Below, piece after piece: positions 1-64,000 of a DNA stretch of 64,000 nt (the first letter of the stretch is position 1; every line of letters begins with the position of its first letter). The notes under the pieces are model-generated. The model saw nothing but the letters and a program-made list of their open reading frames with translations, was not told the DNA's origin and did not search any database. Source of the stretch: Flavobacteriales bacterium. Lineage in GTDB: Bacteria; Bacteroidota; Bacteroidia; Flavobacteriales_D; Crocinitomicaceae. The stretch lies in the NCBI GenBank assembly GCA_947491305.1, contig CANLIL010000004.1:1-64000 (forward strand). Direction: 5' to 3'. The position numbers and the translations under genes are program-made.

Positions 1-329
1 ATACTAAAGTAAATAGGTAAATAATTAAGAAAAATCTTACCCCAACTAGTGCTACTTTGTGACATTATTTTTTCATCTCGCAGTGTTTATTTGTCTATGG
101 TTTCAGACTATTTTTAAAATAGCTTCAAGGAGAACATAGAAAAACTTGAAACAAATGTAATTAATTATTTATTGTATGGCATTATTTAATTGTTAACATT
201 TAAACAATCGTTTTAAACAATTTTGTTACTAATTTTTGATATTGTATTACTTTTAAGGCATAAATTGTGGGTCTCATATTTTACATACAAATTCAATTTT
301 TGAACAAAACATTAATAAAACTTTAGCAG

Positions 330-2504
330 ATGAAAGTAGTTTACATTTTTTCTTTTTTAATAATCGCCATCTTCAATAAGGTAATTAGTCAAGAGATAAC
401 CGTTGAAAAAATATGGAAAAAATATGAGTTTTATGCGAAAGGTGTAGAAGGCTTTCGTTCGATGAATGACGGAAATCATTATACGCAACTTTCAGAAGAA
501 AAAGGGAAACAGTCAATTACAAAACATAGTATTATTGATGAAACAATCTCAATTGAAACATTAATTGCTTCATCTAAATTGATTTACAACAATCAAATTC
601 TTCAAGTTAACGATTACGAATTAAACACGGACGAAACAAAAGTGTTGTTAATGACTCAAAAAGCAGCAATATACAGACGAAGCTTTACGGCTGTTTATTA
701 CTTGTATGATTTGAAATCTGGGAAATTAGAGGCTTTGGATGAAAAACATGCACCTCAATCGTTGGCAGAATACTCGCCTGATGGATCAAAAGTAGCTTAT
801 ATCTATAAAAATGATCTTTATGTGAAGAATATAAAAAGCGGAGAAATCACTAAACTGACTGAAGATGGAAAACGCAACAAAATAATTAATGGAACAACTG
901 ACTGGGTTTACGAAGAAGAATTTTCTATTACGAAAGCATATAGTTGGTCGCCCGACAGTAAATACATCGCTTTTTTAAAATTTAATGAAAAAGAAGTACG
1001 TGAATTTAACATGGAGTATTATAAAGATTTGTATCCAGAAACATACACCTATAAATATCCTAAAGCAGGAGAAGCAAATAGTAAAGTTTCTGCACATATT
1101 ATCACTGTGAATTCTGGGAAAATTAACAAATTAGAATTAGGAGATTATGAATACATTCCTCGTTTAAAATGGTCAAATACGGCAAATCAGCTAGTTATTC
1201 AAACATTAAACAGGCATCAAAACAACTTGAAGTATCATTTAATTGATTTGACCTCCAAAAAATTGAATCATTCCGTTTTCTTTGAAGAAAACTCTAAAAC
1301 ATACGTGGAAATTGATGATAATTTATTAATTCTAAAAGATGGTAAAACAATTCTTAGAACAAGTGAAATGGATGGATTCAACCATATTTATCAATTAACA
1401 TTTGACGGAAAATCAACGCAAATAACAAAAGGGAATTGGGACGTAATTGAAAATTACGGCATCAACGAAGTGAACGCAACCATCTATTATTCATCCGCTG
1501 AAAATGGTGCTATCAATAAAAGTTTATATTCAATTCAATTGGATGGTTCATCTAAAAAATTAATTAGTAGTTCAACTGGAACAAATGATGCTGAATTTTC
1601 AACTGGTTTTAATTACTTCATCAAAACCTATTCAGATGCAAACACGCCACCTGTTTATTCATTGTGTCACAGTAATGGAGATAACATAAAATTATTAGAG
1701 GATAACTCTGAACTAAAAGAAAAGTTAAAAATTTATTCGCTATCACAGAAAGAATTCACCACTTTTCATTCTGGAACAACTGAATTAAATGGTTCGATTA
1801 TCTATCCTCCAAATTTTGATGCAGCCAAAAAATACCCAGTTTATATGACCGTTTATGGTGGACCGGGACACAATGAAGTCTTAAATTCGTGGGATGGAAA
1901 TGATTTCATGTACCACCAATTGCTAGCGCAAAAAGGTTACATAGTGGTTTCAGTTGATCCAAGAGGAACGATGTATAAAGGTGAAGCATTCAAGAAATCT
2001 ACCTATATGCAACTTGGTAAACTAGAAACGGAAGATTTTATAAATGTTGCCAAAGAATTACAAACAAAACCATTTGTTGATGGAGCACGCATTGGAATTC
2101 AAGGATGGAGTTTTGGTGGATTTATGGCTTCAAATGCTATCTTCAAAGGTGCAGATGTCTTTAAAATGGGAATAGCAGTTGCGCCAGTTACCCATTGGAA
2201 ATATTATGACAATATTTATACAGAACGTTTCATGCGAACTCCACTAGAAAATGCTGCAGGTTATAACGACAATGCTCCAATTAATTTTGTCAATCAGTTA
2301 AAAGGAAAATTCTTTTTAATTCATGGTGCTGCTGACGACAATGTTCACTACCAAAATTCAATGGAATTGGTAAATGCATTAGTGAAAGCTGACAAACAAT
2401 TCGACTTGTTTATTTATCCCAATAAAAATCATGGAATTTATGGTGGTAACACTCGAAATCATTTGTTTAATATGCTACTAAATTACACCTTGAAGAACCT
2501 TTAA
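330..2504 (+). CDS. S9 family prolyl oligopeptidase / dipeptidyl peptidase IV
   Basis: 724 aa; N-terminal signal-like segment, DPP-IV beta-propeller region, GWSFGGFMA nucleophile motif, C-terminal D...H (NKNHGIYGG). Confidence 0.93.
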   Translation: MKVVYIFSFLIIAIFNKVISQEITVEKIWKKYEFYAKGVEGFRSMNDGNHYTQLSEEKGKQSITKHSIIDETISIETLIASSKLIYNNQILQVNDYELNTDETKVLLMTQKAAIYRRSFTAVYYLYDLKSGKLEALDEKHAPQSLAEYSPDGSKVAYIYKNDLYVKNIKSGEITKLTEDGKRNKIINGTTDWVYEEEFSITKAYSWSPDSKYIAFLKFNEKEVREFNMEYYKDLYPETYTYKYPKAGEANSKVSAHIITVNSGKINKLELGDYEYIPRLKWSNTANQLVIQTLNRHQNNLKYHLIDLTSKKLNHSVFFEENSKTYVEIDDNLLILKDGKTILRTSEMDGFNHIYQLTFDGKSTQITKGNWDVIENYGINEVNATIYYSSAENGAINKSLYSIQLDGSSKKLISSSTGTNDAEFSTGFNYFIKTYSDANTPPVYSLCHSNGDNIKLLEDNSELKEKLKIYSLSQKEFTTFHSGTTELNGSIIYPPNFDAAKKYPVYMTVYGGPGHNEVLNSWDGNDFMYHQLLAQKGYIVVSVDPRGTMYKGEAFKKSTYMQLGKLETEDFINVAKELQTKPFVDGARIGIQGWSFGGFMASNAIFKGADVFKMGIAVAPVTHWKYYDNIYTERFMRTPLENAAGYNDNAPINFVNQLKGKFFLIHGAADDNVHYQNSMELVNALVKADKQFDLFIYPNKNHGIYGGNTRNHLFNMLLNYTLKNL

Positions 2505-2650
2505 ATACTTCAAAAATTGACTGGATATTATTCAATTTCAAATGGCCTTAAAAAAAAATATAAATAATCTTTAAAATTTTGAATTGATAAACGATTTCTT
2601 TAGTAATTTAGGCGGGAAAATTTATCATCAACAAATTTGTTTTAAACAAC

Positions 2651-3937
2651 ATGAGCGAAACAGCGAAAATTGAACTAGACGGAAAAATATATGAATTTCC
2701 AGTAGTTGTAGGTACAGAAAACGAAAAAGCAATCGACATTAGCAAACTTCGTGACACAACAGGTTATGTAACTTTAGACACAGGGTATAAAAATACTGGT
2801 GCTACAAAAAGTGCAATAACATTTTTAGATGGAGAACTTGGTATTCTTCACTACCGTGGATACCCAATTGAACAATTAGCTGAAAAAGCAACGTTTATAG
2901 AAGTTGCATATTTATTGATTTATGGTAAGTTACCAACGCAAACTGAATTAGATGCGTTTTCAAATAGTATTACAAAACATACTTTGGTACACGAAGACAT
3001 GAAACAATTCTTCGAAGCGTATCCTGCGAAAGCTCATCCAATGGGAGTTTTATCTTCAATGGTTTGTTCGCTTTCCACCTTCTATCCAGAATCATTAGAT
3101 CCAAATAGAAGTCCGGAAGCAAAAGACTTAACCATACACAGATTATTAGCGAAATTACCAACATTGGCTGCATGGTCTTATAAAAATGCAATGCGTCATC
3201 CTTTTATGTATCCTAAAAATAAATTTAGCTACTGCGAAAACTTCATGCACATGATGTTTGCAATGCCTACTGAAGATTATAATGTAGACCCAGTTATTGT
3301 TGATGCGCTAAATAAATTATTGATTTTACATGCTGATCACGAACAAAACTGTTCTACTTCAACCGTAAGAATCGTTGGTTCATCTCAAGCAAATTTATAT
3401 GCCACAATTTCTGCTGGAATCTCTGCTTTGTGGGGACCTTTGCACGGTGGAGCAAACCAAGCGGTAATAGAAATGTTGGAACAAATCCACAACGATGGAG
3501 GTGATGTTGACAAATGGGTTGCTAAAGCAAAAGACAAAGACGATTCATTCCGTTTGATGGGATTTGGTCATAGAGTTTATAAAAACTTCGACCCACGCGC
3601 AACTATCATTAAAAAAGCATGTGACGATGTATTGGAAAAATTAGGTATTAATGACCCAATGTTAGACATTGCTAAAAAATTAGAAAAAGTTGCCTTAGAA
3701 GACGAATACTTCAAAGCAAGAAATTTATATCCAAACGTTGATTTCTATTCTGGAATTATTTACAAAGCATTAAAAATTCCAACTGAAATGTTTACCGTTA
3801 TGTTCGCTATTGGACGTTTACCCGGATGGATTGCGCAATGGAAAGAAATGACAGAACACAATGAACCGATTGGAAGACCAAGACAAATTTACATAGGTGA
3901 AACTCCTCGTGATTATGTCGATATTTCTAAACGATAA
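2651..3937 (+). CDS. gltA: citrate synthase
   Basis: 428 aa; GPLHGGANQAVIEML, MGFGHRVYKNFDPRA, RPRQIYIG motifs. Confidence 0.97.
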   Translation: MSETAKIELDGKIYEFPVVVGTENEKAIDISKLRDTTGYVTLDTGYKNTGATKSAITFLDGELGILHYRGYPIEQLAEKATFIEVAYLLIYGKLPTQTELDAFSNSITKHTLVHEDMKQFFEAYPAKAHPMGVLSSMVCSLSTFYPESLDPNRSPEAKDLTIHRLLAKLPTLAAWSYKNAMRHPFMYPKNKFSYCENFMHMMFAMPTEDYNVDPVIVDALNKLLILHADHEQNCSTSTVRIVGSSQANLYATISAGISALWGPLHGGANQAVIEMLEQIHNDGGDVDKWVAKAKDKDDSFRLMGFGHRVYKNFDPRATIIKKACDDVLEKLGINDPMLDIAKKLEKVALEDEYFKARNLYPNVDFYSGIIYKALKIPTEMFTVMFAIGRLPGWIAQWKEMTEHNEPIGRPRQIYIGETPRDYVDISKR

Positions 3938-3950
3938 TAATATGAATTAA

Positions 3951-3980
3951 AAAAAGCGGATGTTCTATCATCCGCTTTTT
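3951..3980. terminator. Hairpin terminator between convergent gltA and THUMP methyltransferase
   Basis: AAAAAGCGGATG-ttctat-CATCCGCTTTTT followed by T run; bidirectional. Confidence 0.85.
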
Positions 3981-4003
3981 TTATGCCTTAAAATTTACAG
4001 TAT

Positions 4004-5221
4004 TTATTCTTCTTCATCTGATAGTTGAGAAGCATCAATCACGTTAGTTAATTTGTGTAATTTCTTTGTTCCGTCGTAAATAGAGAACTTTCTAAAACTA
4101 CACTCTAATTCACCATTGTATAATTTAATTTTACGATCAGGTCGCAAGCCAATGGATTTAAAACCTGGTTCAGATGCTGAAATAATCCAACAATCAAATC
4201 CTTTCATTTCATTTTTCATCCAATTTCCAATGCCTTCATAAAGTTCTTCGATATTATCTCCCATTCTTTCTCCATAAGGAGGATTTGAAAGGACAACACC
4301 TTTTTCTTCAGGACATTTTACTTCATCATAAGAATGAACAGCAGTTTCAACAAAACGACCAATTGGCAATGCGCGTAAATTGCGTCTTGTTTTTGTCACC
4401 ATCTCGTCATTTATATCAGAACCAATGATGCGACACGGCAAGGCTGTAATCCTTTTTTTGACAGCATTATCGTAGATGCTTTCCCATAATTCGGCATCGT
4501 AATTCGCGAAATTTTTAAACGCATAATGCTGACGTTCCATGTTTGACGGAATTCCAACAGCTAACATCGCAGCTTCAATTAATAATGTTCCGGAACCACA
4601 AAAAGGATCCAAAAAAGTTGATTTACGGTCCCAACCCGACAAACGAATCAATCCTGCAGCAACCACTTCATTCAAAGGAGCTTCACCAGCTGATTGACGA
4701 TATCCTCTTTGAAACAAGGGCAAACCACTTGTATTTAATGAAATTGTAACTGTTGAATTATTAATGTAAAGATCAATTACAACTTGGGGAGATTTTGTGT
4801 TGATGTCTGGGCGGTTGCCATCCAAGTTTCTAAACGTATCAACAATCGCATCTTTTACCAATAAAAAAGGGAAATGTGAATGTTTAAAGAAATCTGAAAA
4901 AACGGCTCCTTTTACAACGAATGATTTGTCGACAGAAAAATAGTTAGGCCATTTAATATCCATACATTTTTTGTACAATTCATCTTCATGGCGAATCGTA
5001 AATTGCTTTAATTCAACTAAAATAGAAATGGCACATCGAATGTGAAGGTTTAAAAAGTAAACATCACGCCACGATCCTTTTACTTGAACAGCTCTGTTTA
5101 AAACAACAACTTCATCAAAACCTAATTCATTCAATTCTTCTGATAAAACTTGCTCTAACCCATAAAATGTTTTGAGTGTAATCGTTATTAATTTTTCACT
5201 ACTTTTTACTTCTTCTTTCAT
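4004..5221 (-). CDS. THUMP-domain class I SAM-dependent RNA methyltransferase (RlmL/YpsC-like)
   Basis: FLDPFCGSGTLLIEAAM and LSNPPYGERM motifs; track start 5263, but internal ATG at 5221 (MKEEVKSS) leaves room for the divergent promoter. Confidence 0.88.
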   Translation of the reverse strand: MKEEVKSSEKLITITLKTFYGLEQVLSEELNELGFDEVVVLNRAVQVKGSWRDVYFLNLHIRCAISILVELKQFTIRHEDELYKKCMDIKWPNYFSVDKSFVVKGAVFSDFFKHSHFPFLLVKDAIVDTFRNLDGNRPDINTKSPQVVIDLYINNSTVTISLNTSGLPLFQRGYRQSAGEAPLNEVVAAGLIRLSGWDRKSTFLDPFCGSGTLLIEAAMLAVGIPSNMERQHYAFKNFANYDAELWESIYDNAVKKRITALPCRIIGSDINDEMVTKTRRNLRALPIGRFVETAVHSYDEVKCPEEKGVVLSNPPYGERMGDNIEELYEGIGNWMKNEMKGFDCWIISASEPGFKSIGLRPDRKIKLYNGELECSFRKFSIYDGTKKLHKLTNVIDASQLSDEEE

Positions 5222-5230
5222 TTTTTTATC

Positions 5231-5244
5231 TTTCACGTGTGAAA
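5231..5244. promoter_or_regulatory. Palindrome TTTCAC-GT-GTGAAA in divergent intergenic region
   Basis: Perfect 6-bp arms with 2-bp spacer, just upstream of a TATTTTTG -7-like element at 5251-5258. Confidence 0.5.
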
Positions 5245-5273
5245 TACTCTTATTTTTGTACAAAAGAACGAAT

Positions 5274-7562
5274 TTGAAACCAATAATTCAGTATATTCTT
5301 CTAATCTATTGCTTTTGCAGTACAATTTCTTTCGGTCAACAAAAGGTCGGGGTGGTATTGAGTGGAGGTGGTGCAGCTGGTCTTGCGCATATAGGTGTAT
5401 TAAAAGCGCTTGAAGAAAAAGGGATCCCAATTGATTACATAACAGGAACATCTGCTGGAGCGTTAACTGGAGCAATGTACGCATCTGGCTATAGTCCAGC
5501 TGAAATTGAAGCTTATGTTTCAAGTGCAGAATTTCAATTAATGACAAAAGGTAAATTAAACACAAATCAACGTTTTTATTACAAAGAAGATGAAATCAAT
5601 GCAAGTTTAGTTGACATATCTTTTAATTTAGATACAAACTTATTAAAATCACTTCCAACAAACGTCATACGCTCTTCGTATTTAGATTTTGAAATGATGC
5701 GCATTTTCTCAGCAACAAGCGCGTCTTGTAATAATGATTTCAATCAATTATTTATTCCTTTCAGATGTGTAGCATCGGATATTACCGCTAAAAAAAGCAT
5801 TGTTTTTTCCAATGGAAATTTAAATGAAGCTGTTCGTGCATCGATGACCTACCCCTTTTATTTTTCACCAATTTCAATCAATGGAAAACTATTGTTTGAT
5901 GGTGGATTGTACAATAATTTTCCAGCAAATGAAGTCTATTCAGAATTCTCACCTGATTTTATAATTGGCAGCAACGTATCAGGCAATGCTTCTGCTCCTT
6001 CAGAAAATGATTTATTGAGTCAAGTAACCAATATGATGGTTTACAATTCAGAATATTCCATTCCGTGTGAATCTAGTATTTTAATTCAACCAAAAATTGA
6101 AATTGGAACGTTCGAATTCGAAAAAGTTAAAGATGCAATTAAAGCTGGTTATGACGCTACAATTATTTTAATTGATTCCATAAACAAGGAAATAGTTCGA
6201 CACACAAGCATAGAAGAATTAACCGCAAAAAGAAAGGTGTTTAAAACTAAAATTTCAGCCTTAAAAATCACGTCGATTACTAATAATTTCAATCGAAAGA
6301 AAGATCTTAGTTATGCGCGTCAATCAATGATTCGAGCCTCTAAAAATGAAGTGATTGATTTAAAAAAATTGGAACGACGCTATTTCAGATTAGATGCTAC
6401 ACCACAAATCGATTTTATATACCCAACATTAACTTTAAAAAAAGACAGTACCTACAACCTTAACCTTGCCATTCGAAAAGCAAAAGATTTTAAATTAGAA
6501 ATTGGCGGACATTTTTCGTCAAGGGCAGTCAACACAGGTTTTATTGGATTAACATACAAAAACTTAGGTAAAACTGCTTATTCAGCTCATGGAGAAGCCT
6601 ACTTTGGTAAATTTTATGGCTCCGTAAAAACAAATTTCAACATTGAAATTCCATCTACGTTTCCAGTTGCTGCTTCAGCTTATTTTGTTCTAAATCGATG
6701 GGATTATTTTAATAATTTCGCCTCTTTTTTTGAAGAAGTTAAACCATCTTTTTTAATTCAAAATGAATTATACTATGGAATAAGTTTTAAAAACCCCATC
6801 ACGAATTCAACAAAAAGTACCATTGACCTTCGTTTTTTCAACCTTGAAGACGATTATTATCAAACTGCAAATTTCACAAACAAAGACACTTCAGACATAA
6901 CTTATTTTGATGGAAATTCAATTTCTTGGGAGTTTTCAAGTAACACGTTGAATAAAAAACAATTTGCTAATAAAGGTCATTTATTCAATTTTAAAATTAA
7001 TTATGTCTCAGGTATAGAAAAAACAAAGCTAGGAACACTATCAAACGATAATAATGAAATAACTAAAAATCATAATTGGCTTAGTTTAGAAACTGAAATT
7101 CAAAAATTCATTTTCAATCAATCTAAATTTCATGTTGGACTCCATGCAGCTGGAGCATTTAATACCCATTATTTATTTTCAAATTATACGGCAACATTGC
7201 TTTCGCTTCCAAATTTTGCATTATTACCAGATGCTAGAACTTTTTTCTTGAGAGAATTTAGATCACCACAATACATTGGTGCAGGATTAAACCTTATTTA
7301 TTCAATCAAAAAGAATATTGATATTCGAATAGATGGATATATCTACCAGCCGTTAATTATGTTGGGTGAAAACAATGATGGCACTCCCTTCTTAGGAAAA
7401 GTAAACAACATTACATCTTTTATGGGAGATGCGAGTTTAATTTATCACTCGCCTATTGGGCCAGTTCGGTTAACTCTGAATTATTTTGAAAAACAATCGA
7501 ACCCTTTTTCATTTCAATTAAGTTATGGGTACGTTATTTTTAACAAAAAAGCTTTACGATGA
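5274..7562 (+). CDS. patatin-like phospholipase with C-terminal outer-membrane barrel-like domain
   Basis: GGGAAGLAHIGVLKALEE, GTSAGA nucleophile, DGG motif; signal-peptide-like LKPIIQYILLIYCFCSTISFG. Track start 5172 overlaps the opposite gene; TTG at 5274 is a plausible start. Confidence 0.85.
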   Translation: MKPIIQYILLIYCFCSTISFGQQKVGVVLSGGGAAGLAHIGVLKALEEKGIPIDYITGTSAGALTGAMYASGYSPAEIEAYVSSAEFQLMTKGKLNTNQRFYYKEDEINASLVDISFNLDTNLLKSLPTNVIRSSYLDFEMMRIFSATSASCNNDFNQLFIPFRCVASDITAKKSIVFSNGNLNEAVRASMTYPFYFSPISINGKLLFDGGLYNNFPANEVYSEFSPDFIIGSNVSGNASAPSENDLLSQVTNMMVYNSEYSIPCESSILIQPKIEIGTFEFEKVKDAIKAGYDATIILIDSINKEIVRHTSIEELTAKRKVFKTKISALKITSITNNFNRKKDLSYARQSMIRASKNEVIDLKKLERRYFRLDATPQIDFIYPTLTLKKDSTYNLNLAIRKAKDFKLEIGGHFSSRAVNTGFIGLTYKNLGKTAYSAHGEAYFGKFYGSVKTNFNIEIPSTFPVAASAYFVLNRWDYFNNFASFFEEVKPSFLIQNELYYGISFKNPITNSTKSTIDLRFFNLEDDYYQTANFTNKDTSDITYFDGNSISWEFSSNTLNKKQFANKGHLFNFKINYVSGIEKTKLGTLSNDNNEITKNHNWLSLETEIQKFIFNQSKFHVGLHAAGAFNTHYLFSNYTATLLSLPNFALLPDARTFFLREFRSPQYIGAGLNLIYSIKKNIDIRIDGYIYQPLIMLGENNDGTPFLGKVNNITSFMGDASLIYHSPIGPVRLTLNYFEKQSNPFSFQLSYGYVIFNKKALR

Positions 7563-8623
7563 ATAAAATTATCTGCGGAATTCAACAAATGGGAATTGGT
7601 GTTCCCAATGTTCAAGAAATTTGGAAATGGTACCGACAAAATTTCGGAATCAATATAAAAGTTTTTGAAGAAGCTGCTGAAGCACCTTTAATGATCAACT
7701 ATACAGGTGGTAAAGTTCAAGCAAGAACAGCAACATTAGCCTTGAGTATGGAAGGTGGCGGTGGATTTGAAATCTGGCAATTTACAAGTAGAGCCACAGA
7801 AAAAGCTGAATTCCCAATAAATCTGGGTGATTACGGTTTTTATGCTTGTAAAATAAAATCAAGAAATATTGAAAAAAGTTATGCGTTTTTCAGTCAAAAC
7901 AAGGTTGAAATCATCAGCGAAATAACACAAAACAACTTGGGTAAAAAATCTTTTTTCATTAAAGATCCAAATGGTAATTTATTTCAAATTGTTGAAGGTC
8001 GCGGTTTTTTCAAAGACACAAAACACCCATCATTTTGCGGAGGTGTTGCCGGAACAATCATTGGTGTAAGTGACATTGATCAATCATTGAAATTGTATAA
8101 AGATATCCTTGGTTATTCAACCATTGAAGTGGACGAAACAGGTTCAATTGAAAATTTCAACGCACTAAGTCGTGAAGAAAAATTAGTTAGAAGAGTGATT
8201 TTGGCGCATCCTGAACAACGAAAAGGTCCTTTTGCAAAACTATTGGGACCGACAGAAATCGAATTAGTTCAAGCATCAGATCCGACAGGACACAAAAAGA
8301 TTTTTGAAAATCGTTTCTGGGGAGACTGGGGTTTTATTCATTTGTGTTTTGATATTCAAGGAATGGATGCTTTAAAAGAAGAATGTGAAGCATCACATTT
8401 CCCTTTTACCGTTGATAGTGCTGACACCTTTGATATGGGAGAAGCAGGAGGAAGATTTTCATACATTGAAGATCCAGACGGAACATTGATTGAATTTGTA
8501 GAAACACATAAAGTCCCGATTCTAAAAAAACTAGGTTGGTACATTAATTTGAAGAATAAAAAACAAGGTAAACATTTGCCTAATTTCATTTTACATGCCA
8601 TGGGGCTCAATAAGGTGAACTGA
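7559..8623 (+). CDS. VOC (glyoxalase/dioxygenase fold) family protein, two VOC modules
   Basis: Two VOC-like repeats (GIGVPNVQEIWKWYRQNFG; IGVSDIDQSLKLYKDILGY) with terminal E-rich metal positions. Confidence 0.85.
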   Translation: MNKIICGIQQMGIGVPNVQEIWKWYRQNFGINIKVFEEAAEAPLMINYTGGKVQARTATLALSMEGGGGFEIWQFTSRATEKAEFPINLGDYGFYACKIKSRNIEKSYAFFSQNKVEIISEITQNNLGKKSFFIKDPNGNLFQIVEGRGFFKDTKHPSFCGGVAGTIIGVSDIDQSLKLYKDILGYSTIEVDETGSIENFNALSREEKLVRRVILAHPEQRKGPFAKLLGPTEIELVQASDPTGHKKIFENRFWGDWGFIHLCFDIQGMDALKEECEASHFPFTVDSADTFDMGEAGGRFSYIEDPDGTLIEFVETHKVPILKKLGWYINLKNKKQGKHLPNFILHAMGLNKVN

Positions 8624-8678
8624 TTTTTTTCTGTAGTGATTATTGATTCTTTGGGTAATGAACTATTTTATTTTATCG

Positions 8679-8686
8679 TATATTTG
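8679..8686 (+). promoter_or_regulatory. Bacteroidetes-type -7 element TATATTTG upstream of lipoprotein gene
   Basis: Matches TAnnTTTG, 18 nt before ATG 8705. Confidence 0.45.
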
Positions 8687-8704
8687 AAATCTTAATTATT
8701 CAAA

Positions 8705-9808
8705 ATGAAACAAGTAATTTATATTGCAGCTTTAATTTTAGGAATCACATCTTTACAATCGTGTAATGAGAAGATCGATTTAACAGGTGGTTATGAAGAA
8801 ACTGCAATTGTATATGGTCTGTTAAATCAAGCTGATTCACTTCAATTCATCCGAATAAATAGAGCGTTTATAGGTCCAGGAAGTGCATTGGATATCGCAC
8901 AAATTGCTGACTCAAATTACTTCAATCAAATTGATGCTACAATTTCAGAAGTGTTAAATGGTACAACTACTCGAACTTGGACATTAAACGATACAATTAT
9001 CGAAAATAAAGATGAAAATGGTGTTTTCTTTGCCCCGAATCAAAAACTCTATTATTTTGCAACACCATTAAATGCACCATTAAATAAAGATGCTGTTTAT
9101 AAATTGAATATCAATGTCAACAATGGTTCGTTCAATGTGACTTCTGAAACAAAATTAGTGAGTGGATTAACTTCCCCGTTATCAGCTGACTTTTATAAGT
9201 TTGAATTTGCTGAAAATCCTCATAAATTTTTACAACGTACGTTTAGTTTCTCTTCAGGAAATTCAGCTATTGCAAATGTAACATTTAAGGTGAAATTTTT
9301 GGAATTCACTTCAAACACTTCAAGTTCGATGAAATCATTTAATTGGAGAATTGGTGAGTCACCTGCAAATCCGAATTCAACAGCTCCAATGAAATTTCCT
9401 GTAAATGGTCAAATTTTTTATGAGTTATTGCATCAAAACATCAGTACTAATCCTTCGATTATTAAACGTAATTTATATTCTATTTCATCTGTAATTACTG
9501 GTGGAAGCGATGAGCTTTACAAATACATGTTATTAAATCAACCAACTTCTTCATTAACGCAAAGCAAACCTACTTTTACAAATTTAAAAGCAACAAACGG
9601 TAAAAAAGTTATCGGGTTATTCACTTCCAGGTTTACCATTACAAAAGAAAAATTCTTTGTAAACAATAGCATTGAACCAATTATTAGTAATTTTCAAATG
9701 ATGACTGCCTACTCAATCGAGGAAATGTGCAGAGGTATTATTACTGGAAATGACTTATTTTGTAGTCAACACGTTGCAGATATTAATAAACAATATCATT
9801 GCGATTAA
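8705..9808 (+). CDS. putative lipoprotein, DUF4249-like
   Basis: Signal with lipobox TSLQSC; following ETAIVYGLLNQADSLQFIRINRAF resembles DUF4249. Confidence 0.65.
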   Translation: MKQVIYIAALILGITSLQSCNEKIDLTGGYEETAIVYGLLNQADSLQFIRINRAFIGPGSALDIAQIADSNYFNQIDATISEVLNGTTTRTWTLNDTIIENKDENGVFFAPNQKLYYFATPLNAPLNKDAVYKLNINVNNGSFNVTSETKLVSGLTSPLSADFYKFEFAENPHKFLQRTFSFSSGNSAIANVTFKVKFLEFTSNTSSSMKSFNWRIGESPANPNSTAPMKFPVNGQIFYELLHQNISTNPSIIKRNLYSISSVITGGSDELYKYMLLNQPTSSLTQSKPTFTNLKATNGKKVIGLFTSRFTITKEKFFVNNSIEPIISNFQMMTAYSIEEMCRGIITGNDLFCSQHVADINKQYHCD

Positions 9809-9833
9809 TCCCCTATTAATAGGAACATTTTAG

Positions 9834-9841
9834 TACCTTTA
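9834..9841 (+). promoter_or_regulatory. Near-consensus -7 element TACCTTTA directly before priA
   Basis: One mismatch from TAnnTTTG; ends 4 nt before the priA ATG (9846). Confidence 0.4.
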
Positions 9842-9845
9842 GTGC

Positions 9846-12326
9846 ATGTCTGAAAGAGTTACCTATTTTGTAAGTGTAATTTTACCGATTCCTATTCACA
9901 AGGAATTTACGTACCGCGTTCCTTTTGAAATGAATGATCAATTATTAATTGGTGTTCGTGTGATTGTGCCTTTTGGTAAATCAAAAATGTTGACCGGTAT
10001 TATTACTGCTATTTCTCAGACGCCACCAACAGAATACCAAGCAAAATACATCGAATTAGTGTTGGATGACGCACCAATTATCACAAAAGAACAATACCTT
10101 TTTTGGCAATGGATTTCGACTTATTACATGGCGCCAATTGGTGATGTAATGAATGCAGCTTTACCTTCAAATTTAAAATTAGCCAGCGAAACAACGATTG
10201 TAATTCACCCAGATTTTGATGAACAACGAACATCACTTGAGGAACGAGAGCAACAAATTTTAGCTATTCTTGAAATTAGAACAAGCATCGAGTTAAAAGA
10301 AATAGCAGAAATCATTGGTGTAAAAACTATTCAACCCATTATTAAAAAAATGATGGAGCGTAAAATTATTATTTCTAAAGAAGAATTGAATGATAAATTT
10401 ACACCAAAAACTGCTCAATTTGTTTGCATTAACCCATCATTAAACGAAGAAGAACTTAGTGATGAAATAACACGTTTAGAACAAAAAAAAGGTGCAGAGA
10501 AACAATTAAATGCAGTGCTTTCAATATTAAATCTAACTCAAAAAACTACAAACGATTTTACGCCAATTCTTAAAAAAGAACTCACTGAAAACGGAATTTC
10601 TGCTTCTACCCTTGCTACCTTAGAGAAAAAAGGAATCATTGAAATAAATCGAACACAAATATCACGGTTTTCATTTACTGATAAAGAACAATTTTCATTC
10701 AAACAACTTTCTGAAGATCAATCAGTTGCTTTAAACGAAATTCATGCAAGCTTTGAGAAATTCACCACTACCCTTTTACATGGTGTAACCGGTTCTGGAA
10801 AAACAGAAGTATATGTTCAACTAATTCAAGAGCAGCTTGACTTAGGTAAACAAGTGTTGTTTTTATTACCTGAAATCGCATTAACTACTCAGTTAATTCA
10901 ACGATTATCAGCCTATTTTGGTGATTTAGTGGGTGTATATCATTCGAAATTTAATCAAAATGAACGGGTTGAAATTTGGAGCCATGTCTTAAACAATAAC
11001 CCTAATCGTTTTCGCATCATATTAGGTGCTCGCTCGTCAGTTTTCTTGCCCTTTAAAGATCTTGGACTCATCATTGTTGACGAAGAACACGAAACGAGTT
11101 TTAAACAATTCGATCCATCGCCGCGCTACAATGCAAGAGATGCTGCCATCGTTTTGGGACATTATTATCACTCAAAAGTATTACTCGGTTCTGCAACTCC
11201 TTCCATGGAAACCTATTACAATGCAACAAATGGTAAATATGGCTTAGTGAGTTTAAACAAACGTTTTGGCGGTGTTCAAATGCCCGAAATCTTATGTGCT
11301 GATGTCAAAAAAGAACGACGTCAAAAAAGCATGCAATCGCATTTCACGAATTTTTTGATTGAACACATTCGTACTGCTTTAAACCAACAAGAACAAGTTA
11401 TTTTATTTCAAAACAGAAGAGGATATACACCACTTTGGAGTTGCGAAATTTGCAATTGGACCCCAAAATGTCAACATTGTGATGTTTCATTAACCTATCA
11501 CAAACATTCAAATACTTTAAAATGTCATTATTGTAGTTATACAACCGCACCAGTCGGATCGTGCGCTTGTTGTGGGTCTAATCGCCTTAAAATGGTTGGA
11601 TTTGGTACAGAAAAAATTGAAGATGAGTTAGCCTTAATTTTTCCGACTGCAAAAATTCAACGTTTAGATTTAGATAGTACACGCTCTAAAAATGCGTATG
11701 AAACCATCTTAGGTGATTTTGAAAATCGATCTGTTGATATTTTAATTGGTACACAAATGGTCAGCAAAGGACTGGATTTTGATAATGTAAGTTTAGTTGG
11801 AATTCTCGATGCAGATATGTTGTTAAATCGACCTGACTTTAGAGCATTTGAACGATCGTATCACTTGATGTCACAAGTAGCAGGGAGAGCTGGAAGAAAA
11901 CACAAAAGAGGAACTGTAATCATTCAAACAGGCGATCCAGATCATTGGGTCATTCAAAAAGTAATCAACCACGATTATATTGGTTTTTATGAAAACGAAA
12001 AAATAGAACGACAACTTTATTTCTATCCTCCATATTACAAGCTCATTGAATTTACATTAAAACACAAAGATGAGCACCTGTTAGATAAAGCTGCGCTCGA
12101 TTTCAGTAATGCGTTACGAGAAGTTTTTAAAGAACGTGTAATTGGACCAGAATACCCAATTATAAAAAGAATTCAAAATTTGTACTTGAAATCCATCAAA
12201 TTAAAAGTAGAAAAAGATATTTCTGATAAAAAAATAAAGGAACGCCTTCAGCAACTTATCGATGCATTTTACAGCGTTCCTTCTTATAAATCAATTCGTT
12301 TGATTGTAAACGTTGACCCCGCTTAA
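9846..12326 (+). CDS. priA: primosomal protein N' (replication restart helicase PriA)
   Basis: 826 aa; [11 protein letters not shown] Walker A, DEEH, zinc-binding C-x2-C clusters ([20 protein letters not shown]), SQVAGRAGR. Confidence 0.97.
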
Positions 12327-13192
12327 CCTAGGTATGATTTTAACATCCGGCTTCGGGCAGTGTGTTTCAATCTTCGAATTGCTTTTTCTTTTATCTGACG
12401 AACGCGTTCGCGTGTTAATTCGAACTGTTCTCCGATTTCTTCTAACGTCAATGGATACTTTCCATTTAAACCATAATATAAGCGAACAACATCCCCTTCA
12501 CGTTGCGTCAAAGTAGAAAGCGAACGATTTATTTCAATTCGCAACGACTCACTTACTAATTCAATTTCTGGACTAGGTAACGAATCATTCAATAAAATAT
12601 CATACATGTTTGATGAAGAATCGTCTCCTTCCACCATTGGGGCATCCAATGAAAAATGTTTGCCATTGATTGCCATTGATTGCCTAATTTCATCTGAAGT
12701 GCATTCTAACAATTCAGCCAATTCATCAGCAGAAGGTGGTCGTTCTAATCGTTGTTCCAATTCAGAAAACGCTTTGTTTATTCGATTTATTGATCCGATT
12801 TTATTTAAAGGTAAGCGTACAATCCTAGCTTGTTCTGCCAACGCTTGAAGAATTGATTGACGAATCCACCATACAGCATAAGAAATGAATTTAAAACCTC
12901 TGGTTTCATCAAAGCGTTGTGCCGCTTTTATCAATCCTAAATTCCCTTCATTAATTAAATCTGGTAAAGTCAACCCTTGATTTTGGTATTGTTTAGACAC
13001 AGAAATAACAAAGCGTAAATTAGCTTTCGTTAAACGTTCCAAAGCATTTTGATCACCCGCTTTAATTTTTTGTGCAAGCTCCACTTCTTCTTCTGCTGAA
13101 ATTAAGTCCATACGACTTATCTCTTGTAGATATTTATCCAGTGAAGCAGATTCTCGATTCGTTACTTGTTTGCTTATTTTAAATTGTCGCAT
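12323..13192 (-). CDS. rpoD: primary RNA polymerase sigma factor (RpoD/SigA family)
   Basis: [87 protein letters not shown]. Start set to internal [12 protein letters not shown]. Confidence 0.96.
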
Positions 13193-13223
13193 AGGATAAA
13201 AATTAAGTTGAATCAATTTCAAT

Positions 13224-13239
13224 ACACTATTTATAGTGT
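13224..13239. promoter_or_regulatory. Inverted repeat ACACTAT-TT-ATAGTGT upstream of rpoD
   Basis: Perfect 7-bp arms, 2-bp spacer, 31 bp upstream of the rpoD start. Confidence 0.4.
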
Positions 13240-13344
13240 TAATTTAATTATTGAAAATGATACCGTCTAAAAAATTACGTATATTTTTTCCATGAATGAA
13301 CAAAATGGCGCTCTCGATGAACATTTCCTATTTGCCTTCGATAA

Positions 13345-13377
13345 TTGCCACAATAAAAATTAGTTTGATTACCTTTG
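13345..13377 (+). promoter_or_regulatory. Bacteroidetes-type promoter (TTG -33, TACCTTTG -7)
   Basis: TTG 13345-13347, 22-nt spacer, TACCTTTG 13370-13377, 24 nt before ATG 13402. Confidence 0.5.
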
Positions 13378-13401
13378 AGCATTGAATTTCAATCTTTTTA
13401 T

Positions 13402-13869
13402 ATGAAAATTTTAATGGTTTGTTTGGGAAATATTTGTCGATCTCCACTTGCAGAAGGAATTTTACGTCAAAAAACAATTGAAAATCAACACACTATAATA
13501 ATTGATTCGGCTGGAACAATTGGTATACATGCAGGTGAACAACCGGATAAAAGAATGCAAGCAACTGCGTTAAAATATGGTATTGATTTGTCCACATTGC
13601 ACTCAAGACAAGTTACATTGAATGACTTTCAAGAATTTGACCGCATTTATGCAATGGACGAGTCAAATTATAGTGATTTACAGAAATTAGCAAAAAACGA
13701 AGTTCAAAAAGCGAAAGTTCGCCTATTATTGGATGAAAACCCCTTGAATAGCCTTAAAAATGTTCCTGACCCTTATTACGGTGGACAGGAAGGATTTGAA
13801 CAAGTCTATTTTTTATTGGAAGAGACAATTAATCACTTAATTAATAATTTGAAACATGACGAACGGTAA
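13402..13869 (+). CDS. low-molecular-weight protein tyrosine phosphatase
   Basis: VCLGNICRSP active-site loop and VPDPYYGG; start moved from 13375 to the ATG of MKILMVCLGN. Confidence 0.94.
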   Translation: MKILMVCLGNICRSPLAEGILRQKTIENQHTIIIDSAGTIGIHAGEQPDKRMQATALKYGIDLSTLHSRQVTLNDFQEFDRIYAMDESNYSDLQKLAKNEVQKAKVRLLLDENPLNSLKNVPDPYYGGQEGFEQVYFLLEETINHLINNLKHDER

Positions 13870-14572
13870 AATTTATTTAATTCCAAATACTTTAGGAGGT
13901 GAATCTACAAAAGACATTATTCCTCAGGAAGTTGCTGAATTAGCAACAAGTTTAAGAACTTTTGCCGTTGAAGATGTAAAATCTGCAAGAAGATTATTGC
14001 GCAAAATTGACCGTGAATTTCCGATTGATGAATGCCAATTTTTTGAAATGAATAAACGAACACCAATCGAAGAATTGCACAAAATTTTACGCGCACTTTC
14101 TGACGAAAATAGTATTGGAGTAATTTCGGAAGCTGGATGCCCGGGTGTTGCTGATCCTGGCGCTGAATTAGTTGCATTAGCGCAACAACGAAAAATCGAG
14201 GTCGTTCCATTAGTCGGACCCTCTTCGATTCTTTTAGCACTTATGGGAAGTGGTTTTTCCGGTCAAAATTTTGCGTTTCATGGTTATTTACCTAAAGAAA
14301 GAAAAGATCGAATCAAAAAAATAAAAGACTTCGAGGGCGATTCAAGACGAAATGGAACCACACATATTTTTATGGACACACCATTTAGAAACATGAACGT
14401 ACTGGATGATTTATTAAATGAATTAGCCGATCCGACAATGGTTTGTATTGCTTCGAATATCACCCTTACCGATGCTTCAATTAAAACGATGTCTGTTAAA
14501 AACTGGCGAGAAGAAGCGTATGATTTAGCGAAAATTCCTACAATGTTTTTGATTGGAACAAGTCAGGTTTAG
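13856..14572 (+). CDS. SAM-dependent tetrapyrrole-methylase-fold methyltransferase (RsmI-related)
   Basis: GVISEAGCPGVADPGAELVALAQ, LVGPSSILLALMGSGFSGQNFAFHGYLPK; overlaps phosphatase by 14 bp. Confidence 0.87.
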   Translation: MTNGKIYLIPNTLGGESTKDIIPQEVAELATSLRTFAVEDVKSARRLLRKIDREFPIDECQFFEMNKRTPIEELHKILRALSDENSIGVISEAGCPGVADPGAELVALAQQRKIEVVPLVGPSSILLALMGSGFSGQNFAFHGYLPKERKDRIKKIKDFEGDSRRNGTTHIFMDTPFRNMNVLDDLLNELADPTMVCIASNITLTDASIKTMSVKNWREEAYDLAKIPTMFLIGTSQV

Positions 14573-14584
14573 TTTGATAGTTTG

Positions 14585-14632
14585 TTAGTTAGTTAGTTAG
14601 GTAGTTAGGTAGTTAGGTAGTTAGGTAGTTAG
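14585..14632. repeat. Simple tandem repeat (TTAG)x4 + (GTAGTTAG)x4 in a convergent intergenic gap
   Basis: Read directly: ttagttagttagttag then gtagttag x4, with partial copies on both sides. Confidence 0.95.
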
Positions 14633-14733
14633 GTATTAGTTTAGATTTCAAAAGAACAACGATCTCGTTTCATTAGTCAATTAACACATTACTCAATTGT
14701 TACATTAATTAATTCCTAAAATCTAAAAAAAAC

Positions 14734-15513
14734 CTATTTTATCCCTCTACTTTTTTTAATCGCATCGTAAGAATCTTGAATACTTTGGAATTTTTCTTTG
14801 GCACCTTTTTGAAACTCTTCTCCCATCTGAGCTACTTTATCAGGATGATATTTAACTGCCATTTGACGGTATGCTTTTTTAACCTCATCATCTGATGCTG
14901 CTGAAGTGATCTCTAAAACAATATAATCTGAGTCGGTATTTCGGTAAAACATGTTTTTAACGCTCTCAAATTCTGAAGTTGAGATTCCCAATGATTGTGC
15001 AATCGATTGAATAACGTTCAATTCTGTCGGAGAAACATGTCCGTCAGCTTTTGCAATCCCAAATAAATAATGCACCAATTGAATGCGGATTTCTGGTTGC
15101 ATGCGCATGCGAATATCTTGACAGATTTGTTGCAACGGAATGTTCCCTGAATCAATGAAGCGTTTAAGTGTTTGGAGATGTGAGCTATTAAATTGCGGAC
15201 CAAATTGCTGGCTAAAAAATGCTTTGACGTAATCCAATTCTGCTTTTAAAACTTTTCCATCTGCTGTCATTACAGCTGCTGAAAGTGCCATTAACATTGT
15301 TGGAACATCATTGACAGACGTTCGTTGTTGATAAAAACTGAATACATCTTCTGCCGAAAAACTTCTGCCATCTTTTTCTGCATTTTGGCGTAATTTAGCC
15401 ATTGTTGTTTGATAATTATCAACAAACGAACCTACTACAAATCCTATAATAGCAGCAAAAAAACTGCGACCGAACAAAAAATATGCTCCAACCGCTATAA
15501 CCCATTTAAACAA
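14734..15513 (-). CDS. TerB-like plus C-terminal J-domain protein (DjlA-like)
   Basis: N-terminal TM, TerB-like helical repeats (ADGKVLKAELDYVKAFF, ADGHVSPTELNVIQ), J domain with YHPDK (HPD). Confidence 0.85.
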   Translation of the reverse strand: MFKWVIAVGAYFLFGRSFFAAIIGFVVGSFVDNYQTTMAKLRQNAEKDGRSFSAEDVFSFYQQRTSVNDVPTMLMALSAAVMTADGKVLKAELDYVKAFFSQQFGPQFNSSHLQTLKRFIDSGNIPLQQICQDIRMRMQPEIRIQLVHYLFGIAKADGHVSPTELNVIQSIAQSLGISTSEFESVKNMFYRNTDSDYIVLEITSAASDDEVKKAYRQMAVKYHPDKVAQMGEEFQKGAKEKFQSIQDSYDAIKKSRGIK

Positions 15514-15538
15514 ATTGCACGATTTAAATTATAAAAAA

Positions 15539-15562
15539 AAGAGTGCTCTTTCGAACACTCTT
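15539..15562 (-). terminator. Hairpin terminator downstream of htpG
   Basis: AAGAGTG ... CACTCTT flanked by T run on the minus strand. Confidence 0.65.
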
Positions 15563-15578
15563 CAAAACTAAAAAAAAA

Positions 15579-17468
15579 TTATTCAACTAAAGCAGTTGTT
15601 CGCTCAATAAATTCACTTAATGCTGCACCTTTTAACATTCCTTGCGAAAGTAAGGCTAAATCAGTTAGTTGTTTAACTAGTTCAACTTGTGCCGCATCCT
15701 CTTTTTGGAGCAATGAACCAATTTTTGCATGATTTCCATTTACTGCAACCGTATACATTTCAGGAAAAGCACCCATAAAACCTGCACCGCCAATTTTTTG
15801 TTGTTCCATCATTCTTCGAATAAATTCTGGCTGTGTAATGATTATTGGCGCATCATCAGCACTCATGCTTTCAAATTGAACTTTGAACTTGTCTTTACTC
15901 AATACTTTTTCGAAAACTGGCTGCAATTTCTCTTCTTCTTCTTTCGATAATTTTGAAGGAATCTCGTCCGTTTTTTGAATCAATTTATCTAATGTATCTG
16001 AATCCACTCGAGCAAAAGAACAATTCTCAAACGATTGCTCCATCAATGAAATCCAATGTGGCGCTAATGGTCCATCGATGTGTAAAACTTCGTAACCACG
16101 ATCGTTTGCCTTTTTAATAAATGAATATTGTTCTTCCGGATTATTCGTGTATAAAAACACAACTTTACCTTCATTATTTGTTTGCAGAGGTGCAACTTTT
16201 TCTTTGAATTCTTCCACTGTAAAGAATCCACCTTTCGTGTCTTTTAATAAGGTAAATGTTTTCGCTTTATCAGCAAACTTTTCATCAGAAAGCGAACCAT
16301 ATTGAACAAATATCTGCAAATCATCCCATTTTTCCTCAAAATCTTTGCGGTCATTTTTATACATTTCCGCTAATTTATCAGCAACTTTTTTAGTAATATG
16401 TGCTGAAATCTTCTTTACATTTCCATCACTTTGTAGGTAAGAACGAGAAACATTCAATGGGATATCTGGTGAATCGATTACACCATGTAAAAGCGTTAAA
16501 AACTCAGGTACAATCTCCGCTACACTATCAGTAATAAATACTTGATTTGAATATAAATTGATTTTATTTCGTTGAACTTCAACGTTTTCTTTAATCTTAG
16601 GAAAGTATAAAATACCTGTTAAGTTAAACGGGTAATCAACATTTAAATGAATGTGGAACAACGGGCTGTCAAAACTTGCTGGATACAATTCTCTGTAAAA
16701 CGCATCATAATCATCTTTTGTTAAATCAACTGGTGCTTTTGTCCATGCTGGTGAAACATTGTTAACTTGATTTTCAACTTCGATTGCAACGCGTTTTACT
16801 TTTCCATTTTCATCTTTTTCTCCTTCAGGTGAATCAATGTATTCTGTTTTAGTTCCAAAAAAAACAGGAATAGGTAAAAACTTGCAATATTTTGTTAAGA
16901 TTTCGTCAATTTTAGCTTTTTCTAAAAATTCAACAGCATCTTCTGAAATATATAAAACAATGTCTGTTCCTCTCGTTGATTTTTCAATATCTGTAATCGT
17001 ATATTCGGGAGAACCATTGCTTTCCCATTGAACAGCTTGAGAACCTTCATGGCGTGAAAGTGTTTGAATTTGTACACGTTCAGCAACCATAAATGCCGAG
17101 TAAAAACCTAAACCAAAATGACCAATTATTTGTTCAGCTCCTTCTTTTCCTTGGTACATTTGAACAAATTCTTCTGCACCAGAAAATGCAATTTGATTAA
17201 TGTATTTATCAATTTCGTCAGCTGTCATTCCAATTCCATTGTCTCGAATGGTTAAGGTCTTTGCTGTTTTATCAAGAATAACTTCAACTTTTATATCGCT
17301 TAAATCTCCTTTGTATTCACCATTATTTGAAAGTACTTTTAATTTTTGGGATGCATCCACAGCATTTGAAACCAATTCACGTAAAAAGATTTCATGATCA
17401 GAATACAAGAATTTTTTAATTATTGGAAAAATGTTTTCCGTTTGAACGTTAATTTGACCTGTTCTCAT
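15579..17468 (-). CDS. htpG: molecular chaperone HtpG (Hsp90)
   Basis: 629 aa; FLRELVSNAVDASQKL, IRDNGIGMT, GHFGLGFYSAFMVA, LNVSRSYLQSD. Confidence 0.97.
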   Translation of the reverse strand: MRTGQINVQTENIFPIIKKFLYSDHEIFLRELVSNAVDASQKLKVLSNNGEYKGDLSDIKVEVILDKTAKTLTIRDNGIGMTADEIDKYINQIAFSGAEEFVQMYQGKEGAEQIIGHFGLGFYSAFMVAERVQIQTLSRHEGSQAVQWESNGSPEYTITDIEKSTRGTDIVLYISEDAVEFLEKAKIDEILTKYCKFLPIPVFFGTKTEYIDSPEGEKDENGKVKRVAIEVENQVNNVSPAWTKAPVDLTKDDYDAFYRELYPASFDSPLFHIHLNVDYPFNLTGILYFPKIKENVEVQRNKINLYSNQVFITDSVAEIVPEFLTLLHGVIDSPDIPLNVSRSYLQSDGNVKKISAHITKKVADKLAEMYKNDRKDFEEKWDDLQIFVQYGSLSDEKFADKAKTFTLLKDTKGGFFTVEEFKEKVAPLQTNNEGKVVFLYTNNPEEQYSFIKKANDRGYEVLHIDGPLAPHWISLMEQSFENCSFARVDSDTLDKLIQKTDEIPSKLSKEEEEKLQPVFEKVLSKDKFKVQFESMSADDAPIIITQPEFIRRMMEQQKIGGAGFMGAFPEMYTVAVNGNHAKIGSLLQKEDAAQVELVKQLTDLALLSQGMLKGAALSEFIERTTALVE

Positions 17469-17591
17469 ATTTTACAATTTTATTATTCGTTAGTTGTATT
17501 CTGTTTGTCAATCTTTATGCCACCTGTTTTATTCTGACAAAGTGTCTTAATTAAACGCCAAATTGACTTAGTTAATTTCAATATTTATCCT

Positions 17592-17599
17592 TAATTTTG
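17592..17599 (+). promoter_or_regulatory. -7 element TAATTTTG
   Basis: TAnnTTTG match 11 nt before GTG start 17611. Confidence 0.4.
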
Positions 17600-17610
17600 A
17601 AAAAAAAATC

Positions 17611-19083
17611 GTGTTATATTCATTCATTTTCTTTTTAGTATCAATCGCTTTTGTGAAGTATAGCCGTTTCTTCAAAATACCTGGTTTACCAAACTACATA
17701 TTACCATTAGCATTTATTTTAAAATTTATTACGGGTTATTTATTTAATATAATTCACGAATACACTTATGGTTTTGGCGATTTAAGTCATGATGGTTCCG
17801 TATTTATGCTTGAAGCTAGCCAGTTAAATGCTGTTTTTTACAAAAATCCATCTGTCTATTTTAAATTTCTATTTGGTATTGACGATTCAACAAAAGCAAT
17901 CTTGAAGTACCTCCCCAAAACAACCTATTGGAATTCAGGAGATTTAACTTTAATCAACGATAATAAAAACATTATTCGCATTCATAGTATAATTCAGTTT
18001 TTCTCGATGAACCAAATCTATATTCATGTTTCAATCATGAGTTTATTGACCTTGTATGGAATAAAAAACCTCTATAATTCATTCGTTAATCATGTTACGA
18101 TTCCAAAAATGGTATTTTTTTGGTCGCTATTTTTAATTCCAAGTACCCTGTTTTGGACTTCCAGTATTCTAAAAGAACCAATGCTTTTTCTTGGTTTCAG
18201 TTTATTAATAAAAGGGATCTTATATGACAAAATAATCTGGAAGAAAATAGTAAATATCGTATTGAGTATACTTCTTTTAGTTGGATTCAAACCTTACATT
18301 TTTGTATGTATATTAATCGCTTTTGTTGCATGGTTGATCTACCGTTTTATATTCAATTACAAATTTGTTTTTACCTTAATTTCCAGTTTAATAGTAATCG
18401 TTGTTTTAGGTAGTTTATTCTCAAAACAACGCGCTACAGTTGTAAATTATTTAACGCGAAAACAATTTGATTTTGTAAACGTTGGTAAAGGCGGATTACA
18501 TGTACAAGCTGACACGTGTTTTTATTATTTCCAACCCTATCAGTATGAAAATTTAACGATTGAAAAAGATGTTGTCTTAATAAAATCTTGTGATGCATAC
18601 GTTATGCGTTTTGGAAGTACACAAAAACCAAAAAAGGTTCGTTTAAACCCAACAGGCGAGCATTGGCGAATACATTATTATACGATAGGTTGTTTGAGTT
18701 TTATCGAGACAACTCCAATCAATAATTCGGCGCTTCAATTAGTGAAAAACATTCCAGAAGCACTAATAAATTCAATTTTAAGACCTTTTCCAACAGATCA
18801 CGGAAGTTATTTAATTTGGCTTTCAATTCTTGAAACATGGGCGATTTTATTATTTATTCTACTTGCATTCCTGAAAAGACGCAGTTTAACAAATGAAAAC
18901 AAAGGACTGGTATTTTCACTTGGAGTTTTTGCCTTATCCTTATTTCTATTAATTGGTTTCACAACACCTGTTTTAGGTGCGATGGTTCGGTACCGATTTC
19001 CTGCCCAGCTTGCATTAATACTAATTGGATTTATAATTATTGATTTTAATAAATTAAAAACATGGAAAATGTTGTTCTTATAA
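17611..19083 (+). CDS. polytopic membrane protein of unknown function (possible GT-C/EpsG-like fold)
   Basis: 490 aa with many hydrophobic segments; GTG start; no catalytic motif recognised. Confidence 0.7.
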   Translation: MLYSFIFFLVSIAFVKYSRFFKIPGLPNYILPLAFILKFITGYLFNIIHEYTYGFGDLSHDGSVFMLEASQLNAVFYKNPSVYFKFLFGIDDSTKAILKYLPKTTYWNSGDLTLINDNKNIIRIHSIIQFFSMNQIYIHVSIMSLLTLYGIKNLYNSFVNHVTIPKMVFFWSLFLIPSTLFWTSSILKEPMLFLGFSLLIKGILYDKIIWKKIVNIVLSILLLVGFKPYIFVCILIAFVAWLIYRFIFNYKFVFTLISSLIVIVVLGSLFSKQRATVVNYLTRKQFDFVNVGKGGLHVQADTCFYYFQPYQYENLTIEKDVVLIKSCDAYVMRFGSTQKPKKVRLNPTGEHWRIHYYTIGCLSFIETTPINNSALQLVKNIPEALINSILRPFPTDHGSYLIWLSILETWAILLFILLAFLKRRSLTNENKGLVFSLGVFALSLFLLIGFTTPVLGAMVRYRFPAQLALILIGFIIIDFNKLKTWKMLFL

Positions 19084-19826
19084 CAGGAGCTACCTCAGGA
19101 TTTGGAGAAGCATGTGCGCATATTTTTGCAGAAAACGGTTGGAATTTAATCATAACAGGAAGAAGAACTGAACGATTAGAAAAAATAAAATCAAAATTAA
19201 TTGAACTTTATTCCTGTAAAGTGCTAACATTAAATTTCGATGTATGCATTGAAAAAGATGTGAAAACTGCAATAGAATCGATACCAGTAGACTTTAAAAA
19301 ATCAATTAAAATATTAATTAATAATGCAGGATTAGCTGTTGGAAGAGGACCAATTCAAGATGGATCAACAGACGATTGGAATAGAATGATTGACACCAAC
19401 ATTAAAGGTTTGTTATATGTTTCACATGCAGTTATCCCATTATTAATTCAAAATACGGAAGGGCATATTTTTAATATTGGAAGCATTGCAGGAAAAGAAG
19501 TTTATCCAGGTGGAAATGTTTATTGCGCATCCAAACATGCTGTAGATGCTTTATCGAAGTCCATGCGAATTGATCTTGTAGAACACGGAATTAAAGTCAC
19601 TAATATTGCCCCAGGTGCAGCGGAGACGGAATTTTCATTAGTTCGATTTAAAGGAAATGAAACTACAGCAAAAAGTGTTTACGAAGGGTTTGATCCATTG
19701 ATGGCAAAAGACATTGCTGAAACAATTTATTTTGTAGCAACACGACCAAAACATGTCACTATCAATGATTTGGTAATTATGCCAACTGCACAAGCTTCAG
19801 CAACGGTACTTCACAAAAAGGCATAA
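19062..19826 (+). CDS. SDR family NAD(P)-dependent oxidoreductase
   Basis: ITGATSGFGEACA (TGxxxGxG), NNAG, YCASKHAVDAL (YxxxK); overlaps the preceding ORF by 22 bp. Confidence 0.94.
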   Translation: MENVVLITGATSGFGEACAHIFAENGWNLIITGRRTERLEKIKSKLIELYSCKVLTLNFDVCIEKDVKTAIESIPVDFKKSIKILINNAGLAVGRGPIQDGSTDDWNRMIDTNIKGLLYVSHAVIPLLIQNTEGHIFNIGSIAGKEVYPGGNVYCASKHAVDALSKSMRIDLVEHGIKVTNIAPGAAETEFSLVRFKGNETTAKSVYEGFDPLMAKDIAETIYFVATRPKHVTINDLVIMPTAQASATVLHKKA

Positions 19827-19829
19827 AAA

Positions 19830-19850
19830 AAGGAGACTAATAGCCTCCTT
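19830..19850. terminator. Hairpin between convergent SDR and DUF1573 genes
   Basis: AAGGAG-actaatagc-CTCCTT with A/T runs. Confidence 0.5.
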
Positions 19851-19868
19851 CCTTTAAACTAAAAATTA

Positions 19869-20288
19869 TTAATTAGTTTTTGTATCTTGTGACAAAACTG
19901 TTCCACGAATAGTTAAAACGATTGGTTCAGAAACATTCGAAGTTACTGTAATTGTTTTCGTAAAATTACCAACTCTTTTCGTGTCGTATTTTACCGAAAT
20001 AACAGATTTTTTTCCAGGTTTAACTGGTTCTTCAGGTTTGTTTGCAGTTGTACAACCACATGAAGTTTGAACGCCTTGAATTAATGCAGGAGTTTTACCT
20101 TCGTTTTTAAATTCAAATGAAAAAGTTTCATCCGAACCATAAGGAATGTTTTCTCGAACGATTTCCATTTGAGTAAATTTAATTCCTTTCTTTTGTTTTA
20201 CAACTTCTTTTTTAGCTGTTTTAGGAGCATCTTGAGCATTTACTTGCGCTGCAAAAACAAATGCCAATGTAAATAAAATGTATTTCAT
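19869..20288 (-). CDS. DUF1573 domain-containing secreted protein
   Basis: Signal peptide; FEFKNEGKTPALIQGVQTSCGCTTANKPEEPVKPGKKSVISVKYDTKRVGNFTKTITVTSN is characteristic. Confidence 0.92.
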   Translation of the reverse strand: MKYILFTLAFVFAAQVNAQDAPKTAKKEVVKQKKGIKFTQMEIVRENIPYGSDETFSFEFKNEGKTPALIQGVQTSCGCTTANKPEEPVKPGKKSVISVKYDTKRVGNFTKTITVTSNVSEPIVLTIRGTVLSQDTKTN

Positions 20289-20426
20289 AGTTTATCTTTT
20301 TTACAAGATTAATGTATTTCTTTCTCTTTTTAAAAGATTTAACAAAAAATTAATTAATGAAACAATTAATCTATGAATCCATGAAACAATTGTTACATTA
20401 ATAATTGATTTTCTATAAAAACTTTG

Positions 20427-20434
20427 TACATTTG
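20427..20434 (+). promoter_or_regulatory. -7 element TACATTTG directly before pyrE
   Basis: Perfect TAnnTTTG ending 4 nt before ATG 20439. Confidence 0.55.
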
Positions 20435-20438
20435 CTGC

Positions 20439-21080
20439 ATGATTTTAAACAACGATAAAGCCTTAAAAGTAGCAGAATTTTTATTGCAAATCAAGGCTGT
20501 AAAATTTCAACCAAATACGCCATTTGTTTGGGCATCTGGATGGAACTCTCCAATTTATTGTGATAACCGCATTACACTTTCTTTTCCGTCAATTAGAACA
20601 TTTATACGTCAGGCATATTCTGAAGCAGTTTTGGATTATTTTGGAAAACCTGATGTTATTGCAGGTGTAGCAACCGGCGGTATTGCTCAAGGAGCGCTCG
20701 TTGCGCAAGAATTAGGATTGCCTTTTATTTACATTCGTAGCACAGCGAAAGGTCATGGAATGGGAAATCAAATAGAAGGAGCTTTTGAAAAAGGGCAAAA
20801 AGTAGTTGTTATTGAGGATTTAATTTCAACTGGCGGAAGTAGTATTAAAGCAATTCAAGCACTGAAGGAAGCTGAACTAGACGTTAAAGGATTAATTGCT
20901 ATTTTCACTTATGGTTTCAAAGTTGCAGATGAAAATTTCAAAAATGAAAATTGTCCGTATGTTACATTAACCAATTACGATTTCATGGTAGAAGAAGCAC
21001 TGAGTAAGGATTATATTACTGATAGTGATGTTATCTCATTGCGAAAATGGAAAGATTCTCCTGAAACTTGGAACAAATAA
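20439..21080 (+). CDS. pyrE: orotate phosphoribosyltransferase
   Basis: PRPP motif VVVIEDLISTGGSSIKA; GVATGGIAQGALVA; start set to the ATG of MILNNDKALK. Confidence 0.96.
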   Translation: MILNNDKALKVAEFLLQIKAVKFQPNTPFVWASGWNSPIYCDNRITLSFPSIRTFIRQAYSEAVLDYFGKPDVIAGVATGGIAQGALVAQELGLPFIYIRSTAKGHGMGNQIEGAFEKGQKVVVIEDLISTGGSSIKAIQALKEAELDVKGLIAIFTYGFKVADENFKNENCPYVTLTNYDFMVEEALSKDYITDSDVISLRKWKDSPETWNK

Positions 21081-21086
21081 ATTTCG

Positions 21087-21494
21087 ATGATAATAAAAAG
21101 TGAAACCGTTCAAGTAACTGCTAAAAGTTCCGTAGTACTCGATTTTTTAAAAAATACTGAAAATATCTTTTATTTACTTCCTGTTGATCAAATAACTGAC
21201 TGGAAATCAACACCGAATGAATGTTCTTTTAAAGTTCAAGGTGGTATTGTAATTTCATTAATTCAAATTCCCTCAGATAACCCAACACAAATTAAACTAA
21301 AATCTGGTGAAAAATCACCTTTTCCATTTACGCTTACAATTCATTCACTTTCAATAGGTGATCAAACAGAAGGTTTTATCGTGTTTGATGGAGAATTGAA
21401 TATGTTTTTAAAAATGTTGGTAGAAAAGCCGTTGACAGCCTTGTTTAATATAATGTCTGAAAACTTAAAGAAATATTTTATAGTACAAATTTAA
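21087..21494 (+). CDS. hypothetical protein, possibly SRPBCC/START-like
   Basis: 135 aa, follows pyrE closely; overlaps birA convergently by 17 bp. Confidence 0.6.
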   Translation: MIIKSETVQVTAKSSVVLDFLKNTENIFYLLPVDQITDWKSTPNECSFKVQGGIVISLIQIPSDNPTQIKLKSGEKSPFPFTLTIHSLSIGDQTEGFIVFDGELNMFLKMLVEKPLTALFNIMSENLKKYFIVQI

Positions 21495-22206
21495 TTTCTT
21501 TTAAATCAAACGAAATTAAACTCCCATCTACTTCAATTAATAGTAAACCATTTTTGTCAATACCACGAATTATTCCATAAAAAAAAGTGCTTTCTTTTTC
21601 GAATTTAGTTCGTTGATTAATCCTAAACATGTTATCAACAAAATCTTCTTTTAATTTGGGTGAATTTTCTAGAACTAGCTCCCAATTTTTAGACAATTGA
21701 TTCAACAACATAAATAACAACTCATTACGTTGGAGAAAAACACCCGTTTCGAGTTGTAAACTTGTTGCATTTAACCCCTCGAATTCGAGTTGATTCACAT
21801 TCAATCCTATGCCTAAAATAGAACTTGTAATAAATTGATTCGTGACACTGTTTTCTATTAAAATTCCTGCAATCTTTTTTGTGCCAACATATACATCATT
21901 TGGCCATTTTACAGTAGCTGAAATGCCAAATTTTCTTAAAATTTCACGAATTGAATTAGCGGCAAAAAAGGTAAGTAAAACTTGCTGAGACACTGACAGA
22001 TTGTCGGGCTTTAAAAAAATTGAAAGTAAGATGTTTTCACTTGTTTTTGCTTGCCATAATGAACCCCTTTGCCCCTTTCCAGCTGTTTGTACATCTGCCA
22101 ATATTGCCGTTCCATGTTCAATACTACTTGCTTTTGATAACTTGGCAACATAATTGTTTGTAGAATCAACTGAATCTAAATAAACGATTTTTTGTCCAAT
22201 CTTCAT
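21478..22206 (-). CDS. birA: biotin--[acetyl-CoA-carboxylase] ligase
   Basis: DVQTAGKGQRGSLWQ, VKWPNDVYVGTKKIAGILIE, GIGLNVNQ motifs; no N-terminal HTH. Confidence 0.95.
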   Translation of the reverse strand: MKIGQKIVYLDSVDSTNNYVAKLSKASSIEHGTAILADVQTAGKGQRGSLWQAKTSENILLSIFLKPDNLSVSQQVLLTFFAANSIREILRKFGISATVKWPNDVYVGTKKIAGILIENSVTNQFITSSILGIGLNVNQLEFEGLNATSLQLETGVFLQRNELLFMLLNQLSKNWELVLENSPKLKEDFVDNMFRINQRTKFEKESTFFYGIIRGIDKNGLLLIEVDGSLISFDLKEIKFVL

Positions 22207-22260
22207 GCTTTTGTGTTAAATTGATGCAATTAAATATGGGGTAAAATTAAAATTAAAAGT

Positions 22261-22268
22261 TAGATTTG
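22261..22268 (+). promoter_or_regulatory. -7 element TAGATTTG upstream of rsfS
   Basis: TAnnTTTG match 19 nt before ATG 22288. Confidence 0.45.
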
Positions 22269-22287
22269 TAAAGAATAAAAAAAGCAA

Positions 22288-22665
22288 ATGATTAAACTAA
22301 AGACAGATGTTAATTCTCAAACGTTGTGTGATGCAATTGTTGAAGGAATGCAAGACAATAAAGCAAAGAATATCGTAGTATTGGATTTAAGAGAAATCTC
22401 AAGCGCAGTGTGTGATTTTTTCGTGATTTGTAGCGGTGAATCTTCAACGCAAGTAGATGGTATTGGTTCGTCTGTAACCAAATACACTCGAAAAGAATTA
22501 AAAGAAAAACCTTGGCACATTGAAGGAAAAACAAACAGTGAATGGATTTTGTTAGATTATGTAAGTGTTGTAGCGCATGTTTTTTACAAAGATGCTCGCC
22601 CTTTTTATGATTTAGAAGATTTATGGTCAGATGCAAAACGGACCAATATTCCTGATTTAAATTAA
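22288..22665 (+). CDS. rsfS: ribosome silencing factor RsfS
   Basis: DLREISSAVCDFFVICSGESSTQVDGI, WILLDYVSVVAHVF, YDLEDLWSDA. Confidence 0.96.
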   Translation: MIKLKTDVNSQTLCDAIVEGMQDNKAKNIVVLDLREISSAVCDFFVICSGESSTQVDGIGSSVTKYTRKELKEKPWHIEGKTNSEWILLDYVSVVAHVFYKDARPFYDLEDLWSDAKRTNIPDLN

Positions 22666-22691
22666 CAAAAACACTTCATTTTAACAACAAT

Positions 22692-24806
22692 ATGGCAGAA
22701 GGATCGAACAAAAAAGGTAGTCCATTTTCAATTTACTGGATATACGCTCTTATCGGAGTTGCAATCATTGGTTATCAAATTTATTTTGGCTACTCAAATG
22801 AGTTAACATTAAACAATCAGAACACATTTTTTGAATTAGCTGAAAATGGATATGTTAAAGATGTTCATTTAGTTAATAAAGTAAAAGTTGAATTCAAGTT
22901 AAATGAAGACGGTAAAACTTTTGTGAAACAGACTTCTGAAACCAAATATAAGTTACTTAAAAAAGCTTTGACTGATTCTAAAGTTAAACGAGGTGAACAA
23001 GAAATTGAGTTCAAAATTGCTGACGCTGGGGTTTTTCAAAATCAAGTAAATGAATTAAATAAAGAGATTAAAAAAAACAACACTACAAAAGCAATAAATA
23101 AAAGCAAATCTGTAGCACCTGTAAATGTTGCTGTTATTGATGAACCAGATTATTTAGGAAGTATTATTAGCTTTATTTTACCTATTTTAATTTTAGGTTT
23201 TATCTGGTTTTTTGTCATGCGAAGAATGTCAGGTGGCGGCGGCGGAGGAGGCGGAAGCCAGATTTTCAATATTGGAAAATCACGAGCTCAAGTTTATGAT
23301 AAAGGAAAATCAACCAATATTACATTTGAAGACGTTGCAGGTTTACAAGGTGCAAAAGAAGAAATCGTAGAGATTGTAGAGTTTTTAAAAAACCCAGGGA
23401 AATATACTGAACTAGGTGCTAAAATTCCAAAAGGAGCTTTACTTGTTGGACCTCCTGGTACAGGTAAAACATTATTAGCGAAAGCAGTTGCTGGTGAAGC
23501 TAAAGTTCCATTTTTCTCGCTTTCCGGATCTGACTTTGTTGAAATGTTTGTAGGAGTTGGTGCATCTCGTGTTCGTGATTTGTTCAAGCAAGCGAAAGAA
23601 AAAGCACCTTCTATCATTTTTATTGATGAAATAGATGCTATCGGTCGTGCACGTGGAAAAAACAATGGTTTCAACTCAAATGATGAACGCGAAAACACCT
23701 TGAACCAATTGTTAACAGAAATGGACGGATTTGGTACAAATTCAGGTGTAATTATCATTGCAGCAACCAACAGAGCAGATGTATTAGACAGCGCTTTAAT
23801 GCGCGCAGGTCGATTTGATCGTCAGATTTATGTTGACATGCCAGATTTAAATGAGCGTAAAGAGATTTTTCAAGTACATTTAAAACCGATAAAATTAGAG
23901 CCTGGAATTGATATTGATTTCTTATCCAAACAAACACCAGGATTTTCTGGAGCTGATATAGCGAACCTTTGTAATGAAGCCGCATTAATTGCAGCGCGTC
24001 ACAATAAACAATTTGTTCAAAAACAAGATTTCTTAGACGCTGTTGATCGAATTGTTGGTGGTTTAGAAAAGAAAAATAAAATTATTACAAAAGCAGAAAA
24101 AAGATCGATTGCATATCACGAAGCAGGTCACGCAACTATTTCTTGGTTATTGGAATACGCTCATCCATTGGTGAAAGTTACGATTGTTCCGAGAGGTCAA
24201 TCTTTAGGCGCTGCATGGTATTTACCCGAAGAAAGAAGTATTACAACAACAGAACAAATATTAGACGAAATGTGCGCTGCCCTTGGTGGAAGAGCTGCTG
24301 AAAAAATAACGTTTGATAAAATTAGTACCGGAGCATTAAGTGATTTGGAAAAAGTTACCAAACAAGCTTATGCAATGGTTTCTATTTATGGATTAAATGA
24401 CAAAATCGGAAATATTTCCTACTACGATTCCCAAGGACGTGATTCTTTTACTAAACCTTATTCAGATGACACAGCACGCGTAATCGATGAAGAAGTAAGT
24501 AAATTAATTGAATTCCAATACCAACGTGCCTTGAGTTTATTGGAAGAGAATAAAGATAAATTAGATTTATTAGCTGAAAAATTATTAGCCGTTGAAGTGT
24601 TATTTAAAGAAGATTTAGTTGAAATATTCGGTGAACGACCTTGGAATACCGTTGAGGAAATTGAAGTTGAGCGACCTGAAGGAACGATTGAAATCGAAAC
24701 AATTTCAGAAAGCGATTCAGAAGAAACAACTCCAACAGAAGCAATAACTACTGCTGAAAATCCAGAGGAAAACAGCAATGATTCTGAACAAAAGGAAGAA
24801 ATATAA
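22692..24806 (+). CDS. ftsH: ATP-dependent zinc metalloprotease FtsH
   Basis: [21 protein letters not shown] region, HEAGH zinc site; two N-terminal TMs. Confidence 0.98.
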
Positions 24807-24827
24807 TTCTTGAATATTTTCAAATTT

Positions 24828-24855
24828 ATCCCGTTTTCATATTCGAAAACGGGAT
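24828..24855 (+). terminator. ftsH terminator
   Basis: ATCCCGTTTTC-atattc-GAAAACGGGAT followed by T8. Confidence 0.9.
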
Positions 24856-24916
24856 TTTTTTTACCCATAAAATTGCTTTTATTCAATTTTAAATAGGAAA
24901 AAAGACACATTTTTGT

Positions 24917-24924
24917 TAATTTTG
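24917..24924 (+). promoter_or_regulatory. -7 element TAATTTTG directly before cdsA
   Basis: TAnnTTTG ending 4 nt before ATG 24929. Confidence 0.5.
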
Positions 24925-24928
24925 TAAG

Positions 24929-25744
24929 ATGAATAATCTAATACTAAGAGCAATAACTGGTGCATTATTTGCATTTGTTGTCTTAGGTTCCATTCTTTGG
25001 GATCCCTATGCCCAAGCAATTGTATTTTCGATTTTCATGGTTTTAGGATTGTTAGAATTCTACAATTTATTCAATAATCACCGTGTCGTTCGTGTAAGTA
25101 AAGAAATCGGAGTTTTTATTGGAATTTTTATCTTCTGTTTGTTAGTTGGAATTAGCTTAGATTGGCTTCCAGTGATATCCATTGCATTAATTTCACCTTT
25201 GTTTTTCGCATTAATTTTGGCGGAACTTTGGCGAAAAAAGGAACATCCTTTGATCAATATTTCTGTATTGGTATTTGGAATAATATATGTCGTATTGCCG
25301 TTTTACCTTACTATTGATCTTAACCTAAGAAATGAAAGTGATCTGCCAAATGTAGTTGGAATGTACATATTGATTTGGACAAACGATACATTTGCATATT
25401 TAACAGGTCGTGTTTTTGGTAAAACAAAATTGTTTGAGCGAATTTCTCCTAAAAAAACGTGGGAAGGTACAATTGGAGGTGTTTTTGTGACACTTGTTTT
25501 TGGATTTATTATTGGTGCGTTCATTAATAAAGGAGAAGAATTGTTTTGGATTATTTCTGCTATGATAATTGCACCGTGTGCAATTTTTGGTGATTTATTA
25601 GAATCATTATTTAAACGCAGTTTAAATATCAAAGATTCTGGAACTATATTACCCGGACATGGCGGGATTTTAGATCGTTTTGATGCGGCACTTTTTGCTA
25701 TTCCATTTTTCTATTGTTGGGCAATGATTTATGCCTATTTTTAA
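24929..25744 (+). CDS. cdsA: phosphatidate cytidylyltransferase
   Basis: SPKKTWEGTIGG and GDLLESLFKRSLNIKDSGTILPGHGGILDRFDA signature. Confidence 0.96.
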   Translation: MNNLILRAITGALFAFVVLGSILWDPYAQAIVFSIFMVLGLLEFYNLFNNHRVVRVSKEIGVFIGIFIFCLLVGISLDWLPVISIALISPLFFALILAELWRKKEHPLINISVLVFGIIYVVLPFYLTIDLNLRNESDLPNVVGMYILIWTNDTFAYLTGRVFGKTKLFERISPKKTWEGTIGGVFVTLVFGFIIGAFINKGEELFWIISAMIIAPCAIFGDLLESLFKRSLNIKDSGTILPGHGGILDRFDAALFAIPFFYCWAMIYAYF

Positions 25745-25755
25745 TTTTTTTACTT

Positions 25756-26421
25756 ATGACATTACACAGAGAAGGATATTTAATTATGACAATTGGATTG
25801 CTACTTTTAAGCGGCGTTCAAGTATTGAATTTTATTTTATTGATGTTCACTGGCTGGCATTGGCTTTTTACCTTGTTAACAGTTGGTGTTTTGGTAATGG
25901 CATATCTTATTATTCAATTTTTTAGAATCCCTAAAAGAACGTGTGTTTTTACTGAAAATGATATTATTTGTCCTGCAGATGGCAAAGTTGTTGTGATTGA
26001 AGAAGTTGAAGAAACGGAATATTTTCACGATCGAAGAATTCAAATTTCAATCTTCATGTCTCCGCTAAATGTTCACGCTAATTTTAATCCAATTTCTGGT
26101 ATAGTTAAGTATATAAAATACCATCCAGGATTATTTTTAGTCGCTTGGCATCCAAAGAGTAGTACAGAAAACGAACGATCTACAATGGTTGTTGAACATG
26201 CGTCTGGTAAAGAGGTGTTGTTCCGCCAAATTGCAGGTGCTGTTGCACGAAGAATTTGTTATTATTTACAACCAGGACAAAAAATCACAACAGGAGAAGA
26301 ATTTGGATTCATTAAATTTGGTTCGCGCATTGATTTGTTTTTACCACTTGATTCAACAATAAATGTTAAAATTGGTGATGTGGTTCAATCTAAATTGACA
26401 AAAATTGGAGAATTAAACTAA
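25756..26421 (+). CDS. psd: phosphatidylserine decarboxylase family protein
   Basis: ADGKVVVIEEV, MSPLNVHANFNPISG, FGSRIDLFLP; start set to the ATG of MTLHREGY. Confidence 0.93.
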   Translation: MTLHREGYLIMTIGLLLLSGVQVLNFILLMFTGWHWLFTLLTVGVLVMAYLIIQFFRIPKRTCVFTENDIICPADGKVVVIEEVEETEYFHDRRIQISIFMSPLNVHANFNPISGIVKYIKYHPGLFLVAWHPKSSTENERSTMVVEHASGKEVLFRQIAGAVARRICYYLQPGQKITTGEEFGFIKFGSRIDLFLPLDSTINVKIGDVVQSKLTKIGELN

Positions 26422-26456
26422 ATAATTTATATATTCACAAAAAAAAAACAAGAGCT

Positions 26457-26687
26457 ATGAAAAAAATATTTTTTGCTGTTGCATTGATGACATTTGTAGG
26501 AACAATTGCTTCAACTGCTTATGCTGCATCGAATGGTGTATCGAAAGAGATTAAAAAAGACGATAAGAAAAAGAAACGTAAGAAAAAAGACGCCGCTTGT
26601 TGTTCAGGTGAACAAGAAAAAGCTGCTGGATCTTGCGCTAAACCAGGAACTGAAGGTAAATCTTGTTGCAAAAAAGAGAAAAACTAA
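26457..26687 (+). CDS. small secreted Lys- and Cys-rich protein, unknown function
   Basis: 76 aa; signal peptide MKKIFFAVALMTFVGTIASTAYA, then KKDDKKKKRKKK and CC...C...CC; terminator follows at once. Confidence 0.75.
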   Translation: MKKIFFAVALMTFVGTIASTAYAASNGVSKEIKKDDKKKKRKKKDAACCSGEQEKAAGSCAKPGTEGKSCCKKEKN

Positions 26688-26706
26688 TTTTTTCTTAAAA
26701 CATTAT

Positions 26707-26738
26707 AAAAAGCCGATCGAATATTCAATCGGCTTTTT
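26707..26738. terminator. Bidirectional hairpin terminator between small Cys-rich gene and xth
   Basis: AAAAAGCCGAT ... ATCGGCTTTTT. Confidence 0.88.
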
Positions 26739-26752
26739 GTTTTTAATTATTG

Positions 26753-27511
26753 TTATAGTTCGATTCCAACTGGACAATGATCCGAACCTAAAATTTCATT
26801 CAATATAAAAGCCTGATTTACCTTCGGTAAAAAGTGTTCAGAAACTAAAAAATAATCAATTCTCCAGCCAATATTTTTCCCTCTAGCGCCTGCTCGGTAA
26901 CTCCACCAAGTATATTTGACTTCTGTATTATTTAACGCACGAAATGTGTCAACAAAGCCATTTGATGTAAAGGCATCCATTCCATCAATTTCTTCTTGCA
27001 TGAAGCCCGCTGCTTTGTTGTAATTTTGTTTTGGTCGTGCTAAATCTATTTCTTTATGCGCAACATTAAAATCGCCACACACTATTACAGGTTTCAATGT
27101 TTCCAATTGCTTTAAATAAGCTAAAAATGTTTGATCCCACGATTGTCTGTAACCCAGTCGCGCTAATTCACTTCCAGAATTTGGAACATATACACTGATT
27201 ACATAAAAATCAGCGAACTCCGCACAAGTAACACGGCCTTCTTGATCGTGATCCGTATGTCCAATTCCATATGTTACAGCAATCGGTTGGATTTTTGACA
27301 AGATTGCTGTTCCTGAATAGCCTTTTTTTTCTGCTTCATTTCCAACAACATAGTAAGCAGTTAATTCAGCCACCGCTTCTTTTACCTGTTCAACCGTTGC
27401 TTTAGTTTCTTGTAAACAAATGATGTCTGCGTTCACGTGTTGCATATCTTGAATGAATGATTTTTGCGTTATCGCGCGTATTCCATTCACATTAAAAGAA
27501 ATAATCTTCAT
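26753..27511 (-). CDS. xth: exodeoxyribonuclease III
   Basis: MKIISFNVNGIRA, CLQETKA, VCGDFNVAHKEIDLARPK, GWRIDYFLVS, SDHCPVG. Confidence 0.96.
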   Translation of the reverse strand: MKIISFNVNGIRAITQKSFIQDMQHVNADIICLQETKATVEQVKEAVAELTAYYVVGNEAEKKGYSGTAILSKIQPIAVTYGIGHTDHDQEGRVTCAEFADFYVISVYVPNSGSELARLGYRQSWDQTFLAYLKQLETLKPVIVCGDFNVAHKEIDLARPKQNYNKAAGFMQEEIDGMDAFTSNGFVDTFRALNNTEVKYTWWSYRAGARGKNIGWRIDYFLVSEHFLPKVNQAFILNEILGSDHCPVGIEL

Positions 27512-27629
27512 AAAAAAGTTTTTTCAAAGATAAGTAAGAATTAATTTATTTTGAGTTTTAACAACTAATTCAACCTTAAATTGTTCAATACAGTAGAACT
27601 TGTTTACAAGATAGTTAAACTTGTTTCAT

Positions 27630-27637
27630 TAACTTTG
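27630..27637 (+). promoter_or_regulatory. -7 element TAACTTTG directly before mutS2-like gene
   Basis: TAnnTTTG ending 5 nt before ATG 27643. Confidence 0.45.
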
Positions 27638-27642
27638 TCACC

Positions 27643-29769
27643 ATGCAGCAATTTGATCAGCAAACACTCAATGATTTAGAATTTTCAACCATACAAGAAT
27701 GGCTGGTTGAGAACGGTATTGGTCCAACTGCTCGTGAACGATTGCAAGAATTGACACCAAGCACGCATTTTCCTACAATTGAAAAAGAACTCAATAAAGT
27801 CAATGAATTGGTTCAAATTCGATTAAATGGTGAAAGTTTTCCAGCTTTAGATTTTGAAGAATTAAAAGCAGAATTACGTTTATTACCCATTAAAAATGCT
27901 GTTTTAACGTTAGAAGGTTACATTCGCATTGTTCGTGCATCTGAATTAGTGAATGCATTACTTTATTTTTTCGATAAACGAGCAGCAGATTTCCCTTTGC
28001 TATTCAATCAATTAGAGGCTGCATATTTCACAACAGAAATTATTGATGCTATTGAAAAAGTATTTGATAAAACTGGAAATGTTAAGGACGATGCATCTAA
28101 ATTATTAGCAGAAATTCGCCAAAAAATCAAAGTAATTCGCAATCAAATCAATAAAAACTTTGACAAAGAAATTCGAAAATTAACCAAAGAAAATGTTTTA
28201 GGCGACACGCGTGAGGCATTTGTCAACGACCGCCGTGTTTTAACAATTGTTTCTACCTATAAAAGAAAAGTACCTGGAACCGTTGTTGGTTCAAGTAAAA
28301 CAGGAAGTTTAACGTTTATTGAACCACAAGTTAACCTTCAGCTCAACAATGAGTTAGAAATGCTTTTGGATGATGAACGAAAAGAGATTTTCAGAATTTT
28401 ACAGGCGTTAACGAAAGAAATCGCATTGTTTACGCCCTTGATTGAAGCGTATCAACGCATCATAACAGAAATTGATTTCATCAATGCTAAAGCACGTTTA
28501 GCGTTAGAAATAAACGGTGTTTTACCTGGAATAGTTTCAGATACTACGATTGAATTAATCGATGCATTCCACCCTATTTTATGGAAAAACAACAAAGAAT
28601 TGGGTAAAAAAACCTATTCACAATATATTCAGATGGATAAATTTTCTCGAATGTTAGTGATTTCAGGTCCCAATGCTGGTGGAAAAAGCATCACATTAAA
28701 AACAATCGGTTTATTGCAATTAATGTTGCAAGCTGGCTTATTAGTCCCGGTGAATCCAAACAGCAAAATGTGTTTTTTTCAACAAATCTTAACAGATATT
28801 GGCGACAATCAATCCATTGAAAATGAATTAAGTACTTATTCCTACCGTTTAAAAAGAATGAACTATTTTTTATCGGTAGCCAACAAACGGACCTTGTTAT
28901 TATTGGATGAATTTGGAACTGGTTCTGATCCCGATTTAGGTGGTGCATTAGCGGAAGTATTTTTTGAAGAATTGTACAATCGAAGAAGTTTTGGAGTAAT
29001 CACAACGCACTATGCGACAATAAAACTCAAAGCTGACCAACTTAAAAATGCAATTAATGGTTGTATGTTATTCAATACAGAAACACTTGAACCCTTGTAT
29101 AAATTTTCTATTGGTCAACCTGGAAGCTCGTTTACGTTTGAAGTAGCTCAAATAAACGGAATTCCGTTGTCATTAATTGAAGATGCAAAAACACGATTGG
29201 ACGAGCATAAAGTCAAAATGGATAAATTGTTGAGCGAGTTACAGCGTGAAAAAACATATTTAGAACGTTTAAACTCCGAACATGTAGAAGCCCAAGTTTC
29301 AGCACAAACAGCTAAAAACGATTACTTGGAAAAGAAAACGCGTTACGATGAAAAACTCAAAACGCAACAAGCAACTATTGAACGTGATAATAAATACTTG
29401 AATGCAGGCAAAAAAATGCTTTCATTTATTGATCGTTTCACGGTTAAATCGCGTAAAAAAGACGTCAACAAACCATTAATTGACGAAGTCATAAAATACA
29501 TTTCAGTTGAAAAATCTAAAATAGAAGAAGTGAAACGAACTGTTTTACTTAAATCGAAGATTGCAACGCCTAAAAATGCACCTAAACGAGCGCTAAAATC
29601 ACTAAATGATCCACATCAGCGCGCTAAAATCGTGATTGGCTCCACCGTTAAATTAATCGAAACAAAACAAACAGGTACTGTTGAAAATTGCGTAGGTGAT
29701 GCAATTACAGTTGTATTTGGTTTCATTCGAATGAAAGTTGAGCGAGAAAAATTAAGTTGGTTGAAGTGA
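27643..29769 (+). CDS. MutS2-like protein lacking a C-terminal Smr domain
   Basis: GPNAGGKSITLKTIG Walker A, LLLLDEFGTGSDPDLGGAL, TTHYATIK; ends in an SH3/KOW-like segment with no Smr nuclease after it. Confidence 0.9.
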   Translation: MQQFDQQTLNDLEFSTIQEWLVENGIGPTARERLQELTPSTHFPTIEKELNKVNELVQIRLNGESFPALDFEELKAELRLLPIKNAVLTLEGYIRIVRASELVNALLYFFDKRAADFPLLFNQLEAAYFTTEIIDAIEKVFDKTGNVKDDASKLLAEIRQKIKVIRNQINKNFDKEIRKLTKENVLGDTREAFVNDRRVLTIVSTYKRKVPGTVVGSSKTGSLTFIEPQVNLQLNNELEMLLDDERKEIFRILQALTKEIALFTPLIEAYQRIITEIDFINAKARLALEINGVLPGIVSDTTIELIDAFHPILWKNNKELGKKTYSQYIQMDKFSRMLVISGPNAGGKSITLKTIGLLQLMLQAGLLVPVNPNSKMCFFQQILTDIGDNQSIENELSTYSYRLKRMNYFLSVANKRTLLLLDEFGTGSDPDLGGALAEVFFEELYNRRSFGVITTHYATIKLKADQLKNAINGCMLFNTETLEPLYKFSIGQPGSSFTFEVAQINGIPLSLIEDAKTRLDEHKVKMDKLLSELQREKTYLERLNSEHVEAQVSAQTAKNDYLEKKTRYDEKLKTQQATIERDNKYLNAGKKMLSFIDRFTVKSRKKDVNKPLIDEVIKYISVEKSKIEEVKRTVLLKSKIATPKNAPKRALKSLNDPHQRAKIVIGSTVKLIETKQTGTVENCVGDAITVVFGFIRMKVEREKLSWLK

Positions 29770-29776
29770 TTTTAGT

Positions 29777-29797
29777 GAATAAATCATTCATTTATTC
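29777..29797. terminator. Low-GC hairpin over the convergent gene ends
   Basis: GAATAAAT-cattc-ATTTATTC, perfect 8-bp arms. Confidence 0.4.
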
Positions 29798-30632
29798 GAA
29801 GCCAATATGATCCACCATGTTTTTCAACACCTTTTAGATGATTGTGATTCCAAATCGGTGCAATAATATCAGCTAATTCTCTGTCTTCAAAAATGAAATA
29901 ATTGGGTAAAATTGTTTCGTATTTTTTAGGATTTGCTAATAAGTACATCGCCAAACCATATTGTTCTGAATAAAATCGATCACACATAAATTGAGGGTAA
30001 TCATACGGCAAATAAACATCGTGAATATGAACGATAACTCCTTTTTTTAAGCGCGGTAATATTTCTAAAAAAAATACCATTGCATCTGAATTTGGCAAAA
30101 TTCGATGAGAATTATCTACAAATAATATATCGTTTTCATTTAATTCATCTAAAATATTAAAATCAATATTTTCAAATGGTTCTCTAATTATTTTTGAAGC
30201 TAAATGGTCTATTTCAGCACGTGGCATTGGATCAATCGAAATAATTTGAGTCGTTAAATTTTGTTCGGTTTTAGCCTTAAACGCGACTTTTGTTGAATTT
30301 CCAGAGCCAATCTCTATGTACTTATTTGGCTTATATTCATTCATAATGGTATAAATACCTATAATATCTAAACCTGGTAAAAAACCATTATTCCATGTTG
30401 GCTTTGTTGAATCTATTTCTGTTTTTGCATCCTTGATCATCCAAATAAATTCTTTTAATGACAATGCTTTTAATAAGAATTGTTTGTATGACTCCCTATT
30501 TGCATCGATTATTTTGTACAATTCTCCATGAGCAGGTTTCCCAAATCCATACCTAGGTTTTAAATCAACTTTATAATCAAGGAATAAATTTTGAAATTTT
30601 GGGCTTAAGAATCTGTAAAGCTGTTTAATCAT
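29784..30632 (-). CDS. class I SAM-dependent methyltransferase-like protein
   Basis: YIEIGSGNSTKVAFKA, ISIDPMPR, DILFVDNSHR, GVIVHIHDVYLP. Confidence 0.8.
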   Translation of the reverse strand: MIKQLYRFLSPKFQNLFLDYKVDLKPRYGFGKPAHGELYKIIDANRESYKQFLLKALSLKEFIWMIKDAKTEIDSTKPTWNNGFLPGLDIIGIYTIMNEYKPNKYIEIGSGNSTKVAFKAKTEQNLTTQIISIDPMPRAEIDHLASKIIREPFENIDFNILDELNENDILFVDNSHRILPNSDAMVFFLEILPRLKKGVIVHIHDVYLPYDYPQFMCDRFYSEQYGLAMYLLANPKKYETILPNYFIFEDRELADIIAPIWNHNHLKGVEKHGGSYWLRINE

Positions 30633-30709
30633 TTTGAAATTTTTATTGTTAGAATTATCAAAAATAAAGATTAAAAATTGATTTTAGTTCGAAAACAACT
30701 TTAAAACTA

Positions 30710-30739
30710 AATGGCTGTCTCCAAAAGAAAACAGCCATT
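30710..30739. terminator. Hairpin terminator
   Basis: AATGGCTGT ... ACAGCCATT; lies 4 nt downstream of the small ORF stop on the minus strand. Confidence 0.75.
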
Positions 30740-30743
30740 CAAG

Positions 30744-30893
30744 TTAATTTAATCGAATGATTAATTGATATTTTTTTGTTTTAACAACTTCTGTTGATTT
30801 ACTATAATTTAAAATCTGAAGAAGTACGTTGTTAGATGGTGCAAGTTTCAACTCTTTTGCTGGAGCACTTTTAGAAGGGTAATTTTTATACAT
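30744..30893 (-). CDS. small protein, 49 aa, unknown function (not in supplied ORF track)
   Basis: Reverse-complement reading: MYKNYPSKSAPAKELKLAPSNNVLLQILNYSKSTEVVKTKKYQLIIRLN*; followed directly by a terminator hairpin. Confidence 0.65.
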   Translation of the reverse strand: MYKNYPSKSAPAKELKLAPSNNVLLQILNYSKSTEVVKTKKYQLIIRLN

Positions 30894-30971
30894 AGGCAAT
30901 ATCTTTTTTTTTATAAAACGATGAACTTATGTTTTTAGTATAACTGAAATAAATTATTATTGTTTTTCTGT

Positions 30972-33056
30972 TTAATAGGCTCCAAACCAACGGCGTAAAA
31001 ACCACTCTAAAGAAAGGAATAACAACAATAAGAAAAATAGTATTTTGTAATCTATTAAATCATTAAAATTGATTTCTTCATACGAAACACTGGTTATATC
31101 TTTCCTGTTTTTTAAATCTTGTAGCATTTCTTTGTACTTATCTAACGTGTAAAAAGCACCTTTTGAACCTTTCGCCAATTGCTGTAAAACACCATGATTG
31201 GCTGCATTATCCAAATCTTCAACGCCAATGTCTTCAACAATAAAAACACCTGATTTTTTAAAGGATTTAGCATTATAGGTAGTTTTAGCAAACCATGTAT
31301 ATTTTCCAGGATTTAATTTTCCTAGGTTCAATTTATAAAAATCACCTACAACAGAAAATTGATTGTTCAAGATTTTTCCTGAACCATTCACTAATTTAAA
31401 ATCAATCAAGGGGGTTGTAATCGACTCCATTGATTCGTTATAAAAATTCGCATTAATCGTAATATCTTCAGCTTTTGTAAAGCGTTTTGGAGTTGTAATT
31501 TTTAATTGATCTCTGTTTTCTTTTACCACTAAAAATTGAACCATTTTTGTTATCAATTCACTAAAATGATCAAAGGATTTGGTACGTGTATAATCATTGA
31601 TTTTCCAACGCCAAATACCTTCACCAAACACAACACCATTTTTACGACCTTCTTTCTGTTGAAAATAAACTAAAGGTGCTGATTTAGAGATTTGTCCTAC
31701 TCGCTGATACATTAAAACTGCTAAATCATTCGCGGCAGTAATTGACCCAAATTTTGCTTGCAAGGGAGGGAAAAAAGAAATGGCTTCTTGTGTTTCAGGA
31801 CTTAATTCAAATTGCTGAAACCCCTTATTGAATGTACCTTGCAATTCATCTGCCTGGTAATTTTTTCCCGAGATGTTTAATCCAATGTTTAATTTTTGCA
31901 CAACAGAATTTGTTGTTGAAGGTCCAATAAAATATAAGGTTGGAATTTTAGCGGTTTGTATGGCGTTTACAATTGCAGGATCATAACCATTAGATGGATT
32001 GTGCCAAACGATTAAATTATAACCTTTAACTACTTTGTTCCAATCTTTCATTAATGCCGTTTCAACTTGGTTGTTCAAATCAGCTTCAAGCACTTGTTTC
32101 AGCGCAGCAATATCAGGATGTGGCGCATTGGCTAACAATAATATTTTATTGCGCGAATCAATCACTTCAATGTAAAACACGCGTTTATTATTGGAATAAT
32201 TCAATTCATTGGTCGCCGAACTGACTTGAATTGTATATGTTTGAAACCCAATTTCATTCGCATCAACATCAAAATTAAGGTGTTGAAAATCGTGCACACT
32301 TTTAGTATAGCGAATACCTTTTTTAGCAATGATTTTCCCATTTTTTAATACACTTACCATTGCAGGTGCACCGCCCATTTTAATGCCTTCCAAATCTACT
32401 TCAATTGGAAATGAGTTTTTATAAAACGCCACCTCATTCACCGATACATTTTTAATCAACTGGTCTTTTTTAGACAAGGTATCTCCTACTCCTAAAGCAT
32501 AAACTGGTGTGAATTTTAGTTTTTCAGCACTGTAAATCGGATGCACACCTTTGTTATAATTTCCATCTGAAATAAGAATCACACCACCGATGTTTCGTGT
32601 GTAATAATCTGAATTTATTTTTTCAAATGCAGCTGAAAGATTCGTAAAAAGTCCATTTAAGGGATTGTTGCGTGAATAGACAGCTTGGTCATCAACATGC
32701 ATTTCAACCAATGAATAATCAGCTGCCAATGCTGTTCTAATTTCATTCTGAAAAGCTTGAATGGTCGGTTTTACCCGTGAACTATCTTTATAATTTAACA
32801 ACGAAGAAGAATTATCAACTACAGAAATAATAATCGGCTTTTCAATTCTTAAGTTGGTTGCTTCAAATAATATGCCCAATATCAACGCACCTACAATGAA
32901 TAAAACCGCTGTTCTTAATCCAATCATCAACATTCGCCATTGCTTTGCTAACGATAAAAACCAGGCATTCTTTGCATACAACCATTTGGCAGTAATAAAA
33001 GAAATTAGCGCCCACGGTATGAGCCAGAATAATGAATGATCAGAAAATACTTGCAT
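30972..33056 (-). CDS. VWA-like membrane protein (BatA/aerotolerance-like N-terminus)
   Basis: 694 aa; N-terminal TMs, SVVDNSSSLLNYKDSSRV VWA-like segment, C-terminal TM. Confidence 0.7.
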   Translation of the reverse strand: MQVFSDHSLFWLIPWALISFITAKWLYAKNAWFLSLAKQWRMLMIGLRTAVLFIVGALILGILFEATNLRIEKPIIISVVDNSSSLLNYKDSSRVKPTIQAFQNEIRTALAADYSLVEMHVDDQAVYSRNNPLNGLFTNLSAAFEKINSDYYTRNIGGVILISDGNYNKGVHPIYSAEKLKFTPVYALGVGDTLSKKDQLIKNVSVNEVAFYKNSFPIEVDLEGIKMGGAPAMVSVLKNGKIIAKKGIRYTKSVHDFQHLNFDVDANEIGFQTYTIQVSSATNELNYSNNKRVFYIEVIDSRNKILLLANAPHPDIAALKQVLEADLNNQVETALMKDWNKVVKGYNLIVWHNPSNGYDPAIVNAIQTAKIPTLYFIGPSTTNSVVQKLNIGLNISGKNYQADELQGTFNKGFQQFELSPETQEAISFFPPLQAKFGSITAANDLAVLMYQRVGQISKSAPLVYFQQKEGRKNGVVFGEGIWRWKINDYTRTKSFDHFSELITKMVQFLVVKENRDQLKITTPKRFTKAEDITINANFYNESMESITTPLIDFKLVNGSGKILNNQFSVVGDFYKLNLGKLNPGKYTWFAKTTYNAKSFKKSGVFIVEDIGVEDLDNAANHGVLQQLAKGSKGAFYTLDKYKEMLQDLKNRKDITSVSYEEINFNDLIDYKILFFLLLLFLSLEWFLRRWFGAY

Positions 33057-33197
33057 ACAGACTTCGAATTTACAAAAGATTCAGGGATCGCTGAAAGCAT
33101 TTTTAAGGAATTTTATGGTTTCAATTGAAAAAAGAGCTTTTTGATAAATAACTCAACCCAATAGAAACGATATCGCGACCTTTTTTTAGTACTAAAG

Positions 33198-33229
33198 TTT
33201 TGTGTTGAAGTTTTTTTGAAGTAAGTTTG
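33198..33229 (+). promoter_or_regulatory. Bacteroidetes-type promoter: TTTTG -33, 19-nt spacer, TAAGTTTG -7
   Basis: TTTTG 33198-33202; TAAGTTTG 33222-33229. Confidence 0.6.
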
Positions 33230-33309
33230 CTCCAATTTAACAGCCGTGTTTTTTAGCTTGTTTACAATACAAACAAGTGAATAAAAACCTCATCAAACAA
33301 ATAATAAAT

Positions 33310-34200
33310 ATGAAAAAAGTAGCCGTTATTGGATCAGGTACAATGGGAAATGGAATTGCACATGTATTTGCACAATTTGGATACGAAGTGTCATTAATTG
33401 ATATTTCACAAGCTTCTTTGGATAAAGGAATGGCAACAATTGCTAAAAACCTTGATCGTCAAGTAGCAAAAGAAGCCATCACAGAAGCAGCTAAAGAAGC
33501 AACAATTGCAAATTTGACAACTTTCACTTCTATGGAAGAAGGTGTTAAAGGTGTAGATTTAGTTGTAGAAGCGGCTACAGAAAATATTGATTTAAAATTA
33601 AAAATCTTTGCTGATCTTGATAAATATACTGCTCCTCATGTAATTTTAGCATCGAATACATCTTCGATATCTATTACACAGATTGCAGCTGTAACTTCTC
33701 GACCTGACAAAGTAATTGGAATGCATTTTATGAATCCAGTTCCTGTGATGAAATTAGTAGAAATCATACGTGGTTACTCAACTTCTGATGAAGTAACTTC
33801 AACGATTATGGAAACTTCTCGTAAGTTAAATAAAGTGCCTGTTGAAGTAAATGATTATCCAGGTTTTGTTGCCAATCGAATTTTAATGCCGATGATCAAT
33901 GAAGCCATCATTACTTTATTTGAAGGTGTTGCTGGTGTTGAAGAGATTGATACGGTGATGAAATTAGGCATGGCTCATCCTATGGGTCCATTGCAATTAG
34001 CAGATTTCATTGGATTGGATGTTTGTTTAGCAATTTTGAATGTTTTGCACGAAGGTTTTGGCAATCCAAAATATGCGCCATGTCCACTTTTAGTGAATAT
34101 GGTAATGGCAGGAAAAAAAGGAGTGAAATCTGGAGAAGGGTTTTACAGTTGGAGCCATGGAACGAAAGATCTAATCGTTTCACCAAATTTTAAGAAATAA
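33310..34200 (+). CDS. hbd: 3-hydroxyacyl-CoA (3-hydroxybutyryl-CoA) dehydrogenase
   Basis: VAVIGSGTMGNGIAHVFAQ, HFMNPVPVMKLVEII, GFVANRILMPMINEA; start set to ATG 33310. Confidence 0.93.
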   Translation: MKKVAVIGSGTMGNGIAHVFAQFGYEVSLIDISQASLDKGMATIAKNLDRQVAKEAITEAAKEATIANLTTFTSMEEGVKGVDLVVEAATENIDLKLKIFADLDKYTAPHVILASNTSSISITQIAAVTSRPDKVIGMHFMNPVPVMKLVEIIRGYSTSDEVTSTIMETSRKLNKVPVEVNDYPGFVANRILMPMINEAIITLFEGVAGVEEIDTVMKLGMAHPMGPLQLADFIGLDVCLAILNVLHEGFGNPKYAPCPLLVNMVMAGKKGVKSGEGFYSWSHGTKDLIVSPNFKK

Positions 34201-34215
34201 AGAACTTATATGTAT

Positions 34216-34247
34216 AAAAAAACCACCTTTTTGAGGTGGTTTTTTTA
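34216..34247. terminator. Bidirectional hairpin terminator between hbd and menB
   Basis: AAAAAAACCACCT ... AGGTGGTTTTTTT. Confidence 0.9.
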
Positions 34248-34264
34248 TTAAAATCTATATGAAA

Positions 34265-35086
34265 TCAAGGAAATTTAGGGAATTTCTGAAAATCCGGGTC
34301 TCTTTTTTCTAAAAAAGCATGTTTTCCTTCTTGCGCTTCTTCCGTTAAATAAAACATTAGTGTTGCGTCACCAGCCAATTCCATAATTCCGTGTTGACCA
34401 TCCAATTCTGCATTTAAACCGCGTTTAATCATACGAATTGCCAACGGACTTCTTTTCATAATCGTTTGACACCACTGAACAGTTGTGTCTTCTAAATCTT
34501 CAAATGGAACGACTTTGTTCACCATTCCCATTTTTTCAGCTTCTTCAGCGGTATATTGTTCACACAAAAACCAAATTTCACGAGCTTTCTTTTGTCCAAC
34601 ACAACGTGCTAAATAAGACGAACCAAATCCACCATCAAAGCTTCCTACTTTAGGCCCAGTTTGACCAAAACGCGCATTTTCAGAGGCTATTGTTAAATCA
34701 CAAACTACGTGTAAAACGTGTCCACCACCAATTGCATAACCATTTACCATAGCAATCACAGGTTTTGGCATAGAACGAATTGCTTTGTGTAAATCCAACA
34801 CATTTAAGCGAGGAACACCATTTTCAGAAATGTAACCACCAATACCTTTTACATTTTGATCACCACCTGAACAAAAAGCTTTATCTCCAGCTCCTGTTAA
34901 TACGATGACACTAATATCGTTGCGTTCTCTACAAATATTCATTGCATCTAACATTTCCATATTTGTTTCAGGACGAAAAGCATTGTAAACACGCGGTCGA
35001 TTGATGGTTATTTTAGCAATCCCTTCAAAGAAATCAAATTTAATGTCTGTATAGTTTTTAATCGTTGTCCAATTTCTTGTTGCCAT
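34265..35086 (-). CDS. menB: 1,4-dihydroxy-2-naphthoyl-CoA synthase
   Basis: [66 protein letters not shown]. Confidence 0.96.
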
Positions 35087-35144
35087 AAGTGTATTTTTTT
35101 GTCAAATTTACTAAGTGTTTTTGGGAAAGGAAAGAAAAAATAGC

Positions 35145-36038
35145 TTAACTTCCTTTTGGAGTATACATCGTAACTCCTTTTTCATAATATGCATTAAGCA
35201 TCGTTTCATACATTCCATCTGCAGAAACAACCAAGGTTGGTGCTTTTCCAATTTTGGAATGAAACAAAACTCCCGCTTCTTCAAAAAGTGGAATTAACGC
35301 ATCACATTTCCTTTTTTTGCTTTGAGCTGGATCATGAACGAATATTTCCATCTCTTTTAATTCACCATTTTCTTTTTGCACTTTCACGTTAAAAGCCGTT
35401 GGATAATACACTGGGAATTTAAAGTTTGAAACTGCATCTTCTAATAAATGTAAACTCGTTCCAGCATTGGCAAACGTAACACCTATGTATAAGATTTTAC
35501 CCTTTTTCTCCGTTAATTTATAAAACGGACTGTTTTTAGTATAGGGTGTTTTTTCTCCAAAATGTGTCTGAGTAAAATATTCAGCATCTGGTCCAATACA
35601 TGATACCGGTTCTGTTGGATGCTCACTTCTTTTCGCTCCAGGTAATAAACGGAAATATTCACTGATCGCTCCAAGTTTAGAAACCGAATTTTTTACATCA
35701 AAAAGCCTGTTTTTTTTGATATAATTAAGTTGAAATTCAGCATTTGGTGAATTTGGCATTAACACATTTCCTTTCTCACCTATAACAGCAAATAAAGCTT
35801 CAACAAGGTCTTTTGGACCATTTTTTAAATACCCAATTTTTGACAAACTCGAATGAATCAATACACTTTCACCTTTTTGAATTCCGCAATCAATTAAATC
35901 TTGAATTAATTGATCTTTTGAAATAAACGCATTCTTTACTTGTTGTTGTTTTAAATGAGCTTGTTGCTGTTTCTTTTTATATTTCCTATAAAAAGACAAA
36001 AGAAATGAAGGACTTAAAGCTCGAATTATATCACGCAT
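35145..36038 (-). CDS. AAC(3)-fold N-acetyltransferase family protein
   Basis: LIHSSLSKIGYLKNGPKDLVEAL, RSEHPTEPVSCIGPDAEYF, LYIGVTFANAGTSLHLLED. Confidence 0.85.
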   Translation of the reverse strand: MRDIIRALSPSFLLSFYRKYKKKQQQAHLKQQQVKNAFISKDQLIQDLIDCGIQKGESVLIHSSLSKIGYLKNGPKDLVEALFAVIGEKGNVLMPNSPNAEFQLNYIKKNRLFDVKNSVSKLGAISEYFRLLPGAKRSEHPTEPVSCIGPDAEYFTQTHFGEKTPYTKNSPFYKLTEKKGKILYIGVTFANAGTSLHLLEDAVSNFKFPVYYPTAFNVKVQKENGELKEMEIFVHDPAQSKKRKCDALIPLFEEAGVLFHSKIGKAPTLVVSADGMYETMLNAYYEKGVTMYTPKGS

Positions 36039-36039
36039 A

Positions 36040-36834
36040 TCATTGAGCTACAAATGTATATAAAATACTTCCTTCTTGCGATTTTGGTGCGTTTGCACTG
36101 AAACTAAAACGAGATATTTTAGCATATTTCACAGCTTGTTCAATCATGCAACCATTGGCGTTTGAACTTTTAGCAGGCAAATAAACCGCATTCGTTACTG
36201 AACCATTAGAATTAACAGAAATTTGAACATATACGCGACCAAATGATCCATGACCACATGTATACCCAGGATTTCGGACATACCAATTATTATTTTGATG
36301 CGGTGAGCGATCAGCTAAAGACCAATCTACCATTACATTTCCTGCAAAAGCAGTGTTACCACCTTTTTGGTTAGTTGCAGTTTGTTTTGTTGCGGATGAA
36401 GTCGCTTTTGCTGCTAGATTTTTACGGTTATCCATCTCTTGCTGAATAGCTTTACGTTTCTCAGCGCCACCAGCCTCAACAAATAATTGCCGCTCAAAAT
36501 CTTTCACTGATTGTTCAATTGATTTTGCTGAGGAAGAAGCTGTTGCTTTGTTTTCATTATAATCATCCATAGAGCGTTGACGCGTGTCATTCACATCACG
36601 CGCCATATTTTTCACAGGTCCTGCTTCTTGATTGGATTGAATTTCAAAATTCTCTGGTGTTAATTCAAGTTCGTCTTTTATTATTTCAACACTTGTTTGG
36701 TCAAAAAATGGTTGTATTGGAAAAGCGCGTTCTACTGTTTCTATTTCCAAATAAATAAAAACAGCAATGTAAACAGCAAAAGCAGCTACAAAACCGTATT
36801 TATAACGATCCAATATATAGAACAACTTATTCAC
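36040..36834 (-). CDS. TonB-C-like energy transducer/hypothetical protein
   Basis: One N-terminal TM, long hydrophilic spacer, C-terminal FGRVYVQISVNSNGSVTNAVYLPAKSSNANGCMIEQAVKYAKISRFS. Confidence 0.7.
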   Translation of the reverse strand: MNKLFYILDRYKYGFVAAFAVYIAVFIYLEIETVERAFPIQPFFDQTSVEIIKDELELTPENFEIQSNQEAGPVKNMARDVNDTRQRSMDDYNENKATASSSAKSIEQSVKDFERQLFVEAGGAEKRKAIQQEMDNRKNLAAKATSSATKQTATNQKGGNTAFAGNVMVDWSLADRSPHQNNNWYVRNPGYTCGHGSFGRVYVQISVNSNGSVTNAVYLPAKSSNANGCMIEQAVKYAKISRFSFSANAPKSQEGSILYTFVAQ

Positions 36835-38947
36835 GATTCGTATTTACTTCAATTAATTTCATTTCAGTAAGGTAGAAATAATTAACGGTTTGATTATTAA
36901 TCAATGCACAAAACTCTGCATCTATTTGTCGAATTTGATCATAATTTGCTGAAACGATTTCTTTGCCATTGGATGAATATATTCCTTTTTTTCCATTGAC
37001 TGTACCAATAAATAAGTTTTTATTTAACGGAATCAATTCAGTAAATGAAAAAGGTATATTTTCTTCACCTTTTAAATTAATAGATAATTGTACAGCTGCT
37101 TTTTCAACTTTCGCGAATCCATTAATAAAACTATCTGCTTTAGTATAAACTGGTTTTAAAATTTCACGGTTATTGATGTCAATGAATGTCCAATTTTTCC
37201 CTTTTGAAATAGCAATGAAATTACTTAACTCGCCCATTTCTGAATAATTAAAAGGAATTTTAACTTTTCCAGATTTATGGATTACACCAAATTTACCTTT
37301 TAAACGAGTTATGGCATATTCACCCGAAAATTTACACTTATTCTTAAAATTTGAAATCAAATCGAATTTTGGAGTAATTGAAACATTACCAATAGAGTCA
37401 AGGTAGCCAATTAAGTTGTTTTGTACAATGATTGCTCTATCATTTGACAATGAACCGATTCCTTGATAAATTGCTTCTGTCAACTGTTTACCATTTGTAG
37501 AAATTAATCCAAATAAATTAGTGGATTCATAAACAAAAATAGAATCATTAAATGGATTTAAGCTCTCGTAAATTGCTGGAATTACCAATTGACCAATTTC
37601 ATTAATTAATCCTTGTTTACCTGCAATTTGAACTTTTGCAAACCCTTTGACAAAATCGAATGCTTCTTCAAATTGATCCGGAATTACAAGGTTGTGACCT
37701 TTCGTGTAATAAGCATACAAACTATCTCTTTTGGCATAGATTAAGCCATTTGATTCACTTCCTAAATCTTTGTAAACAATAGGGAAAAGTTCTTTTCCTG
37801 TTCGATCAATGTAGCCAAATAATCCGTTTTTTTCAACCAACGCTCTTCCCTTTTCAAAATCTGAACCGCTTGAAAAGATAAAAGGAAGCACTATTTTATT
37901 GTTTCGATCGATGTACCCATATTTTCCATCTTTTGAAGCCAAAGCCAAATCTTCTTTGAAAAAATTAAGAGATTCGTAGCTTGCAGGAATAATAACAATT
38001 CCATTCATGTCCATAAAGCCAAATGAATTTGATTGTTGAAAAGGTAATAAGTTAATTTTTGAACGATTGATAGCAGTTTCCAATTCATCAAAATAAGGGT
38101 ATGATGGATACAATTCTTTGAATTCTTGTAAACGACTACTGGAATATGTTACCATAAACAATTGATACAACTTTCTCCATGCAACTGTAACATTTCGATT
38201 ATCCGGAAAAAAACGAACTAAAGAATCATACGCTGAAAGCGATTGGTTTTTTGTGACAAGTGAAAATAATTGGTCCTCTGCCTGAGTGAAATATGGATTA
38301 TTCTGACAATTTTTAAGAAAACTAGCATACCCTTCAACAGTTGCTTCTTGAGTATATTCTTCAAATTCTCTTGCGTTAAATAATTGAATTGCTTGATTTT
38401 GATAAACTCCGTTTTCGTGAGCTCCCAAATACGTTTTGAAAGCTAGTGCGGTATTTGTTTTTAGAGCAACTTGAAAATCAAGTGAATCAATTAGATGATA
38501 GGCATTGGGTATTTCTGTTGACCAAGAATATTTAGTGATAAATGCATAAAAATCTGCTGTCAAAGCACTCTTGTATATAACTTGAAATTGTTTCGAACTG
38601 ATTTCTTGTCGTAAATTCAGTAACGTAGTTTTCGTGAAATGAAATCGTTCGAATTGAAGTAATTTTTTTGAAGGTAAAAACTCAAATTTTTGAACCGAAA
38701 TTTCACAATACTTGAAAGCAGAATCTAAATTGTAAAATGGATTATTATTTCTCACGTAAATAGTTGCCAAGCCAAAACTAGCAGCAGCTTGTTCTTTTTT
38801 CAATGCTTTGTAAAAACAACTTTTTGCTTTGAAATAATCATGAATTTCTAAGGCTTTAAACCCGTTTTCAATCACACTTGCATTGGAATTAAAATGAAGC
38901 AGTGTAACTAAAAATGATAATTGAAAAAAGCGCATTAAAATTTTCAC
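36827..38947 (-). CDS. WG-repeat-containing secreted protein
   Basis: 706 aa; repeated G-[YL]-I-D-x-x-G-K-x-x-x-P-x-x-Y units (KYGYIDRNNKIVLPFIF, LFGYIDRTGKELFPIVY). Confidence 0.85.
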   Translation of the reverse strand: MKILMRFFQLSFLVTLLHFNSNASVIENGFKALEIHDYFKAKSCFYKALKKEQAAASFGLATIYVRNNNPFYNLDSAFKYCEISVQKFEFLPSKKLLQFERFHFTKTTLLNLRQEISSKQFQVIYKSALTADFYAFITKYSWSTEIPNAYHLIDSLDFQVALKTNTALAFKTYLGAHENGVYQNQAIQLFNAREFEEYTQEATVEGYASFLKNCQNNPYFTQAEDQLFSLVTKNQSLSAYDSLVRFFPDNRNVTVAWRKLYQLFMVTYSSSRLQEFKELYPSYPYFDELETAINRSKINLLPFQQSNSFGFMDMNGIVIIPASYESLNFFKEDLALASKDGKYGYIDRNNKIVLPFIFSSGSDFEKGRALVEKNGLFGYIDRTGKELFPIVYKDLGSESNGLIYAKRDSLYAYYTKGHNLVIPDQFEEAFDFVKGFAKVQIAGKQGLINEIGQLVIPAIYESLNPFNDSIFVYESTNLFGLISTNGKQLTEAIYQGIGSLSNDRAIIVQNNLIGYLDSIGNVSITPKFDLISNFKNKCKFSGEYAITRLKGKFGVIHKSGKVKIPFNYSEMGELSNFIAISKGKNWTFIDINNREILKPVYTKADSFINGFAKVEKAAVQLSINLKGEENIPFSFTELIPLNKNLFIGTVNGKKGIYSSNGKEIVSANYDQIRQIDAEFCALINNQTVNYFYLTEMKLIEVNTNRE

Positions 38948-39007
38948 GTGTTGTATTTTATTGAATAACGAAAAATGACTATTTATGGTATAAAATTACA
39001 TAAAAAA

Positions 39008-39033
39008 AACCTTCATCCAAAAGGAAGAAGGTT
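39008..39033 (-). terminator. rpmE2 terminator
   Basis: AACCTTC ... GAAGGTT with T run on the minus strand. Confidence 0.7.
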
Positions 39034-39057
39034 CTTAAATATTTTTGTTGGTTGTCA

Positions 39058-39312
39058 TTATTTCATGTGACGACCATAACGGTTTTTGAATTTATCGATA
39101 CGACCCGCAGTATCCACGAATTGTACAATTCCAGTAAAGAACGGGTGAGATTTATGTGAAATATCTAATTTAACTAATGGATATTCATTACCATCTTCCC
39201 ATTTAATAGTTTCGTGTGAAGTAGCACAAGATGGACATACAAACGAATAATCGTTTGACATATCTTTAAAAACTACCATTCTGTAATCATCTGGGTGTAT
39301 ATCTTTTCTCAT
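39058..39312 (-). CDS. rpmE2: type B 50S ribosomal protein L31 with an extra CxxC
   Basis: MRKDIHPDDYRMVVFKDMSNDYSF...SHPFFTGIVQFVDTAGRIDKFKNRYG. Confidence 0.93.
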   Translation of the reverse strand: MRKDIHPDDYRMVVFKDMSNDYSFVCPSCATSHETIKWEDGNEYPLVKLDISHKSHPFFTGIVQFVDTAGRIDKFKNRYGRHMK

Positions 39313-39353
39313 TTTTATTGTAATTAAATGCTGTTATTCCTTATTACGGGATG

Positions 39354-39381
39354 CAAAGTTAATCAAACTTTTTAAAAACAA
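39354..39381 (-). promoter_or_regulatory. rpmE2 promoter: TTG -33, 17-nt spacer, TAACTTTG -7 (minus strand)
   Basis: plus-strand CAA 39379-39381 and CAAAGTTA 39354-39361. Confidence 0.5.
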
Positions 39382-39451
39382 TCAATTTTTTTTAATTAAA
39401 ATAAACTTTGTTTGTTTTCGTTACCTTTGTAAAAATATAAAATAATCCAAC

Positions 39452-40840
39452 GTGAGAAAAGTATCGATCTTATTGCTTTCTTTTTTAGGTAGTTTAATTG
39501 CCCTAACTTCAGGTTGTAATAAAGCAACAAATTTCTCGACTGGACAGTTAGACTTTTCTTTAGACACGTTAGTTTTTGATACTGTTTTCACAACAATCGG
39601 ATCAACAACTCAACAATTTAAAATTTACAACAACGAAAGTAAATCAATCAACATTGAAGAAATTGAATTAATGGGTGGTTCTAATTCTCCTTTTAGAATG
39701 AATGTTGATGGAGAAATGGGAACGAAACTATCTTCCATGGTCATAGAATCTGGCGATAGTTTATTTGCCTTTGTTGAAGTTACTTTAAACGTAAACAATC
39801 AAAATTTACCTTTAATTGTTGAAGATTCAATTCGTTTTCGAACAAATGGAAAAGATCAATACATCCATTTAGCTGTGTGGGGACAAGATGCCTATTTTCA
39901 TTACAAAGATTTAAATGAAGGAACGTGGCCAAATGACAAGCCACACGTTGTTTTTGGTTATGCCGCCATTGATTCTGCAAAGACATTAACTATTCAAAAA
40001 AATACTAAAATTTACCTACACAAAAACGCCCTATTGTATGTTTACAAAAGCACTTTAAACATTGAAGGCGAAAAAAATGAAGAAGTCATCTTTCAAGGAG
40101 ATCGATTAGAATCTTTGTACGATGATGTAAGTGGACAATATTATGGGATTTATTTTCAAGAAGCACGCCCCTCATCAATTAACTATGCAATTATTAAAAA
40201 TGGAACTTCTGGCGTTCATCTCTATTCAAAAGATGCTAGTAGCAGTGGCTATACCTTAACGCTGACGAATACCAAAATTACCAATCATGCCAGATATGGC
40301 GTATTTATTTATTCAGGGGCAAAAGTAAAAGCTGAAAATTGCTTGATCAAAGGAAACGGAAATCATGCCTTATTGGTAAAAGAAGGAGGCGATTTTAACT
40401 TGAATTTTTGCACCTTGTTGGGTTATGGATCCAGTAATACCAACCCAACAGTTGGAATCAGTAATTATTACAGTAATCCATCAACAAATGTTACAACGAT
40501 TGGTTCCATCAATGAAGGTTCCATAAGAAATAGCATCATCACCGGGAATCAATTGACAGAATTGGTTTTTGACACCCTATCAAATCCTGGTGTAAATCTG
40601 AATTTCTCCTTCAGAAATTGTTTAATTAAATTAGAAGAACCTATTATAAATTCATTTTTCACGAACATTTTATGGAATGCCATTCCCTATTTTACGGCAA
40701 TCAATGATAATGACTTTACTTTTTTACCACAATCCGTTTTAAATGGAGGTGCAGATGCTAATTTCTGGATTCCGTTTGATTTAAATGGGGCGACAAGAGA
40801 CGCTAGTAATCCTGATATTGGCGCTTACGAAGTGAATTGA
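39452..40840 (+). CDS. lipoprotein with right-handed parallel beta-helix repeats
   Basis: GTG start; lipobox ALTSGC; beta-helix-like N/G-rich repeats; C-terminal ATRDASNPDIGAYE. Confidence 0.75.
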   Translation: MRKVSILLLSFLGSLIALTSGCNKATNFSTGQLDFSLDTLVFDTVFTTIGSTTQQFKIYNNESKSINIEEIELMGGSNSPFRMNVDGEMGTKLSSMVIESGDSLFAFVEVTLNVNNQNLPLIVEDSIRFRTNGKDQYIHLAVWGQDAYFHYKDLNEGTWPNDKPHVVFGYAAIDSAKTLTIQKNTKIYLHKNALLYVYKSTLNIEGEKNEEVIFQGDRLESLYDDVSGQYYGIYFQEARPSSINYAIIKNGTSGVHLYSKDASSSGYTLTLTNTKITNHARYGVFIYSGAKVKAENCLIKGNGNHALLVKEGGDFNLNFCTLLGYGSSNTNPTVGISNYYSNPSTNVTTIGSINEGSIRNSIITGNQLTELVFDTLSNPGVNLNFSFRNCLIKLEEPIINSFFTNILWNAIPYFTAINDNDFTFLPQSVLNGGADANFWIPFDLNGATRDASNPDIGAYEVN

Positions 40841-40848
40841 TTGGTTTT

Positions 40849-42237
40849 TTAATAAAATCCTGCAATAGCGAAGGTATAGGCTAATTTTGATTGTTGTACT
40901 TTTACAATACATTCAATAAATTTTAAGCGTGCTTGAATGTAAGCTAATTCGCGCGCATTGATTAAAAACAAAGAACTTTCTCCCGAAACGAACAATTGTT
41001 TTTCAGCTTCTAAAAGTAATTTTGAATCATTTAATGTGCGCGTAATAATTTCTAATTGATTGATACTATTGCTATAATCATTCACCGCTTTTTTTATCTT
41101 AAAAGTAAGATATGCTTTGTTAGAAGAATAATTCAATTGTTCGTCCTGTAATTTTAATTGCGCCAATCCTAAATCTCCACGTTCTTTTCGTAATAACAAT
41201 GGCATTTCAAATGTCAAACCCCATTTGTAATTATTTATTGAAAGACCATTATATGGATTGGAATTGATTGGCTCATTCAATAAGTTATAATTAATGTTTA
41301 ACGTGGGTTTTAACTGCTCTTTCTTTAAACGATTATCGATTGCCAAACTTTTAATTTTAAAATCATTTAATTGCAAATACGGGTGATTTTGAACAAGTGT
41401 ATCAATTTGATAATCCGATAATAAGAGTGCTTTTTCTTGATCAATAGTGCTTAATTCAAGTGGTGAAGTTAGACTGTCTAGTTCTAATGGAATTTGATTT
41501 TCAGCCCAAAGATAGGTTGCTAAATTAAACGACGTTGAATAATAATCTGTTTCATAATTACGCAACAAGGTTTCACGGTTTTGAACTTGAATCTTTGCTT
41601 CTACACTGTCAATTGGTGGACGATCGCCTAAAACCGCCAACTGTTTTACACCTTCAAATCGATCTGATGCAAGCAAATACGATTCTTTCATGATTTCTTT
41701 TGAAAAATAAGCCAACGTCCAATTCCAATAGGCGTACCCAGCTTCATAAACTAATTCATTCAATTGCAAACGTTGCTCACACAAACTACTGTTTTGATAA
41801 ATTTTGGCTTTGAACAATTCTGCTCTACGTTGATCGATGAATAAACCTTGACCTAAATTCATGGACAAACCTGCATAAACTAGGCCGTTTTGTGGTGTAT
41901 TATGTTCTTGGCTTAAATATACACCATCGTTCATTTCTAGTCCAGTTTTCAACTCAACACCAAACCAAGTAGGTACTTTCAATCCTGCATTTAAATAACT
42001 ATAATACTGAGATGAATTGTAATATTTTTGATCTATTTCATTTGATAACTTTGGATCAAACCCTCCTCTTGCCTTTAAAAGCGTAAAATCTCCAAAGCGC
42101 GGTCTAAGATTAGCTCTTTTAGCCAATGGATGGTTTTTTATTACAATTGAAAAAAATGATTCAGCTGTGAACGTACGTTGTGAAAGAAGAGATTTTCCCC
42201 AAATTAAACTAAACGAAATTAGAACAATGTACTTCAT
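40849..42237 (-). CDS. TolC family outer-membrane efflux protein
   Basis: LRPRFGDFTLLKARGGFDPKLSNE, two duplicated coiled-coil regions; operon position after HlyD. Confidence 0.87.
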   Translation of the reverse strand: MKYIVLISFSLIWGKSLLSQRTFTAESFFSIVIKNHPLAKRANLRPRFGDFTLLKARGGFDPKLSNEIDQKYYNSSQYYSYLNAGLKVPTWFGVELKTGLEMNDGVYLSQEHNTPQNGLVYAGLSMNLGQGLFIDQRRAELFKAKIYQNSSLCEQRLQLNELVYEAGYAYWNWTLAYFSKEIMKESYLLASDRFEGVKQLAVLGDRPPIDSVEAKIQVQNRETLLRNYETDYYSTSFNLATYLWAENQIPLELDSLTSPLELSTIDQEKALLLSDYQIDTLVQNHPYLQLNDFKIKSLAIDNRLKKEQLKPTLNINYNLLNEPINSNPYNGLSINNYKWGLTFEMPLLLRKERGDLGLAQLKLQDEQLNYSSNKAYLTFKIKKAVNDYSNSINQLEIITRTLNDSKLLLEAEKQLFVSGESSLFLINARELAYIQARLKFIECIVKVQQSKLAYTFAIAGFY

Positions 42238-43574
42238 TTTTTACTCGATTTATTTGTTTTTGTTTGTTTGTAGAATTGTGGCGGAAAACCATTGATTAAA
42301 CGCCATAATTCATAACCTATTGGAACGTTATTCAATAAAATAATTGAATTTGTCCCACCACCAACGCGCAATGCTTTTGGCCATGGTTTTAATTTTTTAT
42401 TTGGCGCAATAAGCACTCTAAATCGACCTTCTTCATCCGCAAAATTATCGACAGCAAAAACTTCGCCATCAAACGTACCGTAACTCGCATTTGGCCACCC
42501 AGAAAAAACAATTGCAGGCCATCCATCAAATTGTAAACGCGCTTTATCGCCTTTTTTTACAAGTGGTAAATCAACTGGTTTAATGTGAATTTCTACTACT
42601 AAATCATAGACTGATGGCATAATAGTTGCAATTGCTTCCCCTTGTTTTATGGTTTCGCCTATTCCGCTTGATAAAACTTTCGTAACAACACCATCCTGAG
42701 GTGCTAAAACATAATACATTCCGTTTCTTATAGAATAACTTGCAACTTTACCTTGTAATTTGGTTACATCAACTTCTGCTTCATACATGCTAGAAAGCGC
42801 TGTAAATTTATCTGATTCAGCTTTTGAAACTTCATCACGAAATTTAGAAACAACGGAACTATACTCTACCCTAGCATCTAAAATATCATTTCTACTTTGT
42901 AATAATTTCTGCTGAGTTCCTACAACATTTGCTTGGGTTCTTTGAAGCGTTAACTTTCTTGTTTCCAACTCTGTTTGCGATTTAAACCCATCTTTGTACA
43001 ATTTTTCAAAACGACTAAATTGTTCGTTTGCAATTTTTAAATTTAGTTGAGCTGTATAATATTCAATACTATCAGTTTTAAATTTCAGCTGTGTTTGGTT
43101 CAACTTCAATTTTGTTTGTTGTAATTTCAAGCGACTTTGGTCCAACAATGCATCTACTCGTGTATCCAAACTTCTAATTTTGTCCGTGTAAGACATTACT
43201 GACATTTCTTTGCTTTTCAGCTGTTGCTCGGTTCGATCAATTAAATTTGGATCAAAATAATCGTCTTTAATTTCTGAAATAAATAAGATTGTATCGCCTT
43301 TTTTAACTGCATCACCGTCTTTCACAAACCATTTTTCAACTTTTCCTGAAATAACCGTATTGATTGTTTGTGGTTTTTGTTCTGGTCGCAATGTTGAGAG
43401 CTTTCCATTTGACGGAATGTTTTGTGTCCATGGCAACAACATAATCACAACCAACAAAACCAACAAAACATAAATTGTACGTTTTAATTTTTTAGTTGTT
43501 TTTTTTGATTCAACTTGTTGCAAAGATGATTGCTCTTCAAGTTGAATTTTATTTTCTGGAGATAAATTTAACAT
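42234..43574 (-). CDS. HlyD family membrane-fusion protein
   Basis: Single N-terminal TM, NTVISGKVEKWFVKDGDAVKKGDTILFIS biotinyl-lipoyl-like motif, coiled coil, YVLAPQDGVVTKVL. Confidence 0.92.
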   Translation of the reverse strand: MLNLSPENKIQLEEQSSLQQVESKKTTKKLKRTIYVLLVLLVVIMLLPWTQNIPSNGKLSTLRPEQKPQTINTVISGKVEKWFVKDGDAVKKGDTILFISEIKDDYFDPNLIDRTEQQLKSKEMSVMSYTDKIRSLDTRVDALLDQSRLKLQQTKLKLNQTQLKFKTDSIEYYTAQLNLKIANEQFSRFEKLYKDGFKSQTELETRKLTLQRTQANVVGTQQKLLQSRNDILDARVEYSSVVSKFRDEVSKAESDKFTALSSMYEAEVDVTKLQGKVASYSIRNGMYYVLAPQDGVVTKVLSSGIGETIKQGEAIATIMPSVYDLVVEIHIKPVDLPLVKKGDKARLQFDGWPAIVFSGWPNASYGTFDGEVFAVDNFADEEGRFRVLIAPNKKLKPWPKALRVGGGTNSIILLNNVPIGYELWRLINGFPPQFYKQTKTNKSSKK

Positions 43575-43579
43575 GTTTA

Positions 43580-45271
43580 TTAAAGTTTAGAAAATGCTTC
43601 GTAATTACCACTAAAAACAAGTTTACCTTGCTCAAATTTAACTATTCTATCAACCATTTTAAGAATATCTAGATCATTACTAGCGATTAAAACAGTAGTA
43701 TTGTTAAGTTGTTCAATATGTGATAATAAGGGTTGTTTTTGACCTATCGTCATTCCAACTGTTGGCTCGTCTAATAACAAAAGTCGCGGTTTTTTAATTA
43801 TTGCTCTCGCATACAACAACTTAATTATAGCATCTTTTGGTATAAAATGGATTTCATTGTTTAATTTTGTCGTGTATTTTTCTATACATTGATCTACAAA
43901 ATTGGTCATACCTAACCCTTCCATAAGTGCTGAAATTTCAGATAATTCGATAGATTGATTTCCAAAACGAATATTATCTTCGATTGAAACATCAATTAAT
44001 TGATCACTTACTAATACAGTTCCAATTTGACTTCTTAATTCTTGTATGTTTAAATTCTCAAGCGGAATGTTATCCATTGCTATTGTTCCAGATTGCTTGT
44101 TGCAAATACCTGTTAATAAATAAAATAAAGAATTTACAGTAAGACTAGTATCAGAAACTATACAAACCTGTTCATTTGGTTCTATTGAGAAAGAAACTGA
44201 ATTCAAACTATTCTTAGTAAATATCGGAGAATGGAAACTTAGCTCATTTAGCACGATTGAAATTCCATTTTCAGTAGCTTTTTCTATAATTGCACCATGA
44301 TAAGATTCAAGTGGAATGTCTGTCGCTTGGCCAATTTTTTCTGTGGAAGTAAAAACATCATAAATAATATCTAAACTAATAATTAATTTTTCTACAGAAG
44401 ATAAAACCAATAAAATGATGATTTCTGAAGCAACAAATTGACCAATATTTAATTGTTGATTAATCACTAACAACCCACCTACAATTAGTAACGCTAATGC
44501 GATTGTAATTTTAAATAGGATCAAAAAAGTATATTGTTTAACTAAAACCTTAAAGTGATTGTCGCGCGCGCCCAAATAATTATGCAAATATCCATTCGCA
44601 TTATCAACATTGTAGTTATTTTGGGCCGACATTTTAAAACTAATTTTTGCATTAAAGACATTCGATATCCAGCTTGCAATTTTATACTTATGGGACGATT
44701 CTTTTAAACTCGATTCATATCCTTCTTTAAATGTTAATCGAACAATTAAATACAACATAAGTAATAATAGAATTCCCAAAAAGATAAAGAAACTGTGGTA
44801 AAACGATAATAAAACGAGTCCAAACACTATTTGAAGCGAGGCAGCTGTAAAATCAATCAATAATTTTGAAAGACCTTTTTGCAAGGTTACCGTATCAAAA
44901 AATCGATTTGTTAAATCACCTGCATTTAACTTTAAAGTTTCAAGTAACTTCATTTGAGGGATTCTAGCAACAAATTCAAACGTTGAACGAGTAAAAATTC
45001 GTTGTTGTAAATTTTCTGTAATCCTTAATTGATAAATCGTTAAAATACCGGAAAAACCAATTGCTAAAGAAACTAGTAAAACTAACACCATCCATGACGC
45101 GCTAATTTGACCTAATTGAATAAAACTAATAATCATTTGAATGCCTAACGGTAAGCCTAATGATAAAATCCCACTGAGAATTGCAAACAAATAAATATTT
45201 TTGATTTCAGTAGAATCAGGTTGTAATAAACTAAAAAACCGCTTAAAAATTGAAACATTAGATGGTGTCAT
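43580..45271 (-). CDS. ABC transporter permease/ATPase-like half-transporter with degenerate nucleotide-binding domain
   Basis: Type-I ABC TMD; NBD retains LLLLDEPT (Walker B) but has VSDTSLTVNS for Walker A and no LSGGQ. Confidence 0.9.
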   Translation of the reverse strand: MTPSNVSIFKRFFSLLQPDSTEIKNIYLFAILSGILSLGLPLGIQMIISFIQLGQISASWMVLVLLVSLAIGFSGILTIYQLRITENLQQRIFTRSTFEFVARIPQMKLLETLKLNAGDLTNRFFDTVTLQKGLSKLLIDFTAASLQIVFGLVLLSFYHSFFIFLGILLLLMLYLIVRLTFKEGYESSLKESSHKYKIASWISNVFNAKISFKMSAQNNYNVDNANGYLHNYLGARDNHFKVLVKQYTFLILFKITIALALLIVGGLLVINQQLNIGQFVASEIIILLVLSSVEKLIISLDIIYDVFTSTEKIGQATDIPLESYHGAIIEKATENGISIVLNELSFHSPIFTKNSLNSVSFSIEPNEQVCIVSDTSLTVNSLFYLLTGICNKQSGTIAMDNIPLENLNIQELRSQIGTVLVSDQLIDVSIEDNIRFGNQSIELSEISALMEGLGMTNFVDQCIEKYTTKLNNEIHFIPKDAIIKLLYARAIIKKPRLLLLDEPTVGMTIGQKQPLLSHIEQLNNTTVLIASNDLDILKMVDRIVKFEQGKLVFSGNYEAFSKL

Positions 45272-45944
45272 GTTGAATCGTATTAAAGATTAATTCTTGA
45301 TAAAATAACTCTACAAAGTCTTTTTCGACTTCTGAATTAGTTAGTTTAGGTAAATGCTCTGCAAAAAAATGTTGTTGGTTACTACCTTCAATCATAGATG
45401 TAACAAGCATGTTTGGAAATTTATAAGATGGCGCCACTTCATTAATCATATTCGCAACGTTTTTTACAACATTTTTGTAAAGCGTAAAAACACCATCCTT
45501 ATTTTCGTTATCAACTTCTTTCGTTTGAATAACTTTTGATGCTTCATTAATGACAATTTTTTTTAATAAAAGTTCATTCATTAATAAATTTTCTTTTTCT
45601 GGATTCGGAATAGCAGTTAAAAGATGAATGGCTTTTTTAAGTTTTAATCTAGGATCTGAAATATTCGATGTCTCAAATAATAAACGCGTTGCTATACAAC
45701 TCCAATACCAATTTATCAAATAAAGCAACAACTTGTGTTTACTTTCAAAATATCGATAAATGCTTGCCTCAGTGGTTTCTATTAACAATGCTAATTTTTT
45801 AAATGTAAATTTTTCAAATCCAATTTCATTAATAAAGTTAATACTTTTATTTAATATTTTTTGACCAATCACAGATGTTAATGGATCTTTTAAATAAAGT
45901 TTCTCATTAATTGGAATTTTAAGTTGATGAAATATCGCATCCAT
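45258..45944 (-). CDS. TetR/AcrR family transcriptional regulator
   Basis: FINEIGFEKFTFKKLALLIETTEASIYRYFESKHKLLLYLINW HTH; first gene of the exporter operon. Confidence 0.9.
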   Translation of the reverse strand: MDAIFHQLKIPINEKLYLKDPLTSVIGQKILNKSINFINEIGFEKFTFKKLALLIETTEASIYRYFESKHKLLLYLINWYWSCIATRLLFETSNISDPRLKLKKAIHLLTAIPNPEKENLLMNELLLKKIVINEASKVIQTKEVDNENKDGVFTLYKNVVKNVANMINEVAPSYKFPNMLVTSMIEGSNQQHFFAEHLPKLTNSEVEKDFVELFYQELIFNTIQHDTI

Positions 45945-45960
45945 AAAATAGTATTTTCTG

Positions 45961-45968
45961 CAAATATA
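45961..45968 (-). promoter_or_regulatory. -7 element TATATTTG (minus strand) for the tetR operon
   Basis: plus-strand CAAATATA; perfect TAnnTTTG on the minus strand. Confidence 0.55.
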
Positions 45969-45985
45969 ATAGTAATACTATTATA
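45965..45985. promoter_or_regulatory. 21-bp palindrome TATAATAGTA-A-TACTATTATA, probable TetR operator
   Basis: Perfect 10-bp arms around one centre base; starts 20 bp upstream of tetR and overlaps the -7 element. Confidence 0.7.
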
Positions 45986-46015
45986 AATAATATTTTTACT
46001 TTTTTTAACAAAAAA

Positions 46016-46039
46016 AAAGCTTCGAATTCACGAAGCTTT
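46016..46039 (-). terminator. mdh terminator
   Basis: AAAGCTTCG-aattca-CGAAGCTTT with T run on the minus strand. Confidence 0.85.
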
Positions 46040-46060
46040 CTCAAAAAATTAAACGATGTG

Positions 46061-46993
46061 TTAGTTATTCATATTATCTAATACTTCCATAACACCTTTT
46101 ACTGCAACAGCTGATTCTTCCAACAATGCTTTTTCTTCAGCGTTTAAGTCTAATTCAATAATGCGTTCGATTCCGTTTTTACCTAAAACAACTGGAACAC
46201 CTAAATAGATATCTTTCATGCCATATTCACCTTGTAGCCAAGCGCAAACTGGGAAAATTCTTTTTTGATCACGAATAATCGCTTCAACCATTTGAGCTGC
46301 TGCCGCTCCTGGAGCATACCATGCAGAAGTTCCTAATAATTTAACGATTTCTCCACCACCAAATTTCGTTCGTTCGATGATTTCGTCTAACTTTACTTTA
46401 GAAATCAATTCAGTAACTGGAATACCAGAAACTGTAGTATATCTAGGAAGTGGAACCATTGTATCACCATGTCCACCCATCAATACTGCTTGAATATCTT
46501 TTGGAGAAACATTTAACTCAGTAGCTAAAAACGCTCTGTATCTTGCTGTATCCAATACACCTGCCATACCAAATACTTTGTTTGGATCAATTTTGGCAGT
46601 TAAATAAGCGCAATAGGTCATTACATCTAATGGATTAGAAACAATAACAATAATTGCATTTGGTGAATGTTTAACGATGTTTTCAGTAACTGTTTTAACG
46701 ATTCCTGCATTGGTTGCGATTAAGTCATCACGAGACATACCAGGCTTTCTTGGTAAACCAGATGTAATTACAACTACGTCTGAATTAGCAGTTTTAGAAT
46801 AATCATTTGTAGAACCCGTTGTGCGAGAATCATACAAATTAATTGGAGATGTTTGCCAGATATCTAGTGCTTTACCTTCAGCAAATCCTTCTTTAATATC
46901 CAACAAAACGATTTCGTTGGCAATTTCTCTTTGAGCTAAAACGTCAGCACATGTTGCTCCTACGTTACCTGCTCCTACTACTGTTACTTTCAT
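46061..46993 (-). CDS. mdh: malate dehydrogenase
   Basis: VTVVGAGNVGATCADVLAQ, SGLPRKPGMSRDDLI, VSNPLDVMTY, GGHGDTMVPLPRYTTVSGIPV. Confidence 0.97.
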   Translation of the reverse strand: MKVTVVGAGNVGATCADVLAQREIANEIVLLDIKEGFAEGKALDIWQTSPINLYDSRTTGSTNDYSKTANSDVVVITSGLPRKPGMSRDDLIATNAGIVKTVTENIVKHSPNAIIVIVSNPLDVMTYCAYLTAKIDPNKVFGMAGVLDTARYRAFLATELNVSPKDIQAVLMGGHGDTMVPLPRYTTVSGIPVTELISKVKLDEIIERTKFGGGEIVKLLGTSAWYAPGAAAAQMVEAIIRDQKRIFPVCAWLQGEYGMKDIYLGVPVVLGKNGIERIIELDLNAEEKALLEESAVAVKGVMEVLDNMNN

Positions 46994-47033
46994 TCTTTAT
47001 AATTTGATTGATGAAATCATGCATTTTACGGCA

Positions 47034-47041
47034 CAAAATTA
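47034..47041 (-). promoter_or_regulatory. -7 element TAATTTTG (minus strand) upstream of mdh
   Basis: plus-strand CAAAATTA. Confidence 0.4.
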
Positions 47042-47144
47042 CTACTTAATCCTTAATAAAAATTGATAATTGATTTAAAAATGAATATTTTTAGTGATTA
47101 TTTAGTTTAAAAAGCAACGGTTAGATTATTTCATCGTTTATTAA

Positions 47145-47732
47145 TTGATAATTGTGGGAAATAAAGAAGATTTAAAAGTGATTATTGAAGGATGTGCGCA
47201 AAAAAATCGCCGTTCACAAGAAGCGCTGTTTAAACTTTTTTATGGAAAATTATTACCTGTTTGTATGCGTTACATGCCTGACAAAGACAGTGCTCAAGAT
47301 GTTTTACAAATTGGTTTTATTAAAGTATTTGACAAAATAGCGTTGTTTGATTTTAGAGGTTCTTTTGAAGGTTGGATAAAGCGAATCATTGTCAATACAG
47401 CAATTGATGAAATACGAAAAAAAAATAAAAATGTGTTTTCGACGGATGTAGAACGTGATTTTAAATTTGAAAAGACGAATCCAGCAGAAGAACAAGAATT
47501 AGGTGATTTTGAGCGTATAAAAGCTGAACTTGCGATACAAGCAATTCAACAGCTTTCACCAGCTTACAGATCTGTTTTTAACTTATACGTGGTTGAAGAA
47601 TACACCCACAAAGAAATTGCAGAAATTTTAGGCATTAGTGAAGGAACATCAAAGTCTAATTATTCGAAAGCAAAACAAAATTTACAACGCATATTAGCTG
47701 CTAAATACGCTAAACTAGATGATTATGAATGA
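47145..47732 (+). CDS. ECF-type RNA polymerase sigma factor
   Basis: DKDSAQDVLQIGFIKVFDKIALFDFRGSFEGWIKRIIVNTAIDEIRKK; LSPAYRSVFNLYVVEEYTHKEIAEILGISEGTSKSNYSKAKQNL. TTG start in the track; GTG at 47154 also possible. Confidence 0.94.
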   Translation: MIIVGNKEDLKVIIEGCAQKNRRSQEALFKLFYGKLLPVCMRYMPDKDSAQDVLQIGFIKVFDKIALFDFRGSFEGWIKRIIVNTAIDEIRKKNKNVFSTDVERDFKFEKTNPAEEQELGDFERIKAELAIQAIQQLSPAYRSVFNLYVVEEYTHKEIAEILGISEGTSKSNYSKAKQNLQRILAAKYAKLDDYE

Positions 47733-48936
47733 TCAATTTGATAAAAAAATTAAAGAAACATTAGAAGGATACGAACTTCCTTATGATGCTGCTGCTTGGA
47801 ATCAATTGAATGGCAAAATGAATCGCACATCACTTTTGAAAAAAGGAATGGTTGCAGCTTCTTTACTTTCCATTTTTATAATTGGAAGTGTTTATTTATT
47901 GAAGTCAAATTCTACTAAAATTCTTTTAAAACCAACTCAAGATTCTAAAGCTTCACAATCTATTACCTCTACTAATAATACAACTTCAAAATCCAACGCT
48001 GTATATTCAACAAAAAAAGCAACAAATGCAACTGTTTCAACTCAAACAATCGTTGAGAAAACAACTACTAATGAAAATAAATTAGAAGCTTTTTTACAAA
48101 CTGAGTTACTTCCAGCATTAATTGACAACCCCATTTCCATTATTGCACAACAGGAAAACAATCAACTTAACGTAACTCCAACATTTCAAGCAGCAACTAT
48201 AGAACCAAACATAATGATACCCTCTAAAGTTTGTTTTGGTGATGAGATTCATTTTAATTATTTAAGCGACAACGATTTTTGGATTATTGATCCAACAGGA
48301 AATAAGGACATTTTTAATTCTACTTATAAACCTCAATTTGAAGGTAAATTCACCGTAGTTTCAAGAGACAAAACATTGGGTTCATTTATAGTTTTACCTT
48401 CTCCTAAAATTGATTTTTCTATAAACGACGATGATAAATACGAAAATGGATTGCCAATCGCTAAGTTATCAGCAAGTGGTAACGCATCTACTTTCAACTG
48501 GATCATAAACGCTAAAAAATATACGGGTACAGAATGCCAAGTTCACTTGTTTCAAAAAGGAATTTATTCAATTCATTTAAGTGCTCAAAATTCAATTGGA
48601 TGTAGCACAGAAATCACCAAAGAAATAACGATTGAATCTGATTACAACTTGTTAGCTGCAACAGCTTTTGATTTGCAATCGCGTGATAAACGCAATAACT
48701 CCTTTATTCCTTTTGCATTAACTGTTAGATCTGTAGATTTCGCCATGATCATTATCGATCCGAAAGATGGTGGAATTCTTTTTGAAACGACTGATGCTTC
48801 AAATCCTTGGACAGGAATTGACAAAAGAACTGGTCAATTGGTGGAAACAAACAAACCTTTCATTTGGAAAGTTGTACTAAAAAATCCTGAACAAGGAGAA
48901 AAAGCAGACTATAAAGGTGTAATTACGCGCCTGTAA
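47719..48936 (+). CDS. single-pass membrane protein (anti-sigma-like position) with PKD-like and T9SS type-B/gliding-motility CTD-like periplasmic region
   Basis: Overlaps sigma gene by 14 bp; N-terminal cytoplasmic segment, TM MVAASLLSIFIIGSVYLL, C-terminal FAMIIIDPKDGGILFETTDASNPWTGIDKRTGQLVETNKPFIWKVVLKNPEQGEKADYKGVITRL. Confidence 0.75.
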   Translation: MIMNDQFDKKIKETLEGYELPYDAAAWNQLNGKMNRTSLLKKGMVAASLLSIFIIGSVYLLKSNSTKILLKPTQDSKASQSITSTNNTTSKSNAVYSTKKATNATVSTQTIVEKTTTNENKLEAFLQTELLPALIDNPISIIAQQENNQLNVTPTFQAATIEPNIMIPSKVCFGDEIHFNYLSDNDFWIIDPTGNKDIFNSTYKPQFEGKFTVVSRDKTLGSFIVLPSPKIDFSINDDDKYENGLPIAKLSASGNASTFNWIINAKKYTGTECQVHLFQKGIYSIHLSAQNSIGCSTEITKEITIESDYNLLAATAFDLQSRDKRNNSFIPFALTVRSVDFAMIIIDPKDGGILFETTDASNPWTGIDKRTGQLVETNKPFIWKVVLKNPEQGEKADYKGVITRL

Positions 48937-49891
48937 TCATTCTTTAAAGTTCTTCATTTTATAAGAAATTCCAATTCCCAATACCGATTTAAACTGGGTT
49001 CTTGGTCCAACTTGACCATTTGCATCGCGAATGTTGATATCATCGTCATAAATTACAGACCATTGTAACGAAGCTGAGAACCATGAATTCACTTTAAATG
49101 TGAACAATGCTTCTGCATTAACATCGATATTTTGAGGGTTATTTATGTAATTACTAAATAATTCAAGTTTTGATTTTAAATCTATGTTTTTAGCCACCGT
49201 TTTATTGAATTTCAATTTAACATACGCTCCAAACTCTCCTCTAAATCGTTTACCGGCAGTTAATACATTTCCAAAACCCATCGAACGTTGCTTTCTCAAC
49301 GCCGAAAGCACCTGCATTTGCCAAAATTTGATCGTTTACCACCGTCATTTTAGAGGCAAAAGGAGAAGTAAAAATGGAAAAATTATCACTTTTTATGTAA
49401 TCAATTCCTACAGCTGCACTTACATATCCAGGAGCCATAAATGTCGAAATCCGAATTGAATCATTGGGATAGGAAAAACCATCTAAAAATTGTGTTTTGA
49501 ATCCACCAATAAATGATACAAATACATGCTTTTTGATTTTCATACCGAAATTAGATGAAATATCTATTCTATCATCTGTCTTTTGCAAGGTTTCTGAAGT
49601 TCCTTTTTCAATAAATTGCATTCCTCCAAGCGCAAAGGAAAAATCATTTGTCCACTTTACATTCCCTTTTGAATAATTCGCACTCGCTAAAACAGTTCAT
49701 AAAAGTGAAATATTATTTCGACCACCTGCATTCCAATTTACAAATGATGATTGTGTTCCATTCAATCCATAAATAGCTTTTAGTTTCCAGTATTTTGGAG
49801 GGATTGAATCTTTTTTGATCAGGCTATCACTAACTTGAGAAAAACTTACAAAAATAGACACGAGTGACAATGAGAATAGAATTGATTTCAT
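48937..49891 (-). pseudogene. DUF3078-like outer-membrane barrel protein, disrupted by an in-frame TGA and a +1 frameshift
   Basis: Three ORFs (49697-49891, 49250-49621, 48937-49317) form one continuous DUF3078-like protein; TGA at 49697-49699, frameshift near 49273-49276. Confidence 0.8.
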
Positions 49892-50014
49892 GATTTAAAA
49901 TATTAGGACGCAAATTTCACATTTCCATTGAAATTACAAAAGCTATTCTTGAATTTTTTTTGAAATTAATGGATACTTTTTACTAATTTCGTTGAAAATT
50001 TAACTTATAAAATC

Positions 50015-51193
50015 ATGTTGAAAGAAGTTTACATTGTCGCAGCAGCAAGAACACCAATCGGTTCATTTTTAGGAGGATTATCAACTATTCCTGCAACAAC
50101 TTTAGGAGCAATCGCAATTAAAGGAGCATTAGAGAAAGGTAATATTCCAGCTGATAAAATTGACGAAGTATTTATGGGGAATGTATTGCAAGCTGGAGTT
50201 GGTCAGGCACCTGCTCGTCAAGCTGCATTAGGAGCTGGATTGCAACAATCTGTTCCTTGTACAACGGTAAACAAAGTGTGTGCATCAGGAATGAAAGCGA
50301 TTATGCTAGGCGCTCAATCGATTTTAGCTGGTGACAATGAATTAGTCGTTACAGGCGGAATGGAAAACATGTCACAAACACCGCACTATTTAGAAGGTAG
50401 AAACGGTACTAAATTTGGAAACATTCAACTATTAGACGGCATCACTAAAGATGGATTATTAGATGTATATTCTAAAGTACCTATGGGGAATTGTGCTGAG
50501 TTGTGCGCAACGAAATACAACATTACAAGAGAAGATCAAGATAATTTTGCCATTGCTTCCTATACGAAATCGGCTGAAGCATGGAAAGCTGGAAAATTTG
50601 ACAATGAAATTGTACCTGTTGCTGTACCTCAACGCAAAGGAGACCCAATTTTAGTTACTGAAGATGAGGAATATAAAAATGTATTCTTGGATAAAATCCC
50701 TGGATTGCGTCCAGCATTTGACAAAGACGGAACAATTACAGCTGCCAATGCATCAACATTAAACGACGGTGCTTCTGCACTTGTGTTAGCATCAAAGGAA
50801 GCAGTTGAAAAATATGGTTTAAAACCAATTGGGAAAATTGTAAGTTATGCAGATGCCGCTCAAGCACCTGAATGGTTTACAACTGCACCATCATTAGCGA
50901 TTCCAAAAGCGTTAGACAAGGCTGGATTGAGCGTGAAAGATGTAGATTTCTGGGAATTAAACGAAGCGTTTGCAGTTGTTGGAATTGCAAATACTCAAAT
51001 TTTAGGAATTGATCCTGCGAAAGTTGACGTAAACGGTGGAGCTGTAGCATTGGGACACCCACTTGGGAATTCTGGTTCTAGAGTTGTTGTAACATTATTG
51101 AATGTTTTAAAACAAAACAATGCTAAAATTGGTGGTGCTGGAATCTGTAACGGAGGCGGTGGCGCATCTGCAATCATTATTGAAAATATTTAA
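50015..51193 (+). CDS. acetyl-CoA C-acetyltransferase (thiolase)
   Basis: VNKVCASGMKAIMLGAQ, NEAFAVVGIA, GGAVALGHPLGNSGSRV, GGGGASAIIIE. Confidence 0.96.
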   Translation: MLKEVYIVAAARTPIGSFLGGLSTIPATTLGAIAIKGALEKGNIPADKIDEVFMGNVLQAGVGQAPARQAALGAGLQQSVPCTTVNKVCASGMKAIMLGAQSILAGDNELVVTGGMENMSQTPHYLEGRNGTKFGNIQLLDGITKDGLLDVYSKVPMGNCAELCATKYNITREDQDNFAIASYTKSAEAWKAGKFDNEIVPVAVPQRKGDPILVTEDEEYKNVFLDKIPGLRPAFDKDGTITAANASTLNDGASALVLASKEAVEKYGLKPIGKIVSYADAAQAPEWFTTAPSLAIPKALDKAGLSVKDVDFWELNEAFAVVGIANTQILGIDPAKVDVNGGAVALGHPLGNSGSRVVVTLLNVLKQNNAKIGGAGICNGGGGASAIIIENI

Positions 51194-51208
51194 TTATATT
51201 TACGTTAA

Positions 51209-52426
51209 TTGGATAGCGTTCAATTCATGGACGCTATTTATTTACTAAATAAATATTCCATGGGCTTCTTCAAATTAGAACAATCAAATAATCGTGTTTT
51301 TGGATTGGATTTACTTCGATTCGTAGCGATTTTTATGGTTTTATTAGGGCATAGTTTAATTTTAGCACCTAAATATTTAAAACCTTTTGTCTACAAATTT
51401 CTATTTGACGGGGTCGCAATTTTCTTTGTATTAAGTGGCTTTTTAATTGGTGGAATCTTAATCAAACAATTGAACAAAGAAAAACCTTCGTTTAATGGTT
51501 TAGTTGACTTTTGGAAACGCCGATGGATGCGAACATTGCCAGCATATTTAGTGATTTTAATTTTCTTGCTGATTTATACTGCTTTTTTAATACCTAAAAA
51601 CTTACCCGATGATTGGTTTCGATTTTTCTTTTTTACACAAAATCTATTTGCTTTTCGGCCTTCTTTTTTTGCTGAAGCATGGAGTTTAAGTATCGAAGAA
51701 TGGTTTTATTTATCTGTACCTTTATTGCTTTTTGGAGCTTTAATGTTGTTTAAATCTTCCATTAAATGGACAATCCTTTTTGTTTCATTGCTTGTTTTAG
51801 TAGCTGTCACGTATTATCGTTTTTATTTGTACCACGCTTATCCTTTTCCTTCTAACCCAACTCCGGAAAGTATAAAAGCCTTTAAAAAATACATCCAATT
51901 AGGCATTGAATACCAAGTTGTACCAAGATTGGATGCGATTATGTTCGGCGTTGTCGCATCATTTATCGCTTATTATACCCCTAAATTTTGGCAACATTGG
52001 ATCAAATATGTGCTGTTTTTACTTGGGATTTACATCTTATACTTAACAAAGTATTACATGGGTAAAAGTTACGCTGAATTTGCAGCTGTTTGGGTTCCAA
52101 CATTGAAATCTTTGTCGATTTTCTTGATGCTCCCATTTTTAGCAAATATGAAAAATGGATTAGGGAAATGGACAAAATGGATTACATTTTTCAGTTTAAT
52201 TTCGTATTCAATGTACCTTGTGAATTTAAACATTGTAATAAATACGCTTATCAAAAACACCATTCACGGAGTATATGGAGAAAAGCACCAACCAGGCGAA
52301 TTTTGGTATTTAGATTACCTATTGTTCTGGATTTTTACAATTTTTATCTCTACGCTAATGTACAAATACATTGAAATTCCATTTATGAAATTAAGAGATG
52401 CGAAAAAAAATAAATCTTCTAACTAA
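51209..52426 (+). CDS. acyltransferase 3 (AT3/OafA-like) membrane protein
   Basis: FGLDLLRFVAIFMVLLGHS and IFFVLSGFLIGGIL; about 10 TMs. True start may be 51260 (MGFFKLEQ). Confidence 0.9.
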   Translation: MDSVQFMDAIYLLNKYSMGFFKLEQSNNRVFGLDLLRFVAIFMVLLGHSLILAPKYLKPFVYKFLFDGVAIFFVLSGFLIGGILIKQLNKEKPSFNGLVDFWKRRWMRTLPAYLVILIFLLIYTAFLIPKNLPDDWFRFFFFTQNLFAFRPSFFAEAWSLSIEEWFYLSVPLLLFGALMLFKSSIKWTILFVSLLVLVAVTYYRFYLYHAYPFPSNPTPESIKAFKKYIQLGIEYQVVPRLDAIMFGVVASFIAYYTPKFWQHWIKYVLFLLGIYILYLTKYYMGKSYAEFAAVWVPTLKSLSIFLMLPFLANMKNGLGKWTKWITFFSLISYSMYLVNLNIVINTLIKNTIHGVYGEKHQPGEFWYLDYLLFWIFTIFISTLMYKYIEIPFMKLRDAKKNKSSN

Positions 52427-53507
52427 ATTTCATCCTCTTCACGTTTTTTTCGCATGTGTTATAATGCTCTTTTTTGCGTGTTCAACAGATAATGTAGCTA
52501 AAAACCATTCATTTCACAGTGCAAAATCAGCTGCTTTTACGTATGTTGGCCGTTTTGACTTTTCTGATGAAAATGGCCCTAAAGTATGGGCGCCTGGTGC
52601 GTACATAAAAGTTGATTTTCATGGTTCCTATTGCGCTATCAAAATTAAAGATGAAAACAAATTTTATACGCATTACAATTACATTCACGTAGTAATTGAT
52701 GATACAATTATAAGACGTTTCAAGCTTTCAAAAACAGAAAACACCATTGTAATTGGCAAACATTTCAGTCAACAAAAACATCATTTAATAATTTGTAAGG
52801 ATACAGAAAGTGATATTGGTTTCATTCAATTTAAAGGAGTGTATTGTCGTAAAATTTCTAAAATAAAAAAACGCGCTGCAATTGAATTCATTGGTGATTC
52901 TATCACGTGTGGAAATGGTTCAGATTTAAGTCGTGTAAATTGTGAAGACGGTAAATGGTTCGACCAACACAATGCTTTTATGAGTTATGGAGCGATTTTG
53001 GCAAGACGATTAAAACGAGAATGGATTTTGAGTTCTGTTTCAGGAATTGGATTAACACGAAGTTGTTGCGGTAACGAATTAACCATGCCACAATGTTATC
53101 AATACATTTCGTTCAAACCAACTTCAGAATTATACCCTATTAAAAAAGAACATCCAGATATTGTGTGTGTCACTTTAGGACAAAATGATGGCTTACAAAA
53201 AGCGTCTATTTATGTTTCGGCGTACCTTAAGTTTTTAGCGCAATTAAGAAAAGTACATCCAACTGCACAATTTATTCTCTGCACGAGTCCAATGGCCAAA
53301 GAAAAACTGAGAAATCATCTAAAAAATTGTATTCAACGTGTAGTGAAAATTGCCAAAAACAGGGGTGAACAAAAACTAGCAATGTTTAGTTATTCAAAAA
53401 CCTACGGAAAAGGATGTTTATCGCACCCAACGGTTGAAGAACATTTAAAAATTGCGCAAGAACTATTACACTTTATTAAAGCTAAAAACCTAATTCAATT
53501 GAACTAA
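52398..53507 (+). CDS. SGNH-type carbohydrate esterase, CE2-like lipoprotein
   Basis: FFACS lipobox-like; jelly-roll-like N-terminus; IEFIGDSITCGNG, VTLGQNDG, LSHPTVEEHLKIA. Confidence 0.82.
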   Translation: MRKKINLLTKFHPLHVFFACVIMLFFACSTDNVAKNHSFHSAKSAAFTYVGRFDFSDENGPKVWAPGAYIKVDFHGSYCAIKIKDENKFYTHYNYIHVVIDDTIIRRFKLSKTENTIVIGKHFSQQKHHLIICKDTESDIGFIQFKGVYCRKISKIKKRAAIEFIGDSITCGNGSDLSRVNCEDGKWFDQHNAFMSYGAILARRLKREWILSSVSGIGLTRSCCGNELTMPQCYQYISFKPTSELYPIKKEHPDIVCVTLGQNDGLQKASIYVSAYLKFLAQLRKVHPTAQFILCTSPMAKEKLRNHLKNCIQRVVKIAKNRGEQKLAMFSYSKTYGKGCLSHPTVEEHLKIAQELLHFIKAKNLIQLN

Positions 53508-54617
53508 TTTGTTGTAAACTGCCTCGTACATTGGCAAGATTTTTTCAATGTCAAAATGACGAGATCGTTTCAACGCATTATCTTTAAACAGCTTTAATTG
53601 CGAATCATCTTTCAAAATTTTCAAGGTATTTAAAGCCATATCATCAACATCTCCAACATTAGATAAATAGCCTGTTTCACCATGAATATTTACTTCAGGA
53701 ATACCACCTGTATTCGAAGAAATAACGGGAACACCAACTGCCATAGCTTCTAAAGCTGCAAGACCAAAACTTTCTGTTTCAGATGGCAATAAAAAGACAT
53801 CAGATAATTCTAACACATGGGCGGTATCTCTAACTTTTCCAATGAAAATTACTTTGTCGCAAATCTGAAGTTCTCGCACCAATTTTTCACACGCATAGCG
53901 TTCGGGACCATCACCGACTAAAATCAATTTTGATGCAATTTTTTGTTGCACTTTATAAAAGATGTTGATTACATCTTCTACCCGTTTAACTTTTCTAAAA
54001 TTTGAAACATGGCAAAGAATACGTTCATTATCTGAGGCGTATTTTTGTCTTATCACCGATTTTTTTTCAAAATTTTGAAGAGAAGGTACAATGAAATTTG
54101 GAATTACATGAATTTCACGCGTTGTAGCAAAATGTTTGTACGTATCATTTTTCAAACTTTCTGAAACTGCTGTCACAGCATCTGATTGATTAATGCAAAA
54201 AGTAATTACTGGCTCAAAAGATGGATCTTTTCCAACCAAGGTGATATCTGTTCCGTGCAAGGTTGTTACAAATGGAATTGCAATCCCTTGCGACTGAAGT
54301 ATTTGTTTGGCCATAAATGCTGCAGATGCATGAGGAATGGCATAATGAACATGCAAAATATCTAATTTTTCATATTTTACAACATCTACCATTTTACTTG
54401 TTAATTCCGTTTCGTAAGGTTGGTATTCAAACAAAGGATAATCACTTACAGCAACTTCATGGTAGTAAATATTCTCACGAAAACTTCCTAGTCGAACTGG
54501 TTGAGAATACGTAATGAAATGGACTTGATGCCCTTTTTTAGCCAATGCTTTACCCAATTCTGTCCCTACTACTCCACTTCCACCAAACGTTGGATATAAA
54601 ACAATTCCTATTTTCAT
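53490..54617 (-). CDS. bshA: N-acetyl-alpha-D-glucosaminyl L-malate synthase (bacillithiol glycosyltransferase)
   Basis: MKIGIVLYPTFGGSGVVGTELGKALAKKGH, HVHYAIPHASAAFMAKQIL, SETESFGLAALEAMAVGVPVISSNTGGIPEV. Confidence 0.95.
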   Translation of the reverse strand: MKIGIVLYPTFGGSGVVGTELGKALAKKGHQVHFITYSQPVRLGSFRENIYYHEVAVSDYPLFEYQPYETELTSKMVDVVKYEKLDILHVHYAIPHASAAFMAKQILQSQGIAIPFVTTLHGTDITLVGKDPSFEPVITFCINQSDAVTAVSESLKNDTYKHFATTREIHVIPNFIVPSLQNFEKKSVIRQKYASDNERILCHVSNFRKVKRVEDVINIFYKVQQKIASKLILVGDGPERYACEKLVRELQICDKVIFIGKVRDTAHVLELSDVFLLPSETESFGLAALEAMAVGVPVISSNTGGIPEVNIHGETGYLSNVGDVDDMALNTLKILKDDSQLKLFKDNALKRSRHFDIEKILPMYEAVYNKLVQLN

Positions 54618-54620
54618 TTT

Positions 54621-56519
54621 TTATTTATTTTCGTTCAACGCCTCGTAAATAACGCGTTGTATTTCTGTTCGAATATTTAAATCTCTTATTTTCCAATTGT
54701 CTTGACTAGGGCAAACACGATTGGATAAGAATACGTAATTAATTTGATGTTTTGGATCTGCCCAAACTAATGTGCCAGTAAAACCGCTATGTCCATAACT
54801 TTCTTGGGATGCTAATTCATGACATGTTCCTCCGCCACTTGCTTTCGGACGATCAAATCCTGCGCCTCTTCGATTGCCTTGAAATTGTTGCTTCGTATAG
54901 GAAGAAACCACAGCTGAAGAAAGGTATTGTTCATTTCCGTAGGTACCTTTATTTAAAAACAATTGCATTAATGAAGCTAAATCTGTTGCATTTGAAAAAA
55001 CTCCAGCGTGACCACCTACTCCGCCTAACATTGCAGCGCCTGGATCGTGAACAAAGCCATGAACTAATTGTTTTCTAAATGCTTGATCGTTTTCTGTTGG
55101 TATAATTTTATTTTTAGCAAAATGATTCAACGGCTGATAACGCATAGAACGTAAACCCATTGGAATATACAATTCATTCATTAAGAAATCATGGAAATTT
55201 TGTGCGGATTGTTTTTCTACAATTTTCTTAATGAAATAGTACCCTAAATCTGAATATTCATATTTTTTTGGTCCTAACGTACTTGCTAAAATTTGTTGGT
55301 AAATCGAATCAGCATAGGAATCTTTTATGTACAAATTTTGAGCAACTTGCGTTTCAAAACCAGGTTTTTTAACAGTTGAATAGTACTTAGGATTCAATTC
55401 TCCATTTTGCAATGTTCTTTTATAAAAAGGAATCCAAGCGGTTAATCCAGCTTGATGTGCCATCATCTCTTTGATTAAAACAGAATGAAAAGACGTATTT
55501 TGTGTTAATTCAGGCAAGTAATCACCCAATTTTTTATCCAATGAGAATTTTCCTTCAGATTCTAGTTTCATAATTCCAACTGTTGAACCTGCAATTTTTG
55601 AAACCGAAGCAATGTCATATACATCTGTATTTTTAACTAATTCTAAACCATCAAAAGTATGTCGACCAAAAGCTTTTCGGTAAATTATTGATCCTTTATA
55701 AGCCACAACAATTTGACAACCAGGAAAAGCTCCTTTAGAAATCGCTGAATTTACTATAGAATCAATGCGGTTAAATTTGGCTGCGGAAATACCAAACTCT
55801 TCCGGCTGACTAAATTTCAATCTTCCATTAGCAGAAATAGAAATTCCCGAATTAATTGGATATTTCTCATTAATTGAAAAGGGTAATTTACCATTTGCAG
55901 GAATAGCGCCAAAAATTAACTGAGCAACACGATCTTGGGCGAATAGCGTGTTTTCGTATCCTACAATAATAGTATTCATTTTTTCAATACTAGGATCATT
56001 CATCAGCTGTTTTGGATTTCCAAATATCACACCAATTAATTGTTTATTTGCTGGCAACTCTGCTATAAAATCACGTAATTTAGTATTAGTTGTTGTTTCA
56101 CTGAATGGAGACTCCGAACTTTCGTGAAAAGCTGTAATTATGATGTCATACTGAGAAAGTTCTTTTGGAAACTTTTGAATGGCCTCATCTAGTGAAGCAA
56201 AATAGAATCGATCAACGTCGGCAAATAATTCTAATGCATCGGTAAAATAACCCGTATGCATACCGATTGAAATACGTGCAATTTTTTGATTCAATTTTCG
56301 AATAGGGAAATTTAAAGACGTATTTTTTAATACAGTTAATTTATTCTCAACGGTTTCAAAAGATGTCCAATCTTCTAAATTGATTCTTGCATTAGATTTT
56401 ACACTGAATGAATTACTATTTTTTTTCTCATTTACTTGACTTTTCAAAGCGAAAATAACAGGTGTAATCACGACAATTAGACCAAAAACAACAAGCGAAA
56501 AAATTCTATTCGATTTCAT
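54621..56519 (-). CDS. serine hydrolase (beta-lactamase/class C-like) fused to an isolated GH3 C-terminal-like domain
   Basis: SVSKIAG (SxxK), YSD, HSGFTG; upstream region VAQLIFGAIPANGKLPFSI matches GH3 C-terminal domain, no GH3 barrel. Confidence 0.82.
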   Translation of the reverse strand: MKSNRIFSLVVFGLIVVITPVIFALKSQVNEKKNSNSFSVKSNARINLEDWTSFETVENKLTVLKNTSLNFPIRKLNQKIARISIGMHTGYFTDALELFADVDRFYFASLDEAIQKFPKELSQYDIIITAFHESSESPFSETTTNTKLRDFIAELPANKQLIGVIFGNPKQLMNDPSIEKMNTIIVGYENTLFAQDRVAQLIFGAIPANGKLPFSINEKYPINSGISISANGRLKFSQPEEFGISAAKFNRIDSIVNSAISKGAFPGCQIVVAYKGSIIYRKAFGRHTFDGLELVKNTDVYDIASVSKIAGSTVGIMKLESEGKFSLDKKLGDYLPELTQNTSFHSVLIKEMMAHQAGLTAWIPFYKRTLQNGELNPKYYSTVKKPGFETQVAQNLYIKDSYADSIYQQILASTLGPKKYEYSDLGYYFIKKIVEKQSAQNFHDFLMNELYIPMGLRSMRYQPLNHFAKNKIIPTENDQAFRKQLVHGFVHDPGAAMLGGVGGHAGVFSNATDLASLMQLFLNKGTYGNEQYLSSAVVSSYTKQQFQGNRRGAGFDRPKASGGGTCHELASQESYGHSGFTGTLVWADPKHQINYVFLSNRVCPSQDNWKIRDLNIRTEIQRVIYEALNENK

Positions 56520-56650
56520 TTTACAAAATTACAGCTTCGTATTCAAAAAAGAGTGAGATAATTGATTTTTTTTAGCTTAATTCTGTTAAAATTAGTCAAT
56601 AATTCAATAATCAATTCAGTGATTCTTTAGCATAAACAAAAGAAAAAAGT

Positions 56651-56658
56651 TACTTTTG
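56651..56658 (+). promoter_or_regulatory. -7 element TACTTTTG upstream of mutL
   Basis: TAnnTTTG match 29 nt before ATG 56688. Confidence 0.5.
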
Positions 56659-56687
56659 TTCGTTGTCTAAAATTTAGAAAAAAAACA

Positions 56688-58517
56688 ATGCGTGACTTAA
56701 TTCAGCTTTTACCCGATCATATTGCAAATCAAATTGCTGCTGGAGAAGTAATACAACGTCCTGCCTCAGTTGTAAAAGAATTAATTGAAAATGCCATTGA
56801 TGCTGGAGCTGATACAATACAATTATTACTAAAAGATGCTGGAAAAACATTGATTCAAATTAGTGATAATGGAAAAGGTATGACTAAAAACGACGCAATT
56901 CGTTGTTTTGATCGTCATGCAACGAGCAAGTTAAAAACGGCAGAAGATTTGTTTGCATTAACAACAAAGGGATTTCGTGGAGAAGCATTGGCTTCAATTG
57001 CAGCAATCGCTCATGTTTCATTAAAAACAAAACAGCACGATCAAGAATTAGGAAATATCATAGAAATTGAAGGGAGTAAAATCACAAAAAATGAAGTTAC
57101 AGTCTGTGCAAATGGGACAACTTTTTCAGTAAAAAACTTATTTTACAATGTGCCGGCGCGACGCAATTTCTTAAAATCAGACACGGTTGAATTCAATCAT
57201 ATTACAGATGAATTTGTCCGAATAGCACTGGCTCATCCATCGATTACATTTATTTTCACAAACAACGAACAGGAAGTATATCATTTGAGAGCTTCTAATC
57301 TGCGCAAGCGAATAGTTGATGTTGTTGGGATAAAAACAAATGATAAACTAGTTCCAATTGAAGAATCAACTGAAATCGTAACGATTAATGGGTTTGTTGG
57401 GAAACCTGAATATTCAAAAAAAACAAGAGGTGAGCAATTCCTTTTTGTCAATGATCGTTTTTTCAAAGATTCATTCTTTCACCATGCAATTTCAAAAGCA
57501 TTTGATGGCTTAATTCAACCAAAACATTTTCCTAGTTATTTTTTGTATTTAACGATTGATCCAAAGAAAATTGATATCAATGTTCACCCAACAAAAACTG
57601 AAATAAAATTTGAAGAAGACCGCTTAATTTACGCCATAATTTTGAGTAGTATTCGACAAGCATTAGGAAAATACAACATCGCTCCTACGCTTGATTTTAA
57701 TCAGGAAAATAGTTTTGATTTACCTCATTCGATGCGCAATCAACCAGCTATTGAGCCAATTATTAAAGTTGATACGAATTTTAATCCGTTCAACTCAAAC
57801 AAACCGAGTTCGGGTAGCTCATCGGCTAATTTTACAAAGGCTATTCATTCCGAAGGATTTGGTGCAAAAGAAGTTACGCCAGAAGATTGGCAAAATTTTT
57901 ACCAAATCGAAGAAGAACAACCAAAAAATGAACTGCAAGAAATCGAATTTGAAAATCCAATTATATTAGAAAAATCGTTTATTAATCAAGGAAAATATTT
58001 ATTTACACCTTGTAAATCTGGACTTTTAGTTATTGATCTTCCACGGGCAATTGAGCGCATTGTTTACGATGAGTTAATGGTCAAATTTGTTTCAAGTCCA
58101 ATCGTTTCGCAACAACTTTTATTTCCCATAGAAAGAGAGTTTTCTAAAAATGAAACTTCAAGTTGGCTTGAAAACACAACAATGCTTGAGCGTTTGGGTT
58201 TCAAATCAACTATCACAAATCAAACAATGTCATTAAATGCCATTCCAACTATTTTACAAGAAGAATCGATACATATTTGCATTGATTTGATCCTTGAAAA
58301 TATATCATTTAAAGAAATTGAAAAAGGAGACATTGCTCATTTTTTAATTTTGTCTATCGCTCAAGCTGCTGGAAGGAAGAAAAGTAAAGCAAATTCTGCT
58401 AATGAAAATGAACATATCATTGAACAATTATTTCAATGTCCTGAACATGCATTTACTCCAACCGGAAAAAAAATAGTTCAAACCTTATCGTTTGAAGAAA
58501 TCGCCTTAAAATTCTAA
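56688..58517 (+). CDS. mutL: DNA mismatch repair protein MutL
   Basis: IQLLPDHIANQIAAGEVIQRPASVVKELIENAIDAGA, DNGKGM, TKGFRGEALASIA, NVHPTKTEIKF. Confidence 0.97.
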   Translation: MRDLIQLLPDHIANQIAAGEVIQRPASVVKELIENAIDAGADTIQLLLKDAGKTLIQISDNGKGMTKNDAIRCFDRHATSKLKTAEDLFALTTKGFRGEALASIAAIAHVSLKTKQHDQELGNIIEIEGSKITKNEVTVCANGTTFSVKNLFYNVPARRNFLKSDTVEFNHITDEFVRIALAHPSITFIFTNNEQEVYHLRASNLRKRIVDVVGIKTNDKLVPIEESTEIVTINGFVGKPEYSKKTRGEQFLFVNDRFFKDSFFHHAISKAFDGLIQPKHFPSYFLYLTIDPKKIDINVHPTKTEIKFEEDRLIYAIILSSIRQALGKYNIAPTLDFNQENSFDLPHSMRNQPAIEPIIKVDTNFNPFNSNKPSSGSSSANFTKAIHSEGFGAKEVTPEDWQNFYQIEEEQPKNELQEIEFENPIILEKSFINQGKYLFTPCKSGLLVIDLPRAIERIVYDELMVKFVSSPIVSQQLLFPIEREFSKNETSSWLENTTMLERLGFKSTITNQTMSLNAIPTILQEESIHICIDLILENISFKEIEKGDIAHFLILSIAQAAGRKKSKANSANENEHIIEQLFQCPEHAFTPTGKKIVQTLSFEEIALKF

Positions 58518-58520
58518 TTT

Positions 58521-59297
58521 ATGTTTTCATTTCTAAATAATATACCGCAAGTCACCAAAAACATTTTAATCTTAAATATCTTGTTTTTTGTGTTAAAATA
58601 TTTCTTCCAATCAAAAGGAATTGATCTTGATTCATTATTAGGAGCGCATTACATTAATTCTCCTTTATTTCAACCCTACCAAGTTGTTACGCATTTCTTC
58701 ATGCATGCAGATTTTTTCCACATTTTCTTTAACATGTGGCTTTTTGTCATGTTGGGAGGGTTTTTGGAACGACTTTGGGGACCAAAACGATTTTTTATAT
58801 TTTACATTGCATCTGCATTAGGTGCTTTTGCGTTGTATAACATTATTGGTTTTTATCAAATCAATGAGCTTAAAAGTCAATTAACTTCTGTTGTTGACAT
58901 GGAATACATTAATCACATTTTGCGCTCGAGTTCAACTGGGAATGTTATCAATGATTTAAATGAATACGTTCGTACTTTACCAATTGAACCGTCTTTATTT
59001 CAACAGTTAGAAAATTACATTAGTTTAAGTTTAACCCCAATGATTGGAGCTTCAGGTGCTGTTTTTGGTGTAATGGCAGCATTTGCAATACTTTTTCCAA
59101 ATACTGAATTCATGTTGTACTTTGCTATTCCAGTAAAAGCAAAATATTTAGTAGGTGCTTATTTTGTATTCGAATTGTACCAAAGTTTCAATGCACCAGG
59201 CGACAATGTTGCGCACTTAGCCCATGTTGGAGGTGCAATCGTTGGAGCGATTCTAATTCTAATCTGGCGTAAAAACGATAAGAAAAACTTTTATTAA
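58521..59297 (+). CDS. rhomboid family intramembrane serine protease
   Basis: GASGAVFGVMAAFA, HIFFNMWLFVMLG, NVAHLAHVGGAIVG. Confidence 0.93.
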   Translation: MFSFLNNIPQVTKNILILNILFFVLKYFFQSKGIDLDSLLGAHYINSPLFQPYQVVTHFFMHADFFHIFFNMWLFVMLGGFLERLWGPKRFFIFYIASALGAFALYNIIGFYQINELKSQLTSVVDMEYINHILRSSSTGNVINDLNEYVRTLPIEPSLFQQLENYISLSLTPMIGASGAVFGVMAAFAILFPNTEFMLYFAIPVKAKYLVGAYFVFELYQSFNAPGDNVAHLAHVGGAIVGAILILIWRKNDKKNFY

Positions 59298-60193
59298 TGC
59301 ACGGTGAACGTACTTTTCTTGAGCAATTAATTTACCAATGGAAACATGGTGGAATGATGATGAAACTACTATTTATCAATAGTTTTATTTTTATTGTGAT
59401 TCAACTACTAAGTGTTTTTGGACGATTAATGGGAATTGAAGCCCAAACAACTGTAACTGAATTTTTAATTTCTATTTTTGGAATGGAAACTACATTCAGT
59501 TCTTTTTTGCTGCATCCATGGGGTATTTTTACGAGTATTTTTGCTCATTTCACCCTGTTTCATTTTATTTCAAACATGCTTTTTCTTTATTTTGCTGGAA
59601 AACTTTTTGAATCGATTTTTGAAAGAAAATACTTGTTTTTCACCTACCTTTTTGGAGGCATATTCGGCGGATTAATTGAATTGATTGCACATGCTAGTTT
59701 TCCTTCTTTACAAGATGAAGCTATTGTAATTGTTGGAGGTTCTGGATCAATTATGGCGCTATTTGCAACCTTGGCATTTTACAGACCTAATTTAACGATC
59801 AGTGTATTTGGAATTTTCAATACACGACTCATTTTTATTGCAGCAGCATTTATTTTATCCGACTTAATATCTTTGGGGATAAATGATGGGACAGCGCATT
59901 TTGCGCACATTGGCGGTGTTATTTTTGGAGCATTGACAGTGGTTTCAATGGCGTCTTTTTTTAAATTCTATGATCGTTTAACTACTTTTACTATCTTTCA
60001 AAAGAAATCACACTTAAAAGTAAAAAAAGGAACACGAACAAGTACTTTTAAGACAGATGAAGAATACAATTTTGAAAAACGTAAAAAACAAGAAAAAACA
60101 GACGCTATACTAGATAAAATAGCAAAATCAGGCTACGAATCTCTTTCTAAAATAGAAAAAGAATTTCTTTTTAACCAAAGTAAAAATGGGTAA
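59297..60193 (+). CDS. second rhomboid family intramembrane serine protease
   Basis: HFISNMLFLYFAG, GGSGSIMALFA, AHFAHIGGVIFGAL; TAATG overlap with preceding gene. Confidence 0.92.
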   Translation: MHGERTFLEQLIYQWKHGGMMMKLLFINSFIFIVIQLLSVFGRLMGIEAQTTVTEFLISIFGMETTFSSFLLHPWGIFTSIFAHFTLFHFISNMLFLYFAGKLFESIFERKYLFFTYLFGGIFGGLIELIAHASFPSLQDEAIVIVGGSGSIMALFATLAFYRPNLTISVFGIFNTRLIFIAAAFILSDLISLGINDGTAHFAHIGGVIFGALTVVSMASFFKFYDRLTTFTIFQKKSHLKVKKGTRTSTFKTDEEYNFEKRKKQEKTDAILDKIAKSGYESLSKIEKEFLFNQSKNG

Positions 60194-61319
60194 TATGCTT
60201 ACTAAAATAGTGCGATTTTCAACCCTTCTTCGGATTATTACAATCTGTTGTTTGGTTGGTTTACTATTTTCGTATTTAGCACCGTTTGTTCATCCTAACA
60301 CCTTGAAAATTATTCCATTTTTTGGTTTATCCTACCCTATTTTCTTGTTACTTACGCTAATAGCTTTAGTTTATTGGTCAATAATGAAGTCAAGAATGGC
60401 ACTCTTAATCATTGGAGTGCTTTTGATTGGTGGAAAATTACACTTTCGAATTTTTGCATTTGGTTCAAACAGTGATACGTTACCTGCAAAGGAGAAATTA
60501 TTGCATGTTATGAGCTATAATGTTCGCTTATTTGACCTTTATACCGCCGATGAAAATAACATCTTCGAAAAACGAAACTTAATCTTTGATTATATCAAAA
60601 ATGAAGACCCTGACATTATTTGTTTTCAAGAATTTTACCACCAAGATAAACCAACAAAATTTAAAACACGCGATACACTTATTGATATTTTAGCAATTAA
60701 AGATTACCACGAACGATTTGCGCATAAATTGAAAGGTAGACAAAATTTCGGTGTTTCAATTTTATCAAAACACCCTTTAATTGCGAAAGGAGATGTCATG
60801 TTCTCCACACAAGGTGATCAAGATTTTAATTATTGCATTTTTGTTGATTTGGTGAAGAATCAAGATACGTTTAGAATCTACAATGTTCACCTTCAATCGA
60901 TCAGACTTCAACAAGAAGATTATTCACTTTTTAAAGATGGGAATGCAACCATTGAAAAAAAATCTACGATTCGTTTGTTAATTGATAAATTGCGCATTGC
61001 TTACCCAAAAAGAGCCGAACAAGCAAGAGCAGTCATAGAACATGTTCAATCTTCGCCTTATCCGACAATTGTATGCGGTGATTTCAACGACACGCCGATG
61101 TCATATGCATACAATCAATTTGACAAACTATTAATTGACGCTTTTCGTTCATGTAGCTTTGGGATTGGTTCTACTTATATTGGAAAAGTTCCAGCTGGCA
61201 GAATCGATTATATTTTCCATACGCCAAATTTGATTTCAACTGATTTTAAAATTCAAAAAGAGAAGTTAAGCGATCACCGAGCTATTTCTTGTAAACTGTT
61301 TAAAGACACAATTCAATAA
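60186..61319 (+). CDS. endonuclease/exonuclease/phosphatase family membrane protein
   Basis: N-terminal TMs; MSYNVRLFD, ICFQEFY, CGDFNDTPMS, GRIDYIFHT, LSDHRAI. Confidence 0.92.
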   Translation: MGNMLTKIVRFSTLLRIITICCLVGLLFSYLAPFVHPNTLKIIPFFGLSYPIFLLLTLIALVYWSIMKSRMALLIIGVLLIGGKLHFRIFAFGSNSDTLPAKEKLLHVMSYNVRLFDLYTADENNIFEKRNLIFDYIKNEDPDIICFQEFYHQDKPTKFKTRDTLIDILAIKDYHERFAHKLKGRQNFGVSILSKHPLIAKGDVMFSTQGDQDFNYCIFVDLVKNQDTFRIYNVHLQSIRLQQEDYSLFKDGNATIEKKSTIRLLIDKLRIAYPKRAEQARAVIEHVQSSPYPTIVCGDFNDTPMSYAYNQFDKLLIDAFRSCSFGIGSTYIGKVPAGRIDYIFHTPNLISTDFKIQKEKLSDHRAISCKLFKDTIQ

Positions 61320-61320
61320 A

Positions 61321-61938
61321 ATGTTAGTAGAAATAAACCCAACAAACATCGATAATCGCTTGATTAAACAAGCCGTTGATGTATTGAAAAGTGGTGGTGT
61401 CATTATTTTTCCAACTGACACAGTCTACAGTATGGGGTGTGATTTATACAGCAAAAAAGGATTAAATGAATTAGCGAAATTGAAAAACATCAAATTAAAC
61501 AAAGCTAATTTCTCCATTATTTGTTCAGATTTAAGTCATTTATCTGAATACGTAAAACAACTTGATCGTTCTGTTTTTAAATTATTAAAACAATCCTTAC
61601 CAGGCCCATTTACGTTTATTTTAAATGCAACAAATGAAATTCCGCGCTTGTTTGATACCAATCGTAAAGAAATTGGAATTCGTATTCCAAATAATGCAAT
61701 AGTTCTCGAAATCGTTAAATTATTAGAGAATCCAATTGCTACAACATCCTTACACAATGATGAAGATACAATTGCTGATTATTTTGCGGATCCATATATG
61801 ATTTATGAACGCTTTGACGAAGATGTTCCTTTTATTATTGATGGCGGATATGGCCATTTAGAAGCTTCAACTGTTGTTGATTGCACCAACGGTAGTCCAG
61901 AAATTATACGACAAGGAATTGGAAAAATAATCCTATGA
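61321..61938 (+). CDS. L-threonylcarbamoyladenylate synthase (Sua5/YciO/YrdC family)
   Basis: VDVLKSGGVIIFPTDTVYSMGCD, LPGPFTFILNATNEIPRLF, IGIRIPNNAIVLEIV. Confidence 0.93.
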   Translation: MLVEINPTNIDNRLIKQAVDVLKSGGVIIFPTDTVYSMGCDLYSKKGLNELAKLKNIKLNKANFSIICSDLSHLSEYVKQLDRSVFKLLKQSLPGPFTFILNATNEIPRLFDTNRKEIGIRIPNNAIVLEIVKLLENPIATTSLHNDEDTIADYFADPYMIYERFDEDVPFIIDGGYGHLEASTVVDCTNGSPEIIRQGIGKIIL

Positions 61939-62507
61939 TTTTAATTTTAGATTGCGGAAGTAGTAAAACACCCTTTATCGAATCAATGGTCGATGAGTTT
62001 TGTGATTTTACAACTATTCCTATTTTAGATTTTGAAGAAACAAGTCTATCTAATGTAAACGGCGTAATCATTTCAGGTGCTCCGTTGTTAATTACCGAAC
62101 AAGACATTTCACCTTATTTAGCAAAATTAAAGTGGTTAAAAACAATTCACATGCCAACATTGGGTATTTGTTTTGGACATCAATTAATCGGGATAACGTT
62201 TGGTGCATTTGGTCAAAAAATGAGAAAAGACAGAGATTTACAAGTAATTGAAGCTTTTGAAGATTCATTACTTTTGGACAAACTCCCAACCGAATTTGAA
62301 ATGATTGAAGATCACTGCGAAACGATTTCAATTCCACAACACTTTAAACTGGTCGCTTCATCAGATGCATGTGTTAATGAAGTTATGGAACATCAAACCC
62401 TTCCGATTTATGGGGTTCAATTTCATCCTGAAGTTTCAGGGAATTATGGGAGAATAATTTTTGATAATTTTATTAAGATTGCCTTAAATCAACCAAAAAT
62501 TGACTAA
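61935..62507 (+). CDS. class I glutamine amidotransferase (GMP-synthase GATase-like)
   Basis: TLGICFGHQLIG nucleophile and GVQFHPEVSG; ATGA overlap with preceding gene. Confidence 0.88.
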   Translation: MILILDCGSSKTPFIESMVDEFCDFTTIPILDFEETSLSNVNGVIISGAPLLITEQDISPYLAKLKWLKTIHMPTLGICFGHQLIGITFGAFGQKMRKDRDLQVIEAFEDSLLLDKLPTEFEMIEDHCETISIPQHFKLVASSDACVNEVMEHQTLPIYGVQFHPEVSGNYGRIIFDNFIKIALNQPKID

Positions 62508-62588
62508 TACGTGTTATTCAACATGCATTGTTAATAGTTTTCATACAAACGCCCTCTAATCCTAAAATAAAAAGTTGATCTTAGCACT

Positions 62589-64000
62589 ATGGTATTAAGT
62601 AGATTTTGGCTCGTAATTTTTATATCCTCTATCATCTTTGTGGTTGCAGGATTATTCACTTCATCGAATTATTCGTTAGATTTCATGTTGAATGGAAAAA
62701 AAGACGATCCTATATTAGTTTCTGAAAAATACCTCAACGAAATCCCTCCAGCAATTGTTGTCCAGCTTAATAAATCGCCCGAAAAAACATATGTTTCTGC
62801 CTACTCTGAAAAAACGTATGTTCAGAAAAACAAAACGGTTTTAATTTATAAAGGAACGCAAAAATCAGACGGTTTATTAGAAACCAGTAAAAACAGTTTG
62901 TTTGAATTAATATTGCCATTAATCGCCTATCTAGCTTTTTTCAGTGGGATCATGCAATTGTTAATTGATTCTGGTGCTACCGAAAAACTTGCAAAACGCT
63001 TGAGCCCATTCTTTGTAAGTGTTTTTCCATCCGTTCCAAAAGGACATGATTCTATTTCATACATGACCTTGAATTTTTCGGCGAATTTTCTTGGATTAGA
63101 TTCCGCTGCAACGCCTTTTGGCTTAAAAGCCATGCAAAGTTTACAAGAATTGAACGAAGATAAAAGTCGAGCTAGCGATGCACAAATTATGTTTATGTGC
63201 TTGCATGCAGCAGGACTTACTTTGATTCCAACATCGATTATTGGATATCGCGCTGCGCAAGACGCAACAAATCCAGCGGATGTAATGTTGCCATGTATCA
63301 TAACATCTTTCATCGGAACAATCGCAGCGTTTTTAATTGTTGGTATTCGTCAAAAAATAAACTTTAAAAGTGCAACTTTATTAGTGACCTTAATTTCAAT
63401 TATTGCAGGAATTATAGGCTTATTATTGTATGTGAATAGTTTAGATATCATTGGTAAAAACTTTTTTACTTCTAATTTTTCAAGTTTATTATTATTGTCA
63501 ATAATTGGTTTTACCCTACTCTTTGCCTTTCGAAATGAACGAAAATTCAAAGAAAAAGACACGACAATTTTTGATGCATTTGTAGTTGGTGCAAAAAGTG
63601 GAATTAGCACAGGTGTTTCAATTTTCCCATATGTTTTAGGAATGTTAGCGGCAATTTCATTATTTCGCAACAGCGGACTTTTTGAAGTTATTAGTGGATG
63701 GATTTCAAATGGATTTTACTACATAGGAGTATCGAAAGAAGTTACTGAATCATTGCCTGTCGCAATGTTACGCCCATTTAGCTCGAGTGGATCCAGAGGT
63801 TTTATGATTGATTCCATGCAAACATTTGGTCCAGATTCTCTTACAGGTCGCTTAAGTTGTATTTTTCAATGCAGCGCAGAAACAACTTTTTATGTCATCG
63901 CCGTTTATTTTGGTGCAATAAACGTAAAAAACACACGCTATGCGTTGAGTACGATGTTATTAGTCGACTTAATCTGCGTGATTACAGCCATCTTTGTAGC
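62589..64000 (+). CDS. SpmA/SpmB-like nucleoside-recognition (Gate) domain membrane protein, 3'-truncated by window edge
   Basis: Open frame from ATG 62589 to the window end: MVLSRFWLVIFISSIIFVVAGLF...LPLIAYLAFFSGIMQLLIDSGATEKLAKRLSPFF...LNFSANFLGLDSAATPFGLKAMQSL. Absent from ORF track (no stop in window). Confidence 0.9.
   Translation, partial: MVLSRFWLVIFISSIIFVVAGLFTSSNYSLDFMLNGKKDDPILVSEKYLNEIPPAIVVQLNKSPEKTYVSAYSEKTYVQKNKTVLIYKGTQKSDGLLETSKNSLFELILPLIAYLAFFSGIMQLLIDSGATEKLAKRLSPFFVSVFPSVPKGHDSISYMTLNFSANFLGLDSAATPFGLKAMQSLQELNEDKSRASDAQIMFMCLHAAGLTLIPTSIIGYRAAQDATNPADVMLPCIITSFIGTIAAFLIVGIRQKINFKSATLLVTLISIIAGIIGLLLYVNSLDIIGKNFFTSNFSSLLLLSIIGFTLLFAFRNERKFKEKDTTIFDAFVVGAKSGISTGVSIFPYVLGMLAAISLFRNSGLFEVISGWISNGFYYIGVSKEVTESLPVAMLRPFSSSGSRGFMIDSMQTFGPDSLTGRLSCIFQCSAETTFYVIAVYFGAINVKNTRYALSTMLLVDLICVITAIFV

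Follow-up and report, generated by a model that had tools for sequence, protein, structure and literature searches.

An ECF Sigma Factor Paired with a Putative Transmembrane Anti-Sigma Factor That Ends in a T9SS Type-B CTD-Like Domain

How the supply of huge surface adhesins is matched to T9SS capacity in Bacteroidota is an open question, and a locus from a member of the Crocinitomicaceae (Flavobacteriales bacterium; GenBank assembly GCA_947491305.1) raises it in a compact form. Within the window, a stretch of 64,000 nucleotides of contig CANLIL010000004.1, an ECF sigma factor gene overlaps a gene for a membrane protein whose end resembles the C-terminal domain (CTD) of T9SS type-B cargo. Why should a protein that sits where an anti-sigma factor is expected end in what is normally a secretion signal? 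Here, we describe the architecture of this pair, its conservation, its promoter and predicted regulon, and the relatives that bear on what the CTD might do.

Results

Layout of the Sigma/Partner Pair

The features of the locus are collected in Table 1. The sigma ORF is listed from a TTG codon; the true start is probably the GTG at 47154, since orthologues begin there and the predicted promoter ends at 47138. The boxes of this promoter are GCAACG (−35; 47114 through 47119) and CGTT (−10; 47135 through 47138), and the pattern RGCAACS-N15-CGTY has only three sites in the window's own genome, a 2.5 Mb draft whose closest named relatives belong to the Crocinitomicaceae. The partner gene starts 14 bp inside the sigma gene (stop counted), which upholds an earlier note on this DNA that had placed it at the anti-sigma position. 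The same note had described a short cytoplasmic N terminus, one transmembrane (TM) helix, a PKD-like region, and no secretory signal; each of these elements was recovered, with a single hydrophobic segment and no N-terminal signal peptide ahead of it.

The partner matches no Pfam family at E ≤ 1 and hence has no recognizable ASDI (Class I) or zinc-finger anti-sigma domain; its cytoplasmic segment resembles none of the known anti-sigma domains. Some relatives have this segment repeated in tandem, two to five times. The linker that follows the TM helix ranges from 100 to 156 aa across the family (median 121). Beyond it, residues 165 through 405 are predicted by AlphaFold to form three β-sandwich units with pLDDT mostly >90. 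Pfam searches with orthologues detect PKD_4 in 28 of 41 and PKD in 25 of 41, and the best PKD structure match is 4l9d (TM 0.80 over 86 columns). Residues that are invariant in the family alignment include W27 of the cytoplasmic segment, the cysteines C172 and C295, and, within the CTD, W364, G366, and W383. A fold search with the full-length protein returned tandem Ig-like proteins only (top, GhpA of Aureispira, TM 0.3) and was not used as evidence.

A DUF3078-type gene (48937 through 49894, − strand) adjoins the pair. In the window its reading frame is interrupted, both by an in-frame stop and by a shift of frame, which makes it either a pseudogene or an assembly error; in the nearest relatives it is intact (318 to 331 aa), and in loci L070 and L083 it lies directly upstream of sigma.

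Table 1. Features of the sigma/partner locus (positions in the window)
Feature	Position	Strand	Evidence
Predicted ECF promoter of the sigma/anti-sigma operon, AGCAACG-N15-CGTT	47113..47138	+	Fixed-spacing motif upstream of sigma genes
ECF sigma factor gene (listed start TTG 47145)	47145..47732	+	Sigma70_r2 3e-15, Sigma70_r4_2 8.5e-17 (Pfam); TIGR02937 2e-27 (NCBIfam)
Putative transmembrane anti-sigma factor with type-B-CTD-like C terminus, 405 aa	47719..48936	+	Adjoins sigma in 43/43 relative loci with upstream region; alignment
Cytoplasmic segment, aa 1-42, invariant W27	47719..47844	+	Invariant alignment column; tandem copies in some relatives
Transmembrane helix, aa 43-61	47845..47901	+	Hydropathy peak 2.15 at aa 43; predicted helix 49-61
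Disordered N/S/T/E/K-rich tether, aa 62-165	47902..48213	+	pLDDT <50 for residues 58-159 (AlphaFold)
Two Ig/PKD-like domains, aa 166-305, invariant C172 and C295	48214..48633	+	PKD models in orthologues; confident fold
T9SS type-B CTD-like domain, aa 306-405	48634..48933	+	CHU_C/TIGR04131 in orthologues; hhalign to own-genome cargo CTDs; pLDDT 94.9

The C Terminus Is Related to Type-B Cargo CTDs

The proposed resemblance to the CHU_C/T9SS type-B domain divides according to the protein that is searched. The window partner itself matches no relevant model in Pfam or NCBIfam, but its orthologues do: CHU_C (PF13585) is found in 20 of 41 (best E 2.8e-16) and TIGR04131 in 15 of 41 (best E 1.7e-10). 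Comparison by hhalign with ten type-B cargo CTDs from the same genome gives E = 6.6e-6 for window residues 306 through 405 alone (at a probability of only 67%), 1.4e-11 when genus-level orthologues are included, and 7.7e-21 with the whole family, versus 0.86, 0.03, and 0.14 for control comparisons using the N terminus and PKD parts of the same partner. In addition, the PKD and CTD part of the family profile matches bona fide cargo proteins of 700 to 4600 aa (best E 5.7e-41). Structure prediction gave a mixed answer: the CTD modelled alone is confidently folded (pLDDT 94.9), but a PDB fold search with this model found no significant match (best, PorZ, E 0.11). Based on the orthologue model matches, the profile comparisons, and the recovery of true cargo by the family profile, we conclude from sequence comparison that the C-terminal domain is a homologue of the type-B CTD in which one motif has decayed in the window's lineage.

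As in type-B cargo, the domain lies at the extreme C terminus, following Ig/PKD domains. Its carrier, with a cytoplasmic segment of ∼42 aa and then a TM helix in place of a cleavable Sec signal peptide, is not a secreted cargo protein. The decayed motif is the first, which reads ATAFDLQSRDKRNNSF in the window's lineage versus PNTFTPDGDxxN in cargo; several relatives keep the textbook form (e.g., NLLAPNSFTPNGDGINDFF), and many members outside the window's genus have intact motifs such as FTPNGDGIND. All five type-B CTD motifs are required for secretion in F. johnsoniae (PMC12618676), and because the first is gone, docking could be lost or altered in the window member.

The Pair Is Conserved across the Order

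Among the 60 relatives compared, 43 loci include the upstream region, and the cognate sigma gene is directly upstream of the partner in all 43, mostly overlapping it or a few bases apart. Further loci were collected by scanning genome contigs with the sigma alignment. A search across the order covered 299 genomes, with five candidates scored in each, and the matches listed as best were nearly all full-length, in open frames of 400 to 500 aa; because of the five-candidate limit, low scores in this search are not absences. The sigma, TM helix, and CTD arrangement is co-conserved across the order. An apparent absence of the partner gene in families f4 and f8 was rejected, as the sigma search found divergent CTD-type partners there that adjoin sigma and are preceded by the same promoter. 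In two loci of the same sigma clade (L066 and L068) the partners have short tails and no CTD. Co-occurrence with the T9SS was discarded as evidence: SprA is found in 291 of the 299 genomes, and because nearly every genome of the order carries it, the comparison is uninformative.

Two observations concern individual records. The family f4 genomes of loci L278 through L281 have, besides the main pair, a paralogue of the sigma gene, and the protein encoded behind this paralogue has a CTD-like end. Three public records titled Glaciecola amylolytica (L059), Candidatus Kuenenia (L050), and Chryseobacterium (L052) contain the sigma locus in a sequence close to the Crocinitomicaceae type, and these contigs are probably mistitled.

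A Fixed-Spacing Promoter Motif Points to a Predicted Cargo Regulon

The motif GGCAACC-N15-CGTY precedes sigma in 84 of 123 loci (shuffle mean 0.5), and its spacing is exactly 15 in 71 of these 84. It has the form of an ECF promoter, and from its recurrence upstream of sigma we infer that the sigma factor transcribes its own operon. Ten relatives have 42 strict sites, compared with 16 for the reversed pattern; nine are the sigma genes themselves and 33 are others. Twelve of these 33 stand in front of operons that open with genes for type-B CTD proteins or a PorP/SprF barrel, often preceded by one for a small secreted protein, and three further sites belong to truncated orthologues of the same operons. 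Among the predicted targets, NCBIfam confirms TIGR04131 in six cargo proteins, while the PorP-like one matches TIGR03519 below the curated cut-off. For 12 of 33, the binomial probability is 3e-8 at a background of 5%, an assumption that we regard as generous and that we derived from the 29 TIGR04131 matches counted in the window's own genome.

In that genome a loose form of the pattern shows no overall enrichment (17 sites versus 28 reversed controls). One of its two GGCAAC sites (GGCAAC-N16-CGTC) is 25 bp upstream of the ATG with which a type-B cargo gene starts; a second cargo gene comes next. No non-sigma promoter site led to cargo in two genomes of family f9 (G044 and G054). Type-B cargo is also encoded by the very next gene after the anti-sigma gene in 7 of the 37 loci with enough sequence. 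Through operon neighbors and promoter copies, a functional tie of the pair to T9SS cargo is supported at the level of predicted targets, independent of the CTD itself.

Several small products accompany these promoters. In seven genomes of family f9 from four or more genera (G044, G054, G363, G373, G393, G448, and G519; loci L307 through L313), a nearly invariant candidate small RNA of ∼83 nt with a terminator begins ∼16 bp after a GAGGCAACC-N15-CGTC promoter. It has a fold z of −3.1 and no Rfam match and is possibly a product of the same sigma's control. This family also has two promoter-like sites in tandem, of which the first was set aside, as it is probably within response-regulator coding sequence. 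Eight loci (L222, L223, L225, L227, L229, L231, L237, and L240) encode small secreted proteins of 115 to 182 aa whose family was not recognized, most of them encoded with the ECF promoter on one side and the gene of a giant type-B cargo protein on the other. Right behind an ECF promoter, L232 encodes a 113-aa protein that is little beyond a signal peptide and a type-B-CTD-like domain, with no match to TIGR04131.

Relatives with a PorP/SprF-Like Barrel in Place of the CTD

In L085 and its relatives, from at least two families, sigma is followed by a protein that ends not in the CTD but in a PorP/SprF-like barrel (PF11751 1.5e-21 in L085); its cytoplasmic part has one to five W-segments and is joined to the barrel by a TM helix and a tether. 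In L085, L291 through L294, and L297, the gene after this fused form specifies a protein that resembles a lipoprotein and has a type-B CTD (TIGR04131 3.5e-14 in L085). In the sigma tree, eight of nine fused-form sigmas form one group nested among the sigmas of CTD forms. PorP/SprF barrels are binding partners of type-B CTDs (PMC9143113; PMC12618676); with a barrel in the fused form and a CTD in the window form, the two therefore appear to be socket and plug of one interface. The partner's sigma homologues also share one tree with sigmas paired with barrels: more distant relatives are found with OMP_b-brl_2 barrels, and the W-motif profile matches barrel-type partners (L091, L098, L100, L105, L106, L112, and L116). 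Separately, L236 and L299 have a PorP/SprF-like barrel gene followed by one for a small lipoprotein-like type-B CTD protein, without the anti-sigma part; the latter protein resembles the partner of the fused form.

Discussion

A Docking Model and Its Alternatives

We lean, by a little more than even belief, toward reading the locus as an autoregulated ECF sigma/transmembrane anti-sigma pair through which transcription responds to how type-B export by the T9SS stands at the outer membrane; the core of this reading (an anti-sigma factor, a link to the type-B T9SS, and the CTD as a docking or sensing module) is held about as firmly. The cytoplasmic W-motif segment would hold sigma, and the single TM helix would anchor a disordered tether of ∼100 residues that would carry the two Ig/PKD domains and the CTD to the outer membrane; there, the CTD may dock on a PorP/SprF-type shuttle barrel. 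Changed docking (through cargo competition, lack of free shuttle, or a jam) would expose the anti-sigma factor to proteolysis, and the freed sigma would transcribe its own operon together with type-B cargo and PorP/SprF operons via GGCAACC-N15-CGTY promoters. In this docking model we infer the binding of sigma, the docking, the proteolysis, and the sign of the signal; the sequences themselves give the architecture, the homology of the CTD, the conserved pairing, the promoter, the cargo regulon predicted in relatives, and the complementary PorP/SprF-fused form. Both the parallel with Dma (dual-membrane-spanning) anti-sigmas and the relatives fused to PorP/SprF suggest a tether that extends to the outer membrane and docks on the shuttle, rather than leaving the CTD free in the periplasm. 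More tentatively, with doubt somewhat outweighing belief, this class of anti-sigmas may use both halves of the type-B recognition interface as a sensor, either the plug (CTD) or the socket (PorP/SprF barrel, beside a CTD lipoprotein), such that how fully the export shuttle is occupied at the outer membrane would be read directly in the cytoplasm to adjust cargo expression. In the literature searched we found no experiment on binding, secretion, or expression that dealt with this sigma/partner pair.

The CTD might instead be a working export signal. The C-terminal part would then pass SprA and stay on a surface PorP/SprF barrel with the N terminus still in the inner membrane, and the Ig/PKD domains would sense the outside (a surface, ligand, or neighbor), as RsgI-type or Dma anti-sigmas may do. 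A tether of 100 to 156 aa is long enough to span the periplasm, PorP-like proteins hold type-B CTD proteins at the surface (PMC9143113), and intact first motifs are common outside the window's genus. However, the decay of that motif speaks against real export in the window's lineage, and a chain still fixed in the inner membrane should obstruct the translocon on entering it; we consider this reading unlikely.

Rather more unlikely is that a CTD fold recruited from a cargo gene now senses only general trouble in the envelope, such as proteins that are stuck or misfolded, and does not dock specifically on the T9SS. This would accommodate the decayed motif, the CTD-less short tails of L066 and L068, and the use of plain outer-membrane barrels by related sigmas, but the predicted targets and neighbors are type-B cargo and PorP/SprF rather than chaperones, and W364, G366, and W383 of the CTD are invariant. 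The proposal of the earlier note, a free periplasmic cargo mimic whose CTD competes with cargo at the periplasmic T9SS entrance and reports secretion load with no barrel docking, fits the lack of a cleavable signal, the single TM helix, the CTD homology, and the cargo-linked regulon, but at the corresponding position of the protein the fused relatives have the outer-membrane receptor instead of a soluble domain in the periplasm, which makes it improbable.

Comparison with Known Systems

No description of a CTD-bearing or SprF-fused anti-sigma was found in the literature searched (preprints and most subscription journals were outside the search). Like type-B cargo (TIGR04131/CHU_C) such as SprB, the partner has PKD/Ig domains and then a type-B CTD at the very C terminus; unlike SprB, it has no cleavable Sec signal, is anchored in the inner membrane, and is encoded beside a sigma gene. 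In the PorA–PorXY–SigP pathway of Porphyromonas gingivalis a CTD-bearing protein likewise feeds into the control of T9SS genes by an ECF sigma, but PorA is a secreted cargo protein that signals via a histidine kinase (PMC7712824), whereas here the CTD is within the putative anti-sigma factor. The SM6 ECF regulon of Flavobacterium psychrophilum shares a −10 CGT box promoter, a sigma/anti-sigma pair, and T9SS genes (GldN and PorU), although its listed targets are T9SS machinery and not type-B cargo (PMC9723704).

The closest parallel is with Dma anti-sigmas, which have a segment–TM–tether–outer-membrane-domain layout and repress their sigma (PMC13088901). The partner likewise has one TM helix, a long disordered tether, and an adjacent ECF sigma; its N-terminal sigma-binding region is putative and its outer-membrane location predicted. 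It differs in that its C terminus is made of Ig/PKD domains and a type-B CTD, not a β-barrel, and in its predicted targets (type-B cargo and PorP/SprF, as opposed to NigD1 or OMV-related genes for Dma; PMC13088901). The related sigmas found here with OMP_b-brl_2 barrels do have the Dma layout (PMC13088901). As to group ECF21, to which the cognate sigma of a Dma should belong, homologues of the sigma described here share a tree with the barrel-paired sigmas. Because the C-terminal barrel is absent, we describe the partner only as working like a Dma; with neither a barrel nor a signal peptide, it is filed neither as Dma nor as T9SS cargo. The pair is a defined one-component candidate for matching adhesin supply to T9SS capacity, and it brings a testable promoter sequence, a predicted target list, and plug and socket variants that make the docking model directly testable. 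If the model holds, the principle recently described for Dma anti-sigmas would no longer be confined to barrels but would cover a secretion signal as well.
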